This document shows positions 1-64,000 of a stretch of DNA of 64,000 bases, in pieces. The DNA lies in contig RIAZ01000009.1 in assembly GCA_003762615.1 (NCBI GenBank), positions 62,001-126,000 of the forward strand, read 5' to 3'. The translations under genes were made by a program, and so were the position numbers. How positions within the stretch are numbered: position 1 is the stretch's first letter; each line of letters begins with the position of its first letter. The notes under the pieces are model-generated. The model saw nothing but the letters and a program-made list of their open reading frames with translations, was not told the DNA's origin and searched no databases. Origin of the DNA: Muribaculaceae bacterium Isolate-037 (Harlan) (GTDB taxonomy: Bacteria; Bacteroidota; Bacteroidia; Bacteroidales; Muribaculaceae).

Positions 1-114
1 GGTTTATCTGGCAGAATCGCGGTTTCAAATCTGAATGAATATCTTACTAAGGCTCTTGTGATGGTCGGATACCCACATGACGCTATCAGAATTGAACGGT
101 GTATTCCACTTTAA
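1..114 (+). CDS. C-terminal end of a phage protein (cut by window edge)
   Basis: Frame 1 is open from the first base to a TAA at 112-114 and gives 37 residues ending in IERCIPL. It lies directly upstream of the tape-measure gene, separated from it only by the opposite-strand gene at 111-563, so it is probably the last residues of a tail or head-tail protein of the late operon. The piece is too short for a family call. Its stop overlaps the end of the convergent gene by four bases. Confidence 0.4.
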   Translation, partial: GLSGRIAVSNLNEYLTKALVMVGYPHDAIRIERCIPL

Positions 115-563
115 TCAAAGACAAAAGATTCGTCAGGCAAGGCTGCAAAAACCTCATTGAAAATCAAGTCCACATCCCTGCGAAAATCGGCATAAGCGTT
201 ATATTCTATAACCAGACCTGCGCAGTTGTCGGAAATCGGTGTGCTTGTAGTCAGACCGAATAACCCGGATATGACTTTGCGCAACCCCATCCGCATCCTA
301 TCACCTGCAAGGGCTTTTGGGGAATACAAGTATAGCACAACAATAAGGAACTTCTTACGGTTGCGCACTAACATTGCGTCCTGTGGGCATCCCCTCCGGG
401 CGAATACACGTTTGTAGGCTTCGTGGATTGTCGGTAATAGAGCAAGGTCAGTAAGAATCGGTTCACCCAATTCTTCAAAAATTTGGGAAAACTCAAGAAC
501 TTTCTTGCGCATCGTCTTCAATGCTGCAATCTTTCCCATGTTAATTTTGGCTTCTTCGTTCAT
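111..563 (-). CDS. hypothetical protein, lone minus-strand gene in the tail module
   Basis: A 150-residue soluble protein that I do not recognise. The first third is helical and charged (KTMRKKVLEFSQIF); the middle has a short hydrophobic stretch (KKFLIVVLYLYSPKALAG), and the C-terminus is acidic. There is no signal peptide. It reads against the flanking plus-strand tail genes and has its own Bacteroidetes-type -7 element upstream at 625-632. That layout is typical of a moron or an insertion in a late operon, so expression in the lysogen is plausible. Alternatively it is a conserved regulatory or tail-assembly gene of this phage group. Confidence 0.65.
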   Translation of the reverse strand: MNEEAKINMGKIAALKTMRKKVLEFSQIFEELGEPILTDLALLPTIHEAYKRVFARRGCPQDAMLVRNRKKFLIVVLYLYSPKALAGDRMRMGLRKVISGLFGLTTSTPISDNCAGLVIEYNAYADFRRDVDLIFNEVFAALPDESFVFD

Positions 564-624
564 TTTGGCAGTAGGGTTAAAGGTTATTTACACCCTTTCT
601 GCACAATTTTTCTCTTTTACAATA

Positions 625-632
625 CAAAGTTA
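625..632 (-). promoter_or_regulatory. Bacteroidetes -7 box for the gene at 111-563
   Basis: On the minus strand the sequence is TAACTTTG, matching the TAnnTTTG consensus. A start near 618 would give a leader of about 55 nt to the ATG at 563. No clear TTTG is present at the -33 position, so this is a partial promoter match. The remaining gap 564-733 also holds a small GTGCG/CGCAC dyad around 661-690 just before the tape-measure gene. Confidence 0.4.
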
Positions 633-733
633 CGACTTTTTTCTGATAGTTTGCTATACGTGCGCGGAAAATAATGTGTAACGCGCACTTGAGCGGTAAA
701 TTGGCTAGTTGAAAATCACCAACATCAACCGAT

Positions 734-3700
734 ATGCCGCTTTTATCATTTGAAGTATATTCCAACTACGAGGAAGTGACAAGACTTCGCTCGGAGATTA
801 CGATGCTTGAAAACCGTCTGAGGTCTTTTGGCCCCGGTACTTCTATTTCAACCATCCGAGCATTGGAAGCACAGCTCCAATCAGCAAGGGCAAGGTTCAG
901 AGGACTTGCCTTAGATGCAGCGCAAGCCGGGGCTTCCCTTGAACTTAACATCCGCAAGGGTGCTAATGGCGCAATCGCAGCCATCAATGACTTACAGCAG
1001 AAACTTACTGACCCTATTCAGGGATTGACGCAGATAGCCGGTGTTGCCGGTCTTGGTATGTTCCTCAACAAAGTTAAGGATATTCGCGGTCAGTTTCAGT
1101 TGATGGAAACAAACATCAACACCCTCCTCGGCAGTGCTGAAAAGGGTCAGGCTATGATGGCAGACCTTACCGAGTATGCAAAGGTATCCCCACTTGACTT
1201 TCAGGGAACTGTCGGAGCGGCCCAGATGATGCTCGGCTTCGGTATTGACCAGCAGAAAATATTGCCATTTATGAAAGCCCTCGGTGATGTGTCTATGGGT
1301 GACGCACAACGTTTCCAATCCCTAACTCTTGCTTTCTCCCAGATGTCAGCAGCCGGCAAACTGATGGGTCAGGATTTGATGCAGATGGTAAATGCAGGTT
1401 TCCAACCTCTTGACCAGTTGGCTAAGGATACCGGCAAATCAATCGGTCAGCTCAAGGATGAAATGTCACAGGGCAAGATTTCAGCAGAAATGGTTCAGCA
1501 GGCATTTATCAACGCGACTTCCGAAGGTGGTAAATTCTTTAATATGTCGCAAGCCGCAACCGCAACGATTTCAGGTCAGATGTCGATGCTTGGGGATGCA
1601 ACTGACCTCATGTTTAATGACCTTGGAAAAAAATCTGAGGATGCAATCATCAAGGTTATTGAGGGTGCTACATGGATGGTAGAAAACTACGAAAAGGTAG
1701 GTGGTGTGTTGGGAACAGCAATCGCAACTTTCGGTATCTACAAGGCATCCGCTATGGCGAGTGAATTTGCCATAAAAGTTGCGGCCGAAGAAAGAAGCAA
1801 GGCGGTGGTTCAGGGCTTTGAAGAAGAAATCGCCAAAATGGAGGAATATCAACGTCAACGCGCACTGATGGCGTTTGATGAGGATGTTCGTGGCGCACTT
1901 GAAACCGGGTCTATTTCAACCGAGATGGCAGAGAAGATTCAGCTTCTACGCGAAGAAGTGAACGCACGGAAAGAGGCGGCACAGGCAGCGGTTGATGCGG
2001 CAAGAAAAGAGCAGTCAGCTATAAATGATGCTCTGCAAGCCGCCAATGAAAAGGTTGACAAGGCACAGGAAATGGTGGATATTGCCGAGCAAATCGGTGA
2101 TGCCGAAGACCAAGCAGCCGCAGCCGCAGATTTGCTTTCCGCTCAGATGGAACGTGAAGCCCTTACGACCCAACTTGCAAATTCGCAGACACAGGTACAC
2201 GAGGCTGAGATGGCTTTGGATACGGCTACCACCCAAGCAAACACCATTTCCCAAATCCAGCAGACCAATGCGACCAATGCCAATACCGCTGCCCAGAACA
2301 CCAACACAGTTGCGACCGGCAGAGGGCGCATCGCCACGGCTCTTTCCACAGCAGGAAATAAGATTGCTACCGTTGCCCAGTACGCCTATACGACTGCCAT
2401 CAATGCTTGCACTAAGGCATGGCACTCGTTGAAAGTTGCCTTTGCCACTAACCCCATCGGTTCAATCATCACGGCTCTGACAACCGCCATAGGTCTTTTT
2501 ATGACCTTTAAGAATGAAACCGAGGAAGCAAGCGCAGAGAGGGAGCGTTTCGGTGAAGCAGCCAACAAGACCAAAAGCAATGTCAACACCCTTTATTCTG
2601 TACTTGAGTCAGTCAATAAAGAAAGTAAGGTCTATAAGGATTCGGTAGATGAATTGCTTAAAAGTGTCAGGGAGTATGGAATACAAGTTAAGGACGAGCA
2701 AGATTTACTGAACCGTCTTAATGAAATCCGCGCACAACACATCGCCCTGATTGAAAAGGAGGGCGAAGCGCGACAGATTGCCAACCGAATAGCTTCTTAT
2801 GAGGAAGATAAGAAAAAGCATGGTGATGATTTCATTAAGGAGATGGCTGAAAGCATCGAAGATGAAAGCAAAAAGGATGCAAAGGATAATGCAGAACGTT
2901 TTGCCCGTATCATTGCTGACACCGTTGATAGGAAGAAAGCAGAACTTTTGCCCCTTGTGAATGAGCTTGAGCAGCTTCAAAAGGAGTATTCCAACGAATC
3001 CGCAAAGGGTGAGTATGCAAATCAGGCTCGCATGGCTGAACTTCATCAGCGTATCGCATCGCTCCAAACCAACATCGCAAAGACCGCAAACGAGGAAGCG
3101 AAGAATTACGCTAAGGCTATGGGTATGGCCGAAGATTACATCCTTGACATTAAGGACACTTCCAAGTTGGTAGGTGAACTTACCAAGCAGATAACCACTG
3201 CCGATAAGTTTATCACCCAGACAAAGGCTAATGCAAAGGCTGTGAATGATGCCCTTGAGCGAACAAAGGATGCCGCTCCACCTGTGGATTATTCAACGTT
3301 TGATTCTCAAAAACTGACAACGGAACTTACCAAAGTTTCAAAGGCGGTGGATGAAATCAATAAAACACCGGTTAAACCACTTGCAGACCCGATTGATATT
3401 CACGCACTGATAGAAACTGCACAGAAAGCGGAAGAAAAGATTGGTGACGTGGATAAGGCTTCTGCAACGCCCACAACTGATAATTCATCACTTGATGAAA
3501 CCGCTCAGAAAGGGGAAAAGGCAGAAGATAAAATCAAGGATATTGACAACACTGTCGCAACGCCCTACATCGATACCAAATATCTTGATATTGCGCTTTC
3601 CGAACTTGACAATATCAAAGTATCGCTTTCAGAGGTTGGCGGTCAGGTATTGAATACATCCGGTGCAGAACGTCAGCAACTTCAATCCCTTATCGCGAAG

Positions 3701-6700
3701 TATGGCAAGGATGGAAAGATTGCATCCGGCACAAAAATGTCAAAAGAAGATGCGGCTCTCTATAATCAAATTGTCCGCAATGCTCGTCTGCGTAGTAACT
3801 TCAATCTTGATGGCACTAAATACAAACTTAATTCCGAACAATCAGCCATTCACCAGCAGTTCATCGACCGTTATGGAACTTCTTTGAGTGAATCCAAAAT
3901 GTCGGATGTTGACAAGCGACTTTATCAGCAGTTGAAGAATGACCTCCGAGTAGGCGCATATAACGCCAATAAGAATAATCAGACCGGGGCGATGAAAGCT
4001 ATTAAGGAAGCTCTTGAAACGCAGATTAAGACGGCTAAAACTACCGAGGAATTTGCTAACATCCGCAAGTCCATCAACGCTCAGATGCAAAAGGTTGACC
4101 AAAGCAGTGAACTTTATAAGTATTATGAAAAGCAGTTGAAAGCCCTTGATAAAAGGGATAAGACTAAAAAGGATAAGAAAAACGGAAAGGATGACCCCAA
4201 GCAGAGAGCCTATGAACTTCGCAAGGCACAGCTTGAGGAAGAGAAGCGCACTACGGAACTTTTACAGGCTGAAAAGAATCGTCAGCGTGAACTTGAAATT
4301 GCACAGATGGAGGATAATTCCGAAAAGGAAATAGCCACCATTAAATTCACGTCTGAAAAGAAACGTCAGGCTCTTGAGGCTGAATTGAAAAAGGAAGCGT
4401 CCACTCTTGAGAAAAATGCCCTTCAAGAATGGATGAAAGGCGGTAAAGACCGCAAGGAATATCAGTATTATGCTCAATTCTCCGATACCCAGCTTGCTGA
4501 AATGCGCAAGCAATATCAGGAACAGGCAAGGGAGAATGTCGGCTATGATACCCAGCTTTCTCTTATCGCCAACAATGAGGCATCTGAATTGCAGAAAATC
4601 TATCAGACCGATGTCACTGCGATGCGTGATTATCTTAGGGAGTATGGAACATTTCAGCAGAAGAAGCTTGCCATTGCAGAAGAATATGCTGAAAAGATTC
4701 GCAATGCCCAGAATAAGGGTGAAGAATTGACTCTTACGGCCCAACGCGACACGGAAATAAGAAATCTTGAATCAAAGGCTATGACCAGTAAGATTGATTG
4801 GTATTCAGTCTTTGATAATGTCGGTGTCATTATGCGTGGTCAGCTTGAGCCACTCTATAAGCAGTTGCAGGAATATGTCAAGTCAGATGCTTTCAGAAAG
4901 TCCGGAGCTGACAATCAGCAGACGGTTATCAATGCGATGAAGAATCTTCGTACCCAACTCGGCACAACTGAATCATGGAAAGACCTTTCTTCTGCCCTTG
5001 CAGACTATCAGAACGCCCTTAATGAATTAAGGGTTGCGACTGAAAACGATACAAGGGTAAACGAGGAACTTGCAAAGTTGACCGAGGCTAAGAATACGGC
5101 TGACATCAATCTTGAAAAGGCAAGAAATAATGCAGATACAACTCCGGCTCAGTTGAAAGAATATACCGATGCCGTTGAAGCCGCTCAAGCAGCGATGGAT
5201 AATTATGCCGCCACTGTCGTTGCAAACAATCAGGCTATGCAGGAGGCACAGAATCAGGTTCAAAGCAGTGGCACACTATTATCAATGACCGCTAAGAATG
5301 TGATGCAACCTGTCAGTGAAATCTATACGTTCCTCAGTGGCGCAGGTCTTTCACAGTTGGCTGAACTATGGGGCGCATTTGACCAACTTAAAGGAGGCAT
5401 CGATGGACTGAAAGCACTCAAGGATATTGGGAAAGACACAAAGGAACTGCCGGCAGAACTTCCCGAGGGTCTTAGTAAAGCCGGTCTTATCGGTCAGATT
5501 ATTGCCGCAGTTCTTAAAATCCTTGACATCCTCAAGGATGGTGTGGGTACGCTTATATCTTCCATTCTTGATTCTGTATTCAATGCCATAAGCGGTATTA
5601 TCGACAATATCCTATCTGGTGAAATCTTCAAACAGATTGGAGAAAGCCTATACAAAGGTATTCTCGGAATATTCAAGTCAGTCTTCACAATGGGTGGTCT
5701 GTTTGATTGGTGGGGTAACGGTGAAAGTGATAAGAATCTTGAAAAAGATATTGAACGCCTGACAGCAACCAATGAGGCTCTTCGTAAGGCTGTGGATAAC
5801 CTTGCTACGGAAATGAGGGAAGCTGCTACTGCCGATATGGGTGACTTGTATCGTCAGCAGAAAGCCGATATTGAGCAGTCAATGAAGAATACCCAAGAAA
5901 TGATGCAGCGTTCTGGTGCAGCATATTCAAATGGCTTCTTAGGCATTGGTGGTCATAAGTCGTCTAATAACAAAATCAACAAAGGAATGAGCGGTTCTGA
6001 CTGGTCGCGCATATCCTCCATTGTTGGTAAATCCGTGCAGAGTGCCGGTGACTTCTGGAAACTCACGTCAGAACAGATGGCTAAGATTGCACAGAGCGCA
6101 CCTGACCTTTACGCCAAAATCAAGGGTCTTGCCGATGATGGCTACAAAGATGCGGCTCAGTTCATGGATGAATACATCGAATACTACAAGGAACTGGAAG
6201 AGCTTGAGACCGCTTTCAGGGAGTCGTTGACCGATGTTTCTTTTGATAGCGTCAAGGATGACTTCAAATCCCTGTTGCTTGATATGGAATCCGATTCTAA
6301 AGATTTCGCAAGCAACTGGGAAAAGATGATGCAGCAGGCCGTTATCAATAGCCTTATGAACTCCAAATATAATGACCTCTTGAAAAAGTGGTATGAGGGG
6401 TTTGCAGATGCTATGAATGATGACAATGGTCTGACCGAAGAAGAGCAAGCCAAACTGAAAAAGGAGTGGGACAGCATCGTAAATAGTGCCATAACTGACC
6501 GCGATAGTCTTAAAAAGGCTATGGGATGGGATGCCGGGAGTGCGTATTCGCAGGAGGCATCAAAAGCCGGTGTTACTACCATTACGGAAGATACGGGTCT
6601 TGCCATCATTGGCAGGATGACGGCAATGCAGGAAGCTGTGGAATCAATCAAGGCTACCGACAACATTTTTGCAATGACTCTTGCGGACATGACCGATGAA

Positions 6701-6883
6701 CTTATCCAGATTGCAATGGAATATAGCCGTTTCAACGTTCATCAGGATAACATCGAGCGTCAGCTTGCAAAAATCTACATCGAATTGCAGACTATCAGTG
6801 AAAACACTGGGGCGATTGTCAAGCCTATTCAGACGATGCAAGCTGACATTGCTGAAATCAAGAAAAATACTAAAAATCTCTAA
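734..6883 (+). CDS. phage tail tape measure protein
   Basis: A 2049-residue protein that sets tail length and is packed inside the tail tube. Residues about 100-300 carry the conserved tape-measure domain (QLMETNINTLLGSAEKGQ followed by KVSPLDFQGTVGAAQMMLGF and GKLMGQDLMQMVNAGFQPL). Long coiled-coil stretches rich in Ala, Glu, Lys and Gln cover 350-500 and 1140-1550. Two hydrophobic helical regions lie near 575-605 (NPIGSIITALTTAIGLFM) and 1595-1645. At the usual rule of roughly 1.5 angstrom per residue the tail would be about 300 nm, which suggests a long flexible (siphovirus) tail; that is inference. The next gene starts two bases after its stop, so the two are co-translated. Confidence 0.95.
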   Translation: MPLLSFEVYSNYEEVTRLRSEITMLENRLRSFGPGTSISTIRALEAQLQSARARFRGLALDAAQAGASLELNIRKGANGAIAAINDLQQKLTDPIQGLTQIAGVAGLGMFLNKVKDIRGQFQLMETNINTLLGSAEKGQAMMADLTEYAKVSPLDFQGTVGAAQMMLGFGIDQQKILPFMKALGDVSMGDAQRFQSLTLAFSQMSAAGKLMGQDLMQMVNAGFQPLDQLAKDTGKSIGQLKDEMSQGKISAEMVQQAFINATSEGGKFFNMSQAATATISGQMSMLGDATDLMFNDLGKKSEDAIIKVIEGATWMVENYEKVGGVLGTAIATFGIYKASAMASEFAIKVAAEERSKAVVQGFEEEIAKMEEYQRQRALMAFDEDVRGALETGSISTEMAEKIQLLREEVNARKEAAQAAVDAARKEQSAINDALQAANEKVDKAQEMVDIAEQIGDAEDQAAAAADLLSAQMEREALTTQLANSQTQVHEAEMALDTATTQANTISQIQQTNATNANTAAQNTNTVATGRGRIATALSTAGNKIATVAQYAYTTAINACTKAWHSLKVAFATNPIGSIITALTTAIGLFMTFKNETEEASAERERFGEAANKTKSNVNTLYSVLESVNKESKVYKDSVDELLKSVREYGIQVKDEQDLLNRLNEIRAQHIALIEKEGEARQIANRIASYEEDKKKHGDDFIKEMAESIEDESKKDAKDNAERFARIIADTVDRKKAELLPLVNELEQLQKEYSNESAKGEYANQARMAELHQRIASLQTNIAKTANEEAKNYAKAMGMAEDYILDIKDTSKLVGELTKQITTADKFITQTKANAKAVNDALERTKDAAPPVDYSTFDSQKLTTELTKVSKAVDEINKTPVKPLADPIDIHALIETAQKAEEKIGDVDKASATPTTDNSSLDETAQKGEKAEDKIKDIDNTVATPYIDTKYLDIALSELDNIKVSLSEVGGQVLNTSGAERQQLQSLIAKYGKDGKIASGTKMSKEDAALYNQIVRNARLRSNFNLDGTKYKLNSEQSAIHQQFIDRYGTSLSESKMSDVDKRLYQQLKNDLRVGAYNANKNNQTGAMKAIKEALETQIKTAKTTEEFANIRKSINAQMQKVDQSSELYKYYEKQLKALDKRDKTKKDKKNGKDDPKQRAYELRKAQLEEEKRTTELLQAEKNRQRELEIAQMEDNSEKEIATIKFTSEKKRQALEAELKKEASTLEKNALQEWMKGGKDRKEYQYYAQFSDTQLAEMRKQYQEQARENVGYDTQLSLIANNEASELQKIYQTDVTAMRDYLREYGTFQQKKLAIAEEYAEKIRNAQNKGEELTLTAQRDTEIRNLESKAMTSKIDWYSVFDNVGVIMRGQLEPLYKQLQEYVKSDAFRKSGADNQQTVINAMKNLRTQLGTTESWKDLSSALADYQNALNELRVATENDTRVNEELAKLTEAKNTADINLEKARNNADTTPAQLKEYTDAVEAAQAAMDNYAATVVANNQAMQEAQNQVQSSGTLLSMTAKNVMQPVSEIYTFLSGAGLSQLAELWGAFDQLKGGIDGLKALKDIGKDTKELPAELPEGLSKAGLIGQIIAAVLKILDILKDGVGTLISSILDSVFNAISGIIDNILSGEIFKQIGESLYKGILGIFKSVFTMGGLFDWWGNGESDKNLEKDIERLTATNEALRKAVDNLATEMREAATADMGDLYRQQKADIEQSMKNTQEMMQRSGAAYSNGFLGIGGHKSSNNKINKGMSGSDWSRISSIVGKSVQSAGDFWKLTSEQMAKIAQSAPDLYAKIKGLADDGYKDAAQFMDEYIEYYKELEELETAFRESLTDVSFDSVKDDFKSLLLDMESDSKDFASNWEKMMQQAVINSLMNSKYNDLLKKWYEGFADAMNDDNGLTEEEQAKLKKEWDSIVNSAITDRDSLKKAMGWDAGSAYSQEASKAGVTTITEDTGLAIIGRMTAMQEAVESIKATDNIFAMTLADMTDELIQIAMEYSRFNVHQDNIERQLAKIYIELQTISENTGAIVKPIQTMQADIAEIKKNTKNL

Positions 6884-6885
6884 GC

Positions 6886-7314
6886 ATGAATAAAATACCG
6901 GAACTTAAAATCAACAAATATTCTGTATATGATACCTTTGGGGTGCGTATGGGGGATGGTTTTCTTGATGCGCTGACCGAGCCATTGACATTAAAGGAAA
7001 ATATCGAAAACGAGTCGCGCCTTGAACACGGAAAACGCATCATTGTAGATGCTAATCCAAAGATTGCATCCCGTGAGTTGCTTCTGGATTTTACCATTAC
7101 CGGTAGTTCCAAAGAAGACTTTCTGCAAAAGAAAAATAGTTTTCTTGCTCTTATGTATAAGGGTGAAATCACGTTGCAAGTACCTCAAGAAAGCCCGGAT
7201 GTGTATCATCTGATATATCGTGGTAAAGGCACTGATTATGGAATGAATGCACAACGTACATTCTGCCACATGATGCTTAAATTCGTAGAGCCAAATCCTG
7301 CTAATCGTACATAA
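6886..7314 (+). CDS. distal-tail-like phage protein
   Basis: A 142-residue protein immediately after the tape measure, the usual place of distal tail (Dit) proteins. It starts with ELKINKYSVYDTFGVRMGDG and includes a beta-rich segment (SRELLLDFTITGSSKEDFL) like the N-terminal half of Dit proteins, where a deviation from a reference plane is encoded. There is no baseplate or receptor-binding gene to its right, because the plus-strand operon ends here at a terminator. The Dit assignment rests on position and fold pattern, not on a diagnostic motif. Confidence 0.6.
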   Translation: MNKIPELKINKYSVYDTFGVRMGDGFLDALTEPLTLKENIENESRLEHGKRIIVDANPKIASRELLLDFTITGSSKEDFLQKKNSFLALMYKGEITLQVPQESPDVYHLIYRGKGTDYGMNAQRTFCHMMLKFVEPNPANRT

Positions 7315-7332
7315 ACATACTTTTCCATAACT

Positions 7333-7368
7333 ATAAAGGGCGGTCGGTATTATCCAATCGCCCTTTAT
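7333..7368. terminator. bidirectional terminator between convergent phage operons
   Basis: A perfect 10-bp stem (ATAAAGGGCG with CGCCCTTTAT) and a 16-nt loop sit between the end of the tail operon and the end of the minus-strand early operon. Short T runs on both sides suit termination in either direction. Confidence 0.75.
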
Positions 7369-7794
7369 TTAATCCTTATCTTTTCTTTGAATATCAATGC
7401 GCCTTATGGTTGGTCTGGGATTTACAACACGAACCGTCAATGTAAGTTCCGATGATGGTTTGCCGTAATCAGAATCCTTTATCTCAAGAACAATGACTCC
7501 ATCCTGAATCATCTTCATCACCATTTCCTCTACCATATCTTTCAGACTTTGGTTAAAGACATATCTTTCTGCCGGTGAAATATTCAGCAGTTTCAATGAT
7601 TCTGATTCATCATACCTACCTATCCGGTGAAACATATTTTTGATATGTTCCACCTCCTTGTAAGATACAAAATACTTTATTCCAAATTGCTTATATTGCT
7701 CATTCAGACCGGGCATAATACCCTTTTCTCTGACTTTTTCCGCTTCTGCGAAAACATCAAGCAGGTTATTTATGAGATTGGGATTGATTGCCAT
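7369..7794 (-). CDS. hypothetical phage protein
   Basis: A 141-residue soluble protein at the 3' end of the early operon. The first 110 residues are mostly helical; the C-terminus is beta-rich and basic (LTLTVRVVNPRPTIRRIDI). I recognise no family. Its start overlaps the small membrane-protein gene upstream by 29 bases, consistent with coupled translation. Confidence 0.6.
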   Translation of the reverse strand: MAINPNLINNLLDVFAEAEKVREKGIMPGLNEQYKQFGIKYFVSYKEVEHIKNMFHRIGRYDESESLKLLNISPAERYVFNQSLKDMVEEMVMKMIQDGVIVLEIKDSDYGKPSSELTLTVRVVNPRPTIRRIDIQRKDKD

Positions 7795-7984
7795 ATTTCA
7801 TTCTTTCTCGTTTATGTTCACGCATCGCCCAAATCAATAGCCTTATCATCACGATAAACATAAGACCCATAAAAGCTATCATAAAATAATCTGTTTCATA
7901 GACAGCCTTTAATAAATCTGCGCTCATCTGAATTATTCCGAAGATGATGCCAGCAAGATATAACTTGAAATATTGAATGGTCAT
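7766..7984 (-). CDS. small two-helix membrane protein
   Basis: 72 residues with two hydrophobic segments (YLAGIIFGIIQMSADLL and YFMIAFMGLMFIVMIRLLIW) and a strongly basic C-terminal tail (REHKRERMKYGNQ). The size and topology fit a phage inner-membrane protein such as a holin or superinfection factor. No lysin gene is adjacent, so no function is assigned. It overlaps the next gene by 29 bases. Confidence 0.6.
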   Translation of the reverse strand: MTIQYFKLYLAGIIFGIIQMSADLLKAVYETDYFMIAFMGLMFIVMIRLLIWAMREHKRERMKYGNQSQSHK

Positions 7985-7989
7985 ATCAT

Positions 7990-8328
7990 TTACTTTTGGC
8001 TTATTTCCATATTAAGCATGATACAGTAGTTTGCCATATCAAGCAGAGTATCCTCGATGGTTTCGCCCTCTACAAGGGGAGTGTTTCCCTTAATGATGTT
8101 TTTAAGGCGATTGAACTTGTGCATGATAGGAGCGAAGCCGGCAACAACACCAAGCTCGCGCACAGTTTCCCCAAATGAATTGCCATAATCATGGTTCTTA
8201 GCGATAAAGATGTCGGTCATTTTGCTAACGGTATTCTTAAACGCCTTTACATCCGGAGATTTGTCGTCATTGACTGATTCTAAATCATTGGAGAAGTCAA
8301 TGACACGGGGATTATTGTTTTGTTCCAT
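7990..8328 (-). CDS. DUF1599-type (nucleotide modification associated domain 1) protein
   Basis: The pattern AKNHDYGNSFGETVRELG, then HKFNRLKNII and ETIEDTLLDMANYCIM, is characteristic of DUF1599 proteins, which are frequent in phages and are linked by genomic context to nucleotide or base modification. The biochemical role is not established. I chose ATG 8328 over the TTG nine codons upstream, which would overlap the previous gene by 44 bases instead of 17. It lies in the early operon with other small nucleotide-related genes. Confidence 0.75.
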   Translation of the reverse strand: MEQNNNPRVIDFSNDLESVNDDKSPDVKAFKNTVSKMTDIFIAKNHDYGNSFGETVRELGVVAGFAPIMHKFNRLKNIIKGNTPLVEGETIEDTLLDMANYCIMLNMEISQK

Positions 8329-8737
8329 TATGTAGATTTTTGATGATTGTTTCAAGTGCTTTTACCCGGTCTTTCAGACCTTTGTTTTCTTCGGATAGAC
8401 GGGTATTTTCGGTTGTGAGCTTTTCCACCACCCGTCTATTCTTTTTCGCTTCATTTGCCCTTTTGATAAGTTCATAGACGTATGCCCGGTGTGCCTTGTC
8501 TGCAATTAAAGGCTTCGCACCATCGTAGGCATCCATCAACTCATCTATTTCTTCATGCTGACGTTCCGAAAGAGCCTCAAGTCGTTTTATCTTTTCGGCT
8601 TGCTGGTCATTCATTCGCAATAGATGTGCGATGTACCGATTACGTTTCTTATCATGTTCCTTATACTTATCGATAAGGTAACGTAGCCTACATTCTTCAT
8701 TCATAAACTTGATATATTGGATTCCATCGTCATCCAT
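8312..8737 (-). CDS. coiled-coil phage protein
   Basis: 141 charged residues, almost entirely helical. Heptad-like patterns occur at 40-70 (EKIKRLEALSERQHEEIDEL) and 100-137 (KLTTENTRLSEENKGLKD). It has no membrane segment or catalytic motif, and I do not recognise a family. It could be a small scaffold or a regulator that dimerises through the coiled coil. It is tightly packed in the early operon, overlapping the DUF1599 gene by 17 bases and sitting 3 bases from the ThyX-like gene. Confidence 0.65.
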   Translation of the reverse strand: MDDDGIQYIKFMNEECRLRYLIDKYKEHDKKRNRYIAHLLRMNDQQAEKIKRLEALSERQHEEIDELMDAYDGAKPLIADKAHRAYVYELIKRANEAKKNRRVVEKLTTENTRLSEENKGLKDRVKALETIIKNLHNGTKQ

Positions 8738-8740
8738 AGC

Positions 8741-9385
8741 CTAATTGGAGAAAAGTAATTTATACTGGGCGAGTTCTTTCTGAAACATATCAGATTTGTT
8801 GTATCCGCAACATTTAAGTTCACAGCAGATACCTCCACGATAAACACATTTCTTTACAAGAAATGGAGCTAAGTCGGGGTCAACTTCTGCAATCTTGGAC
8901 TTTATAACCTGAAAGATTTCTCTTGTTTCAGGTGAAGCAGTGGTACAAAGACGGAGTTTTGCCATATCAATAAATGCTTGCGCATTTCCAAAAAGCAGAA
9001 GATTCACCTTTGTGTAGCGGTCTGAATTTTCTGCAAGCCAATTCAGAATATCACAGGCTTCTTCAATTCTTCCATCTGCGAGCAATTCGTTGACCTCTGC
9101 GATACGTTCCTTGAGATGGGGATTACCACCGCCGGGGCGGTCGATACGACAGGTTAATTGGTAAGGCTGTGAACCCACATGATGACGGATGAAATGGGTG
9201 CTTACAAAAAGAGGGATATTGTAACATTCCACCGTGAAGATTTGTGTCCTTATGATGGAGTGTTCCGTTTTGTAGGCACGTTTCAGGGTTATCTTACTTT
9301 CGTGACCGGATGTAAAACTGGCGGCAAGTTGCACAAGTTCCACACCGGTATGCTTCTTTACTATGATGTCATATTTATTTTCCAT
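8741..9385 (-). CDS. ThyX-like (FAD-dependent thymidylate synthase) protein with altered signature
   Basis: 214 residues with the overall layout of ThyX: an N-terminal beta/alpha half, then STHFIRHHVGSQPYQLTCR where ThyX has RHRxxSxxxxSxR, and a C-terminal helix pair (MAKLRLCTTASPETREIF) like the ThyX substrate-binding end. The third signature residue is His instead of Arg, and the second Ser position is Leu, so methylation of dUMP is doubtful. The protein may act on another pyrimidine or be a non-catalytic homologue. The C-terminus carries several cysteines (CVYRGGICCELKCCGYNK), unusual for the family. A related role in phage base modification is possible given the methyltransferases nearby. 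Confidence 0.6.
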   Translation of the reverse strand: MENKYDIIVKKHTGVELVQLAASFTSGHESKITLKRAYKTEHSIIRTQIFTVECYNIPLFVSTHFIRHHVGSQPYQLTCRIDRPGGGNPHLKERIAEVNELLADGRIEEACDILNWLAENSDRYTKVNLLLFGNAQAFIDMAKLRLCTTASPETREIFQVIKSKIAEVDPDLAPFLVKKCVYRGGICCELKCCGYNKSDMFQKELAQYKLLFSN

Positions 9386-9480
9386 TGCTTATTATTTTAT
9401 TTTTCAGCGGCCATGTGCGCATAGCACCGAGTCGCGCAAGTTGGTATTGTTCCTCAAGTGATAGTTTCTTTGATTGATGT

Positions 9481-10224
9481 TTACAATAGATGATTGTCGC
9501 GGATAAAGCGGTCTAAATCATCTACTTTGTATTCGTAGTAATTGCGGTTGGCATTACGTCTATAAACACGTCTTTCAATGATGCCATTTTGACCGGCTAT
9601 ATTTATCACTTCCTCTTTGCAGCCACAATAAAGAGCTGCCGTATCAAGGGGTAGCCATTTTCCCTCATCCTTTACCACTTCATCGGGATTGGTGCCGGGT
9701 GTATAGTATTCACCATTCATGCGCGGCTCCTTACCTTTTCCATAAGATTGAAAGAAAAGGATTGATGACCTGATGGCAGCTCTTTCGCGCATCTCATCTT
9801 CCGGGGTTATAAGGAAGCCAAGAACATTCTTGACCTTTGTTTTTGTTGGTCGAGTGATTGCCGGCATAGGCTTTGGAATCTCAACCTGAACAGGCGTTGA
9901 GGGCGTGATGGGTTCTGACTCCTTAACTGGTGTCTGCTTGTGAGCAAGCCGTCTGCTCATAGGAATCTTCTGAACTGCATTTATTATCAGATTCACAGTC
10001 ACATCACCACCCTGCATCAGTTGAATCCATTTCTGCACAAGTTTTGTCGTTCCGCTTTCAGAATAGTCTATTTCAGGGGCGATTTCCCGGACCGAATATC
10101 CATTCAGGGTTATCTGCACACCGGCATAGAGCATCGCCCTATAAGCCTTTCTCTTTATCCCCGTCATTCTATTATATTGACGTTGTGCCTTTTTGTCGAT
10201 GATGTCAATTATGGTCTTTTCCAT
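9481..10224 (-). CDS. putative DNA-binding phage protein with two HTH-like ends
   Basis: 247 residues. The N-terminal third holds a resolvase-like helix-turn-helix pattern (GYSVREIAPEIDYSESGTTK). The middle is Pro/Thr-rich and probably disordered. The last 60 residues (WLPLDTAALYCGCKEEV up to DDLDRFIRDNHLL) resemble an excisionase or MerR-like winged helix. I know no named family for the whole protein. It belongs to the early operon and could be a late-gene regulator. The 95-bp gap to the ThyX-like gene holds an ORF fragment without a usable ATG. Confidence 0.55.
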   Translation of the reverse strand: MEKTIIDIIDKKAQRQYNRMTGIKRKAYRAMLYAGVQITLNGYSVREIAPEIDYSESGTTKLVQKWIQLMQGGDVTVNLIINAVQKIPMSRRLAHKQTPVKESEPITPSTPVQVEIPKPMPAITRPTKTKVKNVLGFLITPEDEMRERAAIRSSILFFQSYGKGKEPRMNGEYYTPGTNPDEVVKDEGKWLPLDTAALYCGCKEEVINIAGQNGIIERRVYRRNANRNYYEYKVDDLDRFIRDNHLL

Positions 10225-10244
10225 ATCGTTTATGAAGTTGGGTA

Positions 10245-11057
10245 TTATAACATTGCATTTATCATTGCGCTGGCTTTATTAGCCATTACGCTTACACATA
10301 GTTTGGTCTGGTCATTGGGCTCAATGGGATATTGATTCTTTATGCCCATACAAACCGATTTTATTGCCGTCAGTCTTGCATCGCCATGATTCCGGCACGG
10401 CATACCGAGTTTTTCGGCGATACGCTTGTTTACCTGTCGGTCGAAGTCTTCCACATAGTCAATGAAAGCTATGATGATATTGGCGTAACAGAAGACACTT
10501 TCGTGCTTGACGCGCCCATGATACTTGAGAATCTGATTTCCGAAAGTGAAAAACATCAGTGTCAGATTGCCTCCGCAGCTTTCAAGATATTCATCGCGCT
10601 GGGCAAGAAACTTCTGAAATACCTTTGGTGGCATTTCTTTTTCAAGGGAATCCATATATTCCTTTCTGATTTCTTTGAGTCGACGTGTCTGCTTCTTGTA
10701 TTCTGAAAGCCGGTTATCCCTTGCATACGCTACAAGCAAGTCAAGATAATAGACCACGCATTGCGTTATGAAGTGAGGGATGTACGCCATTTTAAGGGAT
10801 TCTTTGCGTTCAAATAGATTCAGAAATTCTTCCGTTGACAGGTCACGCTCCTGCATTGGCTCACGCTGCTTAACTTGTATCCCGGTAAACAGAGTCGTAG
10901 ATTCTAAATGGGGGGGGGTAAATTGAATCTTGTCGATATTGAGTTCCTGATTCTGCATCATCTCCCTTACCCTTATACTGTCAAGTTCTGCCATCTGACC
11001 CTGATAACCTGAAAGCATATCAAAAGAGGGATAGTTGCTGATTTTGGGGTATTTCAT
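10245..11057 (-). CDS. hypothetical phage protein containing a C9 coding tract
   Basis: A 270-residue protein of unknown family, mixed helical, with no signal peptide or membrane segment and no motif I can name. Codons for FTPPHLE run through nine consecutive C residues on the coding strand (10910-10918), so a one-base slip would truncate the protein near residue 50. Its start overlaps the methyltransferase C-terminal ORF by 38 bases. Confidence 0.6.
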   Translation of the reverse strand: MKYPKISNYPSFDMLSGYQGQMAELDSIRVREMMQNQELNIDKIQFTPPHLESTTLFTGIQVKQREPMQERDLSTEEFLNLFERKESLKMAYIPHFITQCVVYYLDLLVAYARDNRLSEYKKQTRRLKEIRKEYMDSLEKEMPPKVFQKFLAQRDEYLESCGGNLTLMFFTFGNQILKYHGRVKHESVFCYANIIIAFIDYVEDFDRQVNKRIAEKLGMPCRNHGDARLTAIKSVCMGIKNQYPIEPNDQTKLCVSVMANKASAMINAML

Positions 11058-12024
11058 TTGTGAAGAGATTTTTGAAGATGTGGTAAAGGCAAGCGACTAC
11101 GATTGAATTACCTGCTAATTTGTAATGCTGGGATTTTGAAATGCCTGATGCAAGCAGACGGTCGATATTCTCTTCCGGCATATCCATTAGGCGATAACAT
11201 TCACGCGGAGTCAGCTTTCGGATGCGAAAACGGGTTTGTGTGCCTAATTTCTTATGCACACCTCTGACAGCACGTTCTATGAAGCGTGTTTCATAATCCC
11301 TTGCTTCCTCTTTGCCTTTATGAAGTTCGTGCAATGATGCCCATAAATCAGGATTGAGTGTCACACCCACTTCTTTTGAATATGAAGCAGTGGCGATGAT
11401 ATGCAACTTTTCAGCCGTATGTGTGATTATAAAAGACATCTTTTGCCGTGTCGCTTCCATTACAAGATGCGGAGATTTATAATCCGTACTTAGAAGAGTG
11501 GGAGAAGATTCAGATGACGGCATAAACTTTCCGTAATTCTTGCGAGGGTCTGCCATAACCATAGGATTGCTTGGGTTAGGCAATTTCACAAAGTTGTTAT
11601 GTTCCCATGCACTTGATGTTATGGATGGCGAAACGTCGCCTACATCGCCACCCGGACGATTCCATGGCATAAGGCAGATGATAGATGGGTCTTCTGATTC
11701 AAAGACCATAGAATCTTTCTGAACGGTAGTCAAGGCATTGGCAATATCATCGCCAATTTCCACTTCTTGACGATAAGCACCCTCAGTGCCACGTCTTCGC
11801 ATTGCACAAGACTTAGCAGTTGACTGTTTCGGCATACCTTTGTCAAAGTTAAGGATTCCGTCTTCAATTTGTCGTTTCATTTCTTCTGTTGGATTGTCGA
11901 TTGTTAAGATGCCGGTCATAGGGAAATTTCCATCAATCAGATTGCTCGCGCACATCGCGCCATAACGAGTAGTGATTGTATAGGCCAATCCGTTGTCGGC
12001 TGTGTTGAAAGGTATCTGTTCCAT
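11020..12024 (-). CDS. C-terminal part of DNA (cytosine-5) methyltransferase
   Basis: 334 residues. The C-terminal 60 carry motifs IX and X of m5C methyltransferases (RIRKLTPRECYRLMDMPE, then HYKLAGNSIVVACLYHIF). The N-terminal part continues the run of target-domain-like repeats of the upstream ORFs (GLAYTITTRYG, DVGDVSPSITSS). It lacks motifs I-VIII, which are in the ORF at 12483-13616. It overlaps the middle ORF in another frame, so it is either the product of a frameshifted single gene or a separate subunit. Split m5C enzymes that work as two chains are known (M.AquI, M.EcoHK31I). Confidence 0.75.
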   Translation of the reverse strand: MEQIPFNTADNGLAYTITTRYGAMCASNLIDGNFPMTGILTIDNPTEEMKRQIEDGILNFDKGMPKQSTAKSCAMRRRGTEGAYRQEVEIGDDIANALTTVQKDSMVFESEDPSIICLMPWNRPGGDVGDVSPSITSSAWEHNNFVKLPNPSNPMVMADPRKNYGKFMPSSESSPTLLSTDYKSPHLVMEATRQKMSFIITHTAEKLHIIATASYSKEVGVTLNPDLWASLHELHKGKEEARDYETRFIERAVRGVHKKLGTQTRFRIRKLTPRECYRLMDMPEENIDRLLASGISKSQHYKLAGNSIVVACLYHIFKNLFTNEIPQNQQLSLF

Positions 12025-12452
12025 TGATAGTGCATATTTGCGCTATCAATGGTCGTTCTGAGTGTTCCGGCTACGTTTGGATTAACACCCTTGTTGTAGG
12101 TATCAATCCAAAGACCATCCATAAATGGGATTTGACCATCTTCAAGCATTTCTTTCAGGCGTGAGTTCATTACGTTTTCTTCCATTGTCATTATCAGCGG
12201 CATCGAATTACCTCCAGTCGGAGTTGTCAGTGTTGGCGATATACCACAAGGGTCATAAACCCTGCCATTGGTGGGATTCTTTTCCTTGTCATAAATCTGT
12301 GCAACTTGAATGAGCTGATTCATATCTTCATTTTTAATTTTTTCTATCACGAAAGCCGGGTAGCCATGATTATCCATAATGGTTGGAGATATTCCATTAG
12401 GGTCAAATACGTTTCCGGCACGATGTCCTGACGGCATTATATTACCTATCAA
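11937..12452 (-). CDS. middle part of the cytosine methyltransferase: repeat region
   Basis: 171 residues made mostly of repeats of the type NVFDPNGISPT and RVYDPCGISPTLTT, each followed by a Gly and a Pro-hydrophobic segment. These match the repeats at the end of the upstream ORF. The apparent start is TTG; the reading frame is in fact open upstream to the TAA of the ORF at 12483-13616, in the same frame. A G8 homopolymer (12462-12469) lies inside that open stretch. At its 3' end the frame is lost relative to the C-terminal ORF (overlap 11937-12024). It has no catalytic motif of its own. Confidence 0.55.
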   Translation of the reverse strand: MIGNIMPSGHRAGNVFDPNGISPTIMDNHGYPAFVIEKIKNEDMNQLIQVAQIYDKEKNPTNGRVYDPCGISPTLTTPTGGNSMPLIMTMEENVMNSRLKEMLEDGQIPFMDGLWIDTYNKGVNPNVAGTLRTTIDSANMHYQWNRYLSTQPTTDWPIQSLLVMARCARAI

Positions 12453-12482
12453 GACTATTTCGGGGGGGGTAAATGGCGATTT

Positions 12483-13616
12483 TTAATCATTATCTTGATT
12501 GTTTGGGTATTCGGTAACACAAGGATGCCACCCGGTAGTCAGTGCGGTTGCTATTCCATTACTGTCATATACCCGGTCATGGATACTCGGTTGTTTTCCT
12601 GTTTCATCCTTTGAGTTCAGACAAATTGTTTTGGGTGGGGTATTTACTAATACTTTAGGGCAGTTTCCGTGTCCGCTTGTATGTGTCGGTGCTATGCCAT
12701 CTGCATCCACGATTTTTCCGTCCTGTGAATTGTTCATTTTACCCACAACGATAATCCCATCTTCATTCTCTGATGTAAGTGTCAGTTTCTCGTTGCCCAT
12801 AATTGCCTGTGATTGTTCCGCAATACCCCCGGTTTGGAAGTTCGTCTTGAAGCCACAACCCTCTGCTTGCTTGCGCTCGCAATGGTCGATTATTGCCTGA
12901 ATCTTTTCATCAGACAGATAGTAGCTCTCATCCACGTCTGTTTCCAATACGTGCTTGAGGCGGCGGTCTAACTTGAATGGTTTGGGGAAATAGTATATGG
13001 CTTCGCCTAAGATACTGACCATAAAGACGCGCTCGCGGTTCTGCGGCACACCATAATCTTTTGCGTTCAGTACCTGATAGTGATTTGAATAACCGAGGTT
13101 TTCCAAGTATTTTGCCCATTTCTTGAAATCGGGCATAAATTTGTCGCTGACGAGTGCCTTGACGTTTTCCATCAAGAGATATTTGGGGCGTTTCAATTCT
13201 ATTGCCCTTGCGCACTCCCATAGAAGTGATGAACGGGTTCCAGACCCCTCGGCAAGTCCTTTCTGCAACCCGGCATTGCTGATGTCGGTGCAGGGAAATG
13301 AATAGGTAAAAAGATTGAAATCCGGGACTTCCTCCCAGTTTATAAGTGTAATATCCCCATAGTTGGGATACTTTTCTACAAGTTCTTTCGGTGGTTGATA
13401 CCCCCCCCGGATTACATTTTCCAAGTCAAAAACCGTATCACAACGCGAGGTAAGTTCAGGGTCACGCGCTGCATAATAGGCTTTGATGGCGGTTGGGTCT
13501 ATCTCGCTGATGCCTACGACTTCATAATCCAGTCCTATGTCTTGTTTGAGTTTTTCCAATGCCATAGACTGACTGCCATATCCGGCAAAGGCTTCAAATA
13601 CTGTTATCTTCTCCAT
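12483..13616 (-). CDS. DNA (cytosine-5) methyltransferase, catalytic N-terminal part
   Basis: 377 residues. Motif I is FEAFAGYGSQ, motif IV is FTYSFPCTDIS with the catalytic Cys, motif VI is KYLLMENVKAL and motif VIII is QNRERVFMVSI. It transfers a methyl group from SAM to C5 of cytosine, probably to protect phage DNA from host restriction. After about residue 260 come repeats of the type GKIVDADGIAPTHTSG and RVYDSNGIATALTTG, where the target recognition domain is expected. The chain stops at TAA 12483-12485 before motifs IX-X. The ORF itself contains a C8 tract (13401-13408). It overlaps the adjacent methylase fragment by 23 bases. Confidence 0.9.
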   Translation of the reverse strand: MEKITVFEAFAGYGSQSMALEKLKQDIGLDYEVVGISEIDPTAIKAYYAARDPELTSRCDTVFDLENVIRGGYQPPKELVEKYPNYGDITLINWEEVPDFNLFTYSFPCTDISNAGLQKGLAEGSGTRSSLLWECARAIELKRPKYLLMENVKALVSDKFMPDFKKWAKYLENLGYSNHYQVLNAKDYGVPQNRERVFMVSILGEAIYYFPKPFKLDRRLKHVLETDVDESYYLSDEKIQAIIDHCERKQAEGCGFKTNFQTGGIAEQSQAIMGNEKLTLTSENEDGIIVVGKMNNSQDGKIVDADGIAPTHTSGHGNCPKVLVNTPPKTICLNSKDETGKQPSIHDRVYDSNGIATALTTGWHPCVTEYPNNQDND

Positions 13617-13938
13617 TTTGGTCTTCGTTGAAAAGGTTATATTGGGTGAATATCTTATCTCCCCTACGGGTTACGCCCATACATTCCTGCTTGAATCTAT
13701 CTTCTTGCGCTGAAAAATATTCAGGGTCAATTTCACAACCGATGAAATCCAATCCCATCTGATAGGCAGCGATACGACTGCTTCCACTGCCTAAATGGGT
13801 GTCAAGTATTAAATCACCGGGGTTTGCAAAGTTTCTGAATATCCAGCCATATAATGCTACCGGCTTTTGGGTCGGATGTATGCGAGTTTCCTTTACGTTC
13901 TGACGTGCTGCGCTATATCTGAATTGCGGAGCGGTCAA
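13594..13938 (-). pseudogene. C-terminal half of a DNA N-4/N-6 methyltransferase (frameshifted)
   Basis: 114 residues carrying HPTQKPVALYGWIFRNFANP and the SAM-binding motif DTHLGSGSSRIAAY followed by GCEIDPEYF, which is the second half of a beta-class amino methyltransferase. The first half is in the ORF 13913-14284 in another frame. Skipping one base near 13920-13925 would join FDRSA to QFRYSAAR in one chain, so this looks like a single-base frameshift. The apparent start codon is TTG, inside the shifted region. Confidence 0.75.
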
Positions 13939-14284
13939 AGGTTGTCAACGCAAGTTCACACATAGCGAAAGACAGTGCTTCCGGCTGTTCCTTATCCCAC
14001 ACAATCCAGCATTTTGAATTGATGGGGATACGTTCAATGAAATGGTTTGCACCGAAAATGATGGCGTTCTTGCTGACTCTTAAAAGCTCTTGAAAAAATT
14101 CCGTTGATGGGGCTTGTTTATCCCAAGCCTTATATTGTCGGCCTTTTTCCTTAATCAATCTGCCACTTGAGCAAATGTCGATTCCGTAAGGGCAATCACA
14201 TAGGGCAAGGTCAACGCTTTTGTCTGCCATCGATTTCAGTAATTCAAAGCTATCGCCAAGAATGATGTTACTTTTGGGGTTCAT
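13913..14284 (-). pseudogene. N-terminal half of a DNA N-4/N-6 methyltransferase (frameshifted)
   Basis: The ATG at 14284 is preferred because translation from the far upstream start would overlap the neighbouring gene by 86 bases. The product begins MNPKSNIILGDSFELLKSM and holds the catalytic motif IV as CDCPYGID, a variant of DPPY. Without the SAM-binding half (13594-13938) it should be inactive as a single chain. Together the two give about 235 residues, normal for this class. Both flanking genes are methyltransferases too. Confidence 0.75.
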
Positions 14285-15104
14285 CCTGAAAGAGTGTTGA
14301 TTGTTTATGTTGTTTTCCTTTTGCCCTTTTCGCGTCCAAGTCGGCAACATCAAACATCGACAAAGGAGGGTTATAGGTGTTCAGAAGATTGATTGCATCC
14401 GCATGAAAATTCTTCTTTATTTCAAATCCGTAAGCCCTACGTCCACACATTCGGGCTGCGAGCAATGTAGTTCCACTGCCGGCGCACGGGTCAATGACAA
14501 CATCGCCGGGGTCTGTGAAGATACGGATAAGTTGCTCAAGCAACGGCACTGATTTCTGCGTAGGATGAATTTTTGGTGTCTTCGTATCACGCGGACAATC
14601 CATACAGTTGAAAACCATTCGCCCATCATTGTTGAATTTGGGGAGTTTATCACGATAAAGCAAAATGCCATACTCACAATTACCGACAATCTTCATATTT
14701 GCCTTGAGTACTTGTGGCGAATAGTTCTTACGAAAAACCAATGGTATATAATTCTTGAAACCGTAGCGTTCCCCTAATTCAATGAAATACATCTGCTGAT
14801 TGAACGCACAAAAGATAATCATGCAAGGTGCTTTCCCGGTTTCCTTTGGCTCTTTTACAAGCATTTGCGAACAAAAGTGCATGAACTCAGCCGGGCGAAA
14901 ATCCTTATCGGTATCAAAGAATTGCTTACCAGCTAATTCACTTTCACCATTCTTGTTATCCCCATCCTTATACCATTTCGGATTAGAGGCGTATGCGTTG
15001 TTTCCAAGATTGTATGGCACATCTGCAATGATTAACTGCGCTTTGGGTATGCCATAACCCTTGAAGTTCTGAAAATGGTCATTAAAAAGTTCTATATCTT
15101 TCAT
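14268..15104 (-). CDS. DNA N-6 adenine / N-4 cytosine methyltransferase
   Basis: 278 residues, apparently intact. Motif IV is ADVPYNLG near residue 28 (variant of DPPY), followed by a target region and then HPTQKSVPLLEQLIRIF and motif I DPCAGSGTTLLAARMCG. The order IV then I marks the beta class. It methylates an exocyclic amino group in DNA using SAM. No restriction gene is next to it, so it is likely an orphan phage methylase for protection or regulation. It overlaps the next gene by 17 bases. Confidence 0.85.
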   Translation of the reverse strand: MKDIELFNDHFQNFKGYGIPKAQLIIADVPYNLGNNAYASNPKWYKDGDNKNGESELAGKQFFDTDKDFRPAEFMHFCSQMLVKEPKETGKAPCMIIFCAFNQQMYFIELGERYGFKNYIPLVFRKNYSPQVLKANMKIVGNCEYGILLYRDKLPKFNNDGRMVFNCMDCPRDTKTPKIHPTQKSVPLLEQLIRIFTDPGDVVIDPCAGSGTTLLAARMCGRRAYGFEIKKNFHADAINLLNTYNPPLSMFDVADLDAKRAKGKQHKQSTLFQDEPQK

Positions 15105-15115
15105 TTGTTTTTGAT

Positions 15116-17005
15116 TTAGAATGGTAATGGTTCATCTGGGTCAGTCGGCCCAAATGGGAAATCCGGGTCAGGATTATATGTTGTCTGGGAGAAAGGTGTT
15201 AATGGTGGCGAACTTGGCAGATTATTCCACGGCAATTCTATCTGAGTCTGAGGTATGGTGATTTCATCATTCTGCTTCTGCTTTATCATATCTACCATAT
15301 CAGCTTTGAAATTCACGACTATACCATCGCTTTGCTTCCACGGTATATATCTACCATTGATGACGTTGAACTTGAAAGTAGCATCACCCGGCTGACCGAG
15401 ATGTCTGAACTTTACCTTTTCCACCCTTACAAGCGTGTAGTTCTTACTTTCATCACGCTCGCGATGCACAATGATACCATAATCAGCCTTGTTGAAAAAG
15501 TTAGCCGAACCATTGATGTCATACATAGTAGGGATTCCACCGTTTCCGTTATCCTTGCGCACTTTTGTGGGGTGTGCCATCAACACAAAAAGAATGTCGT
15601 TCTGGATTGCGAAAGATGACATCCGGTCAAGAACCCGTGATATGTATTGGGTTTCCGATTCGCGGCTGGATTGCTCATGCTCTATTCGGTTGAATGGGTC
15701 AAGAACGAAGATTCTTATGCCCCTGCGTCTTACAAGATATTTAGCCTTTGCCAGAATGTTGTCTATTGTATATCCGTCTTCCGGCATAACATGAAAGAAG
15801 TTATCCCGATAATAAGACTTGGCATTTGAGTACTGGTCTAGAGTGATATTCTCATCACTGTTAGAATAGGCTTGCAGTTTCTTTCCACATAACTTTTCAA
15901 TCAATTTGACGGCATGATATTCCATCGGCATATTCTCCGGTGAGAAGAAACCGACCTTGAAATCGTAAAGAATATTCAGACGCACACACATCTCGTCGAT
16001 AAATTCCGATTTACCGCTACCCGGTATGCCGGTCACGATAGCGAGTCGCTTGGTTTCAAAGCTGATTAAAGCATCAAGATTGGGATGACCTACAAGAAAA
16101 CCCTTTTTCAGACCATTTTTATAGATTGAGTCAAGTTCCTCCTCGTAATCATTCAGCGAGAATACTCCATCTACCTTTACTTCCTTTGCATCACGAAGAC
16201 ACTTCTCAAGACTTTCCTTACCGTATTTTTGTAGATGTTCGTTGGCATCCTTACAATCATCGCCATAAGTTATCACTCGGCATCGTTCTGCACCAAATCT
16301 ACGAATAAGTTCATCGCGAAGTTGCAGTCCTTTAGTATCGGTATCTGTGGCTATATCGATTGTTTCCTTATCTTCAAACCATCCATCAATGAAGTCATCA
16401 AGATATGATAGATTACTATTCGCTCCATTGGGTACGCTTATGCAATTTGCCTTTCCGATTTCCACGAATGAAAGGCAATCCATCTCGCCCTCAGTGATAA
16501 TGCACTCGCTTTCACCGGTGATGGCATCAAGATTGTAAGGTATCAGTTCCGCACCGCTTTCAAGCATAAAATCCTTTTGCCCTGTGCGATACTTAACGTT
16601 GATAAGTTCGCCATTCAGATAATAGTTGAATTGTACGGTATTCATCTTCTTACCTTTCTGAGGCATGAAATGTTCACCCTCATTTATTTTCATTTTCTTG
16701 AGGGTGCTTTCCGAAATACCACGACTATTGAACCAATCAACTAATTTGCGTGAAAGTGTGGTGATGGGGCGTGGTGTTGGTCTGCGGTATTCTTTCTTCG
16801 GAGCATCATGCGACCTTTCACCAACGTGAATAGTTCCGCTCCAGCTACAATAATGGCAGTGCCATACGCCCTTATCCAAGTCAACGGATAAACTTTTATC
16901 TCGCTTATTCTTCCGTTGCTCATGGCATTTAGGGCATATCATTTTTATCTTGCCGCTATTGCGTCCATATGGGATGTCTATACCAAAGTCGCTATAAGAT
17001 TTCAT
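15116..17005 (-). CDS. phage DNA primase-helicase
   Basis: A T7 gp4-type replicative protein of about 629 residues. From the N-terminus there is a zinc finger (CPKCHE and CHYCSW), a TOPRIM primase core (ITEGEMD and IATDTD), and a RecA-like helicase with Walker A GIPGSGKSEF and Walker B RIFVLDPFN. It unwinds DNA at the phage fork and makes primers. ATG 17005 is chosen over the ORF start at 17056 because it clears the upstream gene and has GGAG 12 bases before it. The C-terminus is Pro-rich and acidic and may bind partners. Confidence 0.92.
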   Translation of the reverse strand: MKSYSDFGIDIPYGRNSGKIKMICPKCHEQRKNKRDKSLSVDLDKGVWHCHYCSWSGTIHVGERSHDAPKKEYRRPTPRPITTLSRKLVDWFNSRGISESTLKKMKINEGEHFMPQKGKKMNTVQFNYYLNGELINVKYRTGQKDFMLESGAELIPYNLDAITGESECIITEGEMDCLSFVEIGKANCISVPNGANSNLSYLDDFIDGWFEDKETIDIATDTDTKGLQLRDELIRRFGAERCRVITYGDDCKDANEHLQKYGKESLEKCLRDAKEVKVDGVFSLNDYEEELDSIYKNGLKKGFLVGHPNLDALISFETKRLAIVTGIPGSGKSEFIDEMCVRLNILYDFKVGFFSPENMPMEYHAVKLIEKLCGKKLQAYSNSDENITLDQYSNAKSYYRDNFFHVMPEDGYTIDNILAKAKYLVRRRGIRIFVLDPFNRIEHEQSSRESETQYISRVLDRMSSFAIQNDILFVLMAHPTKVRKDNGNGGIPTMYDINGSANFFNKADYGIIVHRERDESKNYTLVRVEKVKFRHLGQPGDATFKFNVINGRYIPWKQSDGIVVNFKADMVDMIKQKQNDEITIPQTQIELPWNNLPSSPPLTPFSQTTYNPDPDFPFGPTDPDEPLPF

Positions 17006-17013
17006 AGAGATTG

Positions 17014-17700
17014 TTACTCCTTGTCTTTGTTTTGTTCTTTTTGAATCATTTTCCAAATATCCTCAGTGCCACGCCTTGACATTCCTTTCAGTTCCACAAG
17101 ATTGAAAAGTTGTGCCACTCGGTCAACTGTTCTTGGGCCATAAAGACTGAGTATTCCGGATAATGAACTGTTGGTAGTTATAATTTTAGGGATGTCACTT
17201 CTGTTGTCGTAGATAGTATTTATCAGATGCGCCACAACGTTCAGTTTATTGCCTACGTGGTTTGTAGGGGCTATTTCAGTACCCAATTCATCAAAACCCA
17301 TAGGGATTGAATCAAACACCGAAAATCCGTCAGTGGCGTATGTTCCACAGAATGTTGGTACATTAACCCATTTAGGCTTTACACCCTCACCGCTATCCCG
17401 AAGCCAATACTTTGTGACGAATAGCAGGATGGCTTTCATCAGGGTGCTTTTGCCTGTACCGATATTGCCATATATCCACAATCCCTTTTCAGGATTATAT
17501 GCGCCTTTCTTATCACGGATGCACCAATGAAAGAGGTCGGTAACGACTTGCTTGTTTTTGTCATCCACAACGAAATCCTTGCAATATGACTTTATGCAGT
17601 CAAGAAACAACGCCTTAGTGGATTTGACTTCCGTCTGGCATCTTGAGGCCATTGTCGGCTGGAGATACACCATTTGGTTGATAAGGTCTATTGATTCCAT
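17014..17700 (-). CDS. DnaC-like helicase loader (AAA+ ATPase)
   Basis: 228 residues with Walker A YGNIGTGKSTL and Walker B GFDELGTE, then a sensor region (PKIITTNSSL) and an arginine-finger-like GPRTVDR. This is the DnaC/IstB-type ATPase that loads a replicative helicase on DNA. It lies between the DnaD-like protein and the primase-helicase, as in many phage replication modules. Its 5' end overlaps the DnaD-like gene by 86 bases. Confidence 0.85.
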   Translation of the reverse strand: MESIDLINQMVYLQPTMASRCQTEVKSTKALFLDCIKSYCKDFVVDDKNKQVVTDLFHWCIRDKKGAYNPEKGLWIYGNIGTGKSTLMKAILLFVTKYWLRDSGEGVKPKWVNVPTFCGTYATDGFSVFDSIPMGFDELGTEIAPTNHVGNKLNVVAHLINTIYDNRSDIPKIITTNSSLSGILSLYGPRTVDRVAQLFNLVELKGMSRRGTEDIWKMIQKEQNKDKE

Positions 17701-18454
17701 AGATGGGTTGTTTATTGGGTTGATATTCGGTTTCCCAGCAGCGGTTATTTATCCACGTCTGGAGATGCTTGATATATTCTTTTGGTGTTCCCCTTGTCTG
17801 TTCAGCATACGCCTTAGCCGCAGGGAGCAGAAGCGGGATTACATCGCGCCAGTCTTTATGTTTTCGCTTGAAATTTTCAAATTCCGTAGTCAATCCTCGC
17901 TTAGTGCCGGGATATGCTTTGCGAAAAGCATCAAAATCTTCTTTCGCCTTTTGGAGAGTTTTACTCTCTTTTTCCTCTTCTTCCATTCTTTCATTCTTAT
18001 CATTCTTTTTATTCTTATTATTATTGTTTGTGGCGGTTGGAGGGTCGGATTGAGGTATGTCTTGAGGTACGGTCTGACGGTTTTCTGTTGGCGGTTTGTT
18101 GGCGGTTTGTTGGTTGTAATTGTCCTCACCGCCTTGATAACTATCATAATTGCAAATAGTTATTAGTGAATGTTTGTTGGTTGTAACAATGACGATTTCA
18201 CCTGATGCCACTAACTTATCCAAACATTCACGTAATGCACCACGCTTGATGTCTATCCGTTCCATTATCTTAGCTTGAGAGGTCAGAAGCTGACCCCTCT
18301 TAACCTCAAATCCGTAGCAATATCCGTCTTTGTGGTTCGCGCTGATAAGTAGATGGATGAACACAGCCATCATATTAGGCACACCATACCATCGCCATTC
18401 CTTTATCTTACGATAAAGGCGTATCCAACCTATTTCGGATTGACTTGGGTTCAT
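17615..18454 (-). CDS. DnaD-like / phage replisome organiser protein
   Basis: 279 residues. The first 110 form a winged-helix-like domain (SQAKIMERIDIKRGALREC and LDKLVASGEIVIV). A low-complexity linker of Asn, Lys and Glu follows, then a helical C-terminal domain (FRKAYPGTKRGLTTEFENF, with AKAYAEQTRGTPKEYIKHL) typical of replication initiation proteins. It probably binds the phage origin and recruits the loader encoded next. The linker region is poor in codon diversity (runs of AAT/AAA). Confidence 0.75.
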   Translation of the reverse strand: MNPSQSEIGWIRLYRKIKEWRWYGVPNMMAVFIHLLISANHKDGYCYGFEVKRGQLLTSQAKIMERIDIKRGALRECLDKLVASGEIVIVTTNKHSLITICNYDSYQGGEDNYNQQTANKPPTENRQTVPQDIPQSDPPTATNNNNKNKKNDKNERMEEEEKESKTLQKAKEDFDAFRKAYPGTKRGLTTEFENFKRKHKDWRDVIPLLLPAAKAYAEQTRGTPKEYIKHLQTWINNRCWETEYQPNKQPIYGINRPYQPNGVSPADNGLKMPDGSQIH

Positions 18455-18466
18455 GGCGATGACTGA

Positions 18467-18886
18467 TTATGCTGCCGGCTTATATTGGATATAATCGACG
18501 ATTTTAACACGCTTGATTTCGTCCAGACGCAGGTCATATCCTTGCTTGAGATATTCATTGGTTATGGCGGTCGCTTCTGCCACGCTCTCAGCGCATACAA
18601 GGATTTCATATTTCGTTTCCTTTTCCTTGCCGGTCACTTCATCTGTAAAGATGTCTATAACGGTAGCCTTGAAGAAAGGCTTGTCATCTTCTTTCTGATT
18701 GATTATTTCCCGGATTTTGCTACGGTAGATGGCAAAAACATCAACCTTATGATTGGGATACTCCTCAAACATAATCTTTTCCGCTTCGCCAAACAGTTCT
18801 GCATCCAGAATGAAATGCTCCGTAACTTCCTTTACTTCACCACTATCAAGGGTCTTTTCTACTTTGATTTTTGCTTCAAAAAACAT
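18467..18886 (-). CDS. DUF4494-like phage protein
   Basis: 139 residues with the layout of DUF4494 proteins of Bacteroidetes phages: FFEAKIKVEKTLDSGEVKEV, LDAELFGEAEKIMFEEYPN, and ending RLDEIKRVKIVDYI. The function is unknown; in this and similar phages it sits with replication genes. It is one base away from the next gene upstream. Confidence 0.65.
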   Translation of the reverse strand: MFFEAKIKVEKTLDSGEVKEVTEHFILDAELFGEAEKIMFEEYPNHKVDVFAIYRSKIREIINQKEDDKPFFKATVIDIFTDEVTGKEKETKYEILVCAESVAEATAITNEYLKQGYDLRLDEIKRVKIVDYIQYKPAA

Positions 18887-18887
18887 A

Positions 18888-19157
18888 TTAGTTCAGATTT
18901 ATTGCCATCATTTCAGCATAGGCACGTTGTCTTTCACGCTCCTTTTCCGCTGAAATGACAGAGTTAATAATAATCTTGTGGGCATACTGATTATTCAGTA
19001 GGAGAGTCACAAGCGCACTACCAATCTTAACCTCGTCATCATCAATGTGAAATTCGGCACAATCCTTATAAATGGTCACACTGAATTGAGCAACTGGTTT
19101 AGGATTGGCAGGTGCTTCTGACTTTTTACGTTTCCATCTTCTAAAGAATCCTTTCAT
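18888..19157 (-). CDS. hypothetical small phage protein
   Basis: 89 residues starting with a basic stretch (MKGFFRRWKRKK) and then a compact alpha/beta segment. No family is recognised. It overlaps the PRPP-synthetase-like gene by 4 bases (ATGA type), so it is translated in the same operon. The basic N-terminus could bind nucleic acid or membrane, but that is not shown. Confidence 0.55.
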   Translation of the reverse strand: MKGFFRRWKRKKSEAPANPKPVAQFSVTIYKDCAEFHIDDDEVKIGSALVTLLLNNQYAHKIIINSVISAEKERERQRAYAEMMAINLN

Positions 19158-19984
19158 TTGAAGACCTTAAAGACGGTTACATTTTCGGGTAATGGCTCAT
19201 CTTCCCACTCCTTGTAGGAGTTAGTGATAAACACATTATCATAGGCTTCGGCAACTTTCTTGATACCCTCAAGCTGAATAGCGTGGGTAACAAGAAGCGA
19301 TAAGGATTTCGGGGCAAGTTCGCGGAGTTTAGGTGCAAGACCTACAAAAGTTCCGCCACCATCGCAAAGGTCATCAAGCAGAACCAAATCTTTGTTTTTG
19401 CAATCCACATCCCCTGCGTTTACAGAAAATGACAGTAGTTTACCTGTTTCCGGGTCACGCTCTTTGTTGCAAACTACATAGGGCATCATTAACCGGTATC
19501 GGCTTACTGCACCGCTGTCAGGTAGAACCGGCACTACATCAAGATTCCTTTCCTTTGAATTACGAATCTCTCTGATAAAGAACTCAGCGGTAGAAAGGAT
19601 GCCGACAGAATCCTTTATAAGTAGCATAGAAGCCATTGAATGAGGTTCCACGATGTTTACACGCTTTGCGCCTATATCATTGATGATGTTCGCAACCAGT
19701 TTAAGCGAAAACGGGCGGTTGATGTCAAATAGGCGGTCGCATCTCATTGTCATAAGGTAGCCAATGAAAAGGTTGTCAATAATCATTTCCTGACGCTTGA
19801 CAACATCAGCAACTTGCATAAGGCAGAAAAGGTCATCTGCACAAGCTATACGGCAAAAGATTGACACTGGGATTCTGCGGTTCAGTTCATCAACTGTGAC
19901 GTGCTTTTCCCCATCGGGAAATGTGGTGATTTTACACCCGGTCTGATTGGTAATGTTGATTACCTGCATACCATCTATTAACAT
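19154..19984 (-). CDS. PRPP-synthetase-like enzyme, candidate Adps of a NARP1-type pathway
   Basis: 276 residues with the fold pattern of ribose-phosphate pyrophosphokinases: an N-terminal strand region (KITTFPDGEKHV, like the PRPP synthetase TKFPDGE), a middle segment (NIVEPHSMASMLL) and the PRPP-loop-like motif VLLDDLCDGGGTF. A classic role is making PRPP. In the NARP1 anti-defence pathway a Prs-like enzyme instead pyrophosphorylates ADP-ribose, and a NAMPT-like enzyme then adds nicotinamide to remake NAD+. Pairing with the NAMPT-like gene (7-base overlap) supports either reading; sequence alone cannot separate them. Confidence 0.8.
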   Translation of the reverse strand: MLIDGMQVINITNQTGCKITTFPDGEKHVTVDELNRRIPVSIFCRIACADDLFCLMQVADVVKRQEMIIDNLFIGYLMTMRCDRLFDINRPFSLKLVANIINDIGAKRVNIVEPHSMASMLLIKDSVGILSTAEFFIREIRNSKERNLDVVPVLPDSGAVSRYRLMMPYVVCNKERDPETGKLLSFSVNAGDVDCKNKDLVLLDDLCDGGGTFVGLAPKLRELAPKSLSLLVTHAIQLEGIKKVAEAYDNVFITNSYKEWEDEPLPENVTVFKVFK

Positions 19985-21564
19985 AGTCTTTCACGGATTT
20001 CTGAAAATGAAACTTCTTTTACGAGCTTTCCGTCTTCAAAGACGGTTTCAAGGCAACCACCTGCTTCCTGTTCTTTGCTTACACAATCGGTAGCATAGAA
20101 TTTGCCGTTTTCGTCCTTGTCAACGCGGATAAGCCCCTTGAGTGACTTCTTCATTCCACTATCAGTTTTGGGCGATTTGAAGATTTCTCGCGGTTCGCCA
20201 TTCACTTGACACCATGTTGCTTTCATAGCGAAGCCGAGGCTATCACGGGTGCGATATTGATAGGTATAAGAGCCAATTCCCAAAACGAGATTTGTGGCTG
20301 CAAAACCTTTTGCTTCAAGTCTGCGATAGATTTCTTTCTGACGTTCGATAGTGATGCTGTCCCCATAGATGACTCCGATGTGGGTATCAAGGACTTTGTA
20401 ACCCTTTTCGTTGGTAATTCCACCGAATATATCCCACAGAAGTTCATACACACCTTTCTTTTCAGCAGGTGATACTTCCATCGCCATATAAACAGGGTCA
20501 TTAGGATAGCATCTGATAGCATCTTGAATTGATTCAGAATACTGCGCATCCCTCATTACACCGGGGATATGGTACTCTTTACCATTGATTTCAACGCAGT
20601 CTTCCGGATTGACACCACAGATAATATCTACTGGGTTTCCACTGTCGGGGCGAACGACCAAACGACCATCCCGATTCATTATGATGTCCTTGAGGCGTGG
20701 CAAGAAGTCAGTAACGACTTGCCATAAATCCCATGTGTCGCTTACGATGCTGCAAAAGCCTGTGGGATAGATTTCAGTAAGAAACCTTTTGAATGTGCCG
20801 ATTTCATCATCTTTGCCACCGGCACACATAACGCTATGTTCCGATGCTGGTACAGTCATTGCGATGATTTCCTTTTCCGCATCTGCGTTGTAGTATTCTT
20901 CTACCGCATCAATAGCCGGGAGTGTTTCACTGCCTACGAATGATGTCAGATGACCCATACCGCTTGTAATAGCGGCTTCAAGACCTGCCATTCCACGCAT
21001 TGAAAAATCGTGGCACAGAAAACCAAGATTAACGTCAGGTGTGAAGCCGGTCTTTTCGGCATGACGTTCAAGTTCCTTGCGGTAGATACGGGCGATAGTG
21101 GCTGATGTCATTGGGAGCCAGAACTCACAAGACATGATGGTTTCCAAATAATTGGTAAGCCAGAAGAATTTGGGGTTTGTGTTGATAACTGTGACCATCG
21201 GCACACGAATGGGGCATATAGAACCCTCCGGGAGTGATTTCATCTTGATAGGCAGATAGCCAAGTTTATGAAGCTCCCTTATATGTTCCTTGCCGACCTC
21301 ATTCTTGCCAAGAAATGTATCGATGCGGCGTTTGAATGATGCGACTGCCTCATCTTCCGGCTTGTTAAAGAAGTGGCGATTGAAGTTCTCTATCAGATAT
21401 TTCTTGATGAAATACTGAATACCGAACACCACTGCACCATCTTCGGCTTCCTTGAGATACTCGTTACTGCGTGGAGTCCAGTTTGAATAGACATATTCCG
21501 TTCCTGCCGGATATTGTCTGCGATGGTCTAATTTATAGCCATCAGTTAATAAAGCTGAGTTCAT
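19978..21564 (-). CDS. nicotinamide phosphoribosyltransferase-like enzyme (candidate Namat)
   Basis: 528 residues from ATG 21564; the ORF is open further upstream, but that part is antisense-like and overlaps the SSB gene. It has family segments of NAMPT: LLTDGYKLDHRRQYP at the start, HDFSMRGMAGLEAA, SDTWDLWQVVTDFLP, RPDSGNPVDIICG and FAMKATWCQVNG. It joins nicotinamide to an activated ribose. Phage NAMPT homologues salvage NAD+; in NARP1 the related enzyme uses ADP-ribose pyrophosphate directly. It is translationally coupled to the PRPP-synthetase-like gene. Confidence 0.88.
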   Translation of the reverse strand: MNSALLTDGYKLDHRRQYPAGTEYVYSNWTPRSNEYLKEAEDGAVVFGIQYFIKKYLIENFNRHFFNKPEDEAVASFKRRIDTFLGKNEVGKEHIRELHKLGYLPIKMKSLPEGSICPIRVPMVTVINTNPKFFWLTNYLETIMSCEFWLPMTSATIARIYRKELERHAEKTGFTPDVNLGFLCHDFSMRGMAGLEAAITSGMGHLTSFVGSETLPAIDAVEEYYNADAEKEIIAMTVPASEHSVMCAGGKDDEIGTFKRFLTEIYPTGFCSIVSDTWDLWQVVTDFLPRLKDIIMNRDGRLVVRPDSGNPVDIICGVNPEDCVEINGKEYHIPGVMRDAQYSESIQDAIRCYPNDPVYMAMEVSPAEKKGVYELLWDIFGGITNEKGYKVLDTHIGVIYGDSITIERQKEIYRRLEAKGFAATNLVLGIGSYTYQYRTRDSLGFAMKATWCQVNGEPREIFKSPKTDSGMKKSLKGLIRVDKDENGKFYATDCVSKEQEAGGCLETVFEDGKLVKEVSFSEIRERLC

Positions 21565-21625
21565 TCTATGTTTATTTATGGCTATACCGTGGGTTTGCCA
21601 CGATATAGCCGAGTGAAAGTGATTC

Positions 21626-21955
21626 TTAGAATGGTAGGTCTGGTTTTTCGTTTGGTGCGAAGCTGGGAGCATTTGCAACGTCTTCCGTTGTCGGTGTCTG
21701 AGGTTTGGATGACCTTGTTTCAAGGTCGCCCATGATGTAGTTTTCACCCTCTATGCGCTCCTCTTTCTTAGGTGCGCAGGATATAAAGTGGGTATATGTG
21801 CGGTCGCCAAAAGTCTGAGGCTGCTTCTTTGCGAAGATTGCGACATTAAGAAACACACGTTCCTTACCGTCTTTGCACATTACTTTTTTCATCTGGCTTA
21901 CGGGTATGTCAGTAAGACAAATGCTGCCCGTAAGAAAAGTGTTGTTATCTGCCAT
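21626..21955 (-). CDS. SSB-like single-stranded DNA-binding protein
   Basis: 109 residues. An OB-fold-like region covers 8-75 (GKERVFLNVAIFAKKQPQTF), followed by a Pro/Thr-rich linker and the terminal motif PDLPF, which resembles the conserved acidic SSB tip (DDDLPF). It lies next to the YqaJ exonuclease and probable annealing protein, as expected for a phage recombination/replication set. It is shorter than typical SSB (about 150-180). Confidence 0.65.
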   Translation of the reverse strand: MADNNTFLTGSICLTDIPVSQMKKVMCKDGKERVFLNVAIFAKKQPQTFGDRTYTHFISCAPKKEERIEGENYIMGDLETRSSKPQTPTTEDVANAPSFAPNEKPDLPF

Positions 21956-21957
21956 GA

Positions 21958-22662
21958 TTATGCTCTTTGGGGATTAAGTTGTGAATAGTTTGCTTTGATT
22001 ACGTCTTCTGCAAGTGCGACACGTTCCTCAATGAGGGCGATTTCGTCATTATCGCGTGTGATGCGTACAATGTGGATAGGATTCTCCACAAAAGGACAAA
22101 AGGCAATGAAGTCGCAAAAAGAGGTGTTGGTGCAAGCCATGTGGTTCTGGCACTGGTAGAAATAGTCAGGATTGACTTTTTTCAGTGATTCGTTATCGTG
22201 GATTTCAGCAACATATTTGCTATAAGTTGACAATGTGGGGCATTTGATTTCTACACAACCCACCTCGTTTTTATCGCTTGTAATTCCGTCAGGCGATGAA
22301 GCCAAAAATGGGATTTTGGGATGCTTGCAAAGACCCACCTCCTTGACTTCGCGCCCGGTGATTTGTATATATGTGTTTCGGGCGTGTTCCTCCTGCTCAG
22401 TGCCGAAGCGCATAGCCTTAGAGGTTGATGTGGTGGTGTCGATGTAGAAAGAAAACATATTGTCATCTTTCACGATTTCGGGATTAAGGGAGCGTTCCCC
22501 TGCAAGTTGATAAAGGTATGTCAGAGCGGTTTCACTGAAAACCTTATCCTTTGCACGTCCGCTTTTCATAAGCGAACCTACCTGACTACCGGTAATGTAG
22601 CCTAAGCGGGCGCGGCACCAGTCCAAACTGCGCTGTTCCTGATTAAAGTTTATATTTGCCAT
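21958..22662 (-). CDS. YqaJ-type phage exonuclease
   Basis: 234 residues of the lambda-exonuclease/YqaJ group. It begins QEQRSLDWCRARLGYITGSQ, the usual start of the domain, and has the nuclease core FLASSPDGI followed by CVEIKCP (acidic pair plus ExK). It resects double-stranded ends 5' to 3' so that the neighbouring annealing protein can load. It is 5 bases from that gene. Confidence 0.9.
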   Translation of the reverse strand: MANINFNQEQRSLDWCRARLGYITGSQVGSLMKSGRAKDKVFSETALTYLYQLAGERSLNPEIVKDDNMFSFYIDTTTSTSKAMRFGTEQEEHARNTYIQITGREVKEVGLCKHPKIPFLASSPDGITSDKNEVGCVEIKCPTLSTYSKYVAEIHDNESLKKVNPDYFYQCQNHMACTNTSFCDFIAFCPFVENPIHIVRITRDNDEIALIEERVALAEDVIKANYSQLNPQRA

Positions 22663-22667
22663 GATAC

Positions 22668-23624
22668 TTAAATTTCAGGGTTGGGTGCTGAGAAAATGCC
22701 ATCTTCTTTCACTTCGCCCGTTTCTTCATCTACGTGTTCAGTGGGGGCGTTCTGCGGCTGTTCTGATTCAGCCGGGGCAGATTGCTTGTTTTTGCCTTTG
22801 GCTGCACGGCTGGCAATGTCGTTGAGCTTGCTTGATTTTGCTTCCTTGCTATTCCGAATAGGAGCCATCACCTCTTCAATGGTTGTATCACCGTCTTTGA
22901 GTGACTGAACGATTCCAAGCAATAGGGCAATTTCATTTGCCTGAATCTGATTGATGGTATGCTTGCCACACAACTTGACAACCTCTTCCTCTGATATGCC
23001 GTACATATCATTGAAATGCTTGATTGCACCTGCGCGACGCTTGACGAGTTTTTCCTCGTCAGATAAATCACCCGTGATAAGATTCTGCGCTGCCTTATAC
23101 ACCTTGTCGGTGATAGCTTTAGGTACAAGGGTGAAAATCGCATTACGAAAAGCGATTGCATTTGCCGCATTGCCAGTAACGGTTATCATGTCTTCCGAAA
23201 AACGACCACCTTTTGAAGTAAGGATAGACCTACGCACCTCAAAGGCTACGGCATAGTTGTTTTCCAAATCCCAAGCGGTGCCGCGTGAAACGACCTGTGT
23301 CGCGGTCACATTAACCACACGCGCCTCGGCTCGCATATTGCCGTATTGCTGTGCGATAATTTTTGCAAGATGCACCGATGGGCCGGTAATAGGTTTGCCA
23401 CCACGGGGGAGAGCATATCCGCACGACTGTGCCGTTTCCAGATCCATCGTTGCTATGGCGATAGAATTGTTCACGCAACGGCTGATGCTTCGTGGATACT
23501 GATGCGCAGTTGCTACCTGCATATCAATGTTTGCGCGTTCCGAATGGTCGATGGTTTCAACCAACTGCGCTGGCGTAGGGTCATTCAGACGGGCGACCTC
23601 ATATCCCTGAATTTCTTCTATCAT
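22668..23624 (-). CDS. probable phage single-strand annealing protein
   Basis: 318 residues. The central part (VHLAKIIAQQYGNMRAEARV to GNAANAIAFRNAIFTLVPK) and the long Ala/Lys/Pro/Glu-rich C-terminal tail fit a RecT- or ERF-like annealing protein, but I cannot see a signature that decides the family. The assignment rests mainly on its place directly before the YqaJ nuclease. The tail may contact the SSB or exonuclease. Confidence 0.5.
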   Translation of the reverse strand: MIEEIQGYEVARLNDPTPAQLVETIDHSERANIDMQVATAHQYPRSISRCVNNSIAIATMDLETAQSCGYALPRGGKPITGPSVHLAKIIAQQYGNMRAEARVVNVTATQVVSRGTAWDLENNYAVAFEVRRSILTSKGGRFSEDMITVTGNAANAIAFRNAIFTLVPKAITDKVYKAAQNLITGDLSDEEKLVKRRAGAIKHFNDMYGISEEEVVKLCGKHTINQIQANEIALLLGIVQSLKDGDTTIEEVMAPIRNSKEAKSSKLNDIASRAAKGKNKQSAPAESEQPQNAPTEHVDEETGEVKEDGIFSAPNPEI

Positions 23625-23674
23625 AATGAAGAATGTTTTTTAATGCCGTCTTACTGCTTCCGGCCTTGCATTAG

Positions 23675-23798
23675 TGAAGACAGTGGGAGTCGAACCCACA
23701 TTGTATCGCCTACCATACTTCCTTATCCACTCGGCACCTCCCGACTACGGGCTTTATGTTGAATAAGTGATGCGCCTACCAATTTTCGCTATGTCTTC
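23675..23798 (-). tRNA. tRNA-like element with oversized anticodon region
   Basis: The minus strand has a perfect 7-bp acceptor-like pair (GAAGACA at 23798-23792, TGTCTTC at 23682-23676), a D-arm-like GCG...GGTAGG...CGC and a complete T-arm GTGGG-TTCGACT-CCCAC (23699-23683). Between them CTTAT can pair with ATAAG around a 36-nt loop, and GTAT with ATAC could form a long variable arm. No normal 7-nt anticodon loop is visible. An alternative shorter fold pairs GGAGGTG with TGTCTTC using wobbles. It may be a decayed phage tRNA or a tRNA mimic. Hairpin GCCCGG/CCGGGC follows at 23804-23828. Confidence 0.4.
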
Positions 23799-23883
23799 AA
23801 GTTGCCCGGCTGCTTGCATAAACCGGGCGTTAGAATGTTGATGTTTATGGCTTTCGCCAAAGGACTGCCTCTCTTGGCTCATC

Positions 23884-24207
23884 CTATTTCTTTTTCCTAC
23901 GCCTGTTGGATAGCTTGAACTTCTCAAACACCTTGTTTACATCTATCATCATCCATCGCCCATATTGGCTGATGCAGTCATCAAGCACTCCGTTTGCTTT
24001 CATACGATAGACTGTTGATTCCGATGTTCCGAGGATTTCAGCAAGTTCACCAATGCTATTTGCATACCATCGCTCAGGCTTCTGGGGTTTTTCTTCTACT
24101 TGTTTTGTCTTTGCTTGCCATTCGCCCAACATTTCAAATAATTGTCGGGGTGTCAGCAGATGAATAGGGGTGTCAAGACCAATAGTAAATGTTCCTACAT
24201 TTTCCAT
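23884..24207 (-). CDS. DUF3853-like excisionase-type DNA-binding protein
   Basis: 107 residues. The N-terminus contains LLTPRQLFEMLGEW, as in DUF3853 proteins of Bacteroidetes mobile elements. Residues 50-90 form a helix-turn-helix (IGELAEILGTSESTVYRMKA) of the excisionase/MerR type, and the tail is very basic (NRRRKKK). Position as second gene of the early operon next to the repressor suits an excisionase or early regulator. Confidence 0.65.
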   Translation of the reverse strand: MENVGTFTIGLDTPIHLLTPRQLFEMLGEWQAKTKQVEEKPQKPERWYANSIGELAEILGTSESTVYRMKANGVLDDCISQYGRWMMIDVNKVFEKFKLSNRRRKKK

Positions 24208-24209
24208 AA

Positions 24210-24422
24210 TTACTGAGTACGTGTTATAATGGCGGCTACGTTAGACCGCGCATCTATATCATACCCAATAGGGTCTTCGCTGCCTTTCTTGAGTTGCGTT
24301 ACAGTTGACCGTATAGAGTTTTCAGAATAGTGCCGGTAAGGTACTTTTACTGATTCCCCCACATTCAACTCTAAAAGAGCAACTTGCAATCGGTCGCCAC
24401 GCTTAATTTTTCTCTGTTCCAT
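24210..24422 (-). CDS. small first gene of the early operon
   Basis: 70 residues from ATG 24422. The longer ORF start at 24485 would lie within the operator zone and close to the predicted transcription start, so the inner ATG is preferred. The product (KIKRGDRLQVALLELNVGES, then RSTVTQLKKG) is small, basic and of unknown family; a Cro- or antirepressor-like job is possible from position only. Its 5' end overlaps the -33 box of the repressor promoter. Confidence 0.6.
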   Translation of the reverse strand: MEQRKIKRGDRLQVALLELNVGESVKVPYRHYSENSIRSTVTQLKKGSEDPIGYDIDARSNVAAIITRTQ

Positions 24423-24454
24423 TTGGCTTATTTCAAAAATAAGTATTAACTTTG
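24422..24454 (+). promoter_or_regulatory. rightward promoter for repressor and integrase
   Basis: TTTG at 24422-24425, 21 bases, then TAACTTTG at 24447-24454: a full match to the Bacteroidetes TTTG-N19/21-TAnnTTTG consensus. The start would be near 24461, giving a 134-nt leader before the repressor ATG at 24595. It faces the leftward promoter at 24531-24562. Confidence 0.65.
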
Positions 24455-24467
24455 CATCTGTAATGCC

Positions 24468-24517
24468 GATTAAGTATTTAATCATTGTTTTTACATTGAT
24501 TGATTAAGTAGTTAATC
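24468..24517. promoter_or_regulatory. paired repressor operators
   Basis: Two copies of a 16-bp dyad, GATTAAGTATTTAATC (24468-24483) and GATTAAGTAGTTAATC (24502-24517), 34 bp apart. Each has arms GATTAA/TTAATC. Each site lies just downstream of one of the two facing promoters, so a bound repressor would block both. They are the natural targets of the S24-type repressor encoded at 24595. Confidence 0.7.
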
Positions 24518-24530
24518 AGTATTGACACTG

Positions 24531-24562
24531 CAAAAGTACAACAAAATACTGATTGAAGCAAT
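24531..24562 (-). promoter_or_regulatory. leftward early promoter
   Basis: On the minus strand ATTG (24562-24559), 20 bases, then TACTTTTG (24538-24531), matching TAnnTTTG. The start would be near 24524, so the transcript runs through both operators and the early operon. It converges with the repressor transcript over about 63 bp. Confidence 0.6.
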
Positions 24563-24578
24563 AGTAAAATCAGTATTT
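24544..24578. repeat. 10-bp inverted repeat between the early promoter and the repressor gene
   Basis: AAATACTGAT (24544-24553) and ATCAGTATTT (24569-24578) are perfect inverted copies 15 bp apart, overlapping the -33 region of the leftward promoter. A third ATCAGTATT lies at 24515-24523. This could be a second class of regulator site, distinct from the GATTAA operators. Confidence 0.55.
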
Positions 24579-24594
24579 AACAATCGTTAACATT

Positions 24595-25236
24595 ATGACT
24601 GACGGAGAAAAACTTATCGAAATCCAGCAAATGACCGGATTAACGTGGAAAGACCTTGCAGATAAAGTGGGGATTGCTTCTGCGCAAACTTTTACAGACA
24701 TCCGGGGAGGCCGACATGGTATAAGCATGAAACTTGCCAACAAGATTATTGAGGCATTTCCTGAGATACGCAAGGAATGGCTAATGTTTGAGAGTGGGCC
24801 GATGACGCATAAAGAAGCAGAGGGGATGATTGCAATGTTCAATTCGGTTGAAGAAATAACCGATAGCAAATCTTCTCCAGACTATATAAATGTGGGGTCT
24901 TGTTTTCCCAAAGCGGAAATAGCTATTAGGAATACAAGTGATAGCATGGCTGAGTATCCAGTAGGCTGCATACTTGTTATGAAGCGCGTAATGGATATGA
25001 AGTTGTTAATACCGGGCAATAACTACCTTATAGAAACTAATGAATTTGTTACAGTAAAAAGGTTGCAGAAAGGAAAGGATAATGCTCACATCGCTTTGTA
25101 TTCTTCAAACTGTGCTACATATCCGGACGGGAAAATGATTTATGAGCCTTTTGAAATCCCCATTGATTCGGTCAGCAGGATGTTTTACGTGCTTGGCTAC
25201 ATCTATCCACAGGCGAATGATATAAATAAGGTGTAA
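24595..25236 (+). CDS. phage repressor, helix-turn-helix plus S24/LexA-type peptidase
   Basis: 213 residues. The N-terminal half has a helix-turn-helix (LTWKDLADKVGIASAQTFTD). The C-terminal half is S24-like: NTSDSMAEYPVGCILVM with the nucleophilic Ser in SM, and FVTVKRL with the general-base Lys. It keeps the prophage silent by binding the dyads at 24468-24517 and is likely cleaved when RecA is activated. The integrase follows 5 bases downstream, so both are transcribed together in the lysogen. Confidence 0.88.
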   Translation: MTDGEKLIEIQQMTGLTWKDLADKVGIASAQTFTDIRGGRHGISMKLANKIIEAFPEIRKEWLMFESGPMTHKEAEGMIAMFNSVEEITDSKSSPDYINVGSCFPKAEIAIRNTSDSMAEYPVGCILVMKRVMDMKLLIPGNNYLIETNEFVTVKRLQKGKDNAHIALYSSNCATYPDGKMIYEPFEIPIDSVSRMFYVLGYIYPQANDINKV

Positions 25237-25241
25237 GGTCT

Positions 25242-26639
25242 ATGATAGCAATCAAGCGTAGTATATCTTTTGGTGTAGAAGTAAAGAAGAAACCGGAAAC
25301 AGCGGAAAAGAAGAATAAGAAGCCGGAGGGTCGCGTAAGGTGTGTTATCGTCTGGCAGGGTCAACGTGTGCGCTTGAGTGTAAATCACAATGTCAATCCT
25401 GATAACTGGGAGAAATCAATACAACGCTGCAAGGCGAAAAGCACACATGGAAAGAATAAGACACCGGCATCAGTTATAAACAAAGACCTACAAGATATGG
25501 AGGATTTGATTAACTCCATCTTTATGCGTTTTGAAGAAGCTGACCACATACCAACAAAAGAAGAGTTTTCGGAAGCATACGACAGACAGGTTAATCCTGA
25601 AAAATACATTGAAAAAGAAAAGGAAGCTAATCCTGCCGATGAACCGCTCTTTAAGATATATGATGAATTTATTAAGGATGGTACTACAAGCGGACGATGG
25701 AGTGAGGGAACTCTGGTAAAATGTAGAACCATAAGAAAACATCTTCGCAGTATATCGCCTAAATTATCATTGAATGACATTATTAAAGGTGGAGTCAATC
25801 TTTTCATTGAGCATTTTGGGAAAGTTCTTGACAATTTCAAGAATAAAGGTCTTGCCAATACTACCATCAAGAATGATATTGCATTTGTAAAAGTATTCTT
25901 GAGATGGGCGCAGGAGCATGGCTATTGCGATGCTTCACCTTTCCTATATCAGAAAGTGAAGTTAAAAACGGCTGAGAAACCTGTCATCTTTCTTACTAAG
26001 GATGAACTGATGAAAGTGTATGATTTTGATTTCGGTCAAAAAAACTATCTTTCACAAGTCCGGGATGTTTTCTGTTTCTGCTGTTTTACGTCTTTAAGGT
26101 ATTCCGATGTTTATAATCTCCGCCGGTCAAACATCACGGATACTGAAATTCATATCACCACCATCAAGACGCATGACTCTCTGACGATAGAACTTAATAG
26201 GTATTCACGCGCCATACTGGATAAGTATGCTGATATTCCATTCCCCGATGACAAGGCTTTGCCGGTTATTACCAATCAGAAGATGAATGATTACCTTAAA
26301 GAGATGGGTAAGATTTGTGGAATCGATGCGCCAATTACCATAACGAGGTATAAAGGAACAAAACGATATGACAAGACGTATAAGAAATATGAACTTCTGT
26401 CAACACACTGCGCCCGGCGTACTTTTGTCTGCAATGCCATCATGCTTGGTATTCCTACCAATATCGTGATGAAATGGACTGGTCATTCAGATTACGCAAC
26501 GATGAAGCCTTACCTTGATATTGCGGATGATGTTAGACGTTCCGCTATGACCGCTTTCAACCGAATAGAAAAATTTGGGGTAGATGGTGATGAATCTGTT
26601 AAAAATAATCGTGGGGCAAAAAGTGGGGCAGAAAATTGA
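25242..26639 (+). CDS. tyrosine-type phage integrase
   Basis: 465 residues. A basic N-terminal arm, a SAM-like core-binding domain about 130-250, and a catalytic domain with Arg in TSLRYSD, HxxR as THCARRTF, the second His in TGHSDYAT and the nucleophile in MKPYLD. All key residues are present. It joins phage and host attachment sites. Integrases usually lie at one end of the element, so the prophage border should be just downstream, which is where an IS and a truncated fimbrillin gene are found. The leftward end is outside the window. Confidence 0.93.
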   Translation: MIAIKRSISFGVEVKKKPETAEKKNKKPEGRVRCVIVWQGQRVRLSVNHNVNPDNWEKSIQRCKAKSTHGKNKTPASVINKDLQDMEDLINSIFMRFEEADHIPTKEEFSEAYDRQVNPEKYIEKEKEANPADEPLFKIYDEFIKDGTTSGRWSEGTLVKCRTIRKHLRSISPKLSLNDIIKGGVNLFIEHFGKVLDNFKNKGLANTTIKNDIAFVKVFLRWAQEHGYCDASPFLYQKVKLKTAEKPVIFLTKDELMKVYDFDFGQKNYLSQVRDVFCFCCFTSLRYSDVYNLRRSNITDTEIHITTIKTHDSLTIELNRYSRAILDKYADIPFPDDKALPVITNQKMNDYLKEMGKICGIDAPITITRYKGTKRYDKTYKKYELLSTHCARRTFVCNAIMLGIPTNIVMKWTGHSDYATMKPYLDIADDVRRSAMTAFNRIEKFGVDGDESVKNNRGAKSGAEN

Positions 26640-26682
26640 TATTGTGTGAAAGTGTATGCAAGTTTTAATAATGGAAGAAAAC

Positions 26683-27786
26683 TTAAGTACATGACAAAAA
26701 TTTGAAAACATCGAATTTTGGGGTATAAGTCGGACGCATAAGTATGGTCGAAATCTCTTCCAATCCATATTTGACAAGCGACTTTGCCTTTCTTCCATGT
26801 TTCAGAATCCTTATCGGTTTAATATTTATATCTTTATGTTCACCAACGAGATACGCCCATACAAGAGCCATGCAGACCATCGCGACAAGTCTTGCGATGC
26901 GGTCCATATCACGCATATGGGTATCCTCGATGTTGAAGCCGGAAGATTTCATGGCTCTAAAGGCCGTTTCTATCTCCCATCGTTTTTTGTATGTCAAAAT
27001 CGCCTCCTCGGGCCGATTGAAGCATATGAGAATCTGCAATTCCGGAACACCATCGGAGTTTTTGATCCGGCTGCCGGCAAGATAGACATACTCACCTTTG
27101 TGAAGAAAGAGCGTATGGAAGAATTTCTCCTGACCGACCTTCAAATCATTGAACAGCCACCAGGCTCGGATTCTCTCACCGGTGGAAGGCTTGACAATCC
27201 AGAAGTTCTGACGTATTCGGATGTAATACCGTATGCGACGGCTGTTGAGCCATCCTGTCCATTCCTTTCCGATGAACTCGCGGTCTGCCACAAGGCAGTC
27301 GATGCATTCCGCTCCGAAAAGACGGATAAAACGTTCCATAATTTTCTTGCGTTCTTCCCAGTTGGAGTTGCCACGTTTCGGAAGAAGGCTGAATATCAAA
27401 GGGAAGGCAATCCCTTTATAGGTTATGCCCAACATAAGGATGTTTATATTGAACTCCCCGAACTTCCAGTTGGTCCGGTCCATGCTCAGCACAAGACCGG
27501 TCTTGACAGGAAGCAGCGAGAAAATCATACGGGCTATGATGTCAAGGTCAAGTACATACTTGGCAAAGAATCTTTGGAGCCGTCTGAGGTTGGAATCCTT
27601 GTCTACAGCCGTAGGCATCGCATCAGCCAGTTTGTGGAGGCTGACAGTCTGCACCACACAGAGTGCATGGAGCAGCAACGCCATGAGTTTTATGCGTGCC
27701 AAATTCATACTTTGACCAAAGTGCTCTTGCATAATCGGGAGGATTTGGTTAACTTTGACCGAGTCCTTGAAATTAGTAGTTTTCAT
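26683..27786 (-). CDS. IS4-family DDE transposase
   Basis: 367 residues. The catalytic acids are Asp in SMDRTNW, Asp in VADREFIG and Glu in the family signature YKKRWEIETAFRAMK (Y-2-R-3-E-6-K). An RNase H-like core is interrupted by a beta insertion, as in IS4 members. The stop codon lies in the terminal repeat. It is identical in protein sequence to the copy at 51225, so the insertion events are recent. It cuts and pastes the element. Confidence 0.93.
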   Translation of the reverse strand: MKTTNFKDSVKVNQILPIMQEHFGQSMNLARIKLMALLLHALCVVQTVSLHKLADAMPTAVDKDSNLRRLQRFFAKYVLDLDIIARMIFSLLPVKTGLVLSMDRTNWKFGEFNINILMLGITYKGIAFPLIFSLLPKRGNSNWEERKKIMERFIRLFGAECIDCLVADREFIGKEWTGWLNSRRIRYYIRIRQNFWIVKPSTGERIRAWWLFNDLKVGQEKFFHTLFLHKGEYVYLAGSRIKNSDGVPELQILICFNRPEEAILTYKKRWEIETAFRAMKSSGFNIEDTHMRDMDRIARLVAMVCMALVWAYLVGEHKDINIKPIRILKHGRKAKSLVKYGLEEISTILMRPTYTPKFDVFKFLSCT

Positions 27787-27903
27787 GAGAAAAAGCGTCC
27801 AAACTTTTCCTTTAAATTACTAATTTTCAGGGACTTTTGCAAATTTAATCGACTAAAAATTAAGTGTTTAACAGCATAAATTTAATTTTTGTCATCTACT
27901 AAA
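26683..27903 (-). mobile_element. IS4-like insertion sequence, copy 1 (1221 bp)
   Basis: Terminal inverted repeats of about 20 bp begin TTTAGTAGATGAC (right) and TTAAGTACATGAC (left), with two mismatches. A 9-bp direct repeat GAAGAAAAC flanks the element at 26674-26682 and 27904-27912, so it transposed here as a unit. It matches copy 2 at 51108-52328 in length and encoded protein but is inverted relative to it. Insertion lies 43 bp after the integrase stop. Confidence 0.93.
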
Positions 27904-28306
27904 GAAGAAAACAATAAATCAGTGATATGCTTCGGTGTAGAAATAAGCGCGAGAAAGTGGAAAAATGTGGTAGAGTACCTACAATTCCGGAAATATTACC
28001 CTCAAACACGGCATTTGCCCCATTGTCTTTAAGTTCTGCCACCGTAAGAACCCCTTTGTTGAATCCTTTATCATCAGTGACATAAAGTTTGTCATTCCCA
28101 CTCCACACACAATTAAGACCTCCCTCGGCATTCTCTTCAAATTCTGTACGGGTTGACTGTATTGTCTCTCTGGAAACTGTGACTGTCATGTGAACTGTCT
28201 CGCCGGATTCTGTCGGCTGCATGGAATTTTCGTCAGAGTTACAAGCAGTAAGTGCCATGCCTGCAAAAGCACATGCCAATATTGATTTATAATTCATAAT
28301 ATTCAA
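27899..28306 (-). pseudogene. truncated fimbrillin-like lipoprotein
   Basis: It starts with a lipoprotein signal (ILACAFAGMALTACNSDE) and a fimbrillin-type N-terminal region (TVHMTVTVSRETIQSTRTEF, then CVWSGNDKLYVTDD). Normal fimbrillins are 300-400 residues; here the recognisable part ends near GNISGIVGT and the last 24 residues are unrelated and run into the IS end. Because the integrase gene lies just beyond the IS, the lost 3' part was probably displaced by prophage integration and not by the IS, which has intact target duplications. A remaining 3' part would then lie at the far end of the prophage. Confidence 0.65.
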
Positions 28307-28336
28307 GTGTAAAAAAGTAAATGGTATCAGATGTAA

Positions 28337-28400
28337 AAAACATTCTCCTTAATAGAGGTATCGGGAATCCACCCTCACTTCTATTTAAGGAGAATGTTTT
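28337..28400 (-). terminator. strong terminator after the 615-residue lipoprotein gene
   Basis: A perfect 16-bp stem (AAAACATTCTCCTTAA with its complement at 28385-28400), extended by TAGA/TCTA. On the minus strand the stem is followed by TTTTTT. It ends the lipoprotein transcript and insulates the truncated fimbrillin. Confidence 0.85.
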
Positions 28401-28444
28401 CAGTTGCTTGCAAACTATATCCTGTTTGCTTGGATTATCCCAAA

Positions 28445-30292
28445 TCAGAGATCATCACCACCTACAGGAGGTGCCGGGGTAACTGTCTGCTTGATTGTCC
28501 AGACCGGATAAAGCGTAACGTTAAGTTTATCTTTGGTCATTGTGTAAGATTCTGTATATACTTTAGTTGAAACCTCCTGATAGGCAGTAGAAACCTCACA
28601 CCAACCTTTGAAATCAAAGCCCTCTCTGTCAAAACCATCCTTACCGGGAAGTGTAATCTCAACAGACTCCTCTGTACTCTTCACATTCTTGGATTCCGGA
28701 GCCACACCTGTCATACCCATTTCAGGAATGTCTGACTCAATATCAAATGACAGCACATACTCATATTCCACAACTTTGTCTGTCCAGACGGGATAAAGAG
28801 TCACATCGGGATTCTCCGGGGTCACAGTGATAGGCTGACCGGGCTGATAATCCGGAGTCTCGCCACCTTCAGTCTTTGACCATCCTGCAAATTCCTTACC
28901 TTCCGGTGCTTCCGGTGTAGTCTCCGGGATAGTGAACTCTGCATTCTCTCCCTTCTCAACTTCCTTATCCTGCTTAGATTCGATAGCCGGGATATTGAGA
29001 GTAAGTGTAACCTTCTCCTCTACCGGAGGTTCAGGCTGCTCGGAACCCTGCGGATTGAGCTTGAATACGTAGACGCCGCTCTGTCCGTATGCCACGAAGA
29101 TATAGCCGTTGGCAATGGCGATGAAGTTGGCGGAATGACCCTCCGTGCCTGCCTCGGTTGTGCCTGCGTTGCCGGCATTGTCATACTCCTTTACCTCGTA
29201 GGCAAACAGTTCGAGATTACCGGACTCTTTCTTCTCATATACGCGGAGACCGGCACCGGTGGCTGCATATACGTACTGGTCATCGGCATATACGGCTGTA
29301 GTGTAAGTCTCATTTGACCATGCCGCTGTGCCGGAACCTACAGCGTAGGAACGGAGACCGTTATGACCGGCTGCCACGTAGACGTAGCCGCCGCTGACTG
29401 CCATAGTGTGCTTGCCATAATGCTTCGCGCCGTCACCCTCCACTGTTGTCCATTCCCCGGTGGTGGGATTATAAGACTCAGCAGATTTCTCATTAGATAC
29501 GAGCGCGGCATCAAGTGCGACACCCTGACCGCCTGCCACAGGAAGGAGCTCCGCTGCAGCGTCATCTGTACGGAGGATATAACCGCCGTCAATATATTTG
29601 CCACCGAAGTCGATAGCCTCAGCTACGATTACAGTCGGTTCTGTCTCAGCCGTGAATGCTGACGGGAAACGGACAGCAGCACCGCTATAGCCTGACACTG
29701 CCACGATGTCGGCACCATCGGCAGCCACTGCATTGGCTGAAGATCCGGGAATATTGATATATTCCAACTCTCCGGCTCCGATAGGAAGACGACCTACCAC
29801 TGCGCCGTTCTTTGAGCTGGTGGATGCAAGATAGAGGTTGGAGGCGTTTACGATAACGTGGTTGAATTTAAGCTCTTCATTGACCATGATGTTGGCAAAA
29901 GCCCATTGGTCGCTTTCAGCTACGGGGATGTTGATCTCATCAATCGCGCCGCCCCATGCGGTGGCAGCCGTGGTAGCCTGATGATTGGAATGCCATGTGA
30001 TATAGGCCTTACCTCCATCTACGGCAATGGCAGTGGCAGACCAATTCTTTTGGGCGGCATCCGAGGTTTCAACAGGGGCAATCTTTGCCACGAGCTGAAG
30101 GCGTTCGGCTTTCGGTCCACGGGTTGGGTTATTCACAGTGATACGTCCTGCCTGAGATGCTACATCAAGCGACTTGAGCAATACAGTGTTCTGCTTTTCC
30201 GGCATATTCGGATTGCCGGGGAGATCTTCGTTAGAGCAAGCCCCAAGCACCAATGCGGATAATGCTACCGGTAGAAAATAATGTTTATTCAT
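28445..30292 (-). CDS. surface lipoprotein with propeller-like repeats and two InlB-type beta repeats
   Basis: 615 residues. A lipoprotein signal ends LSALVLGACSNED. Residues 80-420 contain recurring strands of the type GGYVYVAAGHNGLRSYAV and GYIFVAYGQSGVYVF, suggesting a beta-propeller. The C-terminus has two Listeria-Bacteroides type repeats (EFAGWSKTEGG...VTLYPVWT and DFKGWCEVS...VTLYPVWT), known from surface proteins. It is probably exposed on the outer membrane. The substrate is unknown. Not linked to a SusC/SusD pair here. It is followed by a strong terminator. Confidence 0.75.
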   Translation of the reverse strand: MNKHYFLPVALSALVLGACSNEDLPGNPNMPEKQNTVLLKSLDVASQAGRITVNNPTRGPKAERLQLVAKIAPVETSDAAQKNWSATAIAVDGGKAYITWHSNHQATTAATAWGGAIDEINIPVAESDQWAFANIMVNEELKFNHVIVNASNLYLASTSSKNGAVVGRLPIGAGELEYINIPGSSANAVAADGADIVAVSGYSGAAVRFPSAFTAETEPTVIVAEAIDFGGKYIDGGYILRTDDAAAELLPVAGGQGVALDAALVSNEKSAESYNPTTGEWTTVEGDGAKHYGKHTMAVSGGYVYVAAGHNGLRSYAVGSGTAAWSNETYTTAVYADDQYVYAATGAGLRVYEKKESGNLELFAYEVKEYDNAGNAGTTEAGTEGHSANFIAIANGYIFVAYGQSGVYVFKLNPQGSEQPEPPVEEKVTLTLNIPAIESKQDKEVEKGENAEFTIPETTPEAPEGKEFAGWSKTEGGETPDYQPGQPITVTPENPDVTLYPVWTDKVVEYEYVLSFDIESDIPEMGMTGVAPESKNVKSTEESVEITLPGKDGFDREGFDFKGWCEVSTAYQEVSTKVYTESYTMTKDKLNVTLYPVWTIKQTVTPAPPVGGDDL

Positions 30293-30468
30293 ACGTTATA
30301 TAATTTGTTGTGTTGTTTTATCAATTCTCTGCAATGGAATATTTTACAATTGCTTTACCTTTCACGGTTATCCTTGATGTAGGCATAAACGGCAACGTCC
30401 CGCAACCTAATGATTGCAGGATATATCTAATAATAAACTAAATTGCTGATTATAAGCGCATTATAATC

Positions 30469-30477
30469 GGGGGGGGG
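30469..30477. repeat. G9 homopolymer in the leader upstream of the lipoprotein gene
   Basis: Nine G residues in the 552-bp gap between divergent genes at 30292 and 30845. The tract lies 177 bp upstream of the minus-strand start codon and inside the predicted leader of that gene. Such tracts can vary in length by slippage. The rest of the gap is AT-rich and holds the promoter at 30686-30716; I see no gene in it. Confidence 0.6.
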
Positions 30478-30685
30478 TATTTTTCAAAACCTCCTTTTTC
30501 CCAATCAATCTGGCGAATGAGTCAGTATGTAAGGCAGATATTATCATAACGCCGGTTCTTACAGTACGGTAAACGTGTAAATTAAAGGTTGTAGATCTCT
30601 TTTTTTACGTAAGCAAATGAGTGACACGTGAGAATCATAACCCTTTCAGGCGTATGTCTCAAAAAAAGATATCTTTTCTCTGCGC

Positions 30686-30716
30686 CAAAGTTAATTAAAA
30701 TTTTTCACAATCCAAT
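30686..30716 (-). promoter_or_regulatory. candidate promoter for the 615-residue lipoprotein gene
   Basis: On the minus strand ATTG (30716-30713), 19 bases, then TAACTTTG (30693-30686). It fits the Bacteroidetes consensus. The start would be near 30679, leaving an unusually long leader of nearly 390 nt to the ATG at 30292. Confidence 0.45.
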
Positions 30717-30844
30717 GTTTTTATAAACAAAATTTATTTTTTAGATAAAAAAATTTTTTAGATTGACATTTATCCCCTTTTTTAACTTAACTTTCAATAA
30801 AAAATCAAGTATAAACCATTAAAAGGGAAAGGTGTTATTAATGT

Positions 30845-31798
30845 ATGATTCTACGTTTACACCGACGCTTATCTCTTTTGCCCATATTGCTTTTGGCTCT
30901 CACAGGTTGCACTCAGAGATTCTTCGCCCTCTCAGAACAGGAGGGCGACGTGGTAAATGTGCGTTTTTTCTGGGATAATGCCATTAATGCCGATCCTGAA
31001 GGGATGACCCTGCTGTTCTATTCCTCGGATAAGGGGGGTGGTATATGGAGATTTGATATCGCGGGAAGAGATGGAGGTCAGATAGAATTGCCTTTCGGAC
31101 ATTACAGGATGCTTGCCGTCAACAATGACATTGCCGGGATAATACTTTCCGGACAGGATCAGGAATCTTCCGTGATGCTATCCACGACCGAGCGTGCCGA
31201 CCATGTCGCAATCATGTGTCCCGGTATGTCTTACGGTTGCCGTATGAAGGATGTGACGGTATCACCATGCGGCGTCGGATACACGGGGGAAGATAACGAT
31301 GTCAAAGAATGCGGAGCCTCTGTCATAAAATGCTATCCCGACACCCTGTCTACAATATATCATCTTATTATCAATGACGTGGAGGGGATGGAGTATCTGC
31401 GCAGTGCGAAGGCATACGTGGAGGGTCCCGCCAAAGGGATGAACCTCTCTTCACTGACGCCTGTCGCGCCATCGCTGTCAATGCCTTGCACAATGACAAC
31501 CGACCTGATAGGCGGCACGCTTGACGGCACCACCTGCGGATTTCCTTTGCCTGATGATACGACGGAATATGGAGTGACCCTCAACGTCACGTCAAAATCC
31601 GGCAAATCGTATTCAAAGAAATTCACCGCATCCGATTTGACGGTCAACACTTTCTCTATCCACTGCGTTTATATTACAATAAGCGGACTCTCGATTCCGT
31701 CGGAACCGGGACCTACTCCTCCCGATAAAGACGATGATGTAGGCATTGACGTGGATGTAGACGGCTGGAACGTGATAGAGATTGACCTTTCCACCTGA
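30845..31798 (+). CDS. DUF5119-type fimbrial-associated lipoprotein
   Basis: 317 residues. A lipoprotein signal ends LLALTGCTQR. The DUF5119 pattern follows: VNVRFFWDNAINADPEGMTL, IWRFDIAGRDGGQIELPFG and YRMLAVNND. DUF5119 proteins are encoded beside fimbrillins and are thought to be part of Mfa/Fim-type surface fibres. The C-terminus is acidic with a DDDVGIDVDVDG stretch. The fimbrillin gene lies 52 bp downstream in the same direction, so this is likely the start of a two-gene unit. Confidence 0.8.
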   Translation: MILRLHRRLSLLPILLLALTGCTQRFFALSEQEGDVVNVRFFWDNAINADPEGMTLLFYSSDKGGGIWRFDIAGRDGGQIELPFGHYRMLAVNNDIAGIILSGQDQESSVMLSTTERADHVAIMCPGMSYGCRMKDVTVSPCGVGYTGEDNDVKECGASVIKCYPDTLSTIYHLIINDVEGMEYLRSAKAYVEGPAKGMNLSSLTPVAPSLSMPCTMTTDLIGGTLDGTTCGFPLPDDTTEYGVTLNVTSKSGKSYSKKFTASDLTVNTFSIHCVYITISGLSIPSEPGPTPPDKDDDVGIDVDVDGWNVIEIDLST

Positions 31799-31850
31799 CT
31801 ATGGAATATATCCGCAAATATAAGAATTTATAATCTTAATACATATATAT

Positions 31851-32942
31851 ATGAAAAAGACAACATTGATTTCATCAGCCCTGATCATCGCCTCCGGTGC
31901 GACTCTTCTGTCGGCTTGTTCAAATGATGAGACTAACGATCCGATAGAACCGTCATCTGGCAACCGTATACGATTTGCCGCATCTACCGAACTCACCCGC
32001 AGCGGGGATATCACGACAAACAATCTGAATTCATTCAACGTCTATGCTTATACCGGGAACGCCACCGCCCCAAAGATATTCATGGATAACGTGCTTGTCA
32101 GCAAGACTGCCTCCAACGTATGGACATATTCTCCGGTAAAGTATTGGCCTGCAAAGGAGACGGTCGATTTCTATGCTTTCGCACCCACCTCTTGGGTAGG
32201 TGCGACAGGACCGCTTGCACCAGTGGAATACGTTGACCAGGGGGGCGTGGAGGATATCGTGTATGCCGTAAGTCCCAATCTTTCGGGGAATACGGGAAGT
32301 GCAAATCCTCAGGTGATATTCAACTTCCGACATGCCCTGTCAAAAGTGACGGTCAAGCTGAGCTCTACCAATACGAGTCTGGCAGTAAGGGTGACAAATG
32401 TAGCCATGTCAAATATTACCACGAAAGGTAATTTCCACTTCCCCGGAGAATCCACCGCCACGGAATCTTCTGATCTCAACACCGGACACTGGACTGACCA
32501 GAATACCCCCTCGACATATATATACCACATGTCGCAGAGTCATGATGACGTAATCCTGCTCACCACTACGCCGAACGACCTCAGCAGCTCCGACCTTGCC
32601 TTGGGAGGGCCGAAATATCTGATCCCGCAGCCTTTGACATGGAGAAGCAGCGGCATGGGCAACGACACCTACCTCGCGGTGATGTGCTCCGTATACGATG
32701 CCACCACGGGCGACAAGCTCTGGCCTAACGCCAACACCCCAAAAGAGAACATCGTGGAAGGTAGCACATACGGCGACGGCCTGCTGAAATTCCCACTCTC
32801 CACAAGTTCATTCTCCGAGTGGAAACCCGGCTATCAGTATATCTACAACGTGGTCATCAACTCCAATGAAGAGATGGGGTCCATCGATTTCGGCACCCCG
32901 ACCGTCGACACCTACGTCAACATCACCACCAATTACCAGTAA
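31851..32942 (+). CDS. fimbrillin family lipoprotein
   Basis: 363 residues with signal LLSACSNDE and the fimbrillin pattern RIRFAASTELTRSGDI, FNVYAYTGN, WTYSPVKYWPAKETVDFYAF. These proteins are exported by the lipoprotein route, cleaved by a gingipain-like protease and polymerised into fibres; I see no protease gene here. It forms a unit with the DUF5119 gene. It ends four bases before the convergent nadK gene, without an obvious terminator. Confidence 0.88.
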   Translation: MKKTTLISSALIIASGATLLSACSNDETNDPIEPSSGNRIRFAASTELTRSGDITTNNLNSFNVYAYTGNATAPKIFMDNVLVSKTASNVWTYSPVKYWPAKETVDFYAFAPTSWVGATGPLAPVEYVDQGGVEDIVYAVSPNLSGNTGSANPQVIFNFRHALSKVTVKLSSTNTSLAVRVTNVAMSNITTKGNFHFPGESTATESSDLNTGHWTDQNTPSTYIYHMSQSHDDVILLTTTPNDLSSSDLALGGPKYLIPQPLTWRSSGMGNDTYLAVMCSVYDATTGDKLWPNANTPKENIVEGSTYGDGLLKFPLSTSSFSEWKPGYQYIYNVVINSNEEMGSIDFGTPTVDTYVNITTNYQ

Positions 32943-32946
32943 ATTT

Positions 32947-33825
32947 TTAAAATGCGCTCGCACTCCAGAGCAGCTTATCGCGCAGAATCGTCGCAAACGT
33001 CGAATCCTTCCGTCTGACGAGCCGCGTCACAAAACCCGCGCGTTTCACCCATATCTTCTCCCCTTCCGGCATCAGATACGAGCAATCGTCAAGACTCAGC
33101 CGGAACCGTCCCGTGCGGCTCTCTACCGTCAGTTCCAGTTCCGAACCGCCCCCGACCACGAGAGGACGTACCGTCAGCGTGTGAGGCGCGACAGGCGACA
33201 GCGTGATGCAATCGATTGTAGGCTCCAATATCGGCCCCCCCGCAGAGAGATTATAACCGGTGCTCCCCGTGGGGGTCGATACTATCAACCCGTCGCAGCG
33301 GTAAGTGGCGAGATAACTGCCGTTGATCTCCGTGTTGACGGAAATCATCGATGATGACTCCTCTTTCATCAGAGCCACCTCATTGAGGGCATAATGCCAG
33401 CAACCATCCGGGAAAGCAGAACTCTGCACCCAGAGAAGCATCCGGCGCTCCACGATGACATCGCCACGGCATATCGCCCCTATCATCTCCCCCACCTCCT
33501 CAAGCCGGCAACTTGCCAGGAATCCGAGATGACCCGTGTTGACACCAAGAATCGGGATCTCCCGCTTACCTACCCAACGTGCGGCGCGCAGGAACGTGCC
33601 GTCGCCGCCGATGCTTATGACCAGCCCCGTCCCTTCCGGAATATCCTCCACCACCTCTGCCCCGTGCATGTCTATGCCATGCGCAGCAAGATAGCCGGCG
33701 ATCTTAGTATGGACCGCCACTTTAAAACCGATACCCTCAAAATGCGCGAAAAGCCCGGCAAGCTCCTTCAGATAGGGATCTTGCCTGCGGCTTCCGAATA
33801 TTGCTACTTTATTTGTCAGTTCCAT
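32947..33825 (-). CDS. nadK: NAD kinase
   Basis: 292 residues. The catalytic GGDG motif appears as SIGGDGTFLRAAR, followed by LGVNTGHLGFLA, DGLIVSTPTGSTGYNLSAGG and the C-terminal beta domain. It phosphorylates NAD+ to NADP+ in the cytosol. Length and motif order are normal. It is followed (in transcription) by nothing on this strand and preceded by the CBS-domain gene 45 bp upstream, which is a common Bacteroidales pairing. Confidence 0.96.
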   Translation of the reverse strand: MELTNKVAIFGSRRQDPYLKELAGLFAHFEGIGFKVAVHTKIAGYLAAHGIDMHGAEVVEDIPEGTGLVISIGGDGTFLRAARWVGKREIPILGVNTGHLGFLASCRLEEVGEMIGAICRGDVIVERRMLLWVQSSAFPDGCWHYALNEVALMKEESSSMISVNTEINGSYLATYRCDGLIVSTPTGSTGYNLSAGGPILEPTIDCITLSPVAPHTLTVRPLVVGGGSELELTVESRTGRFRLSLDDCSYLMPEGEKIWVKRAGFVTRLVRRKDSTFATILRDKLLWSASAF

Positions 33826-33870
33826 TATATTATGTCAATACGTCCCGACCCTGCACGGATCGGTGCGCAA

Positions 33871-34380
33871 TCATACGTTAAGCAACGCCTGAAGTGCCAT
33901 AAGCCGCTCCGTCGCTATCGCGGCATCACGTACGCCGTCGGAAGAGCCGTGTGCCTCAAGCACCTTGAAGTCATAACGCTCCAGACTCCTCACGGCTGCC
34001 GACGGATCGGAATGACGCAAGCGAAGCGTGACGCGGATGTGCCCGTCTGCCGACGGCGAGGAGAACAGGTCGACCAGATGCGCGTCGCTATCCTCCACGG
34101 CATGCGCCAGCTGGCTCGCGCTGTAGTCCTCCGGACGGCATTCCACAGTGACCTCACTGCAATCGTCGCGTGCCGCTATCATCCTTGCCAGACCCTCAAG
34201 CATCGAGGTCTGGTCTACTACTCCGAGTGTTGTTTCCCCGTCGCTGACTCCCACCTCTCGTCCGGGAGCATCAAGCAGACGTGGCAACAATTCCAATAGC
34301 GGCATATCTGCCTCGACTATCCTGCCTGGCATACGGTCCGCTACTGTCTTTCCGGGTGATAATATCTCTTTTGCTGTCAT
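33871..34380 (-). CDS. CBS-domain protein
   Basis: 169 residues. A CBS pair-like fold covers the first 65 residues (VADRMPGRIVEADMPLLELL, EVGVSDGETTLGVVDQTSML); the C-terminus is ACT-like (HIRVTLRLRHSDPSAAVRSL). CBS domains bind adenine nucleotides and regulate partners; the partner is unknown. Its place between pdxJ (divergent) and nadK (same strand) is conserved-looking and suggests cofactor metabolism. A minus-strand TAACTTTG at 34565-34572 may be its -7 box. Confidence 0.7.
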   Translation of the reverse strand: MTAKEILSPGKTVADRMPGRIVEADMPLLELLPRLLDAPGREVGVSDGETTLGVVDQTSMLEGLARMIAARDDCSEVTVECRPEDYSASQLAHAVEDSDAHLVDLFSSPSADGHIRVTLRLRHSDPSAAVRSLERYDFKVLEAHGSSDGVRDAAIATERLMALQALLNV

Positions 34381-34449
34381 ATTTGTCTGCTCCTTACTAT
34401 TTTTAACTATTACTTACTAATTAAAAAACGTCATCCGTGCGTTTTTTTC

Positions 34450-34480
34450 TTTGTCTCAACGTCCTTTTTTTATATTTTTG
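34450..34480 (+). promoter_or_regulatory. promoter of pdxJ
   Basis: TTTG at 34450-34453, 19 bases, then TATTTTTG at 34473-34480 match the Bacteroidetes consensus exactly. The start near 34487 gives a leader of about 187 nt. I looked for a riboswitch in that leader and could not assign one. Confidence 0.65.
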
Positions 34481-34673
34481 CAGTTTAATCACGGAAGACC
34501 GAACTTTCACGCCCCGAAAAGGGTTGAAAATAGGGAATCCATGCGGAAAACGCTGCTGATGGTTCAAAGTTACAAATTTTGTGCCGAATTTCATAACATG
34601 ACACAAAAATTTAGCAATCAAACCGCCGCAGCCGTGTTTCCCACAGTTCTATATTATAAACAATTATCTGACA

Positions 34674-35384
34674 ATGACCCGATTAAGCGTAAACATCAAT
34701 AAAGTCGCCACTCTGCGCAACGCGCGGGGGGAGAACGTGCCGGATGTAGTGAAATTTGCCATTGACTGCGAACGATTTGGCGCACAGGGCATCACCGTAC
34801 ATCCGCGTCCCGACGAACGCCACATCACACGCGCCGACGTGAGAGCCCTCCGTCCCGTGGTGACCACCGAATTCAACATCGAGGGCTACCCCGCCCCCGA
34901 ATTCATGGATCTCGTCATCGAAGTTCGCCCCGACCAGGTGACACTCGTGCCCGACTCACCCTCCGCCGTAACATCAAACGCCGGATGGGACGTCATCGCC
35001 AACGAGGCTTTCCTGCGAGGGATATGTGCCCGACTACGCGAAGCCGGAATACGCTCATCAATATTCGTTGACGCCGACCCTGACCAGGTGAGGAAAGCAG
35101 CCGAAGTGGGAGCCGACCGCGTGGAGCTTTATACCAAGCCATACGCCGACAACTACGCCACCGACCCTGCCGCAGCCGTAGCCCCCTTCGTCAAAGCATC
35201 GCAGACAGCCCTCGAGATCGGCATCGGACTCAACGCCGGACACGACCTCAACCTCGACAACCTCGCCTACTTCCACGCCTCCCTCCCCCTCCTCGATGAA
35301 GTAAGCATCGGGCACGCCCTCATCTCCGACGCCCTCTACCTCGGCATCTCCGAGACCATCCGCCGCTACCGCGCCTGCCTCTAA
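34674..35384 (+). CDS. pdxJ: pyridoxine 5'-phosphate synthase
   Basis: 236 residues, a TIM barrel with typical segments [56 protein letters not shown] and [14 protein letters not shown]. It condenses 1-deoxyxylulose 5-phosphate with 3-amino-1-hydroxyacetone phosphate to make pyridoxine phosphate. The length is normal. The ExbB-like gene follows 177 bp later. Confidence 0.96.
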
Positions 35385-35396
35385 TCAAAAGCCGAA

Positions 35397-35498
35397 GCTG
35401 CGAAGCAAAGAAGCCAGGCAGCGAAGCAAAGAAGCGAAGCAAAGAAGGCAGGCAGTGCGCAGCCGTTTTGATCCAGGTGTGAGCGCGAAGCGCGAAAA
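35397..35498. repeat. tandem GAAGC-type repeat and one copy of a dispersed 41-bp repeat
   Basis: The gap between pdxJ and the ExbB-like gene has three copies of GCGAAGCAAAGAAG-like units (35397-35447) and then a segment (35457-35498) that recurs inverted at 57582-57622 with about 38 of 41 matches. Shared core: GAGCGCGAAGCGCG. No gene is visible in the gap. Confidence 0.6.
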
Positions 35499-35561
35499 TC
35501 CCGCGAAAAAATCCCAAAGCAAATCCCAAAGCAAAAAGAAACAAAAAAACAACATAACCAA

Positions 35562-36185
35562 ATGAACACCCTCTCATTCTGGTCGCTCGTCATGGACGGC
35601 GGCTACATCATGATCCCTCTTGCTGTGCTCCTTATAGTCAGCATATACATATTCATCGAGCGATGCTTCGCCCTCATGCGCGCATCACGCAACGACGAGA
35701 CCTTCATGAAGCGCATACGCGACTACATCATGGAAGGCGACATCGAAAACGCCGTCAACCTCTGCAAACGCACCGATACACCCTACGCCCGGCTCATCCT
35801 CAAAGGCGTGAACCGCATCGGACGCCCCATGAACGACGTGCTCGTAGCAATCGAAAACACCGGCAACATTGAAGTGACCAACCTCACAAAAGGCTTCACA
35901 TGGCTCTCCACAACAGCCGCCGGAGCCCCCATGCTCGGATTCCTCGGCACCGTGACCGGTATGATCGAAGCCTTCTTCGCACTCGCCAACGCCGGAACAT
36001 CCGCCAACATCACCGTCCTCTCCTCCGGCATCTACCAGGCCCTCGTCACTACCGTAGCCGGTCTCGTCGTCGGTATCGCCGCCCTCTTCGCCTACAACTT
36101 CCTCGTGTCGCGCGTAAACCGCATCATGAACTCCCTTGAGGCAAAGACCATGGAATTCATGGACCTCCTCAACGAGCCGTCATGA
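35562..36185 (+). CDS. exbB: ExbB/TolQ-type proton channel
   Basis: 207 residues with three membrane segments: IMIPLAVLLIVSIYIFIE near the start, and the conserved pair at 115-190 (GAPMLGFLGTVTGMIEAF, then ALVTTVAGLVVGIAALFAYN). The G-x-x-x-T-x-x-G pattern is typical of MotA/TolQ/ExbB. With ExbD it uses the proton gradient to energise TonB. It is first of three co-directional genes. Confidence 0.9.
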   Translation: MNTLSFWSLVMDGGYIMIPLAVLLIVSIYIFIERCFALMRASRNDETFMKRIRDYIMEGDIENAVNLCKRTDTPYARLILKGVNRIGRPMNDVLVAIENTGNIEVTNLTKGFTWLSTTAAGAPMLGFLGTVTGMIEAFFALANAGTSANITVLSSGIYQALVTTVAGLVVGIAALFAYNFLVSRVNRIMNSLEAKTMEFMDLLNEPS

Positions 36186-36230
36186 CAATCCTCTCCCAGA
36201 ATCTGTAACAATCCATAATCCACGATAAGA

Positions 36231-36665
36231 ATGGCACTGAAGAAACCATTTCAGACGCTTGACACCTTCTCCATGTCGTCGATGACAGACGTCATATTCC
36301 TCCTGCTCATCTTCTTCATGGTGACATCGACTCTGATCTTCCCCGCAGCCATCGACGTCAACCTCCCGCAAAGCAGCGAACAGACCTCGCTAAAGCCAAT
36401 CACGGAAGTATACATCGATGCCGAATCCAAATTATATCTCGTGGCTGACCGCAACGACTCTATCGAAGAGAACTCCACAGCCCGACCCGTAACCCGCGAT
36501 GAACTCCTCGCCGACCTTCTCCTCATACAGCAGCAGGACTCGCTCCGTGCCGTCGCACTATACGCCGACAGCACTGTCGCGTATGCCCGCGTGATTGAAG
36601 TGCTCGACCTCGCCGCACGCAACAACCTGCGGCTCGTTCTCGCAACCCGTAGCTCCCAGAAATGA
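36231..36665 (+). CDS. exbD: ExbD/TolR-type protein
   Basis: 144 residues. One N-terminal membrane helix carries the conserved Asp (SSMTDVIFLLLIFFMVTS), followed by a periplasmic domain beginning IDVNLPQSSEQ. The stop overlaps the start of the TonB-like gene by four bases. Confidence 0.9.
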   Translation: MALKKPFQTLDTFSMSSMTDVIFLLLIFFMVTSTLIFPAAIDVNLPQSSEQTSLKPITEVYIDAESKLYLVADRNDSIEENSTARPVTRDELLADLLLIQQQDSLRAVALYADSTVAYARVIEVLDLAARNNLRLVLATRSSQK

Positions 36666-37417
36666 AAAAAGATAACAACGACAGACTGTCCGCACTGCTA
36701 CTGACGCTGCTCTTCTCGGTGGCAATCGTCATCACCCTCTTCTATGGTAAGATCTCATGGGAGAGCGTGCAGGTAGCGAAGACCACGCCCCCCGACCTGA
36801 TGATGCCAGAGGAGGAAGAGCTATTCATCGAGCCGGAACTGAAAGAGCTTGGCGAGGAGAATGCGGTAAAAAACAGTAAGCCGGCACCCGCCGTCAAAGG
36901 TGAACCCGACCCCGGACCAGAGGATAACGCCGAGATAATCGAGCCGGCACCGAAGGCGGAACCGAAACCTAAGCCCACCCCTCCCAAACCGAAACTCAAC
37001 ACACAGAAGAAGGAGAGCGCAGTCAAGGCAGAGGAGCCCGACAAGACCGAAAAAGAGCGTAAGAAAGCCACGAGCACCGTGGCAAACAAATTCTCGCCCA
37101 AGAACGGATCCACCGAAGGCACACCCGAAGGCGCGACCGGAGCTGGAGGCACCGGAGTCGGGGTCAGCGGCAACGCCCACGGACGCAGCTTCATCAGTTG
37201 TCCCAAGCCAGACGTAGCCCTACGCCACAAGACAATAGTCACCGTCAACGTCGTGATCGACGCCGAAGGACGCGTCACAGAAGCCACCGCCAAAGGGAGT
37301 GCCGACGCCACCATACGCCGCAAATGCGAGGCAGCCGCACGCCAGGCCCGCTGGTCAGCAAAAAAAGGCGCCACCTCCACACGCGGCTCCATCACCTTCA
37401 CCATCACCCCCCGCTAA
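36662..37417 (+). CDS. tonB: TonB-like energy transducer
   Basis: 251 residues. An N-terminal membrane helix (LLLTLLFSVAIVITLFYG) is followed by a long Pro/Lys/Glu-rich spacer and a C-terminal TonB-type domain (TVNVVIDAEGRVTEATAKG, then AARQARWSAKKGATSTRGS). It should couple ExbB/ExbD to outer-membrane TonB-dependent receptors such as SusC-like transporters. The spacer has a Gly-rich segment before the C-terminal domain. It may alternatively serve as a TolA-like protein. Confidence 0.85.
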   Translation: MKKDNNDRLSALLLTLLFSVAIVITLFYGKISWESVQVAKTTPPDLMMPEEEELFIEPELKELGEENAVKNSKPAPAVKGEPDPGPEDNAEIIEPAPKAEPKPKPTPPKPKLNTQKKESAVKAEEPDKTEKERKKATSTVANKFSPKNGSTEGTPEGATGAGGTGVGVSGNAHGRSFISCPKPDVALRHKTIVTVNVVIDAEGRVTEATAKGSADATIRRKCEAAARQARWSAKKGATSTRGSITFTITPR

Positions 37418-37456
37418 TCCCCCGACAGCCCCCGAGACCGCAAGCTCCTCAGGAAA

Positions 37457-37558
37457 GCAAGCCAAGAGGCTTGCAAATCAATAGAACCGCAAGCCCCCGG
37501 GGGCTTGCGCCAACCCACAAAAAAAGCGCACATGAGATTGCAATCTCATGTGCGCTTT
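37457..37558. terminator. three tandem hairpins after the TonB operon
   Basis: Stems are GCAAGCC/GGCTTGC with AAGA loop (37457-37474), a 22-bp perfect palindrome CGCAAGCCCCC/GGGGGCTTGCG (37488-37509), and a perfect 36-bp palindrome (37523-37558, arms AAAGCGCACATGAGATTG and complement) preceded by an A run and ending in TTT. The last is a good bidirectional terminator between convergent genes; the first two share a core and look like REP-type palindromes. Confidence 0.75.
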
Positions 37559-37565
37559 CAAGTTA

Positions 37566-37604
37566 CTGGAGTTCCGTGCCCGAGCCCATGGGCGAGGGGT
37601 GCCG
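37566..37604 (+). repeat. dispersed 39-bp repeat, copy 1
   Basis: Begins CTGGAGTTCCGTGCCCGAGC and ends GGGGTGCCG. A second copy, inverted, with 34 of 39 matches, is at 59916-59954. Both copies sit immediately beside a long terminator hairpin. Confidence 0.65.
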
Positions 37605-37633
37605 AGAAGTGCCGTCCCTCACGTCCCTCCCCT

Positions 37634-38050
37634 TCAGAGGACAAGAGGTGCCGTCACCTCCCTCCTCCTCCCATCCGGAGTCAAAAGAAAATACCGTTCC
37701 CACAAATCCGCAATCAGAATGCCATCCTCCCCCGCCTCCGACACTCGCCGGAAAATCCTCCCCCTACCGTCAGAACCATCCTCCCGCAAACCACCGGAGC
37801 CATTCCCCTCCGGCGAGCCATCCTCCGGCAGAAACACCACATCCCCATACACCGGCACATTCGTCAGCATCCATCCCCCATGGCACCGCCTCCTGACGCG
37901 CAACATACCGTCCACCCCCGGCACCTCCAGATAATACCCCATCCATCGTGCCGCCGACATCCCATCCCGCGTCACAAACCAAAACTCCGGACAACCCCGG
38001 GGAGAAAGCCCCTCCCCACTCCTCACAAACTCAATCCCACCAATCCGCAT
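37634..38050 (-). CDS. hypothetical protein
   Basis: 138 residues starting MRIGGIEFVRSGEG. It has a plausible beta-rich core (FWFVTRDGMSAARWMGYYLE, GWMLTNVPVYGDVVFLPEDG) and a Gly/Asp/Arg-rich middle. I know no family. It is convergent with the TonB operon and separated from it by the terminator. A GC-rich antisense ORF covers the same stretch, so the gene call is moderate. Confidence 0.45.
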   Translation of the reverse strand: MRIGGIEFVRSGEGLSPRGCPEFWFVTRDGMSAARWMGYYLEVPGVDGMLRVRRRCHGGWMLTNVPVYGDVVFLPEDGSPEGNGSGGLREDGSDGRGRIFRRVSEAGEDGILIADLWERYFLLTPDGRRREVTAPLVL

Positions 38051-38629
38051 AAAACAAAGCTATCCATCCGGTCATCGCAAACATATCCCCCTAAAGAAGA
38101 TCATCATCTGCCCTATACCGCATATCCTTACCGCTCATGTGGGTAAGACAAAGGTAAACGCAGATTCTATCTGACATAATTCAGCCTTATTTAGTTTAGA
38201 TATTAAGAATATTAATTATAACTTTGTAAAATCTAAAGTACCACTTTATAATTTACAAACTATGAACGAATGTAAGTGGTAATTATCCGGTTCCATATTA
38301 AAAATGCATGACAATTGCTGACCAGATAGCCATCATTATTAATTTGCATGTGTTAAAAAAATGGAGATATTGATTAGTTCCCGACCAGAGAAAGAGCGAG
38401 GTGTTAGGGTTATCAAGTGCCTTGTAGGATATCTTCTGTCCCGGCAGAATTTCTCAAGCGGTATGCGTGGATCTCCACCTCTGTCTTTTACTGAAACCAG
38501 TAGTGTACCAGCTCCCAATACTTCGATACCGCCTCCCCATCAATTTTTATTTTTGTCGATGCAAAGCTATATATTTTTCACAAGGACCAAGAAATTACCA
38601 CTTACGAGACGTTTACGTAAATTTTTAAG
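38051..38629. other. gene-poor stretch with remnants
   Basis: No convincing gene. At 38219-38226 there is TAACTTTG (plus strand) with a TTTA 20 bases upstream, followed by an 8-bp dyad TACCACTT/AAGTGGTA, but only a six-codon ORF follows. A plus-strand ORF at 38361-38750 is atypical in composition and partly antisense to the TOPRIM gene. The stretch looks like decayed accessory DNA. Confidence 0.4.
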
Positions 38630-39286
38630 TTATGACAAACGCTCTTTTATATTTTCAAGCGATTCTATGAAACGACGGAATCCTACATTATTTAATGATG
38701 CCGCCTTAATATCCTTCCCCTTTTTCTTTTGTTTCAGAATCAATTCATAGGCTGCTCTTGCCTTATCTGAATTTTTATTATCTTTATTGATATTTCCTCG
38801 GTCTTTCAACAGATGATTGATAACCCCTACACAATTATTGGTCTTACAGGTCATCTTACTGTCAGCAGAAATAAAAGGAATCAGCCAACACTCCGTTTAA
38901 TGAATAGCGATAGCAAACACCAAATTATCCCTATCAAAATCCTGATGCACATGAGAGGTCAGCATCCTTACAACTTCCTCATAAAGTTTCTCATGATCCT
39001 CATATTCCCCCATCAACCCATAATCCTCTCTTACATCAGTATCTATGTGGACAATGACAAAACGGCAACCCTCAGATATAGCCTCCAGAATCATCTGATC
39101 CTCACCCTTTATATATTGCAATACACCTTGCCAGGATCCGAATCCGTCTTGTTTACCATCAGGAGTCTCCTTAGGTTTCAAAGGAATGACATACGCATCA
39201 TACTCACGTAAAAACCTTTCCGTGATATGTTTAAGAATCCGATAGTCGGAAATTCCCTCGCAGACTATTCCAATTTTAACGCTCAT
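38630..39286 (-). pseudogene. TOPRIM-type partner protein of an OLD-like ATPase, split by one in-frame stop
   Basis: The reading frame from 39286 is stopped by TAA at 38897-38899, then stays open in the same frame to 38630, giving 218 codons in total. The first part has TOPRIM landmarks: Glu in VCEGISDYRILK and the acidic pair in VIVHIDTDV. The stop falls inside a conserved-looking stretch (FAIAIH, stop, TECWLIPFI). The second part is basic and helical (YELILKQKKKGKDIKAASLN). It may be a nonsense-mutated nuclease, or be made by readthrough. The ATPase gene lies 11 bases upstream, so the two form one operon. Confidence 0.7.
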
Positions 39287-39297
39287 GATAAATCCAT

Positions 39298-40470
39298 TCA
39301 GAAATTATCCGGCAATCCACCAATAAGACCACTCATCCAAAGTTGAGAAAGTTTCATCTTACGGTCCTTTCTGTATGGCACACGTTCCAGACGGGTATGA
39401 CCATCAATGTCTCGCCGTGCCACAAACAGACGTATCCTATCGTCCTCCAGATCCAACGCATCGAGCACAAAAGGACTATGCGTAGTGACAATCACTTGTT
39501 TATCCCCGGCAATCGTTCTCTCTACAAGATAATTTATAAGACGTGTGAGAAGTTTCGGATTAAGAGCCGATTCTATATTATCAACAGCAAAAAAACGCGG
39601 CATGTCATGACTGTTAAAGAGAGTAAGATAAAACAACATAAACAGAAAACCCTCATTAGTGCTTCTTTGGTCAAAATAATGCAAGGAATCCTTCAGATAC
39701 CTGTCGCCAATAGAAAGGCGATACTCATCCGACATCAGATTTTCCGGCACCATGAATCCGTCAAACCAGTCAAGCAACGAAAGGCCATTATTTATCTCAT
39801 CAAACAATTGGCTGTTACGTTCCTCAGCCATCTCCTTAAGATACTTCAACAGACCTTCTCCATGCACACCCAACGGAAAAATCGATGTATCGAAAGTCTT
39901 GCGTAAGAAATGTTCTGTCGGGCGATATACTAGAAACCTTTCCAGGTCGGTAGATTTTGTGGCAAACGACTTGATAAGATCCTCTACATCACTGACGTCA
40001 TATACCTTCTCACCACTGCTTTCAATCATGGGTTTTAATATACTTACAGCCAAATCCTTATCCGTCTTCAGCATTTCATATATTCCACGATTGGCCATAA
40101 ATGCAAGATCAATCCATCTTTTGACCTCATCCAGATATATTATTTTGTTTACATGACGAGTATCACTACAATCAATAGCGATATTTATAGCATTAATTTT
40201 CTTACTACCATCATCATTATCTTCTGTAGGAGCATCCTCCTCATCATCAAATGCGTTAAACATGAATTTCGGTTCAGACATTCTCACATCCCTATTCACA
40301 AGATATTCATAATCAAGTTTATTTTGGGATGCAGCACTTGCGAAAGAGATAGCCTCAAGAATATTAGATTTTCCGCAACCGTTAGGGCCAATAATGACAT
40401 TGAAACTCCCCGGATTGAATTTCAGATCCACTATCGACTTAAAGTTTTGTATCTTTATGCGGTCAATCAT
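39298..40470 (-). CDS. OLD/SMC-like AAA ATPase of a two-gene defence-like module
   Basis: 390 residues. It begins MIDRIKIQNFKSIVDLKF, with Walker A IIGPNGCGKSNIL, an insertion region, a signature-like segment NEGFLFMLFYLTLF, Walker B-like FFAVDNIESALNP and the H-loop QVIVTTHSPFVLDAL. This is the AAA_15/AAA_21 ATPase type found in OLD, PARIS (AriA) and similar anti-phage systems, where it senses infection and controls a TOPRIM or other effector. Here the effector-like gene is next to it and broken. Walker B has Asn where many have Glu, so ATP hydrolysis may be altered. Confidence 0.75.
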   Translation of the reverse strand: MIDRIKIQNFKSIVDLKFNPGSFNVIIGPNGCGKSNILEAISFASAASQNKLDYEYLVNRDVRMSEPKFMFNAFDDEEDAPTEDNDDGSKKINAINIAIDCSDTRHVNKIIYLDEVKRWIDLAFMANRGIYEMLKTDKDLAVSILKPMIESSGEKVYDVSDVEDLIKSFATKSTDLERFLVYRPTEHFLRKTFDTSIFPLGVHGEGLLKYLKEMAEERNSQLFDEINNGLSLLDWFDGFMVPENLMSDEYRLSIGDRYLKDSLHYFDQRSTNEGFLFMLFYLTLFNSHDMPRFFAVDNIESALNPKLLTRLINYLVERTIAGDKQVIVTTHSPFVLDALDLEDDRIRLFVARRDIDGHTRLERVPYRKDRKMKLSQLWMSGLIGGLPDNF

Positions 40471-40480
40471 AATGCTTAAA

Positions 40481-40586
40481 TGGTTTAAGGTTTAAAGTTT
40501 ATGGTTTATTATCATTACGTTTTGTATAATGAAAAGATTCATAGATTGCCGTGAATCTTAAACCTTAAACAATAAACTGTAAACCA
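40481..40586. repeat. inverted arrays of a telomere-like heptamer
   Basis: Four tandem heptamers of the form NRGTTTA (40481-40508: TGGTTTA, AGGTTTA, AAGTTTA, TGGTTTA) face four of the form TAAACNN (40559-40586) across 50 bp. The arms pair at 23 of 28 positions. It lies just upstream of the ATPase start. Confidence 0.65.
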
Positions 40587-40674
40587 CTGAAGTGCAGCTT
40601 GCGAAACTTCAGTTAAATAATTTGTCAAGCAAATTTACAAACAAAATCCGAAAAAACCAAAAACATTCTATCCG

Positions 40675-41119
40675 AACACGGTTCTCCCTGGCAATAGCCC
40701 TCGCCATCTCTGCTCGCTGTTCCGAAGCCTGAGCCTGCTCCCTTGAGTCTTCGAGCATCTGCTGCAGGAGTATGATCAGTTTTGATTTCTCGTCTGGACT
40801 CATTGCTGAATATGGATCATCAAACGGATCCGGAGTGGTTTCCCGGAGTCGGAGTCGTGATAAGGTTGCCCTTCACGGTTACCGGTACAACCATGAGCCG
40901 TGTATCGGTATACCACTTGTCAAACAGGTTGTATGGCACATTGTTCTTTTTACAGTATGCCTGTATCGATACTCCCCCGAGGCATTGCTTCGGCCATATA
41001 GCCGACATAGAATCTTTCAAAATCTGAGTCACTGTACATATTTTTCGAGTTAAAAATTTGTCAGTGCAATGATAGATCTTATTTAATTCCCATGCCATAC
41101 GTCAAAATTGGACGCTTAC
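40675..41119 (-). mobile_element. IS66-family remnant, copy A
   Basis: The right end (41119 leftwards) is GTAAGCGTCCAATTTTGACG, a typical IS66 terminus. Inside are an orfA-like gene and the first part of the main transposase (MSPDEKSKLIILLQQML), closely similar to copy B at 55067-56033. The homology ends near 40675, where unrelated sequence begins. No left terminus is seen. Confidence 0.75.
40820..41098 (-). CDS. IS66 accessory (TnpA-like) protein
   Basis: 92 residues with the IS66 orfA pattern GVSIQAYCKKNNVPYNLFDK, a helix-turn-helix-like region. It is an accessory protein of IS66 elements. The rest of the element is lost, so it has no clear role here. In copy B the same ORF is shifted out of frame near its start. 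Confidence 0.55.
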   Translation of the reverse strand: MAWELNKIYHCTDKFLTRKICTVTQILKDSMSAIWPKQCLGGVSIQAYCKKNNVPYNLFDKWYTDTRLMVVPVTVKGNLITTPTPGNHSGSV

Positions 41120-41208
41120 ATAAAAAAAGCTATCCAGACTCATCCCCCCATAAAGGGGAGAAAAAAAGCCAAATAAATTTATACGAGTATTTGAATAAGT
41201 CTAATAAA

Positions 41209-41296
41209 TTGAGTAATTTTGCATATAGAATCGAGTAATTTCACATCTCAATTTGAGTAAATTTACATATAGAATTGAGTAAATTTACATCTCAAT
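41209..41296. repeat. four 22-bp alternating repeats upstream of the DUF4143 ATPase
   Basis: Units start at 41209, 41231, 41253 and 41275 and are exactly 22 bp each. Units 1 and 3 end CATATAGAA, units 2 and 4 end CATCTCAAT; all begin T(T/C)GAGTAA. So a 44-bp dyad-containing block is repeated twice, ending 39 bp before the ATG at 41336. It looks like a multi-site operator. Confidence 0.75.
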
Positions 41297-41335
41297 TTGA
41301 ACTAAAAGGCAAAACTTAGGAAACAATTACACAAT

Positions 41336-42544
41336 ATGGAATACATTCGTCAACAATACAATATACTTAAAGACCGGATTCTTGAACCACGAAAGTTTAT
41401 ACAAGTTTTAGCCGGTCCAAGACAAGTTGGGAAATCCACGCTTATCACTCAAGTGTTAAGAAGCATCTCAATTCCACACTCAATAGAAGTGGCTGACGGA
41501 GTAGATCCAAACGATAGTGACTGGATACACCGAGTATGGGAGGCGGCTCGAGTCACTATGGAAATCCGCAAAGAACGAGAATATCTTCTTGTGATTGATG
41601 AAATCCAAAAAATCAATAATTGGAGTGAAATTGTAAAGAGAGAATGGGATGAAGACACACGTAAGAACATAAATCTCAAAGTCGTCATCCTTGGGAGCAG
41701 CAGATTATTACTAAAGAAAGGACTCACTGAGTCATTGGCAGGACGTTTTGAATTAATTCGTCTGGGACACTGGAGTTACAAAGAAATGAACGATGCTTTC
41801 GGAATGACCCTTGATCAATACATATACTTCGGAGGCTATCCCGGACCTGCCAGCCTGATTGGAGATGAGAAACGTTGGAAAAAATATATTAAAGACTCTC
41901 TTGTAGCTCCTGCAATTGAGAAAGACGTCATAATGACATCCAACATTTACAAGCCGGCCCTAATGAAGCAACTCTTTGAACTCGGATGTAGCTACTCAGC
42001 GGAAATCCTATCCCTGACAAAACTTATGGGGCAACTTCAAGATGCCGGAAACGTGACCACATTGGCATCATACCTGACAATACTTGACGAATGCGCGCTA
42101 TTGACAGGATTGCAGAAATTCTCAATAGATGAAGCTCGCAAACGAAACTCTCTTCCAAAATATCAAGTATATAACAATGCATTACTCACTGCATACAAGG
42201 GGCATTCATTCATCGTAGACCGAACCGACTCCAAAATATGGGGACGTTGGGTAGAAAGTGCAATTGGCACACATCTTTTAAGCATGGCTGATGAATTAGA
42301 CTACAAAGTTTACTATTGGCGAGAATCATCAAGAGATAAAAATGGAAATCTGGAAGTAGACTTCATAATATACAACGATGGAGAGATCACCGCAATCGAA
42401 GTGAAAAGCGGGCGCCGCTCCACAAACTCAGGGCTACCTGCATTCGTAAAGCAATTCCACCCCAAGAAAGCCTTTGTAGTTGGCACCGGAGGCATATCGA
42501 TAGAAGACTTTCTAAAAAGCGACATCGAAATCCTCCTGCAATAA
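41336..42544 (+). CDS. AAA ATPase with DUF4143
   Basis: 402 residues. Walker A is LAGPRQVGKSTL, Walker B is YLLVIDEIQKI, followed by GSSRLLLKKGLTESLAGRFE; the C-terminal DUF4143 part contains EVDFIIYNDGEITAIEVKSG, a PD-(D/E)XK-like D...ExK arrangement. This family is abundant in Bacteroidetes and archaea, often in many copies, and its function is unknown. It stands alone with its own repeat array upstream, which suggests self-regulation. It is likely a mobile accessory gene. Confidence 0.85.
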   Translation: MEYIRQQYNILKDRILEPRKFIQVLAGPRQVGKSTLITQVLRSISIPHSIEVADGVDPNDSDWIHRVWEAARVTMEIRKEREYLLVIDEIQKINNWSEIVKREWDEDTRKNINLKVVILGSSRLLLKKGLTESLAGRFELIRLGHWSYKEMNDAFGMTLDQYIYFGGYPGPASLIGDEKRWKKYIKDSLVAPAIEKDVIMTSNIYKPALMKQLFELGCSYSAEILSLTKLMGQLQDAGNVTTLASYLTILDECALLTGLQKFSIDEARKRNSLPKYQVYNNALLTAYKGHSFIVDRTDSKIWGRWVESAIGTHLLSMADELDYKVYYWRESSRDKNGNLEVDFIIYNDGEITAIEVKSGRRSTNSGLPAFVKQFHPKKAFVVGTGGISIEDFLKSDIEILLQ

Positions 42545-42622
42545 CCCACAGGCACAATCCCCCTACATACTGTTGTCACCACTTCACCCTTTCGAATGCA
42601 GCAGGCAGCGATCGGAGCAAAA

Positions 42623-43618
42623 TCACTCCGACTTGAAAGTAATATCGTCTGTACGGGGATGCACAAACTCAAATTCAAGAGTACGTGCCAGTCCCTCGTC
42701 GAGGGTATAAGGAGCCTTGAAACCGGATGAATGTACCTTCTTCGCATCAAACTCCGTAGTGGCACAGAATTTCTTCACACGAACCGAAGAGACAGTCAGT
42801 TTCTTGCCCGTAACCTTGGCAAGCACATCAAAACAGTAACCGCCCATCATACCAAGCCAATACGGGAAATGGGTTGCCGGGATATGCTTGTTCAAGACCT
42901 TGCTAACATGCGCTACAAGCTGATTCATATTGTTGTCAGGCTTATCAATATAATTGAATACATTATACCCCTTCGTGACATTATCAATCATAAACTTGAC
43001 AAAGGCAACGATATTGCCCACATACGCCATCGACTTCTTGTTCTCACCCTTACCGACCATCAAGAATTTACCCGAAGATATCTGCTTCAGAAGATTATAC
43101 ACATTCCCCCGGTTACGTTCACCAAAAATCACCGTAGGACGAATAATATCGATATTCCAGTCGGGATGAGACTTATACCATTTCTGCAATACCTCCTCCG
43201 CCTGCCATTTCGACTTACCATAATGGTTAAACGGATCAGCAGGATGATTCTCATCCGGATTCCTCTTATTAAGACCATACACAGCCACCGACGAGAAGAA
43301 AATAATCCTCTTGATACCATTCCTCTCCATCGCCTTAAGAGTCACCTCCATGCCGCCCACATTAGTGTCATAATAGAGCGACACCGGCGTAACATCATCG
43401 CGATGCTGCGCAGCAAGAAGCACAACCACATCCGCGCCCTTCAGCTCGCGGTCCATCTGCTCCTGCTCGCGCACATCCCCAATCGTGGTGACATCATTAA
43501 AGAAATGGCTCGGCAACAGGTCAATATTCTTACAATCATACTTCTGCGGCTCCTCACGTAAGAGCCCAAGAAGGCGGGTGCCAACAAATCCGCTGGCACC
43601 GATCATTGCTATCTTCAT
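42623..43618 (-). CDS. NAD-dependent sugar epimerase/dehydratase
   Basis: 331 residues of the extended SDR family. The cofactor motif is MIGASGFVGTRLL and the catalytic pair is in SSVAVYG and HYGKSKWQAE (Tyr and Lys present). It modifies a nucleotide sugar or a lipid-linked sugar. It is the last gene of the exopolysaccharide operon; its exact substrate cannot be told from sequence. Confidence 0.85.
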   Translation of the reverse strand: MKIAMIGASGFVGTRLLGLLREEPQKYDCKNIDLLPSHFFNDVTTIGDVREQEQMDRELKGADVVVLLAAQHRDDVTPVSLYYDTNVGGMEVTLKAMERNGIKRIIFFSSVAVYGLNKRNPDENHPADPFNHYGKSKWQAEEVLQKWYKSHPDWNIDIIRPTVIFGERNRGNVYNLLKQISSGKFLMVGKGENKKSMAYVGNIVAFVKFMIDNVTKGYNVFNYIDKPDNNMNQLVAHVSKVLNKHIPATHFPYWLGMMGGYCFDVLAKVTGKKLTVSSVRVKKFCATTEFDAKKVHSSGFKAPYTLDEGLARTLEFEFVHPRTDDITFKSE

Positions 43619-43632
43619 AATATATTATTGTT

Positions 43633-44433
43633 TTATTTTTTACTTACCGCCAAACGATTCTTGTAATCTCGTTTCTGTTTAATCTTCTTATAGAAATAAT
43701 ATGGCAGGAAATATCCACCTAAAATAATTGCAGCTACCGGTTTGGAATATCCACATTCCTGATGATACACATTAAAATTATAGCGCAACATCTCTATCTT
43801 ATTTGAAGATATTGAACCGGACCTGACCCGATACAGAGCCAAGGGCTTTTGAAGACCATGAGCCTCCCCTATCTCCTTTATTATTCTCTGCCACAGACAC
43901 CAATCCTGTCTTTTTCGGATAGAGGGCATATAATGCTTTCCAATCTTACCGGCATCATATATTGCAGTAAGGCAACCTATACCATTATCCCTCAATATCT
44001 TTGGATATGTCAATTTCCTTAGGCACCCGACAAATCCATTGATATTTCCGTTTTCATCACAAGTATCATAAGAACTATACGTCAGACCATATCCATTTTT
44101 AACCATGAAATCCAACTGACATTCAAGTTTATCAGGATACCACCGGTCATCACTGTCACAAAAAGCAATAAAACGCCCCTTTGCCTCCTTGATTGAATTA
44201 TTCCTCGCTACACCGGCACCGGAATTCTTCTCAAGCTTAAACAACTTTATACGGGAATCCTTCTCAACATAACTGCTTATTACCTCACGGGATTTGTCTG
44301 TAGAGCAATCATCCGTTATAAGCAATTCCCAATTCGTATAAGTTTGTGATAAAATAGAATCGATTGTCTCCCCTATAAAATCCGCACAATTATAGGATGG
44401 GGTTACAATCGACACAAGTCCATAATCTTTCAT
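43633..44433 (-). CDS. glycosyltransferase family 2
   Basis: About 266 residues from ATG 44433, chosen because the longer start overlaps the upstream gene by 41 bases and a GGA lies 8 bases before the inner ATG. GT2 signs are VSIVTPSYNCADFIGE, DDCSTDKSRE and FCDSDDRWYPDKLE (DxD-like). It adds a sugar to the lipid-linked repeat unit on the inner face of the membrane. A basic C-terminal tail may hold it at the membrane. Confidence 0.85.
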   Translation of the reverse strand: MKDYGLVSIVTPSYNCADFIGETIDSILSQTYTNWELLITDDCSTDKSREVISSYVEKDSRIKLFKLEKNSGAGVARNNSIKEAKGRFIAFCDSDDRWYPDKLECQLDFMVKNGYGLTYSSYDTCDENGNINGFVGCLRKLTYPKILRDNGIGCLTAIYDAGKIGKHYMPSIRKRQDWCLWQRIIKEIGEAHGLQKPLALYRVRSGSISSNKIEMLRYNFNVYHQECGYSKPVAAIILGGYFLPYYFYKKIKQKRDYKNRLAVSKK

Positions 44434-44476
44434 AGAAAAATTCCGACACCTCCGTGTCAGCAAAATATAATATAAT

Positions 44477-45367
44477 TTATAATTTAATTTTCTCTCCCAA
44501 CTTATACTCCCACTCATGAGGTGTTATAGGTGTGTATCCACCGGCAGGATGGAAAGTCATTTCTCCAAAATAGACATTCCCTTCATGCACATAAAGATCG
44601 ACGCGCACAAAAGGCCAACCTTCTGATAATTTCTTGGCAACCGACACCATCTCATCAAATTCCTTTGGTCGTTCAGCGTCTCCATCCATAGAGTCATTGG
44701 CAGTCGTAAATCCAGCTTTTTTCCAATTCATATCGTAGAAGACCTTTCTATGATTCCCGAATCTGTCAATATAGAGTTCAACGAATGTTGGAGTGCCATT
44801 AAAACAGAAAAATTTATAATCTGTAATATTGTATTCCAACATTCTCTCACATATTATCTTATTCTCTCCTTTATAATTTGGTTCCCTTGATAAATAATAA
44901 TTGTTAACACCAAGCCAATCTACAAGAGTTTTCTTTACCTTCGGAAGATTAAGTTGAGATTTATCCTTACATATAATATTGAAGCCAGACCCTTTTGTCA
45001 ATTTCAATACAAATTGATTCGGAAGATAATTGAAATCTATATCCTCAACCTTTGTTGTCTCAAATTTTCCAGACTTGGATAACGGAATAAGATCCACTAA
45101 ATATTTATCACCAATAACTCCACCAACCCATTCTCGGACATCGTACTTATCGGATAATTGGCTCTTCTTTTCAATCGGTCCATTTTTCTTAAGCCATTGC
45201 AACTTTTCACTAAAGGTTTTCGGATGAGTTATGTTCATCCAGTGATAACCGACACCAAACCGTCTATGCATTATCCAACCAAGCAGATTATGATAAAGAG
45301 TATCGGGCAATAGTCTGAAAATATACTTATTCAAGCTATAATACAAATTTCGATATTTCCCTGCCAT
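44477..45367 (-). CDS. TupA-like ATP-grasp protein
   Basis: 296 residues with the TupA-like pattern: FSEKLQWLKKNGP, DKYDVREWV, NQFVLKLTKGSG (ATP-binding Lys), FCFNGTPTFVELYIDRFG and GEMTFHPAGGYTPITP. These proteins occur in polysaccharide loci and are thought to attach amino acids or similar groups to the sugar chain. Its substrate is unknown. Confidence 0.85.
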   Translation of the reverse strand: MAGKYRNLYYSLNKYIFRLLPDTLYHNLLGWIMHRRFGVGYHWMNITHPKTFSEKLQWLKKNGPIEKKSQLSDKYDVREWVGGVIGDKYLVDLIPLSKSGKFETTKVEDIDFNYLPNQFVLKLTKGSGFNIICKDKSQLNLPKVKKTLVDWLGVNNYYLSREPNYKGENKIICERMLEYNITDYKFFCFNGTPTFVELYIDRFGNHRKVFYDMNWKKAGFTTANDSMDGDAERPKEFDEMVSVAKKLSEGWPFVRVDLYVHEGNVYFGEMTFHPAGGYTPITPHEWEYKLGEKIKL

Positions 45368-45383
45368 ATCTATTCCTTAAATA

Positions 45384-46232
45384 TTATTTTCTGACCCTTT
45401 TATAATGTTTTATCCAATCAATCTCCATCTCAACTGGCAAATCTTCTTCGTCAATCGCACCTACCCAATTACCGCCCAATTGCATATCAACTAAGATAAA
45501 CCAGTCTTGAAAAAATGGATATTGATCTTTATTCTGTGATAACTCTTTGTTCGGATAAATAAATGTTTTTTCTCCATTAACATAAAAAGTCACAGCGTCT
45601 TCCGTTATCTCCACCCCATAAATATTAAATTCATCAATATTTATCTGCGCCTTTTTAGAATGCTTCGGATTAAATTGTTTAAGTTTAGTAATATAATAGC
45701 TATGTACGGTTTGATATATATATGGATCAAAATTCAAATGTTCAACAACATCAATCTCTCCATCCCAAGGATAATTTTTACCTTGCTTAAACGGTCTAAG
45801 CCATAATGCCGGCCAAGCTCCCTGTGCCCCATTTATTTTTACCCTAAACTCAAATCTTCCGGGACTAAACGATTTCTTATATTTAGTATATATTCCTCCA
45901 GTCAAATATTTGGATGTATCATTCGATTTATTATCATTAAGTATACCCCTTAATATAAGACATCCGTTTCTTAAATCAAAACATCTATCATCATCTGACA
46001 TCATATCATTCCAAGCATATTTCCCTCTTGGAATCTTACTCCATATCAGTGTATCTATCTCCTGTTTATCAAAATTTTCAACCCAATCAAGCACCCAATC
46101 ATCATAGTTGAGTTTTGAATAACTGTCATCTCTGTTATCTCCAAATACCAAAACAGAAGTCAAGCCAAATAACAATATTCCCAAAAATATAATACAATAT
46201 CTATACCTTTTAAGCAACGCTACCATATCCAC
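45384..46232 (-). CDS. glycoside hydrolase family 16 protein
   Basis: 282 residues. An N-terminal anchor (YCIIFLGILLFGLTSVLVF) and a GH16 domain with the catalytic ExDxxE motif WDGEIDVVEHL. GH16 enzymes cut or transglycosylate beta-1,3 or beta-1,4 glucans and galactans. Inside an exopolysaccharide operon it probably trims or releases the polymer made here, acting outside the inner membrane. Confidence 0.88.
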   Translation of the reverse strand: MDMVALLKRYRYCIIFLGILLFGLTSVLVFGDNRDDSYSKLNYDDWVLDWVENFDKQEIDTLIWSKIPRGKYAWNDMMSDDDRCFDLRNGCLILRGILNDNKSNDTSKYLTGGIYTKYKKSFSPGRFEFRVKINGAQGAWPALWLRPFKQGKNYPWDGEIDVVEHLNFDPYIYQTVHSYYITKLKQFNPKHSKKAQINIDEFNIYGVEITEDAVTFYVNGEKTFIYPNKELSQNKDQYPFFQDWFILVDMQLGGNWVGAIDEEDLPVEMEIDWIKHYKRVRK

Positions 46233-46259
46233 TACTACAAATTATTGATTCATAATACA

Positions 46260-46706
46260 TTACCCCCCCGAAAACATATTCTTGTATTTTATTACCTTTG
46301 CAGGATTTCCGGCAACAATTGCATTTGCCGGGACATCCTTAACCACAACACTGCCGGCTCCTATTACAGAATTATCCCCAATTGAAATATCTCCAAGAAT
46401 TATGGAATGGGCCCCTATCCAAACATTATTTCCAATCACAGGAAGTTTTTTATGGCCACTCTTTCCGCCTATGGTTATTCCATGCAATAATACACAATTG
46501 GATCCAATTTTCACTTTTGGATGAAACAATGAACCAAGCGCCATGTGCGGAAATTTTGTACCCTTACCAATCTCTAATTCCGGTGGAATGTCAGCAGATA
46601 ATACCACTCTGATTATAAAGCGAGATAAAGAAGCAATCGGTTTTAAATGATGATGGAATAGCCAATTACTTATTTTCCATAAAATCCAAAGTTTATCGTA
46701 TCTCAT
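46260..46706 (-). CDS. serine-acetyltransferase-like hexapeptide acetyltransferase
   Basis: 148 residues with left-handed beta-helix repeats ([20 protein letters not shown], then [19 protein letters not shown]) and the active-site region [13 protein letters not shown]. It likely O-acetylates a sugar of the repeat unit using acetyl-CoA. Members are often called CysE/WbbJ-like. Confidence 0.85.
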
Positions 46707-46723
46707 TATTTCAATTAAACAAG

Positions 46724-47791
46724 TTAAATGAATCTTTTATACTTTTCTATCGATTCAATCGCAATTCTATCCCACGAAAATTCCTTAGATGCATCAATGG
46801 CATTTTGATTGTATTTTTTCCAATTTGCCGGATATTCCTCCAACATTTTCTTTATCGTTGATGCAATCTTTTCCGGTTCAATCTCCGTAATCCAACCACA
46901 ATCATACTCATCTATCACATCCGCCATATTTGTTTCCTTTGTTATTATACAAGGAAGACCATAAGACAAAGCTTCAAGTATACCCATTGGCATACCCTCG
47001 TATCTTGAAGTCAGTATAAAAATATCTGAATCTTTGAATGCTCTTATCTTTGCTTCGCCGTAAGCAGTCCCATAGAAATCAGCAAACCCCTCAAAACCAT
47101 GAATAGACTCTTTAAATACGTCAATCTCATTCTCATGACCATTACCATAAAAAGAGAAATGCACCTTATCCTGTAATCCATCCTTATAAAGAATCTGAAC
47201 TGCCTTTATTAATTTATCCAATCCTTTATGATGGATTTTAATTCGACCTAAATATAATATATTTATCTTATTAAAATCCTTATTTTTATTTACATTTGAT
47301 AATTCTGATTTAGGACAACCATTAGGTATAATTATCGCATTTGGATTAATATCCTTTACTATTGAATTGTCATATTCAGCTTTATTCAAATATATTATCG
47401 CATTCGCTTTTTTTATGAACCGATTATAGAGCAATAGATTCGCAATCCTTTTTTTAATGTAACTTTTTTTATAGTTATCTCTACTTAATGCGCCATGAAG
47501 TTGTATGAAATAAGGAATTCTAATACCATGCAAAAAAGAATAAAATCGAATATATTCTTTTTTATACAATGAATGAAATACACATATATCGGGTTTAAAT
47601 GATTCTACTATTTTTCTAAAGTTACTTAAATTCTGCACCTCAATGAATGAAGGCAATGGCTCTTTTTTATGTATCACAGTCAAGGTGAGAACATCTTGTC
47701 CTACTTTAATTTGCGCTTTAGATAAATTTAATAATACTTGCGTAATACCATTTGTCTCACTTGAGACATTCCCTATGTGTAAAATCTTCAT
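46724..47791 (-). CDS. glycosyltransferase family 4
   Basis: 355 residues with two Rossmann halves; the C-terminal donor site is [20 protein letters not shown] and [20 protein letters not shown], ending in a conserved acidic pair region typical of GT4. It transfers a sugar from a nucleotide donor with retention. Codon use is very AT-rich, as in the rest of the central locus. Confidence 0.88.
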
Positions 47792-47841
47792 AGCAAATTA
47801 TAAAATATAGTACTTTATTATCGTAATAATCCAAGCATAAT

Positions 47842-47903
47842 AAGTTGATAAAATTGTTGAAGTTGTAATACATCCATTACGACTTCAACAATTTCACCAA
47901 CTT
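47842..47903. repeat. long hairpin between two glycosyltransferase genes
   Basis: Arms of 28 nt (47842-47869 and 47876-47903) pair at about 25 positions around a 6-nt loop. One arm is inside the last codons of the upstream gene. There is no T run on the operon strand, so it may be a pause or processing site and not a simple terminator. Confidence 0.6.
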
Positions 47904-48905
47904 ATGAATTACTCTCAACAAAAATATATTATCACTATAATCTTTCTGTCTCCAATACCTTATATAATGAAATGGAATAGCTTTAACAGTTTCATTTTCC
48001 ATTAATTGATATAACTCCGGAAATTGATTTGCCAATATCCCATCAAATTCCTTCAAATTTGCATACTGGACAGTGTCTCCAATCTTAATCAAACATATAC
48101 GATATAATGAAGGCGTTTTTTCGCGCAATCTATACTCAAGGTATTCTTTATGGTATAAAGATATCTTATCCTTATGTTCAGAATAAATCTGCAATAAATG
48201 CTTCACAACAAACATTGTTTGACCTACAGCTTTCTGACTAACCGAAGTATTTACAGTTTGACCTTCCCTTCCTATCAAATATTTATATATAACCTTTCCA
48301 TAAAATGAGACAGTCTCCACTTTTGTCATTGGAAGAAACATCCACTCCATATCTGTATATGAGACTCCTTCAGTTTGAACATAAGCTATATTTCTAAAAA
48401 CATTTCTATTATAAGTGACCGAATGCATCTGAAATTCCGGAATCGAGATACGTAAAAGAACATCCTTAAATAGGAAAATAGTCAAATCATTCTTTAGAGA
48501 AAATCGATTTTTCTTAGTTGTTATTCCAGATTCATTTACAATGTCGTAATCGCTTACAACCAAGTCAACATCTACTTTAGAAAGATAATCTATAAACTCA
48601 TCTAAGTTACTTTTTTCAAAACTATCATCGGCATCCAGAACTTTAATATATTTACCGACTGCCTCTTTTAATCCCCTGTTTATACACGATCCATAATTCC
48701 CATTGGATTTATCAATAACCCTAATACTTTGAGGATATTTTGTCTCGTATCTTCTACCAATTTCCAATGTTCTGTCCTTGCTTCCATCATTAATAATTAA
48801 GATATCAAGACTATCTATCTTTTCCACCAATAATGAATCAATACATTGTGGAAGATACTTCTCCATATTATAGGATGGTATTATTATTGACAATATCTTC
48901 TTCAT
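47877..48905 (-). CDS. glycosyltransferase family 2
   Basis: 342 residues. GT2 signs are LSIIIPSYNMEKYLPQCIDS, INDGSKDRT and YIKVLDADDSFEKSN. The C-terminal part is longer and helical. It adds one sugar of the repeat unit. The gene lies 2 bases downstream of glf. Confidence 0.87.
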   Translation of the reverse strand: MKKILSIIIPSYNMEKYLPQCIDSLLVEKIDSLDILIINDGSKDRTLEIGRRYETKYPQSIRVIDKSNGNYGSCINRGLKEAVGKYIKVLDADDSFEKSNLDEFIDYLSKVDVDLVVSDYDIVNESGITTKKNRFSLKNDLTIFLFKDVLLRISIPEFQMHSVTYNRNVFRNIAYVQTEGVSYTDMEWMFLPMTKVETVSFYGKVIYKYLIGREGQTVNTSVSQKAVGQTMFVVKHLLQIYSEHKDKISLYHKEYLEYRLREKTPSLYRICLIKIGDTVQYANLKEFDGILANQFPELYQLMENETVKAIPFHYIRYWRQKDYSDNIFLLRVIHKLVKLLKS

Positions 48906-48907
48906 AT

Positions 48908-50038
48908 TTAATCAAATAAATTTAATACTTTAGATACAATTGGAGCCATATCATAGTACTTATACTCAGCAAGTCTTCCGCCAAAAATTATTCCTTGCTC
49001 TTTATATGCTAAATCTTTATACTTTAAAAATATAGCTTGATTTCGAGCATCATTTACAGGATAGAACGGTTCCATACCATCTTTCCATTCTGTTGAGTAT
49101 TCTCTGGATATTATTGTATGAGGATTATCATAGACCGCATTACCGAAAGTCTCAAAATGCTTATGTTCTATGATGCGGGTAAAGGGGACATTGGCAGATG
49201 TATAGTTCACAACTGCATTACCTTGATAGTTTGGGTTATCAAGTATCTCGGTCTCAAAACGGACGGTGCGGTATTCAAGTTTTCCAAATCTATAACCATA
49301 GTACTCATCTATCTTACCAGTGAATACAACCTTATCTGCCATATCCATCCATTTCTCTCGATTATTGAAGAAATCAACATCAAGCATCACATCAGAACCC
49401 TCTAAAAGTCCATCTATCAGTTTATTGTAGCCTCCTATCGGTATGCCCTGATACGCATCATTGAAATAATTATTATCAAAAGTAAGACGTACAGGCAAAC
49501 GACGGATAATAAATGCAGGTAATTCATTACACGGACGACCCCATTGCTTTTCCGTATATCCCTTAATCAGCTGCTCATAAATATCCCTACCAATTAATGA
49601 AAGAGCCTGTTCTTCAAGATTCCGGGGTTCAGTAATTCCATCCGTCTTCATCTTATTGACAGCATCCTTTCTCTGTTCCTCTAATTTACAGGCAGCTTCT
49701 TCCGGAGTTTTGACTCCCCACATCTGATAAAACGTATTCATATTAAATGGCAAATTATAAAGTTTGCCATCTGGAGCTTGCGCAACCGGACAATTAGTAT
49801 ATCGATTAAATGGAACTATTGAATTTACAAAATCCCACACTCTCTTATCCGAAGTATGAAAGATATGGGCACCATACACATGCACATTTATATCTTCTAT
49901 CTGTCGACAATACAAATTTCCACCGGAATGAGACCGTTTTTCAATGACAAGACATCTCAATCCCTTTTTGTGCGCAAGATAAGCAAATGTAGCACCGAAT
50001 AATCCGGCACCCACAATCAAATAATCGTATTCTTTCAT
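48908..50038 (-). CDS. glf: UDP-galactopyranose mutase
   Basis: 376 residues. FAD-binding YLIVGAGLFGATFAYLAHKK, then the family segments HVYGAHIFHTSDKRVW, GYTEKQWGRP and RFETEILDNPNYQGNAVVNY. It converts UDP-galactopyranose to UDP-galactofuranose, so the polymer should contain galactofuranose. Four-base overlap with the upstream GT2 gene. Confidence 0.95.
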   Translation of the reverse strand: MKEYDYLIVGAGLFGATFAYLAHKKGLRCLVIEKRSHSGGNLYCRQIEDINVHVYGAHIFHTSDKRVWDFVNSIVPFNRYTNCPVAQAPDGKLYNLPFNMNTFYQMWGVKTPEEAACKLEEQRKDAVNKMKTDGITEPRNLEEQALSLIGRDIYEQLIKGYTEKQWGRPCNELPAFIIRRLPVRLTFDNNYFNDAYQGIPIGGYNKLIDGLLEGSDVMLDVDFFNNREKWMDMADKVVFTGKIDEYYGYRFGKLEYRTVRFETEILDNPNYQGNAVVNYTSANVPFTRIIEHKHFETFGNAVYDNPHTIISREYSTEWKDGMEPFYPVNDARNQAIFLKYKDLAYKEQGIIFGGRLAEYKYYDMAPIVSKVLNLFD

Positions 50039-50946
50039 TTTTTGAGTTTTAAAAGACTCTGTATTTTGAGTTTCAGAAACTTAAAGAATATAGTATTCAT
50101 TGAATAATCATATTTCTTTATAATTCCTTTTAATTTCTTTAATTCATTCCAATTTGATTGTTTTATACATTTGATAAATGGATTAAAAATAAGTGAATCA
50201 AAAATTCGTATATTTTTTTCTTCCAAGAATCGGTTTTTTTCCGCAAAAACATCTACTGCAAGTTCCTGTTTAGACCAATCTGATGTTTTAGAAACTGAAT
50301 TAACACGATTTGTTATAATATAAGCAACAGTGTCTTCTATAATAATATCCTTACAATAAAAGCTTATAGTATAAGAAAAATATGTATCATTATGAACTCT
50401 ACACTCTCTAAATCTTATATTATTGGAAGTTATAATTTCTCTTTTTATTATTCTGCACCAAGGTTCTCCAAATAAATACCTTAAATTAAGTAATCCTTTT
50501 TCTGAATCTAATTTAAATAAATCAATATACTTATTTAAGTGCGTTGATCTATTCGATAATTTATAGGAAACATCATCTAAAGACAATGCGTTAAATATCA
50601 CCATGTCAGCATAAGATTCTTTATACTTATCCAAAATCTCGTTTAGAGAGGGTAGAAAAAAATCGTCAGCATCCGCAAATATTACATATTTTCCAATTGC
50701 TTTTGATAAACCTATATTTCTGGCTAATCCACCACCTCCATTATATGGAGTGGTATAATATTCCACATATTCAAAATTTTTCCGAATATAATTTAGAAAA
50801 TCTATCCCTTCCTGTGGCGAGCAATCATCTACTACAATAATCTGAAGATCCACTCTTCTTGGTATCGATTGCAGCAACCTGACAAGTCTGGATGGGATAC
50901 CATAGTGAGGAATTATTATCGTGAACGTATACTTATGTTCATCCAT
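50035..50946 (-). CDS. glycosyltransferase family 2
   Basis: 303 residues with FTIIIPHYGIPSRLVRLLQS, VVDDCSPQEG and YVIFADADDFFLPS. It probably transfers galactofuranose or another sugar, given the adjacent glf. It starts one base after the stop of the wzy remnant, so it was originally coupled to wzy. Confidence 0.87.
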   Translation of the reverse strand: MDEHKYTFTIIIPHYGIPSRLVRLLQSIPRRVDLQIIVVDDCSPQEGIDFLNYIRKNFEYVEYYTTPYNGGGGLARNIGLSKAIGKYVIFADADDFFLPSLNEILDKYKESYADMVIFNALSLDDVSYKLSNRSTHLNKYIDLFKLDSEKGLLNLRYLFGEPWCRIIKREIITSNNIRFRECRVHNDTYFSYTISFYCKDIIIEDTVAYIITNRVNSVSKTSDWSKQELAVDVFAEKNRFLEEKNIRIFDSLIFNPFIKCIKQSNWNELKKLKGIIKKYDYSMNTIFFKFLKLKIQSLLKLKK

Positions 50947-50947
50947 A

Positions 50948-51107
50948 TCAAAATAAACTTTTTAATTTCATACTACCTGAACAAAATTTTTTAAATGAGA
51001 AATCACACTTCATCAATCCCCATATAAAAAAAAGGAAATAGAACAAGGGATAAAAAGCACGCATTAATGGTTCCACGCAACATTGCAATAGAATTGTTAT
51101 TATTATC
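50948..51107 (-). pseudogene. 3' remnant of the wzy polymerase gene
   Basis: When the IS and one copy of the 9-bp duplication are removed, the frame of the gene at 52329-53428 continues for about 50 codons (CCVEPLMRAFYPLFYFL, then IWGLMKC) to TGA at 50948-50950. This restores a normal O-antigen polymerase C-terminus with a final membrane segment. Confidence 0.85.
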
Positions 51108-52328
51108 TTTAGTAGATGACAAAAATTAAATTTATGCTGTTAAACACTTAATTTTTAGTCGATTAAATTTGCAAAAGTCCCTGAAAATTAGTAATTTAAA
51201 GGAAAAGTTTGGACGCTTTTTCTCATGAAAACTACTAATTTCAAGGACTCGGTCAAAGTTAACCAAATCCTCCCGATTATGCAAGAGCACTTTGGTCAAA
51301 GTATGAATTTGGCACGCATAAAACTCATGGCGTTGCTGCTCCATGCACTCTGTGTGGTGCAGACTGTCAGCCTCCACAAACTGGCTGATGCGATGCCTAC
51401 GGCTGTAGACAAGGATTCCAACCTCAGACGGCTCCAAAGATTCTTTGCCAAGTATGTACTTGACCTTGACATCATAGCCCGTATGATTTTCTCGCTGCTT
51501 CCTGTCAAGACCGGTCTTGTGCTGAGCATGGACCGGACCAACTGGAAGTTCGGGGAGTTCAATATAAACATCCTTATGTTGGGCATAACCTATAAAGGGA
51601 TTGCCTTCCCTTTGATATTCAGCCTTCTTCCGAAACGTGGCAACTCCAACTGGGAAGAACGCAAGAAAATTATGGAACGTTTTATCCGTCTTTTCGGAGC
51701 GGAATGCATCGACTGCCTTGTGGCAGACCGCGAGTTCATCGGAAAGGAATGGACAGGATGGCTCAACAGCCGTCGCATACGGTATTACATCCGAATACGT
51801 CAGAACTTCTGGATTGTCAAGCCTTCCACCGGTGAGAGAATCCGAGCCTGGTGGCTGTTCAATGATTTGAAGGTCGGTCAGGAGAAATTCTTCCATACGC
51901 TCTTTCTTCACAAAGGTGAGTATGTCTATCTTGCCGGCAGCCGGATCAAAAACTCCGATGGTGTTCCGGAATTGCAGATTCTCATATGCTTCAATCGGCC
52001 CGAGGAGGCGATTTTGACATACAAAAAACGATGGGAGATAGAAACGGCCTTTAGAGCCATGAAATCTTCCGGCTTCAACATCGAGGATACCCATATGCGT
52101 GATATGGACCGCATCGCAAGACTTGTCGCGATGGTCTGCATGGCTCTTGTATGGGCGTATCTCGTTGGTGAACATAAAGATATAAATATTAAACCGATAA
52201 GGATTCTGAAACATGGAAGAAAGGCAAAGTCGCTTGTCAAATATGGATTGGAAGAGATTTCGACCATACTTATGCGTCCGACTTATACCCCAAAATTCGA
52301 TGTTTTCAAATTTTTGTCATGTACTTAA
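51108..52328 (+). mobile_element. IS4-like insertion sequence, copy 2 (1221 bp)
   Basis: Same length and ends as copy 1, opposite orientation. Flanked by a 9-bp direct repeat ATTATTATC at 51099-51107 and 52329-52337. It is inserted in the wzy gene. The matching target duplication on both sides shows that no recombination with copy 1 has happened since insertion. Confidence 0.94.
51225..52328 (+). CDS. IS4-family DDE transposase, copy 2
   Basis: 367 residues, identical to the transposase at 26683-27786, with the same DDE residues. It is antisense to the interrupted wzy gene. Its antisense reading frames are also identical in the two copies, so the DNA must be nearly or fully identical. The start ATG is 117 bp from the left end. 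Confidence 0.94.
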   Translation: MKTTNFKDSVKVNQILPIMQEHFGQSMNLARIKLMALLLHALCVVQTVSLHKLADAMPTAVDKDSNLRRLQRFFAKYVLDLDIIARMIFSLLPVKTGLVLSMDRTNWKFGEFNINILMLGITYKGIAFPLIFSLLPKRGNSNWEERKKIMERFIRLFGAECIDCLVADREFIGKEWTGWLNSRRIRYYIRIRQNFWIVKPSTGERIRAWWLFNDLKVGQEKFFHTLFLHKGEYVYLAGSRIKNSDGVPELQILICFNRPEEAILTYKKRWEIETAFRAMKSSGFNIEDTHMRDMDRIARLVAMVCMALVWAYLVGEHKDINIKPIRILKHGRKAKSLVKYGLEEISTILMRPTYTPKFDVFKFLSCT

Positions 52329-53428
52329 ATTATTATCAAAAATATATAAGCTTTATAAAATGTAGGTATATATTTATCCTTACGTAGAATATTTAAATTT
52401 TTAAAAAATCTAAATGTTATGATAAACAATAGAATAAAAGCAAAATATCCACTATCAATGCCTGCGTCCAACCAAATATTATGAGCCATCACATATCGAC
52501 CTTCATACCATAATCCCTGACTACCAAATGGATGTGTCAATATATACATAGGAGAACTAAGCCATCTGCCAATTCGACCGCCACCTGTAGCTGCACCACC
52601 ATTATATTCATTAATCTCTCTTGCAGCAAAGCCATCAATAACAGATGTCACCAAAACACTATCCTTAAATTGAATATATATAACAATTAGAAAAAACAAT
52701 AATAATCCAATTGTTTTAAATATTTTTTTAGAATCTAAACCATCCCAAAAATAACCTATTATCAATGATAGAACGGCCATCAATATTCCCGTTCTATTCA
52801 ACAAATGTAATGTTGAAAGCAAGGCAAATACAGAAAGAATCACGACTAGGAATTTAAACTTTCTCTCAAAGGAATCTTTCGTTCTAATAAATAACATTCC
52901 AATTCCTCCAATTGCCATAGAAAGCATTGAATTATGCTGAGTTGCAGGAACTACACCTTCCAAATCAATACCGTCCTCCCCGGCAATTGATCTTGTAGCA
53001 TTCACGATTGCACCTGTCTCTACATAATCAAATAAATTATTTACAATAGACCATATTGCAAAACAGAAAACAAGTGAAAATAACACTATTATTACAGTAA
53101 TCGGATGCGTACATCTTTTACATATGTATATACCGGATTCATACATTACCAACGGATAAAATAAATGAAATACGATAACCGAAGTTGCAGGTCTATTTGG
53201 ATGTAATAATCTGAAAAAAGTATATGACAAACTAAATAAAATAATCAAACACGCATTCTTATCCAATCTATAAGTTCCATAAATCCAACATAGGGGCAAC
53301 AAGAGAATCCATAAATATAAAGCATAACCATTTAAAATTTGAGGAATTGCACCTATCAATAGAATAGATAAAAACAACCAATTTTTTTCTAAATCAATCT
53401 TATATTTATATTCTAAGACTTGACTCAT
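52325..53428 (-). pseudogene. wzy: Wzy-type O-antigen/exopolysaccharide polymerase, interrupted
   Basis: 367 codons remain before a stop provided by the IS end. It has about ten hydrophobic segments (LFLSILLIGAIPQILNGYAL, VIIVLFSLVFCFAIW, TIGLLLFFLIVIYIQF) and a large loop containing GGRIGRWLSSPMYILTHPFG, as in Wzy/ligase proteins. The natural gene covered 52329-53428 plus the remnant at 50948-51098. Loss of about 50 C-terminal residues and the last helix probably abolishes polymerisation. Confidence 0.85.
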
Positions 53429-53467
53429 TCTTTTAAAAATTCAATAAAAACAAACGAGTTTAAATTA

Positions 53468-55000
53468 TTATTCAAAAAATTTTGAATAATACTTTCTTTT
53501 AACAATATCGCTAATATAACTCCGTTCAACTTTTGTCAACCCAATCAAATAAATAAGAATCAGAAAGGTCAATAATGAACATAATCCATATATTATCAAG
53601 CCAATAATATCGTGTGTTACGATTTGGTAATACATATATGCAAAACCTGTTGCAACGACAAGACATGGAATACTTCTTAAATATACTCGTCTAAGAAATA
53701 AACTATAACTAAAATTCACAACTTCATGCAGAAGAATTAATCTTGCAACCAGTGCAATTATTGCCATAATAATTCCGACAAACATCACGCAGTAGGGGTT
53801 TCCTCCAAGCTTAAGCCACAACCATGACAACGGAATGTTTGCAATCATGATTATAGATATAACTATCTGGAATTTTTTTATCTTTCCTGTAGCCTGAAGT
53901 GACGTGGTGATTGGACTTACCACGCAATCTATAAGCGACATTATCAGACCAAGTTGCATGAATCCTATTATCAATGGGGTTATCTCGTCAAGCCATAATG
54001 CAAGAATTGTAGGGGTACAAACAACCAAGGGAACAACTACTATTGACATCAAGATAAATGACAGACGGCATCCATTATATAGCAACTGAACCATTCCCTC
54101 AATATCTCCAGACGCATATTTCTTTGTTATCTGCGGATTTATCGCCATTGTAAAGTTGGAGGCAAAACCATTTATCACTCCGCAGACCTGTGTGGAAATT
54201 CCTTTGGCAGCATTGACAGCTACATTGAAAAACATATTCAACAATATGTTAACACCCTGATCCCTTACCGAAAATCCCATGTTTCCGAAGAAACTCCATC
54301 CGGCAAATGAGAACATATCCCTTATAAGTTTCTTATCTTTGAATTTCCTAAACCGACACTCCTCAAAATGATATCTGCAATATAAGGAATACATGAGTCG
54401 CATGACTCCTGACACGCATAGAATCAATATAGCGTAAACAACCAACCGATCTCCCGGTAGAACAACCACCAACAGTACAGCTCCAAGTTTCAGCAAAACT
54501 TCTATTATTCCAAAATATCCGTATATCTTCATGTGCTCATGAGCTACAATACAGGCATTATACGGAACACTGACAATATTTATCATGAAGGCAGCTATGG
54601 AACACTGATACACCCAATTGGCAGCATACATCCTCGCCTCCGGTATATTCATTCTTACATTGAGGAACCACAATCCAATGCTTTCCGCAAGAATTAATAT
54701 GCCGATAGCCAAAAACACATGAACTACTACTGAAATAGAGAATGTTTTCTGAAGTCCGACCTTATCACCTTTTCCCAATGCGAACGAGATAAACCGCTGA
54801 GATGAGGCTATCATTGCATTATTCAGGAATGCAAACATCAACACTATACCTCCGACAACATTATAAATACCGTAGTTGTCAATTCCCAACACTTTCCACA
54901 GCAATCGAATTGTGTAGAGATTGACAGCAATCGACACAATCATCCTAAGGTAAAGGAACATTGTGTTCTTTGCTATTCTTTTATTGTCAACAGAAGGCAT
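53468..55000 (-). CDS. wzx: Wzx-type flippase (polysaccharide transporter)
   Basis: 510 residues with 12-14 predicted membrane segments of the MOP/MATE type, beginning NTMFLYLRMIVSIAVNLYTI and including YGIYNVVGGIVLMFAFLN. It moves the lipid-linked repeat unit across the inner membrane. It precedes wzy in the operon as usual. It is apparently intact. Confidence 0.92.
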   Translation of the reverse strand: MPSVDNKRIAKNTMFLYLRMIVSIAVNLYTIRLLWKVLGIDNYGIYNVVGGIVLMFAFLNNAMIASSQRFISFALGKGDKVGLQKTFSISVVVHVFLAIGILILAESIGLWFLNVRMNIPEARMYAANWVYQCSIAAFMINIVSVPYNACIVAHEHMKIYGYFGIIEVLLKLGAVLLVVVLPGDRLVVYAILILCVSGVMRLMYSLYCRYHFEECRFRKFKDKKLIRDMFSFAGWSFFGNMGFSVRDQGVNILLNMFFNVAVNAAKGISTQVCGVINGFASNFTMAINPQITKKYASGDIEGMVQLLYNGCRLSFILMSIVVVPLVVCTPTILALWLDEITPLIIGFMQLGLIMSLIDCVVSPITTSLQATGKIKKFQIVISIIMIANIPLSWLWLKLGGNPYCVMFVGIIMAIIALVARLILLHEVVNFSYSLFLRRVYLRSIPCLVVATGFAYMYYQIVTHDIIGLIIYGLCSLLTFLILIYLIGLTKVERSYISDIVKRKYYSKFFE

Positions 55001-55066
55001 AGGTATCGTAAATGTTCAATTTTGACGTGTGGGTCAGGAGAAAGGGATTCAAAGGTAAACCCACTG

Positions 55067-56033
55067 GTAAACGTCCTATTTTGACGTATAGGTTAGGAGA
55101 AAGGGCTTCAACGCCCCTTCTCTTAATTTTTGTCAAAAAATTAGATTGTTTTTAATTTTTGTTAACACTAATTCCGATGGTCATCGGCAGTAACTGACCA
55201 TAGTTCCGGTTGCCGTTAACTATCTCTCGGAAGAGTTTCTTGAGATAATCTAGCGCTGATATCCCATACATCCGACAGGTGGAGACGAGCGTGTAATATG
55301 CCGCCGAGGCCCTTGCCATCTTGTGACTCCCGAAGAATAGGGAGTTCTTTCGTTTTCCATATATTTACCACAAATGACACTGGGATCGCAGAGATTTTTT
55401 ACTTTTTTCTCCGTGATCTCCGAGAACTCTGTGGTTGTTCCACTACAGAAGCGTCTGACAGAGCCTTCCTAAGCTCGGCAATAAGCCTGTCCTGCTCCGC
55501 GAGTCTATTGTCCTTGATACGGTTGGAGGCCAGCAACTCATTCATGCCCCTCAGAAGTTCATCCATTTTACGGCTCATCCCCTCTGTCCTGGCTCGATCT
55601 TCCCTGGCAACAGTCTCCGCTTTAACAGCTCGATGTTCCAAAGCCTGAGCCTGCTCCCTTGAGTCTTCGAGCATCTGTTGCAGGAGTATGATCAGTTTTG
55701 ATTTCTCGTCTGGACTCATTGCTGAATATGGATTATCAAACGGCTCCGGAGTGGTTTCCCAGAGTCGGAGTCGAGATAAAACCACCCTTCACTGTTACCG
55801 GTACAACCATGAGCCGTGTATCAGTATACCACTTGTCAAACAGGTTGTACGGCACGTTGTTCTTTTTACAGTATGCCTGTATCGACACTCCCCGTGGCAT
55901 TGCCTCGGCCATATAGCCGACATAGAATCTTTCACAATTGAGTCACTGTACATATTTTGCGAGTTAAAAATTTGTCAGTGCAAAGATAGGGCTTATTCCT
56001 TAGCAATGCCATACGTCAAAATTGGACGCTTAC
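55067..56033 (-). mobile_element. IS66-family deletion derivative, copy B (967 bp)
   Basis: Ends are GTAAGCGTCCAATTTTGACG (from 56033 leftwards) and GTAAACGTCCTATTTTGACG (from 55067), facing inwards. A third similar end, GTAAATGTTCAATTTTGACG, lies at about 55009. The catalytic part of the transposase has been lost, so the element cannot move by itself. It sits between UDP-glucose dehydrogenase and wzx. Confidence 0.8.
55152..55785 (-). pseudogene. IS66 transposase remnant (TnpC-like)
   Basis: An N-terminal piece of 128 residues (55399-55785; coiled coil with EQDRLIAELRKALSDA) and a C-terminal piece of about 64 residues (55152-55346; FFGSHKMARASAAYYTLVST, then YGISALDYLKKLFREI) match the two ends of an IS66 transposase of about 500 residues. 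The DDE core between them is missing. Confidence 0.75.
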
Positions 56034-56108
56034 ATGGTGATGAATATACCCTATTATAAATTTAGGATTATCTATTTTGCGCAAGCTGGAAACTTGCTTT
56101 CCCAGGCG

Positions 56109-57416
56109 TTAGTCACGGGAGAAAAGGTCGCGGGTATAGACCTTGACAGCGACGTCTTGGAGTTCTTCGCTTGTGCGATTGGCGAGGATAGCTTGGGAGA
56201 GTCGCTTAAATTCTGCAAGGTTGTTGACCACGCGGCTGCCGAAGAAGGTGGAGCCATCTTCAAGCGTGGGTTCATAGATGATTACGGTTGCCCCTTTTGC
56301 TTTGATGCGTTTCATCACGCCTTGTATTGAAGACTGACGGAAGTTGTCACTATTGCTCTTCATGGTCAGGCGGTACACTCCTATCACACAGTCCTTTTCG
56401 TGTGTGGAACCGAAAGTGTTCTGTTGTGTATAGTCGTACCAACCTGCCATTTTGAGCACTTGGTCAGCAATGAAGTCCTTACGTGTGCGGTTGCTCTCGA
56501 CTATGGCGGTCATCATCTGTTGCGGCACGTTGTCGTAGTTGGCGAGGAGTTGTTTGGTGTCCTTGGGTAGACAGTAGCCACCGTAGCCGAAGGAGGGGTT
56601 GTTGTAGTGGGTACCGATACGAGGATCAAGTCCAATACCCTCGATGATTGCCTGTGAATCAAGCCCCTTAACCTCTGCGTATGTATCAAGTTCATTAAAG
56701 TAGCTGACGCGGAGGGCAAGATAAGTGTTAGCAAAGAGCTTGACAGCCTCCGCCTCCTTCATACCCATGAAGAGGGTCGGGATATCCTCCTTTATTGCCC
56801 CCTGCTTTAACAAACCGGCAAATTCTCGTGCCTTAGCCTCAAGATAGTTCACATCCGCAACCTTCCTTATCGCATCATTCTCCTCCATGAACTCTTCCCT
56901 GTCTATCATCTTGGGATAACCTACAATTATTCGGGAGGGATATAGATTGTCGTAGAGAGCCTTTGACTCGCGGAGAAATTCCGGTGAGAAGAGGAGATTG
57001 AATTTCTTGACGCCCTTGGCGGCGTATTTTATGTAGAGGGAACGGCAATAGCCAACGGGGATGGTTGACTTGATGACCATGACAGCATCGGGATTGACAC
57101 TCAGAACGAGGTCAATCACATCCTCAATACAATGGGTATCGAAGTAGTTCTTGACCGGGTCGTAGTTAGTCGGTGCCGCGATCACGACAAAGTCAGCATC
57201 GCGATAAGCATGCGCGCCATCAAGGATTGCAGTAAGATCCAAATCCTTTTCCGCGAGATATTTCTCAATGTATTCATCCTGTATGGGTGACTTACGGTTG
57301 TTGATGAGTTCCACTTTTTCGGGAATCACATCCACGGCTATTACCATATTGTGTTGAGCGAGAAGAGTCGCTATACTAAGGCCTACATAGCCTGTGCCTG
57401 CTACTGCTATTTTCAT
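56109..57416 (-). CDS. ugd: UDP-glucose 6-dehydrogenase type enzyme
   Basis: About 435 residues from ATG 57416, where [20 protein letters not shown] gives the Rossmann motif directly. The catalytic Cys lies in [15 protein letters not shown], and [20 protein letters not shown] is typical. It oxidises UDP-glucose to UDP-glucuronate, giving an acidic sugar for the polymer. It is the first biosynthetic gene after the regulator. Confidence 0.92.
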
Positions 57417-57757
57417 AATGTGATGAAGCCCCAAGTCAGTCTCTACCCCACTAAAGGGGGAAGGTGAGGTGACGGGGAGGGAATTGTATTTGATTGGGAT
57501 TTAATTTCTTTTTCTTCTTTTGTTTCTTCGTGTGAGGATTATTCTCTGTGGGCTTGGCGGTCTTTGCGGTTTTAGCTTTGGTTTCGCGCTTCGCGCTCAC
57601 ACTTGAAACAAAACGGCTGCGCGGCACATCTATGCCTTGACTCATCTGCCCTCCAAGCGGTCATGCCGGTGGATTTGCGCAAGCAGGGAAGCTTACGCTC
57701 CCGGTTTCGCTCCTCTTTTAGTAGGATGGGAGGAGGTAGGGCGCTGTAGCTCCCCCT
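57417..57757. repeat. gap with dispersed repeat copies
   Basis: The gap between the regulator and the dehydrogenase gene holds the second copy of the 41-bp repeat (57582-57622, core TCGCGCTTCGCGCTCACAC, inverted to that at 35457-35498) and, at 57750-57767, the 18-mer CTCCCCCTTTAGGGGGCT. The 18-mer recurs at 59981-59998. A 64-codon Lys-rich ORF on the minus strand is not convincing. Confidence 0.6.
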
Positions 57758-59302
57758 TTAGGGGGCTACGTCCAAGGCGAGGGCGGTCGCGGTAGCTACG
57801 ATGGTGAAGGTGGTGTGGGCGAAGCTGAGGAGGTAGACGGGTTCGGTGCCCTGTTTTGTCTTGATGTCGACGATGGTGGCTTCGCGGCCTTTGAAGGGTC
57901 CGGTGTGGATGATCACTTTCTGGGATTTGGCGAACTCTTTGCAATGGGCGAGGATCCATTCCTCGCGGTCGACGAGGTCCACGTCGTCGCGGAAGTCGCG
58001 GAGGGCGACCTGGAAGAGTTCGAGTTCGTGCTGGGGCACGATGGCGAAGCGACGGGTGCGGCTGACGCGGAGTACGGAGGCGTCGCGACGCAGGCTGTCG
58101 ACGAGCATGGCTTCCATGGGGTTGCCTCGGAAGAAGATGAAGCGGCTCACGGCGGAGGATTCGTGTCGGCGGTCGTCGTCAAGGTCAGTCGGGTCGTAGA
58201 GTCGGCGCATGGCGTCGGTCTCGGTGCCGAAGATGCCGGAGGCGGCTATGTGACGGCGGAGTCGGTCGCCACGGAAGGTGGTGGAGTAGCTGCAGAGTAC
58301 GTACCAGTTCTGTTCGAGGAATCCGGAGATGCTCTTGTCGGGGTTGTTGAGCCGGAGGAGTGTCTCGGTGGGTAGTTGGGAGAGACGGTCTTCGGCGGCA
58401 TAAGTGAGTGCCGACTCGATGTCGTCGGCGGGTGCTCCGGTGGCGGCTGCCACGGTGAGCCATTCGCCGAGGAGGGTCGAGTGGTTGCCGAGTCCGAAGC
58501 CTTCACGGAGGAGCCATTTGCGGGCACGTGCCGTGATGCGCTGTGCCTTGGCTGCAATCTGCTCGTCGGTGTCGGTGTCGCTGACCACGCTGAAGAGGTG
58601 GTTGCCGGCGGTGCAGATCTTGCCTTCGTTGTGCATTCGGGCGAGGGAGAGGGCGACTGCCGGGACCGGGAGGCTTCTGCCGTACTTCGGCACGAAAATT
58701 TCTGAGGGAGCTGAAAATTCTGTGGTTTTGAGGCGGATGATGGCTTCGACGTCGAGGCCGTAGAAGAAGAGTCCGAAGAGGACTATGAGGGCGGCGCGTG
58801 CCTCGGTGATGCTTTCGCGGAGCCGGCGCTGTGCGGCGGGATCGTCGGGCTGCCGGGTGATGCCTCGGTTGGCGAAGAGCCATGTCAGACGGCGTGCCAG
58901 TTCGCAGGTTTCTTCCTGTGTGTTCAGTTCGATGGGTATCGGGGTCTCTGCCTTCATGTCGAGATGCCAGACCTCTTCGCGGAGCCGGATGAGTGCATCG
59001 GGTATGGGGTCGTAGTTGGGTATGAGCCTCATGCGCATTGCGCGGCGGAGGGTGCTCCGCAGGCGTTCGACGCACTCGTTGGAGACGGTCGGGCTGTAGC
59101 TACGGACTGTCCCGTCGGTGAGTGCGGTGCCGTAGCCGATGACGAAGGGGGTGGTCTGTGCGAGTCTCATGTCGATGTCCTCACCGTGGCAGTAGTCGCG
59201 CAGTGAGTTGGTGAACTGGCTGATCTTGTCGAGGGTGGCACGTGACGTATTTTTCGGTAGCGCGGAATTTTGTAAATCTATGTATGATAGAAGTTTCGGC
59301 AT
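57758..59302 (-). CDS. UpxY-like antiterminator: recombinase-like N-terminus fused to NusG (NGN-KOW) domain
   Basis: 514 residues. From about 332 there is a full NusG N-terminal domain (NWYVLCSYSTTFRGDRLRRH, SRFIFFRGN, RFAIVPQHELELF) and at 465-490 a KOW element (KVIIHTGPFKGREATIVDIK). Residues 1-320 resemble a tyrosine recombinase: a helical core-binding-like start, then ARAALIVLFGLFFYGLDVEA where catalytic Arg would be (Asp here), VPKYGRSLPVPA, and NHSTLLGEWLTVAAATGAP where HxxR would be (Leu in place of Arg). The recombinase part therefore looks inactive. It is the first gene of the operon, like UpxY in Bacteroides capsule loci, and should let RNA polymerase read through the long locus. 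Confidence 0.75.
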   Translation of the reverse strand: MPKLLSYIDLQNSALPKNTSRATLDKISQFTNSLRDYCHGEDIDMRLAQTTPFVIGYGTALTDGTVRSYSPTVSNECVERLRSTLRRAMRMRLIPNYDPIPDALIRLREEVWHLDMKAETPIPIELNTQEETCELARRLTWLFANRGITRQPDDPAAQRRLRESITEARAALIVLFGLFFYGLDVEAIIRLKTTEFSAPSEIFVPKYGRSLPVPAVALSLARMHNEGKICTAGNHLFSVVSDTDTDEQIAAKAQRITARARKWLLREGFGLGNHSTLLGEWLTVAAATGAPADDIESALTYAAEDRLSQLPTETLLRLNNPDKSISGFLEQNWYVLCSYSTTFRGDRLRRHIAASGIFGTETDAMRRLYDPTDLDDDRRHESSAVSRFIFFRGNPMEAMLVDSLRRDASVLRVSRTRRFAIVPQHELELFQVALRDFRDDVDLVDREEWILAHCKEFAKSQKVIIHTGPFKGREATIVDIKTKQGTEPVYLLSFAHTTFTIVATATALALDVAP

Positions 59303-59453
59303 CGAAAAGCACTATAACCCACTTCGGGTTTTGAGGGTACACTTATTTTCCCCCTGACTACCTGTGGGTGTCGGGAGGAAAAATCGGGTGTTATGTCGTG
59401 GGGATTTTGGCAAGAGCTTGATTCTTAGGCAATCCCGTAGTGTAAAGAGTCCT

Positions 59454-59825
59454 TCTCTAATTTAGAGTGGGGCAACGTGGATTACATTGTTGATATTTAG
59501 ATAAATATATTTCTAGGAACCTAAAAATGGCAAACAAATGGGGCAAAATGGTCAACAAAATGCACCATGCTGGTCAACACAATCTATGCGATAATATTAT
59601 TCTGATATTTAATTGGGATTATCGGTAAAGGTCCAATGATGCAAGTTATTTACCTTAATCTAATAGTTATATAAATTATTAATTTTTAGAATATTATCAA
59701 AATATTATATTATTATGACCATATCATAAATTTATTAAAAAAAGAGAAATTTAATCGTTCTGAATTTGTATAATTCATGCGCGTTTATTAATTTTGCAAG
59801 CAGAAGCCCCACTCTAAATTAGAGA
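59454..59825. promoter_or_regulatory. candidate invertible promoter segment (372 bp)
   Basis: Bounded by perfect 20-bp inverted repeats TCTCTAATTTAGAGTGGGGC (59454-59473) and its complement (59806-59825). Each repeat has an internal dyad CTCTAA/TTAGAG, as recombinase sites often have. The segment is AT-rich, has no gene, and contains one consensus promoter near the right repeat. It lies about 150 bp upstream of the first exopolysaccharide gene, exactly where Bacteroides capsule loci have invertible promoters. Confidence 0.75.
59765..59796 (+). promoter_or_regulatory. consensus promoter inside the invertible segment, pointing away from the operon
   Basis: TTTG at 59765-59768, 20 bases, then TAATTTTG at 59789-59796 match the Bacteroidetes consensus perfectly. 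Transcription would run rightwards and meet a hairpin at 59868-59908. I find no TAnnTTTG on the minus strand of the segment, so the operon seems to lack its promoter in this orientation. Confidence 0.75.
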
Positions 59826-59867
59826 CGGGCAAAAATGGCAAACATTTTTTTAGTTCCCATTATAAAA

Positions 59868-59908
59868 AAAATTCCCCGGTATCTTGCGAAAAGATACCGG
59901 GGAATTTT
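59868..59908. terminator. terminator between miaB and the invertible segment
   Basis: An 18-bp perfect stem (AAAATTCCCCGGTATCTT and complement) with loop GCGAA. On the minus strand it is followed by eight T, so it ends the miaB transcript and insulates the switch; it can also stop the rightward promoter of the segment. Confidence 0.85.
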
Positions 59909-59915
59909 GCTTATA

Positions 59916-59954
59916 CGGCACCCCAAACCCATGGGCTCTGGCACTGAACTCCAG
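59916..59954 (-). repeat. dispersed 39-bp repeat, copy 2
   Basis: Inverted partner of 37566-37604, 34 of 39 identical, with the shared core GAGCCCATGGG. As in copy 1, a terminator hairpin is directly adjacent. Confidence 0.65.
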
Positions 59955-59980
59955 CCAACACATATATGCCGGCTCTTTAT

Positions 59981-60069
59981 CTCCCCCTTTAGGGGGCTGG
60001 GGGGCCTATACTTTTAGGGGGCTGGAGCCTATACTTTCGGGGAGCCTATACTTTTAGGGGGCTGGGGGC
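59981..60069. repeat. tandem GGGGGCTGG / CCTATAC repeats
   Basis: Starts with the 18-mer CTCCCCCTTTAGGGGGCT also found at 57750, then three imperfect units of the type GCCTATACTTTTAGGGGGCTG up to the miaB stop. No gene is visible; it is a local repeat array. Confidence 0.6.
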
Positions 60070-61437
60070 TTATACCAGCTCTCCTCTCAGCGTCGCGCTG
60101 CTGGCGTCGAGGATACGCACTTTCACAAATTGTCCGGGATAGGTATCGCCTTTCGAGAACACCACGACCTTGTTCTGTGATGTGCGACCGAAATGCTCGT
60201 CGGCACTGCGTTTTGAGCGTCCCTCCACAAGCACTTCCATCTCTTTCCCCACGTCGCGACGGTTGCTCTCTTCCGACAGCTCGTTCTGCAATGCTATCAT
60301 ACGGTTGAGACGTTCGATCTTGACTTCCTCCGGCACGTTGTCGGGGAGATGCTTCGACGCGAACGTACCGGGTCGTTCGGAGTATTTGAACATGAAGGCG
60401 GAATCAAACCCCACCTCTCTCATAAGGCTCAGCGTCTGCTGGAAATCCTCCTCCGTCTCGTTGTGGAATCCGGTGAAGAGATCGGTGGATATACCGGCAT
60501 CGGGCATCACGCGACGTATCGCCGCCACGCGGTCAAGATACCATTCGCGAGTGTATTTACGGTTCATCAGTTTCAACACGTCGTTGCTACCGCTCTGCAC
60601 CGGCAGATGGATATGTCGGGCAATATTGGGATAACGCGCCATGGTCTCTATCGTGGCGTCGCACATATCCTTGGGGTGGGATGTGGTGAAACGCACGCGC
60701 ATCTCCGGAGCAGCCTTAGCCACCATCTCCAGCAATGCCGGGAAACGTGTCTCCACGCCGTGCTCATCCTTATAATTATAACTGTCGACGTTCTGACCGA
60801 GAAGCGTAACCTCCTTGAATCCCTTCGCACGAAGGTCGGCAAGTTCGCGGAGTATGCTCTGCGGCTCCCGGCTGCGTTCGCGTCCACGGGTATATGGCAC
60901 GATACAATAGGAGCAGAAATTGTTGCATCCGCGCATGATGGAGATGAATCCCCCTATCTTTGCAGACCCGAGACGACGCGGCATCACGTCGCGGTAGGTC
61001 TCCGTAGTGGAGAGATCGATATTTATGGCTTTCTCTCCGGTCTCGGCAGCGGCGATGAGATTGGGGAGATCGAGGTAGGCATCCGGACCCGCCACGATAT
61101 CGACACCATATTCATCGATGAGACGATGCTTCAGACGCTCCGCCATACATCCGATCACTCCTATTATAATATTGCGCCCGAGCTTACGGCGCAGGGCGTT
61201 CCAGTATGCGAGACGGGAATATATCTTCTGTTCCGCATTTTCACGTATGGAGCAGGTGTTGAGCAGCACGGCGGCAGCCTCGCGATCGTCGTCAGTAGTG
61301 GCATATCCCGCCATTTCCATCATGGCGGCGACCACTTCCGAATCAGCCACGTTCATCTGGCATCCGTAGGTTTCTATGCGCACTTTTTTAGAAAAAGTGC
61401 AATTTTCCCGGTTTTCGGGCAAAAAAAATGGTTCCAT
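60070..61437 (-). CDS. miaB: tRNA-2-methylthio-N6-dimethylallyladenosine synthase
   Basis: 455 residues. N-terminal UPF0004 domain (RIETYGCQMNVADSE with cluster Cys), radical SAM motif GCNNFCSYCIVPYTRGRE, and C-terminal TRAM domain (GQFVKVRILDASSATL). It adds the methylthio group to i6A37 in tRNA. ATG 61437 is used because the minus-strand -7 box at 61474-61481 puts the transcription start near 61467, downstream of the alternative ORF start at 61476. Confidence 0.95.
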   Translation of the reverse strand: MEPFFLPENRENCTFSKKVRIETYGCQMNVADSEVVAAMMEMAGYATTDDDREAAAVLLNTCSIRENAEQKIYSRLAYWNALRRKLGRNIIIGVIGCMAERLKHRLIDEYGVDIVAGPDAYLDLPNLIAAAETGEKAINIDLSTTETYRDVMPRRLGSAKIGGFISIMRGCNNFCSYCIVPYTRGRERSREPQSILRELADLRAKGFKEVTLLGQNVDSYNYKDEHGVETRFPALLEMVAKAAPEMRVRFTTSHPKDMCDATIETMARYPNIARHIHLPVQSGSNDVLKLMNRKYTREWYLDRVAAIRRVMPDAGISTDLFTGFHNETEEDFQQTLSLMREVGFDSAFMFKYSERPGTFASKHLPDNVPEEVKIERLNRMIALQNELSEESNRRDVGKEMEVLVEGRSKRSADEHFGRTSQNKVVVFSKGDTYPGQFVKVRILDASSATLRGELV

Positions 61438-61463
61438 ATTAGTATTGAATGGAATAATATCAG

Positions 61464-61481
61464 TAATTTTGTACAAATTTA
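61464..61481. promoter_or_regulatory. overlapping divergent -7 boxes for miaB and the CoA transferase
   Basis: Plus strand TAATTTTG at 61464-61471 (towards 61505) and minus strand TAAATTTG at 61481-61474 (towards 61437). Both match TAnnTTTG. The two start sites would lie within about 10 bp, so the promoters probably compete. Confidence 0.55.
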
Positions 61482-61504
61482 CTATTTAAATCCTAAGGTT
61501 ACAA

Positions 61505-62989
61505 ATGAGTATTCCATTTATTTCAGCAGAAGAAGCGGCTTCCTACGTAAATAACGGCGACAATGTCGCACTTTCCGGATTCACTGCTTCGGGAACACCC
61601 AAACTTGTACCGAAGGCCATCGCGGAGAGAGCCCGCAGCTTTCATGCGAAAGGAGAGCCCTTCAAAATCAACCTCTACACAGGCGCATCGACGAATGAGT
61701 TTGTAGACGGCGAGCTTACCACAGCCAATGCCATCGGGAAGCGTGCACCCTATCAGGGCACTAAGGTGACACGCGAGAGCCTCAACAGGGGTGATATTGA
61801 TTTCTATGACCCACACCTTAGCCACATGAGCCAGGACATCCGCTATGGATTTATCGGCGACATTGACGTCGCCATCGTCGAGGTTACGGAGATGAATCCG
61901 TCGGGCGAGGTGATTCTCGGCGCCGGACTCGGCATGACCCCCACCATCGTGCAGCTTGCGAAGAAGGTTATCATTGAATATTGCTCATACTACCGTACCT
62001 CCTTCCGCGGATTCCACGACAACTACGTGCCCCTCGACCCCCCTCATCGCCGTGAGATACCGATCTACAAGCCGTCGGACCGCATAGGCTCGACCGTGCT
62101 CCAGATCGACCCCAAGAAGATAATCGGCGTAGTGCCATCCAACGAGTCGGAGAGTGTGAAATCATTCACCCAGCTTAACGACACCACACGTGCCATAGGG
62201 CGAAACGTGGCAGCCTTCCTTGCCGCAGAGATGCGTGCCGGAAGAATACCGAAGGAGTTCCTGCCGATACAGAGCGGAGTGGGCAACGTGGCTAACGCTG
62301 CCCTATACGGTCTTAATGAGAACGACGACATACCAAGATTCGAGATGTTTACGGAGGTGGTGCAGGATGCCGTGACCGACCTTATGGAGAACGGTAAATG
62401 CAGTTTTGCCTCGACATGCGCACTGGCGTTTTCCGACGAGACGATGCTTCATTTCATGGATAACATCAATTTCTACCGCGACAAGCTGCTGATGCGTCCG
62501 GGCGAGATTTCGAATCATCCGGAGATCGTGAGACGCCTGGGACTGATAGCCATGAACACTGCGCTGGAATGTGACATCTACGGTAACGTCAACTCTACCC
62601 ACGTCAACGGCACCTACATGATGAACGGCATAGGCGGTTCAGGCGATTTCTGCCGCAATGCCTATCTCTCCATCTTCCTCTGCCCATCGATACAGAAGGG
62701 TGGCGCACTGTCGGCAATCGTGCCGATGGTGACTCATGTTGACCATACCGACCACAGTGTGCGCGTCATCGTGACGGAGCAGGGTGTAGCCGACCTGCGC
62801 AACAAGGCACCCATGGAGCGGGCACGCACCATCATCGAGAACTGTGTGCATCCCGACTACCGCCCTATCCTGCGCGACTATCTGAAGATAGCCCGCCGGG
62901 GTCATTTCCATCATAATCTTGAGGCAGCCTTCGCCCTACACCGTACATTCCAGGAACTCGGCGACATGCGTCTGACTAAATTCTGCTGA
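61505..62989 (+). CDS. acetyl-CoA hydrolase/transferase family CoA transferase (succinate type)
   Basis: 494 residues. Family marks are VALSGFTASGTPKLVPKA at the start, IQSGVGNVANAAL and the catalytic Glu in FEMFTEVVQDA, then NGIGGSGDFCRNAYLS. These class I enzymes move CoA between acetate, succinate or propionate. In succinate- and propionate-forming Bacteroidales they usually serve the end of the succinate pathway. Alternative substrate preferences cannot be excluded. Confidence 0.92.
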   Translation: MSIPFISAEEAASYVNNGDNVALSGFTASGTPKLVPKAIAERARSFHAKGEPFKINLYTGASTNEFVDGELTTANAIGKRAPYQGTKVTRESLNRGDIDFYDPHLSHMSQDIRYGFIGDIDVAIVEVTEMNPSGEVILGAGLGMTPTIVQLAKKVIIEYCSYYRTSFRGFHDNYVPLDPPHRREIPIYKPSDRIGSTVLQIDPKKIIGVVPSNESESVKSFTQLNDTTRAIGRNVAAFLAAEMRAGRIPKEFLPIQSGVGNVANAALYGLNENDDIPRFEMFTEVVQDAVTDLMENGKCSFASTCALAFSDETMLHFMDNINFYRDKLLMRPGEISNHPEIVRRLGLIAMNTALECDIYGNVNSTHVNGTYMMNGIGGSGDFCRNAYLSIFLCPSIQKGGALSAIVPMVTHVDHTDHSVRVIVTEQGVADLRNKAPMERARTIIENCVHPDYRPILRDYLKIARRGHFHHNLEAAFALHRTFQELGDMRLTKFC

Positions 62990-63002
62990 TCATATCCCAA
63001 AG

Positions 63003-63680
63003 TCACAGACCTTCGGGCAGGTCAAGAAGCCAATCGTCGGTGGATTTCGGATTAGGGAACGTATCGGGAAGACCCGGCGCACGTTTCTCCTGAAATATGC
63101 GCCGCAGCTCCTCCGCCTTATTCTTTCTCTTATCGGAAGCTTCCTTGCTCTCCTCCTCAGGCGCAGGGGCATTGGAGGTCATGTCGATGGTCACTTTCGG
63201 ACGCACCACCTGACGGCTATCCTTCTCTATCGCCAGCTCATCCTCCTCCACGTCGATCGACATATCGGCATGACGCAGCATACGCTCCAGAAATGATATG
63301 CGCCTCTCATATTTACGCTTCATCTCCTCCACCTTGACAAGCTGCTGGTTGAATTCCGCAAGTTTGGCATCCACGCTCCTGTGGGTCAGCAGTTCATCAC
63401 GTGCATCCTCCAGCTCCATCGTGATTCTCTCCAGATCATCGCGCACTTTCAGAAGTTCATCATCCCTCTCTTTAAGTGTAGCGGCAAGGGCATCGCGCTC
63501 CGCCGTCAGTTTCAGGCAGAGTATGCGATGCTCATCAAGGTCTTTATTAGCAATAAGAAGATTTTTGTCAAGATTCTCCATCATCATAACTGATTCATCA
63601 ATTATACCACACGCGATCTTCGGATGACGCAGAATCCTCCACACCGACCACGCCCCACGCTGTGCATACAGTCTCTCCAT
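63003..63680 (-). CDS. coiled-coil protein of unknown function
   Basis: 225 residues. A continuous coiled coil spans about 45-140 (KLTAERDALAATLKERDDEL, VEEMKRKYERRISFLERML); the C-terminal third is acidic then basic and probably disordered, ending STDDWLLDLPEGL. I know no family name. Residues 1-31 may not be translated, because MMMENLDK near 63587 is an equally good start. It follows the PEP/pyruvate-binding gene on the same strand by 22 bp, so the two may be one unit. Confidence 0.7.
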   Translation of the reverse strand: MERLYAQRGAWSVWRILRHPKIACGIIDESVMMMENLDKNLLIANKDLDEHRILCLKLTAERDALAATLKERDDELLKVRDDLERITMELEDARDELLTHRSVDAKLAEFNQQLVKVEEMKRKYERRISFLERMLRHADMSIDVEEDELAIEKDSRQVVRPKVTIDMTSNAPAPEEESKEASDKRKNKAEELRRIFQEKRAPGLPDTFPNPKSTDDWLLDLPEGL

Positions 63681-63702
63681 GCCACATGCTCATCCCGCGG
63701 GC

Positions 63703-64000
63703 TCACGCCTTGCGGACTATGCCGCGTCCCTTCCGTCCGTTGATGGCTATGACGAGAGGATTCTCAAACCTTACGATCCTCACAGTGTCGCTCTCATATA
63801 CGGCAGGCATTGAGTCAAGATAAGTATCATCGTAGAATCCTTTCTTATGCACGGGATCCACCGTAAAGTATCCTACGCCGAACGATGTCAGGTTCTGGAA
63901 GAAATGAGTGCCTTGCGACGGTTCGATATGGTAGCCCGGCAGAGCCGACTCCACTATCAGACGCGCACCGGCTATCTGCGGCCAACGCACCGGCACACCC
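63703..64000 (-). CDS. C-terminal end of PEP/pyruvate-binding domain protein (cut by window edge)
   Basis: The frame is open to the window edge. The 97-99 residues seen include SQGTHFFQNLTSFGVGYFTV, the end pattern of large Bacteroidales proteins with a PEP/pyruvate-binding (PPDK N-terminal) domain. The full protein is typically near 1000 residues; the rest lies beyond the window. Confidence 0.65.
   Translation of the reverse strand, partial: GVPVRWPQIAGARLIVESALPGYHIEPSQGTHFFQNLTSFGVGYFTVDPVHKKGFYDDTYLDSMPAVYESDTVRIVRFENPLVIAINGRKGRGIVRKA

Follow-up and report, generated by a model that had tools for sequence, protein, structure and literature searches.

A probable invertible promoter upstream of an exopolysaccharide operon

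The 64-kb window (the whole stretch of DNA that was analysed) very probably carries an exopolysaccharide operon whose promoter is a phase-variable switch, which is the best explanation of the locus as a whole. The switch appears to be OFF at present, as the first-pass annotation had proposed, and support for that proposal comes from a paralog in which the junctions are swapped and from relatives in which the same geometry recurs both ways. The 332-bp intergenic segment (59474-59805, no strand assigned; opposite junctions in the paralog) is flanked by inverted repeats that are indeed perfect over 20 bp: the left repeat lies at 59454-59473 (+), with the core CTCT-AATTT-AGAG at 59455-59467, and the right repeat at 59806-59825 (-), with the core CTCT-AAATT-AGAG at 59812-59824. 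The 352 bp originally described as enclosed is the distance from start to start of the two arms. When extended to 59451-59473 and 59806-59828, the arms are 23 nt long and 96% complementary, with 332 nt between them, and the pair at 59454-59473/59806-59825 is the sole perfect 20-mer inverted pair spaced 60-1500 bp apart in the window. Internal dyads of the form CTCTAA-W-TTAGAG, also described at the outset, are present within the repeats. To our knowledge, the core motif of Mpi is absent from the window repeat.

Inside the segment, a promoter of full consensus, TTTG-N20-TAATTTTG, is found at 59765-59796 (+), with its TTTG box at 59765-59768 and TAATTTTG at 59789-59796, 9 bp from the right repeat. 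Recognised by consensus only, it points away from the operon in the present orientation. After inversion it would be placed, by predicted geometry, 9 bp from the left repeat (about 10 bp in the earlier estimate) and toward the gene at 57758-59302(-), where on its consensus it could serve the operon. The location and direction first assigned to this promoter hold, and its description as single is true of full-consensus sites only, because a weaker promoter-like site, TTTG-N21-TATATTTA at 59502-59534(-), faces the gene in the present orientation and may allow some leak. The motif AATGGYMAACA occurs at 59526-59536 and 59547-59557 within the segment and at 59834-59844 beyond the right repeat, all on the + strand; these are the only copies in the 64 kb (0.18 expected; three reached in 0/100 shuffles) and are candidate accessory or arm sites. 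Copies resembling AATGGYMAACA are present at the sister switches as well. The terminator predicted beyond the right repeat corresponds to a terminator-like hairpin at 59861-59915 (no strand assigned; 25-nt arms, 92%) in the interval between the switch and miaB (60070-61476, -), a flanking gene past the terminator and outside the switch. Between the terminator and miaB, at 59988-60068, there are short direct repeats that are rich in G, both TTTAGGGGGCTGGGGG and longer units.

On the other side of the switch, a leader (59303-59453, -) precedes the gene for a 514-aa regulator, P0001 (57758-59302, -), in which a degenerate tyrosine recombinase part (about residues 1-310) appears to be joined to a UpxY-like part with a NusG-type domain and KOW (about residues 320-514). 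Downstream of it are exopolysaccharide genes (46724-57434, -), including several glycosyltransferases, a UDP-glucose dehydrogenase (56109-57434, -), a MatE-type flippase (53468-55000, -) and a UDP-galactopyranose mutase (48908-50038, -). In the mechanism that we propose, a tyrosine recombinase, most likely the one encoded elsewhere in the genome at C69:4987-6204 and acting in trans, would recombine the two CTCT-N5-AGAG cores and so invert the segment. The ON state would be the orientation with the promoter toward the gene, in which transcription would pass the leader and enter the first gene and the rest of the operon; in the OFF orientation, the one now seen, it would run into the terminator ahead of miaB. 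The first gene would encode a UpxY-like elongation or antitermination factor whose N-terminal half is a degenerate relative of the invertase family.

Sister switches and evidence of past inversion

A search for other repeat copies, recommended in the first-pass annotation, covered the 4.9-Mb assembly of 102 contigs that contains the window. This genome has six copies of the dyad CTCTAANTTAGAG, all at switch loci of like kind: two in the window, two at C69:6387/6756, one at C69:185307 and one at C52:262. Read backwards as a control, the pattern is found at three places, so the bare count is just twofold over the control; the feature that stands out at these sites is pairing, not the number of bare motifs. 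A paralogous gene follows each complete CTCTAANTTAGAG pair, and C52:262 too, giving three copies that are 100, 97 and 65% identical. The ON orientation is seen at C69:6387 and C52, and the OFF orientation in the window and at the inverton of a further fusion gene of this genome (C29). The additional CTCT-N5-AGAG pairs of this genome include, among the places listed, at least one in C24 (L140:3949-4147), adjoining a second recombinase gene, and one at C14:101154-101341 (sites 101154/101329).

The window leader is matched in C52 over 148 bp (97.3%), and past the repeat the similarity resumes with the far end of the segment (126 bp, 84.9%). The right flank of the window is matched in C69 near 185 kb over 78 bp (91%), followed after the repeat by the other end of the segment (156 bp, 91%). 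Each of these swapped junctions lies within a single contig. The paralog thus shares the flanks and segment ends of the window with their connections exchanged, which shows that these repeats have undergone inversion. C69:185307 and C52:262 probably belong to opposite ends of a single switch that a 1,107-bp IS-like element has divided, because the first 127 bp of C52 repeat the end of the element exactly; C69 continues differently past the element, and for this reason we infer the single locus and do not count it as directly seen. The element lies within the sister inverton at L010:10229-11335 (contig C69) and L011:1-127 (contig C52).

The window switch could also be a fossil, one that inverted in the past and whose site or enzyme is now defunct, so that the operon would be silent or would depend on a weaker promoter. 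The interrupted sister inverton would fit such decay, as would the finding that the window locus is carried by 0/61 sampled relatives outside its own genome; a scan of the genome contig collection with the three own paralogs likewise returned zero relatives, the window lineage being absent from it. Decay is at odds, however, with 20-bp arms that are still perfect and a promoter of full consensus, with the finding of two sister loci ON and two own loci OFF, and with the recombinase gene beside the sister locus, which is open over 405 aa and retains the R, H, W, H and Y of its motif. A fossil therefore seems improbable to us, and a switch at which inversion is presumably still ongoing is preferred.

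Core pairs upstream of regulator genes in relatives

The core pair recurs upstream of regulator-type fusion genes related to P0001. The sample comprised 86 such genes (51 named records, 29 from family genomes and 6 others), some of which were sampled twice because two collections contain them, 67 being distinct by their first 200 bp. When two CTCT-N5-AGAG cores were sought in the 1 kb upstream, with 12 of 13 matches asked, a pair was found at 32/86 fusion genes, representing 23 distinct invertons (23/67 distinct genes); allowing one mismatch in the arms added no further locus, leaving 32/86. The other 54/86 loci have no core pair in that 1 kb, some upstream regions being cut by contig ends, and ten of these further loci have a single core only; the coupling of inverton and fusion is accordingly not universal. 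The fusion genes L104-L106 and L108-L118 form a group without any detected core pair. Among plain UpxY-like genes, an author-chosen set of 21 taken from the family-genome list together with the own C20 gene, 1/21 has a core pair. The remaining 617,574 bases of these loci contain no core pair, and 50 rounds of Markov shuffles produced none.

Within each pair the five spacer bases are identical (32/32, with 13 of 13 matches found), and 21 different spacers occur among the 23 invertons. Strand exchange by tyrosine recombinases requires matching spacers, and identical spacers within the pair are what such exchange would demand. In 15/23 invertons the position is 151-176 bp before the chosen start codon. 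A strict promoter is present in 14/23 invertons and absent from 9/23; all strict promoters have the form TTTG (at least three of four bases)-N20-TAnnTTTG, with the -7 end 27-32 bp from the core edge in 12/14. Six of the 14 point toward the gene and eight away from it, with none doing both, and opposite orientations are thus found between species as well as between paralogs.

Short dyad cores of this kind are also bound by regulators, and singly the bare core is common, with 103 places genome-wide against 105 for the reversed pattern and hence no enrichment. A chance dyad or a regulator-binding site in place of a recombination site is nonetheless scarcely credible: that reading is already contradicted by the swapped junctions, which change partners exactly at the repeat, and it sits badly with spacers identical within loci and different between loci, and with promoters facing both ways at a fixed distance. 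Recombination sites are the preferred reading. On a tree of fusion genes (64 rows, 23 with an inverton) the presence of the inverton is clustered, yet it has often been gained or lost: it requires 14 changes, compared with a mean of 19.2 in shuffles, of which 5/500 were as low. Inverton-bearing fusions are found on both sides of the midpoint root. C52 was scored as lacking an inverton in this tree solely because the contig ends.

A candidate invertase

The search for an invertase, likewise advised earlier, led to a 405-aa tyrosine recombinase encoded at C69:4987-6204 (Pfam Phage_int_SAM_5, E 2.9e-17; Phage_integrase, E 3.6e-10). Its gene lies directly upstream of the sister inverton C69:6387-6768, which is followed by the sister fusion gene and sugar genes, and the same order of recombinase, inverton and fusion is found in L092 and L096 (2/51 loci). 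Residues K265, R353, H354, W356, H376 and Y385 are conserved in 32/32 recombinases, and the first Arg was not identified; with those among them that we take to be catalytic present, the C69 enzyme appears to be an active tyrosine recombinase. A CTCT-N5-AGAG pair is found at 14/32 of the recombinase homologue loci examined (2 own and 30 from the search of 42 genomes), and the other neighbours of the homologues vary, which suggests a general phase-variation enzyme family not confined to capsule loci. In L162:2717-2916, a recombinase and an inverton are followed by a 225-aa ORF that is NusG-like by eye.

From this linkage, a tyrosine recombinase family that includes the C69 enzyme is likely to supply the invertase of the window switch. 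The C69 enzyme would have to reach the window site in trans, which is assumed because most fusion loci have no adjacent recombinase gene. Homologues occur in 35/42 genomes searched, comprising 13/13 with an inverton and 22/29 of the others, and co-occurrence does not discriminate because of the latter. The genome of the window itself has 10 tyrosine recombinase matches, and the one in C24, 40% identical to the C69 enzyme, also adjoins a CTCT-N5-AGAG inverton. The window segment might hence be served by the C24 paralog, by another tyrosine recombinase or by a serine recombinase of the kind that inverts capsule promoters in B. fragilis (PMC4747536). Such a different enzyme is a minority prospect, though one to be taken seriously, as the sister switch adjoined by the C69 enzyme has nearly the arms of the window (23-nt repeat, 91-96%); the C69 enzyme remains our preferred candidate. 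The initial suggestion that the recombinase may differ from Mpi fits a tyrosine recombinase linked to the switch, Mpi being a serine recombinase (PMC4747536).

The regulator is a recombinase/NusG fusion

The first gene of the operon appears, from sequence comparison and a predicted model, to encode a degenerate tyrosine recombinase fused to a NusG/UpxY part and not a plain UpxY. P0001 matches the UpxY model NF033644 with its C-terminal part only, at 29.7 bits, and so falls short of the curated cut-off of 100 bits for that family; four distant relatives reach 32.7-65.9 bits, and 0/6 matches in the own genome exceed the cut-off. A NusG N-terminal fold followed by KOW places P0001 in the NusG superfamily, the Pfam KOW match of 20.4 bits being under Pfam's own cut-off of 22.3. 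The N-terminal part has a weak Phage_int_SAM_5 match (E 0.044), which is clearer in relatives (8/13 members of A3, best 2.7e-9). At a threshold of E <= 1e-3, a profile of 32 recombinases matched 31/84 fusion proteins, the best at 2.1e-23 in a search space of 84 sequences, and in a profile-profile comparison residues 3-310 of P0001 aligned with recombinase positions 112-384 (probability 98.9, E 3.1e-17, 255 columns).

The predicted P0001 model has intermediate quality (pLDDT 70.9, pTM 0.56). Foldseek matched it to NusG (E 7.3e-4) and to the XerA recombinase (E 1.8e-3). VIA-align superposed the stretch 132-313 of the model on the catalytic domain of Cre over 157 residues (Z 10.8, rmsd 3.1), a Z near 10 being modest for a helical fold, and matched the C-terminal part to NusG/Spt5 chains. 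R353 and H354 of the C69 enzyme align with L278 and G279 of P0001, and the Tyr nucleophile is not aligned. Among the fusion rows, W281 is invariant (41/41), the RH dipeptide is found in none (0/41) and R is kept at that column in 10/41. The N-terminal half of P0001 lacks the catalytic R-H...H/W...Y set of active tyrosine recombinases, and because R-H is replaced by L278-G279 it is best read as a tyrosine-recombinase fold whose active site is not intact.

These fusions are widespread in Muribaculaceae. The proteins are about 450-620 aa long, compared with about 160-260 aa for the ordinary UpxY-like genes here, and the fusion ORFs at the 29 family-genome loci and in the named records, 459-558 aa in length, include Muribaculaceae, Duncaniella muris and Paramuribaculum among their labels. 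Other records carry older or uncertain labels (Porphyromonadaceae, Bacteroides, Alistipes and Clostridiales MAGs), and several of all these records share their loci with genomes from the family of the window, which would make that family Muribaculaceae. An order-wide search of 295 genomes at E <= 1e-20 gave matches in six genomes, the sole full-length one being the own C29 fusion; the remaining six matches, in five genomes of other families, cover the recombinase-like part only (profile 5-279, frames of 383-458 aa).

By analogy with UpxY, the fusion would act as an antiterminator of its own operon. Its degenerate half may, in addition, recognise the inversion sites and couple switching with antitermination. 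More specifically, and doubtfully, the dead half would bind the CTCT-N5-AGAG cores on which the invertase acts. One core would lie just downstream of the promoter in the ON state, and there the tethered fusion would be loaded onto RNA polymerase leaving the promoter; by occupying the cores the fusion would also compete with the invertase, so that the ON state would be held. Recognition of the cores by the dead half is the least supported step of the mechanism, because many fusions have no detectable inverton. That the recombinase-like half is a mere scaffold or protein-protein interface with no tie to the inversion sites has somewhat under even chances: the 54/86 fusions without a detectable inverton and the eroded catalytic residues would both be expected of it, but the fold has been kept across deep divergence with W281 invariant, and core pairs accompany fusions (32/86) and not, with one exception in 21, the chosen set of plain UpxY-like genes. 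If core binding by the dead half were true, there would be a physical link between an antiterminator and a site of DNA inversion, providing a new recruitment route for a NusG-type factor and a new phase-variation feedback, spread through Muribaculaceae.

Relation to known phase-variable systems

An invertible promoter before an exopolysaccharide operon is a known kind of switch, represented in B. fragilis by Tsr19 and Mpi (PMC4747536, PMC3090145). Tsr19 (BF2766) is a tyrosine recombinase described there as inverting a local EPS-operon promoter and a distant promoter (PMC4747536, PMC3090145), and the window switch resembles this EPS/large-capsule switch in its putative tyrosine recombinase and its invertible exopolysaccharide-operon promoter. 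It differs in that it occurs in another bacterial family, that the first gene of its operon encodes a recombinase/NusG fusion and that the core CTCT-N5-AGAG is common to several sister switches, the two systems being set apart here by description and not by repeat sequence. In the Mpi/FinA system, invertible promoters precede capsule operons that start with a UpxY-type regulator, with upxY/upxZ genes (PMC3090145, PMC4747536). The likeness lies in an invertible promoter ahead of a capsule operon with a UpxY-type first gene, whereas the enzyme linked here is a tyrosine recombinase. With RfaH, LoaP and UpxY, the NusG paralogs, the fusions share a C-terminal NusG-type domain with KOW and a polysaccharide operon, and they differ from them in their recombinase-like N-terminal part.

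In the hCom2 survey of gut Bacteroidota inverton groups, UpxY genes are enriched, as regulatable genes, beside invertons with the Bacteroidota promoter motif, invertases are enriched near invertons and 114 inverted-repeat motifs are reported (PMC11892184). Its main text does not mention Muribaculaceae (PMC11892184). A search of the open-licence PMC literature, outside which inverted-repeat motif supplements fall, found no Muribaculaceae capsule inversion, CTCT-N5-AGAG class or recombinase/UpxY fusion. Muribaculaceae are a major family of the mouse gut, and invertible capsule promoters are well studied in Bacteroides; the CTCT-N5-AGAG site, the candidate invertase family and the unexpected regulator architecture together make capsule phase variation in Muribaculaceae directly testable.

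Leaders of the fusion genes

The leader between the switch and P0001 contains CAGGGGGAAAATAAGTGTACC at about 59336-59356, which resembles a short element before other fusion genes. Some 35-60 nt ahead of the start codon, the leaders of these genes have a conserved sequence similar to CAGGGGGAAGAGAAGAATTGT that might serve as a loading element. Of 24 distinct leaders, 7 contain the pattern GGGG[AG]A[AG], and variants such as GGGTCGGGAAGA are seen by eye in others. A conserved leader hairpin, CCTCTGT/ACAGGGG, was considered and rejected, its covariation being not above that of shuffles (score reached in 119/500; pairing in 203/500). RNAalifold predicted zero pairs on the fusion-gene leaders, and folds of single leaders range in z from -2.27, in the window, to -0.26.
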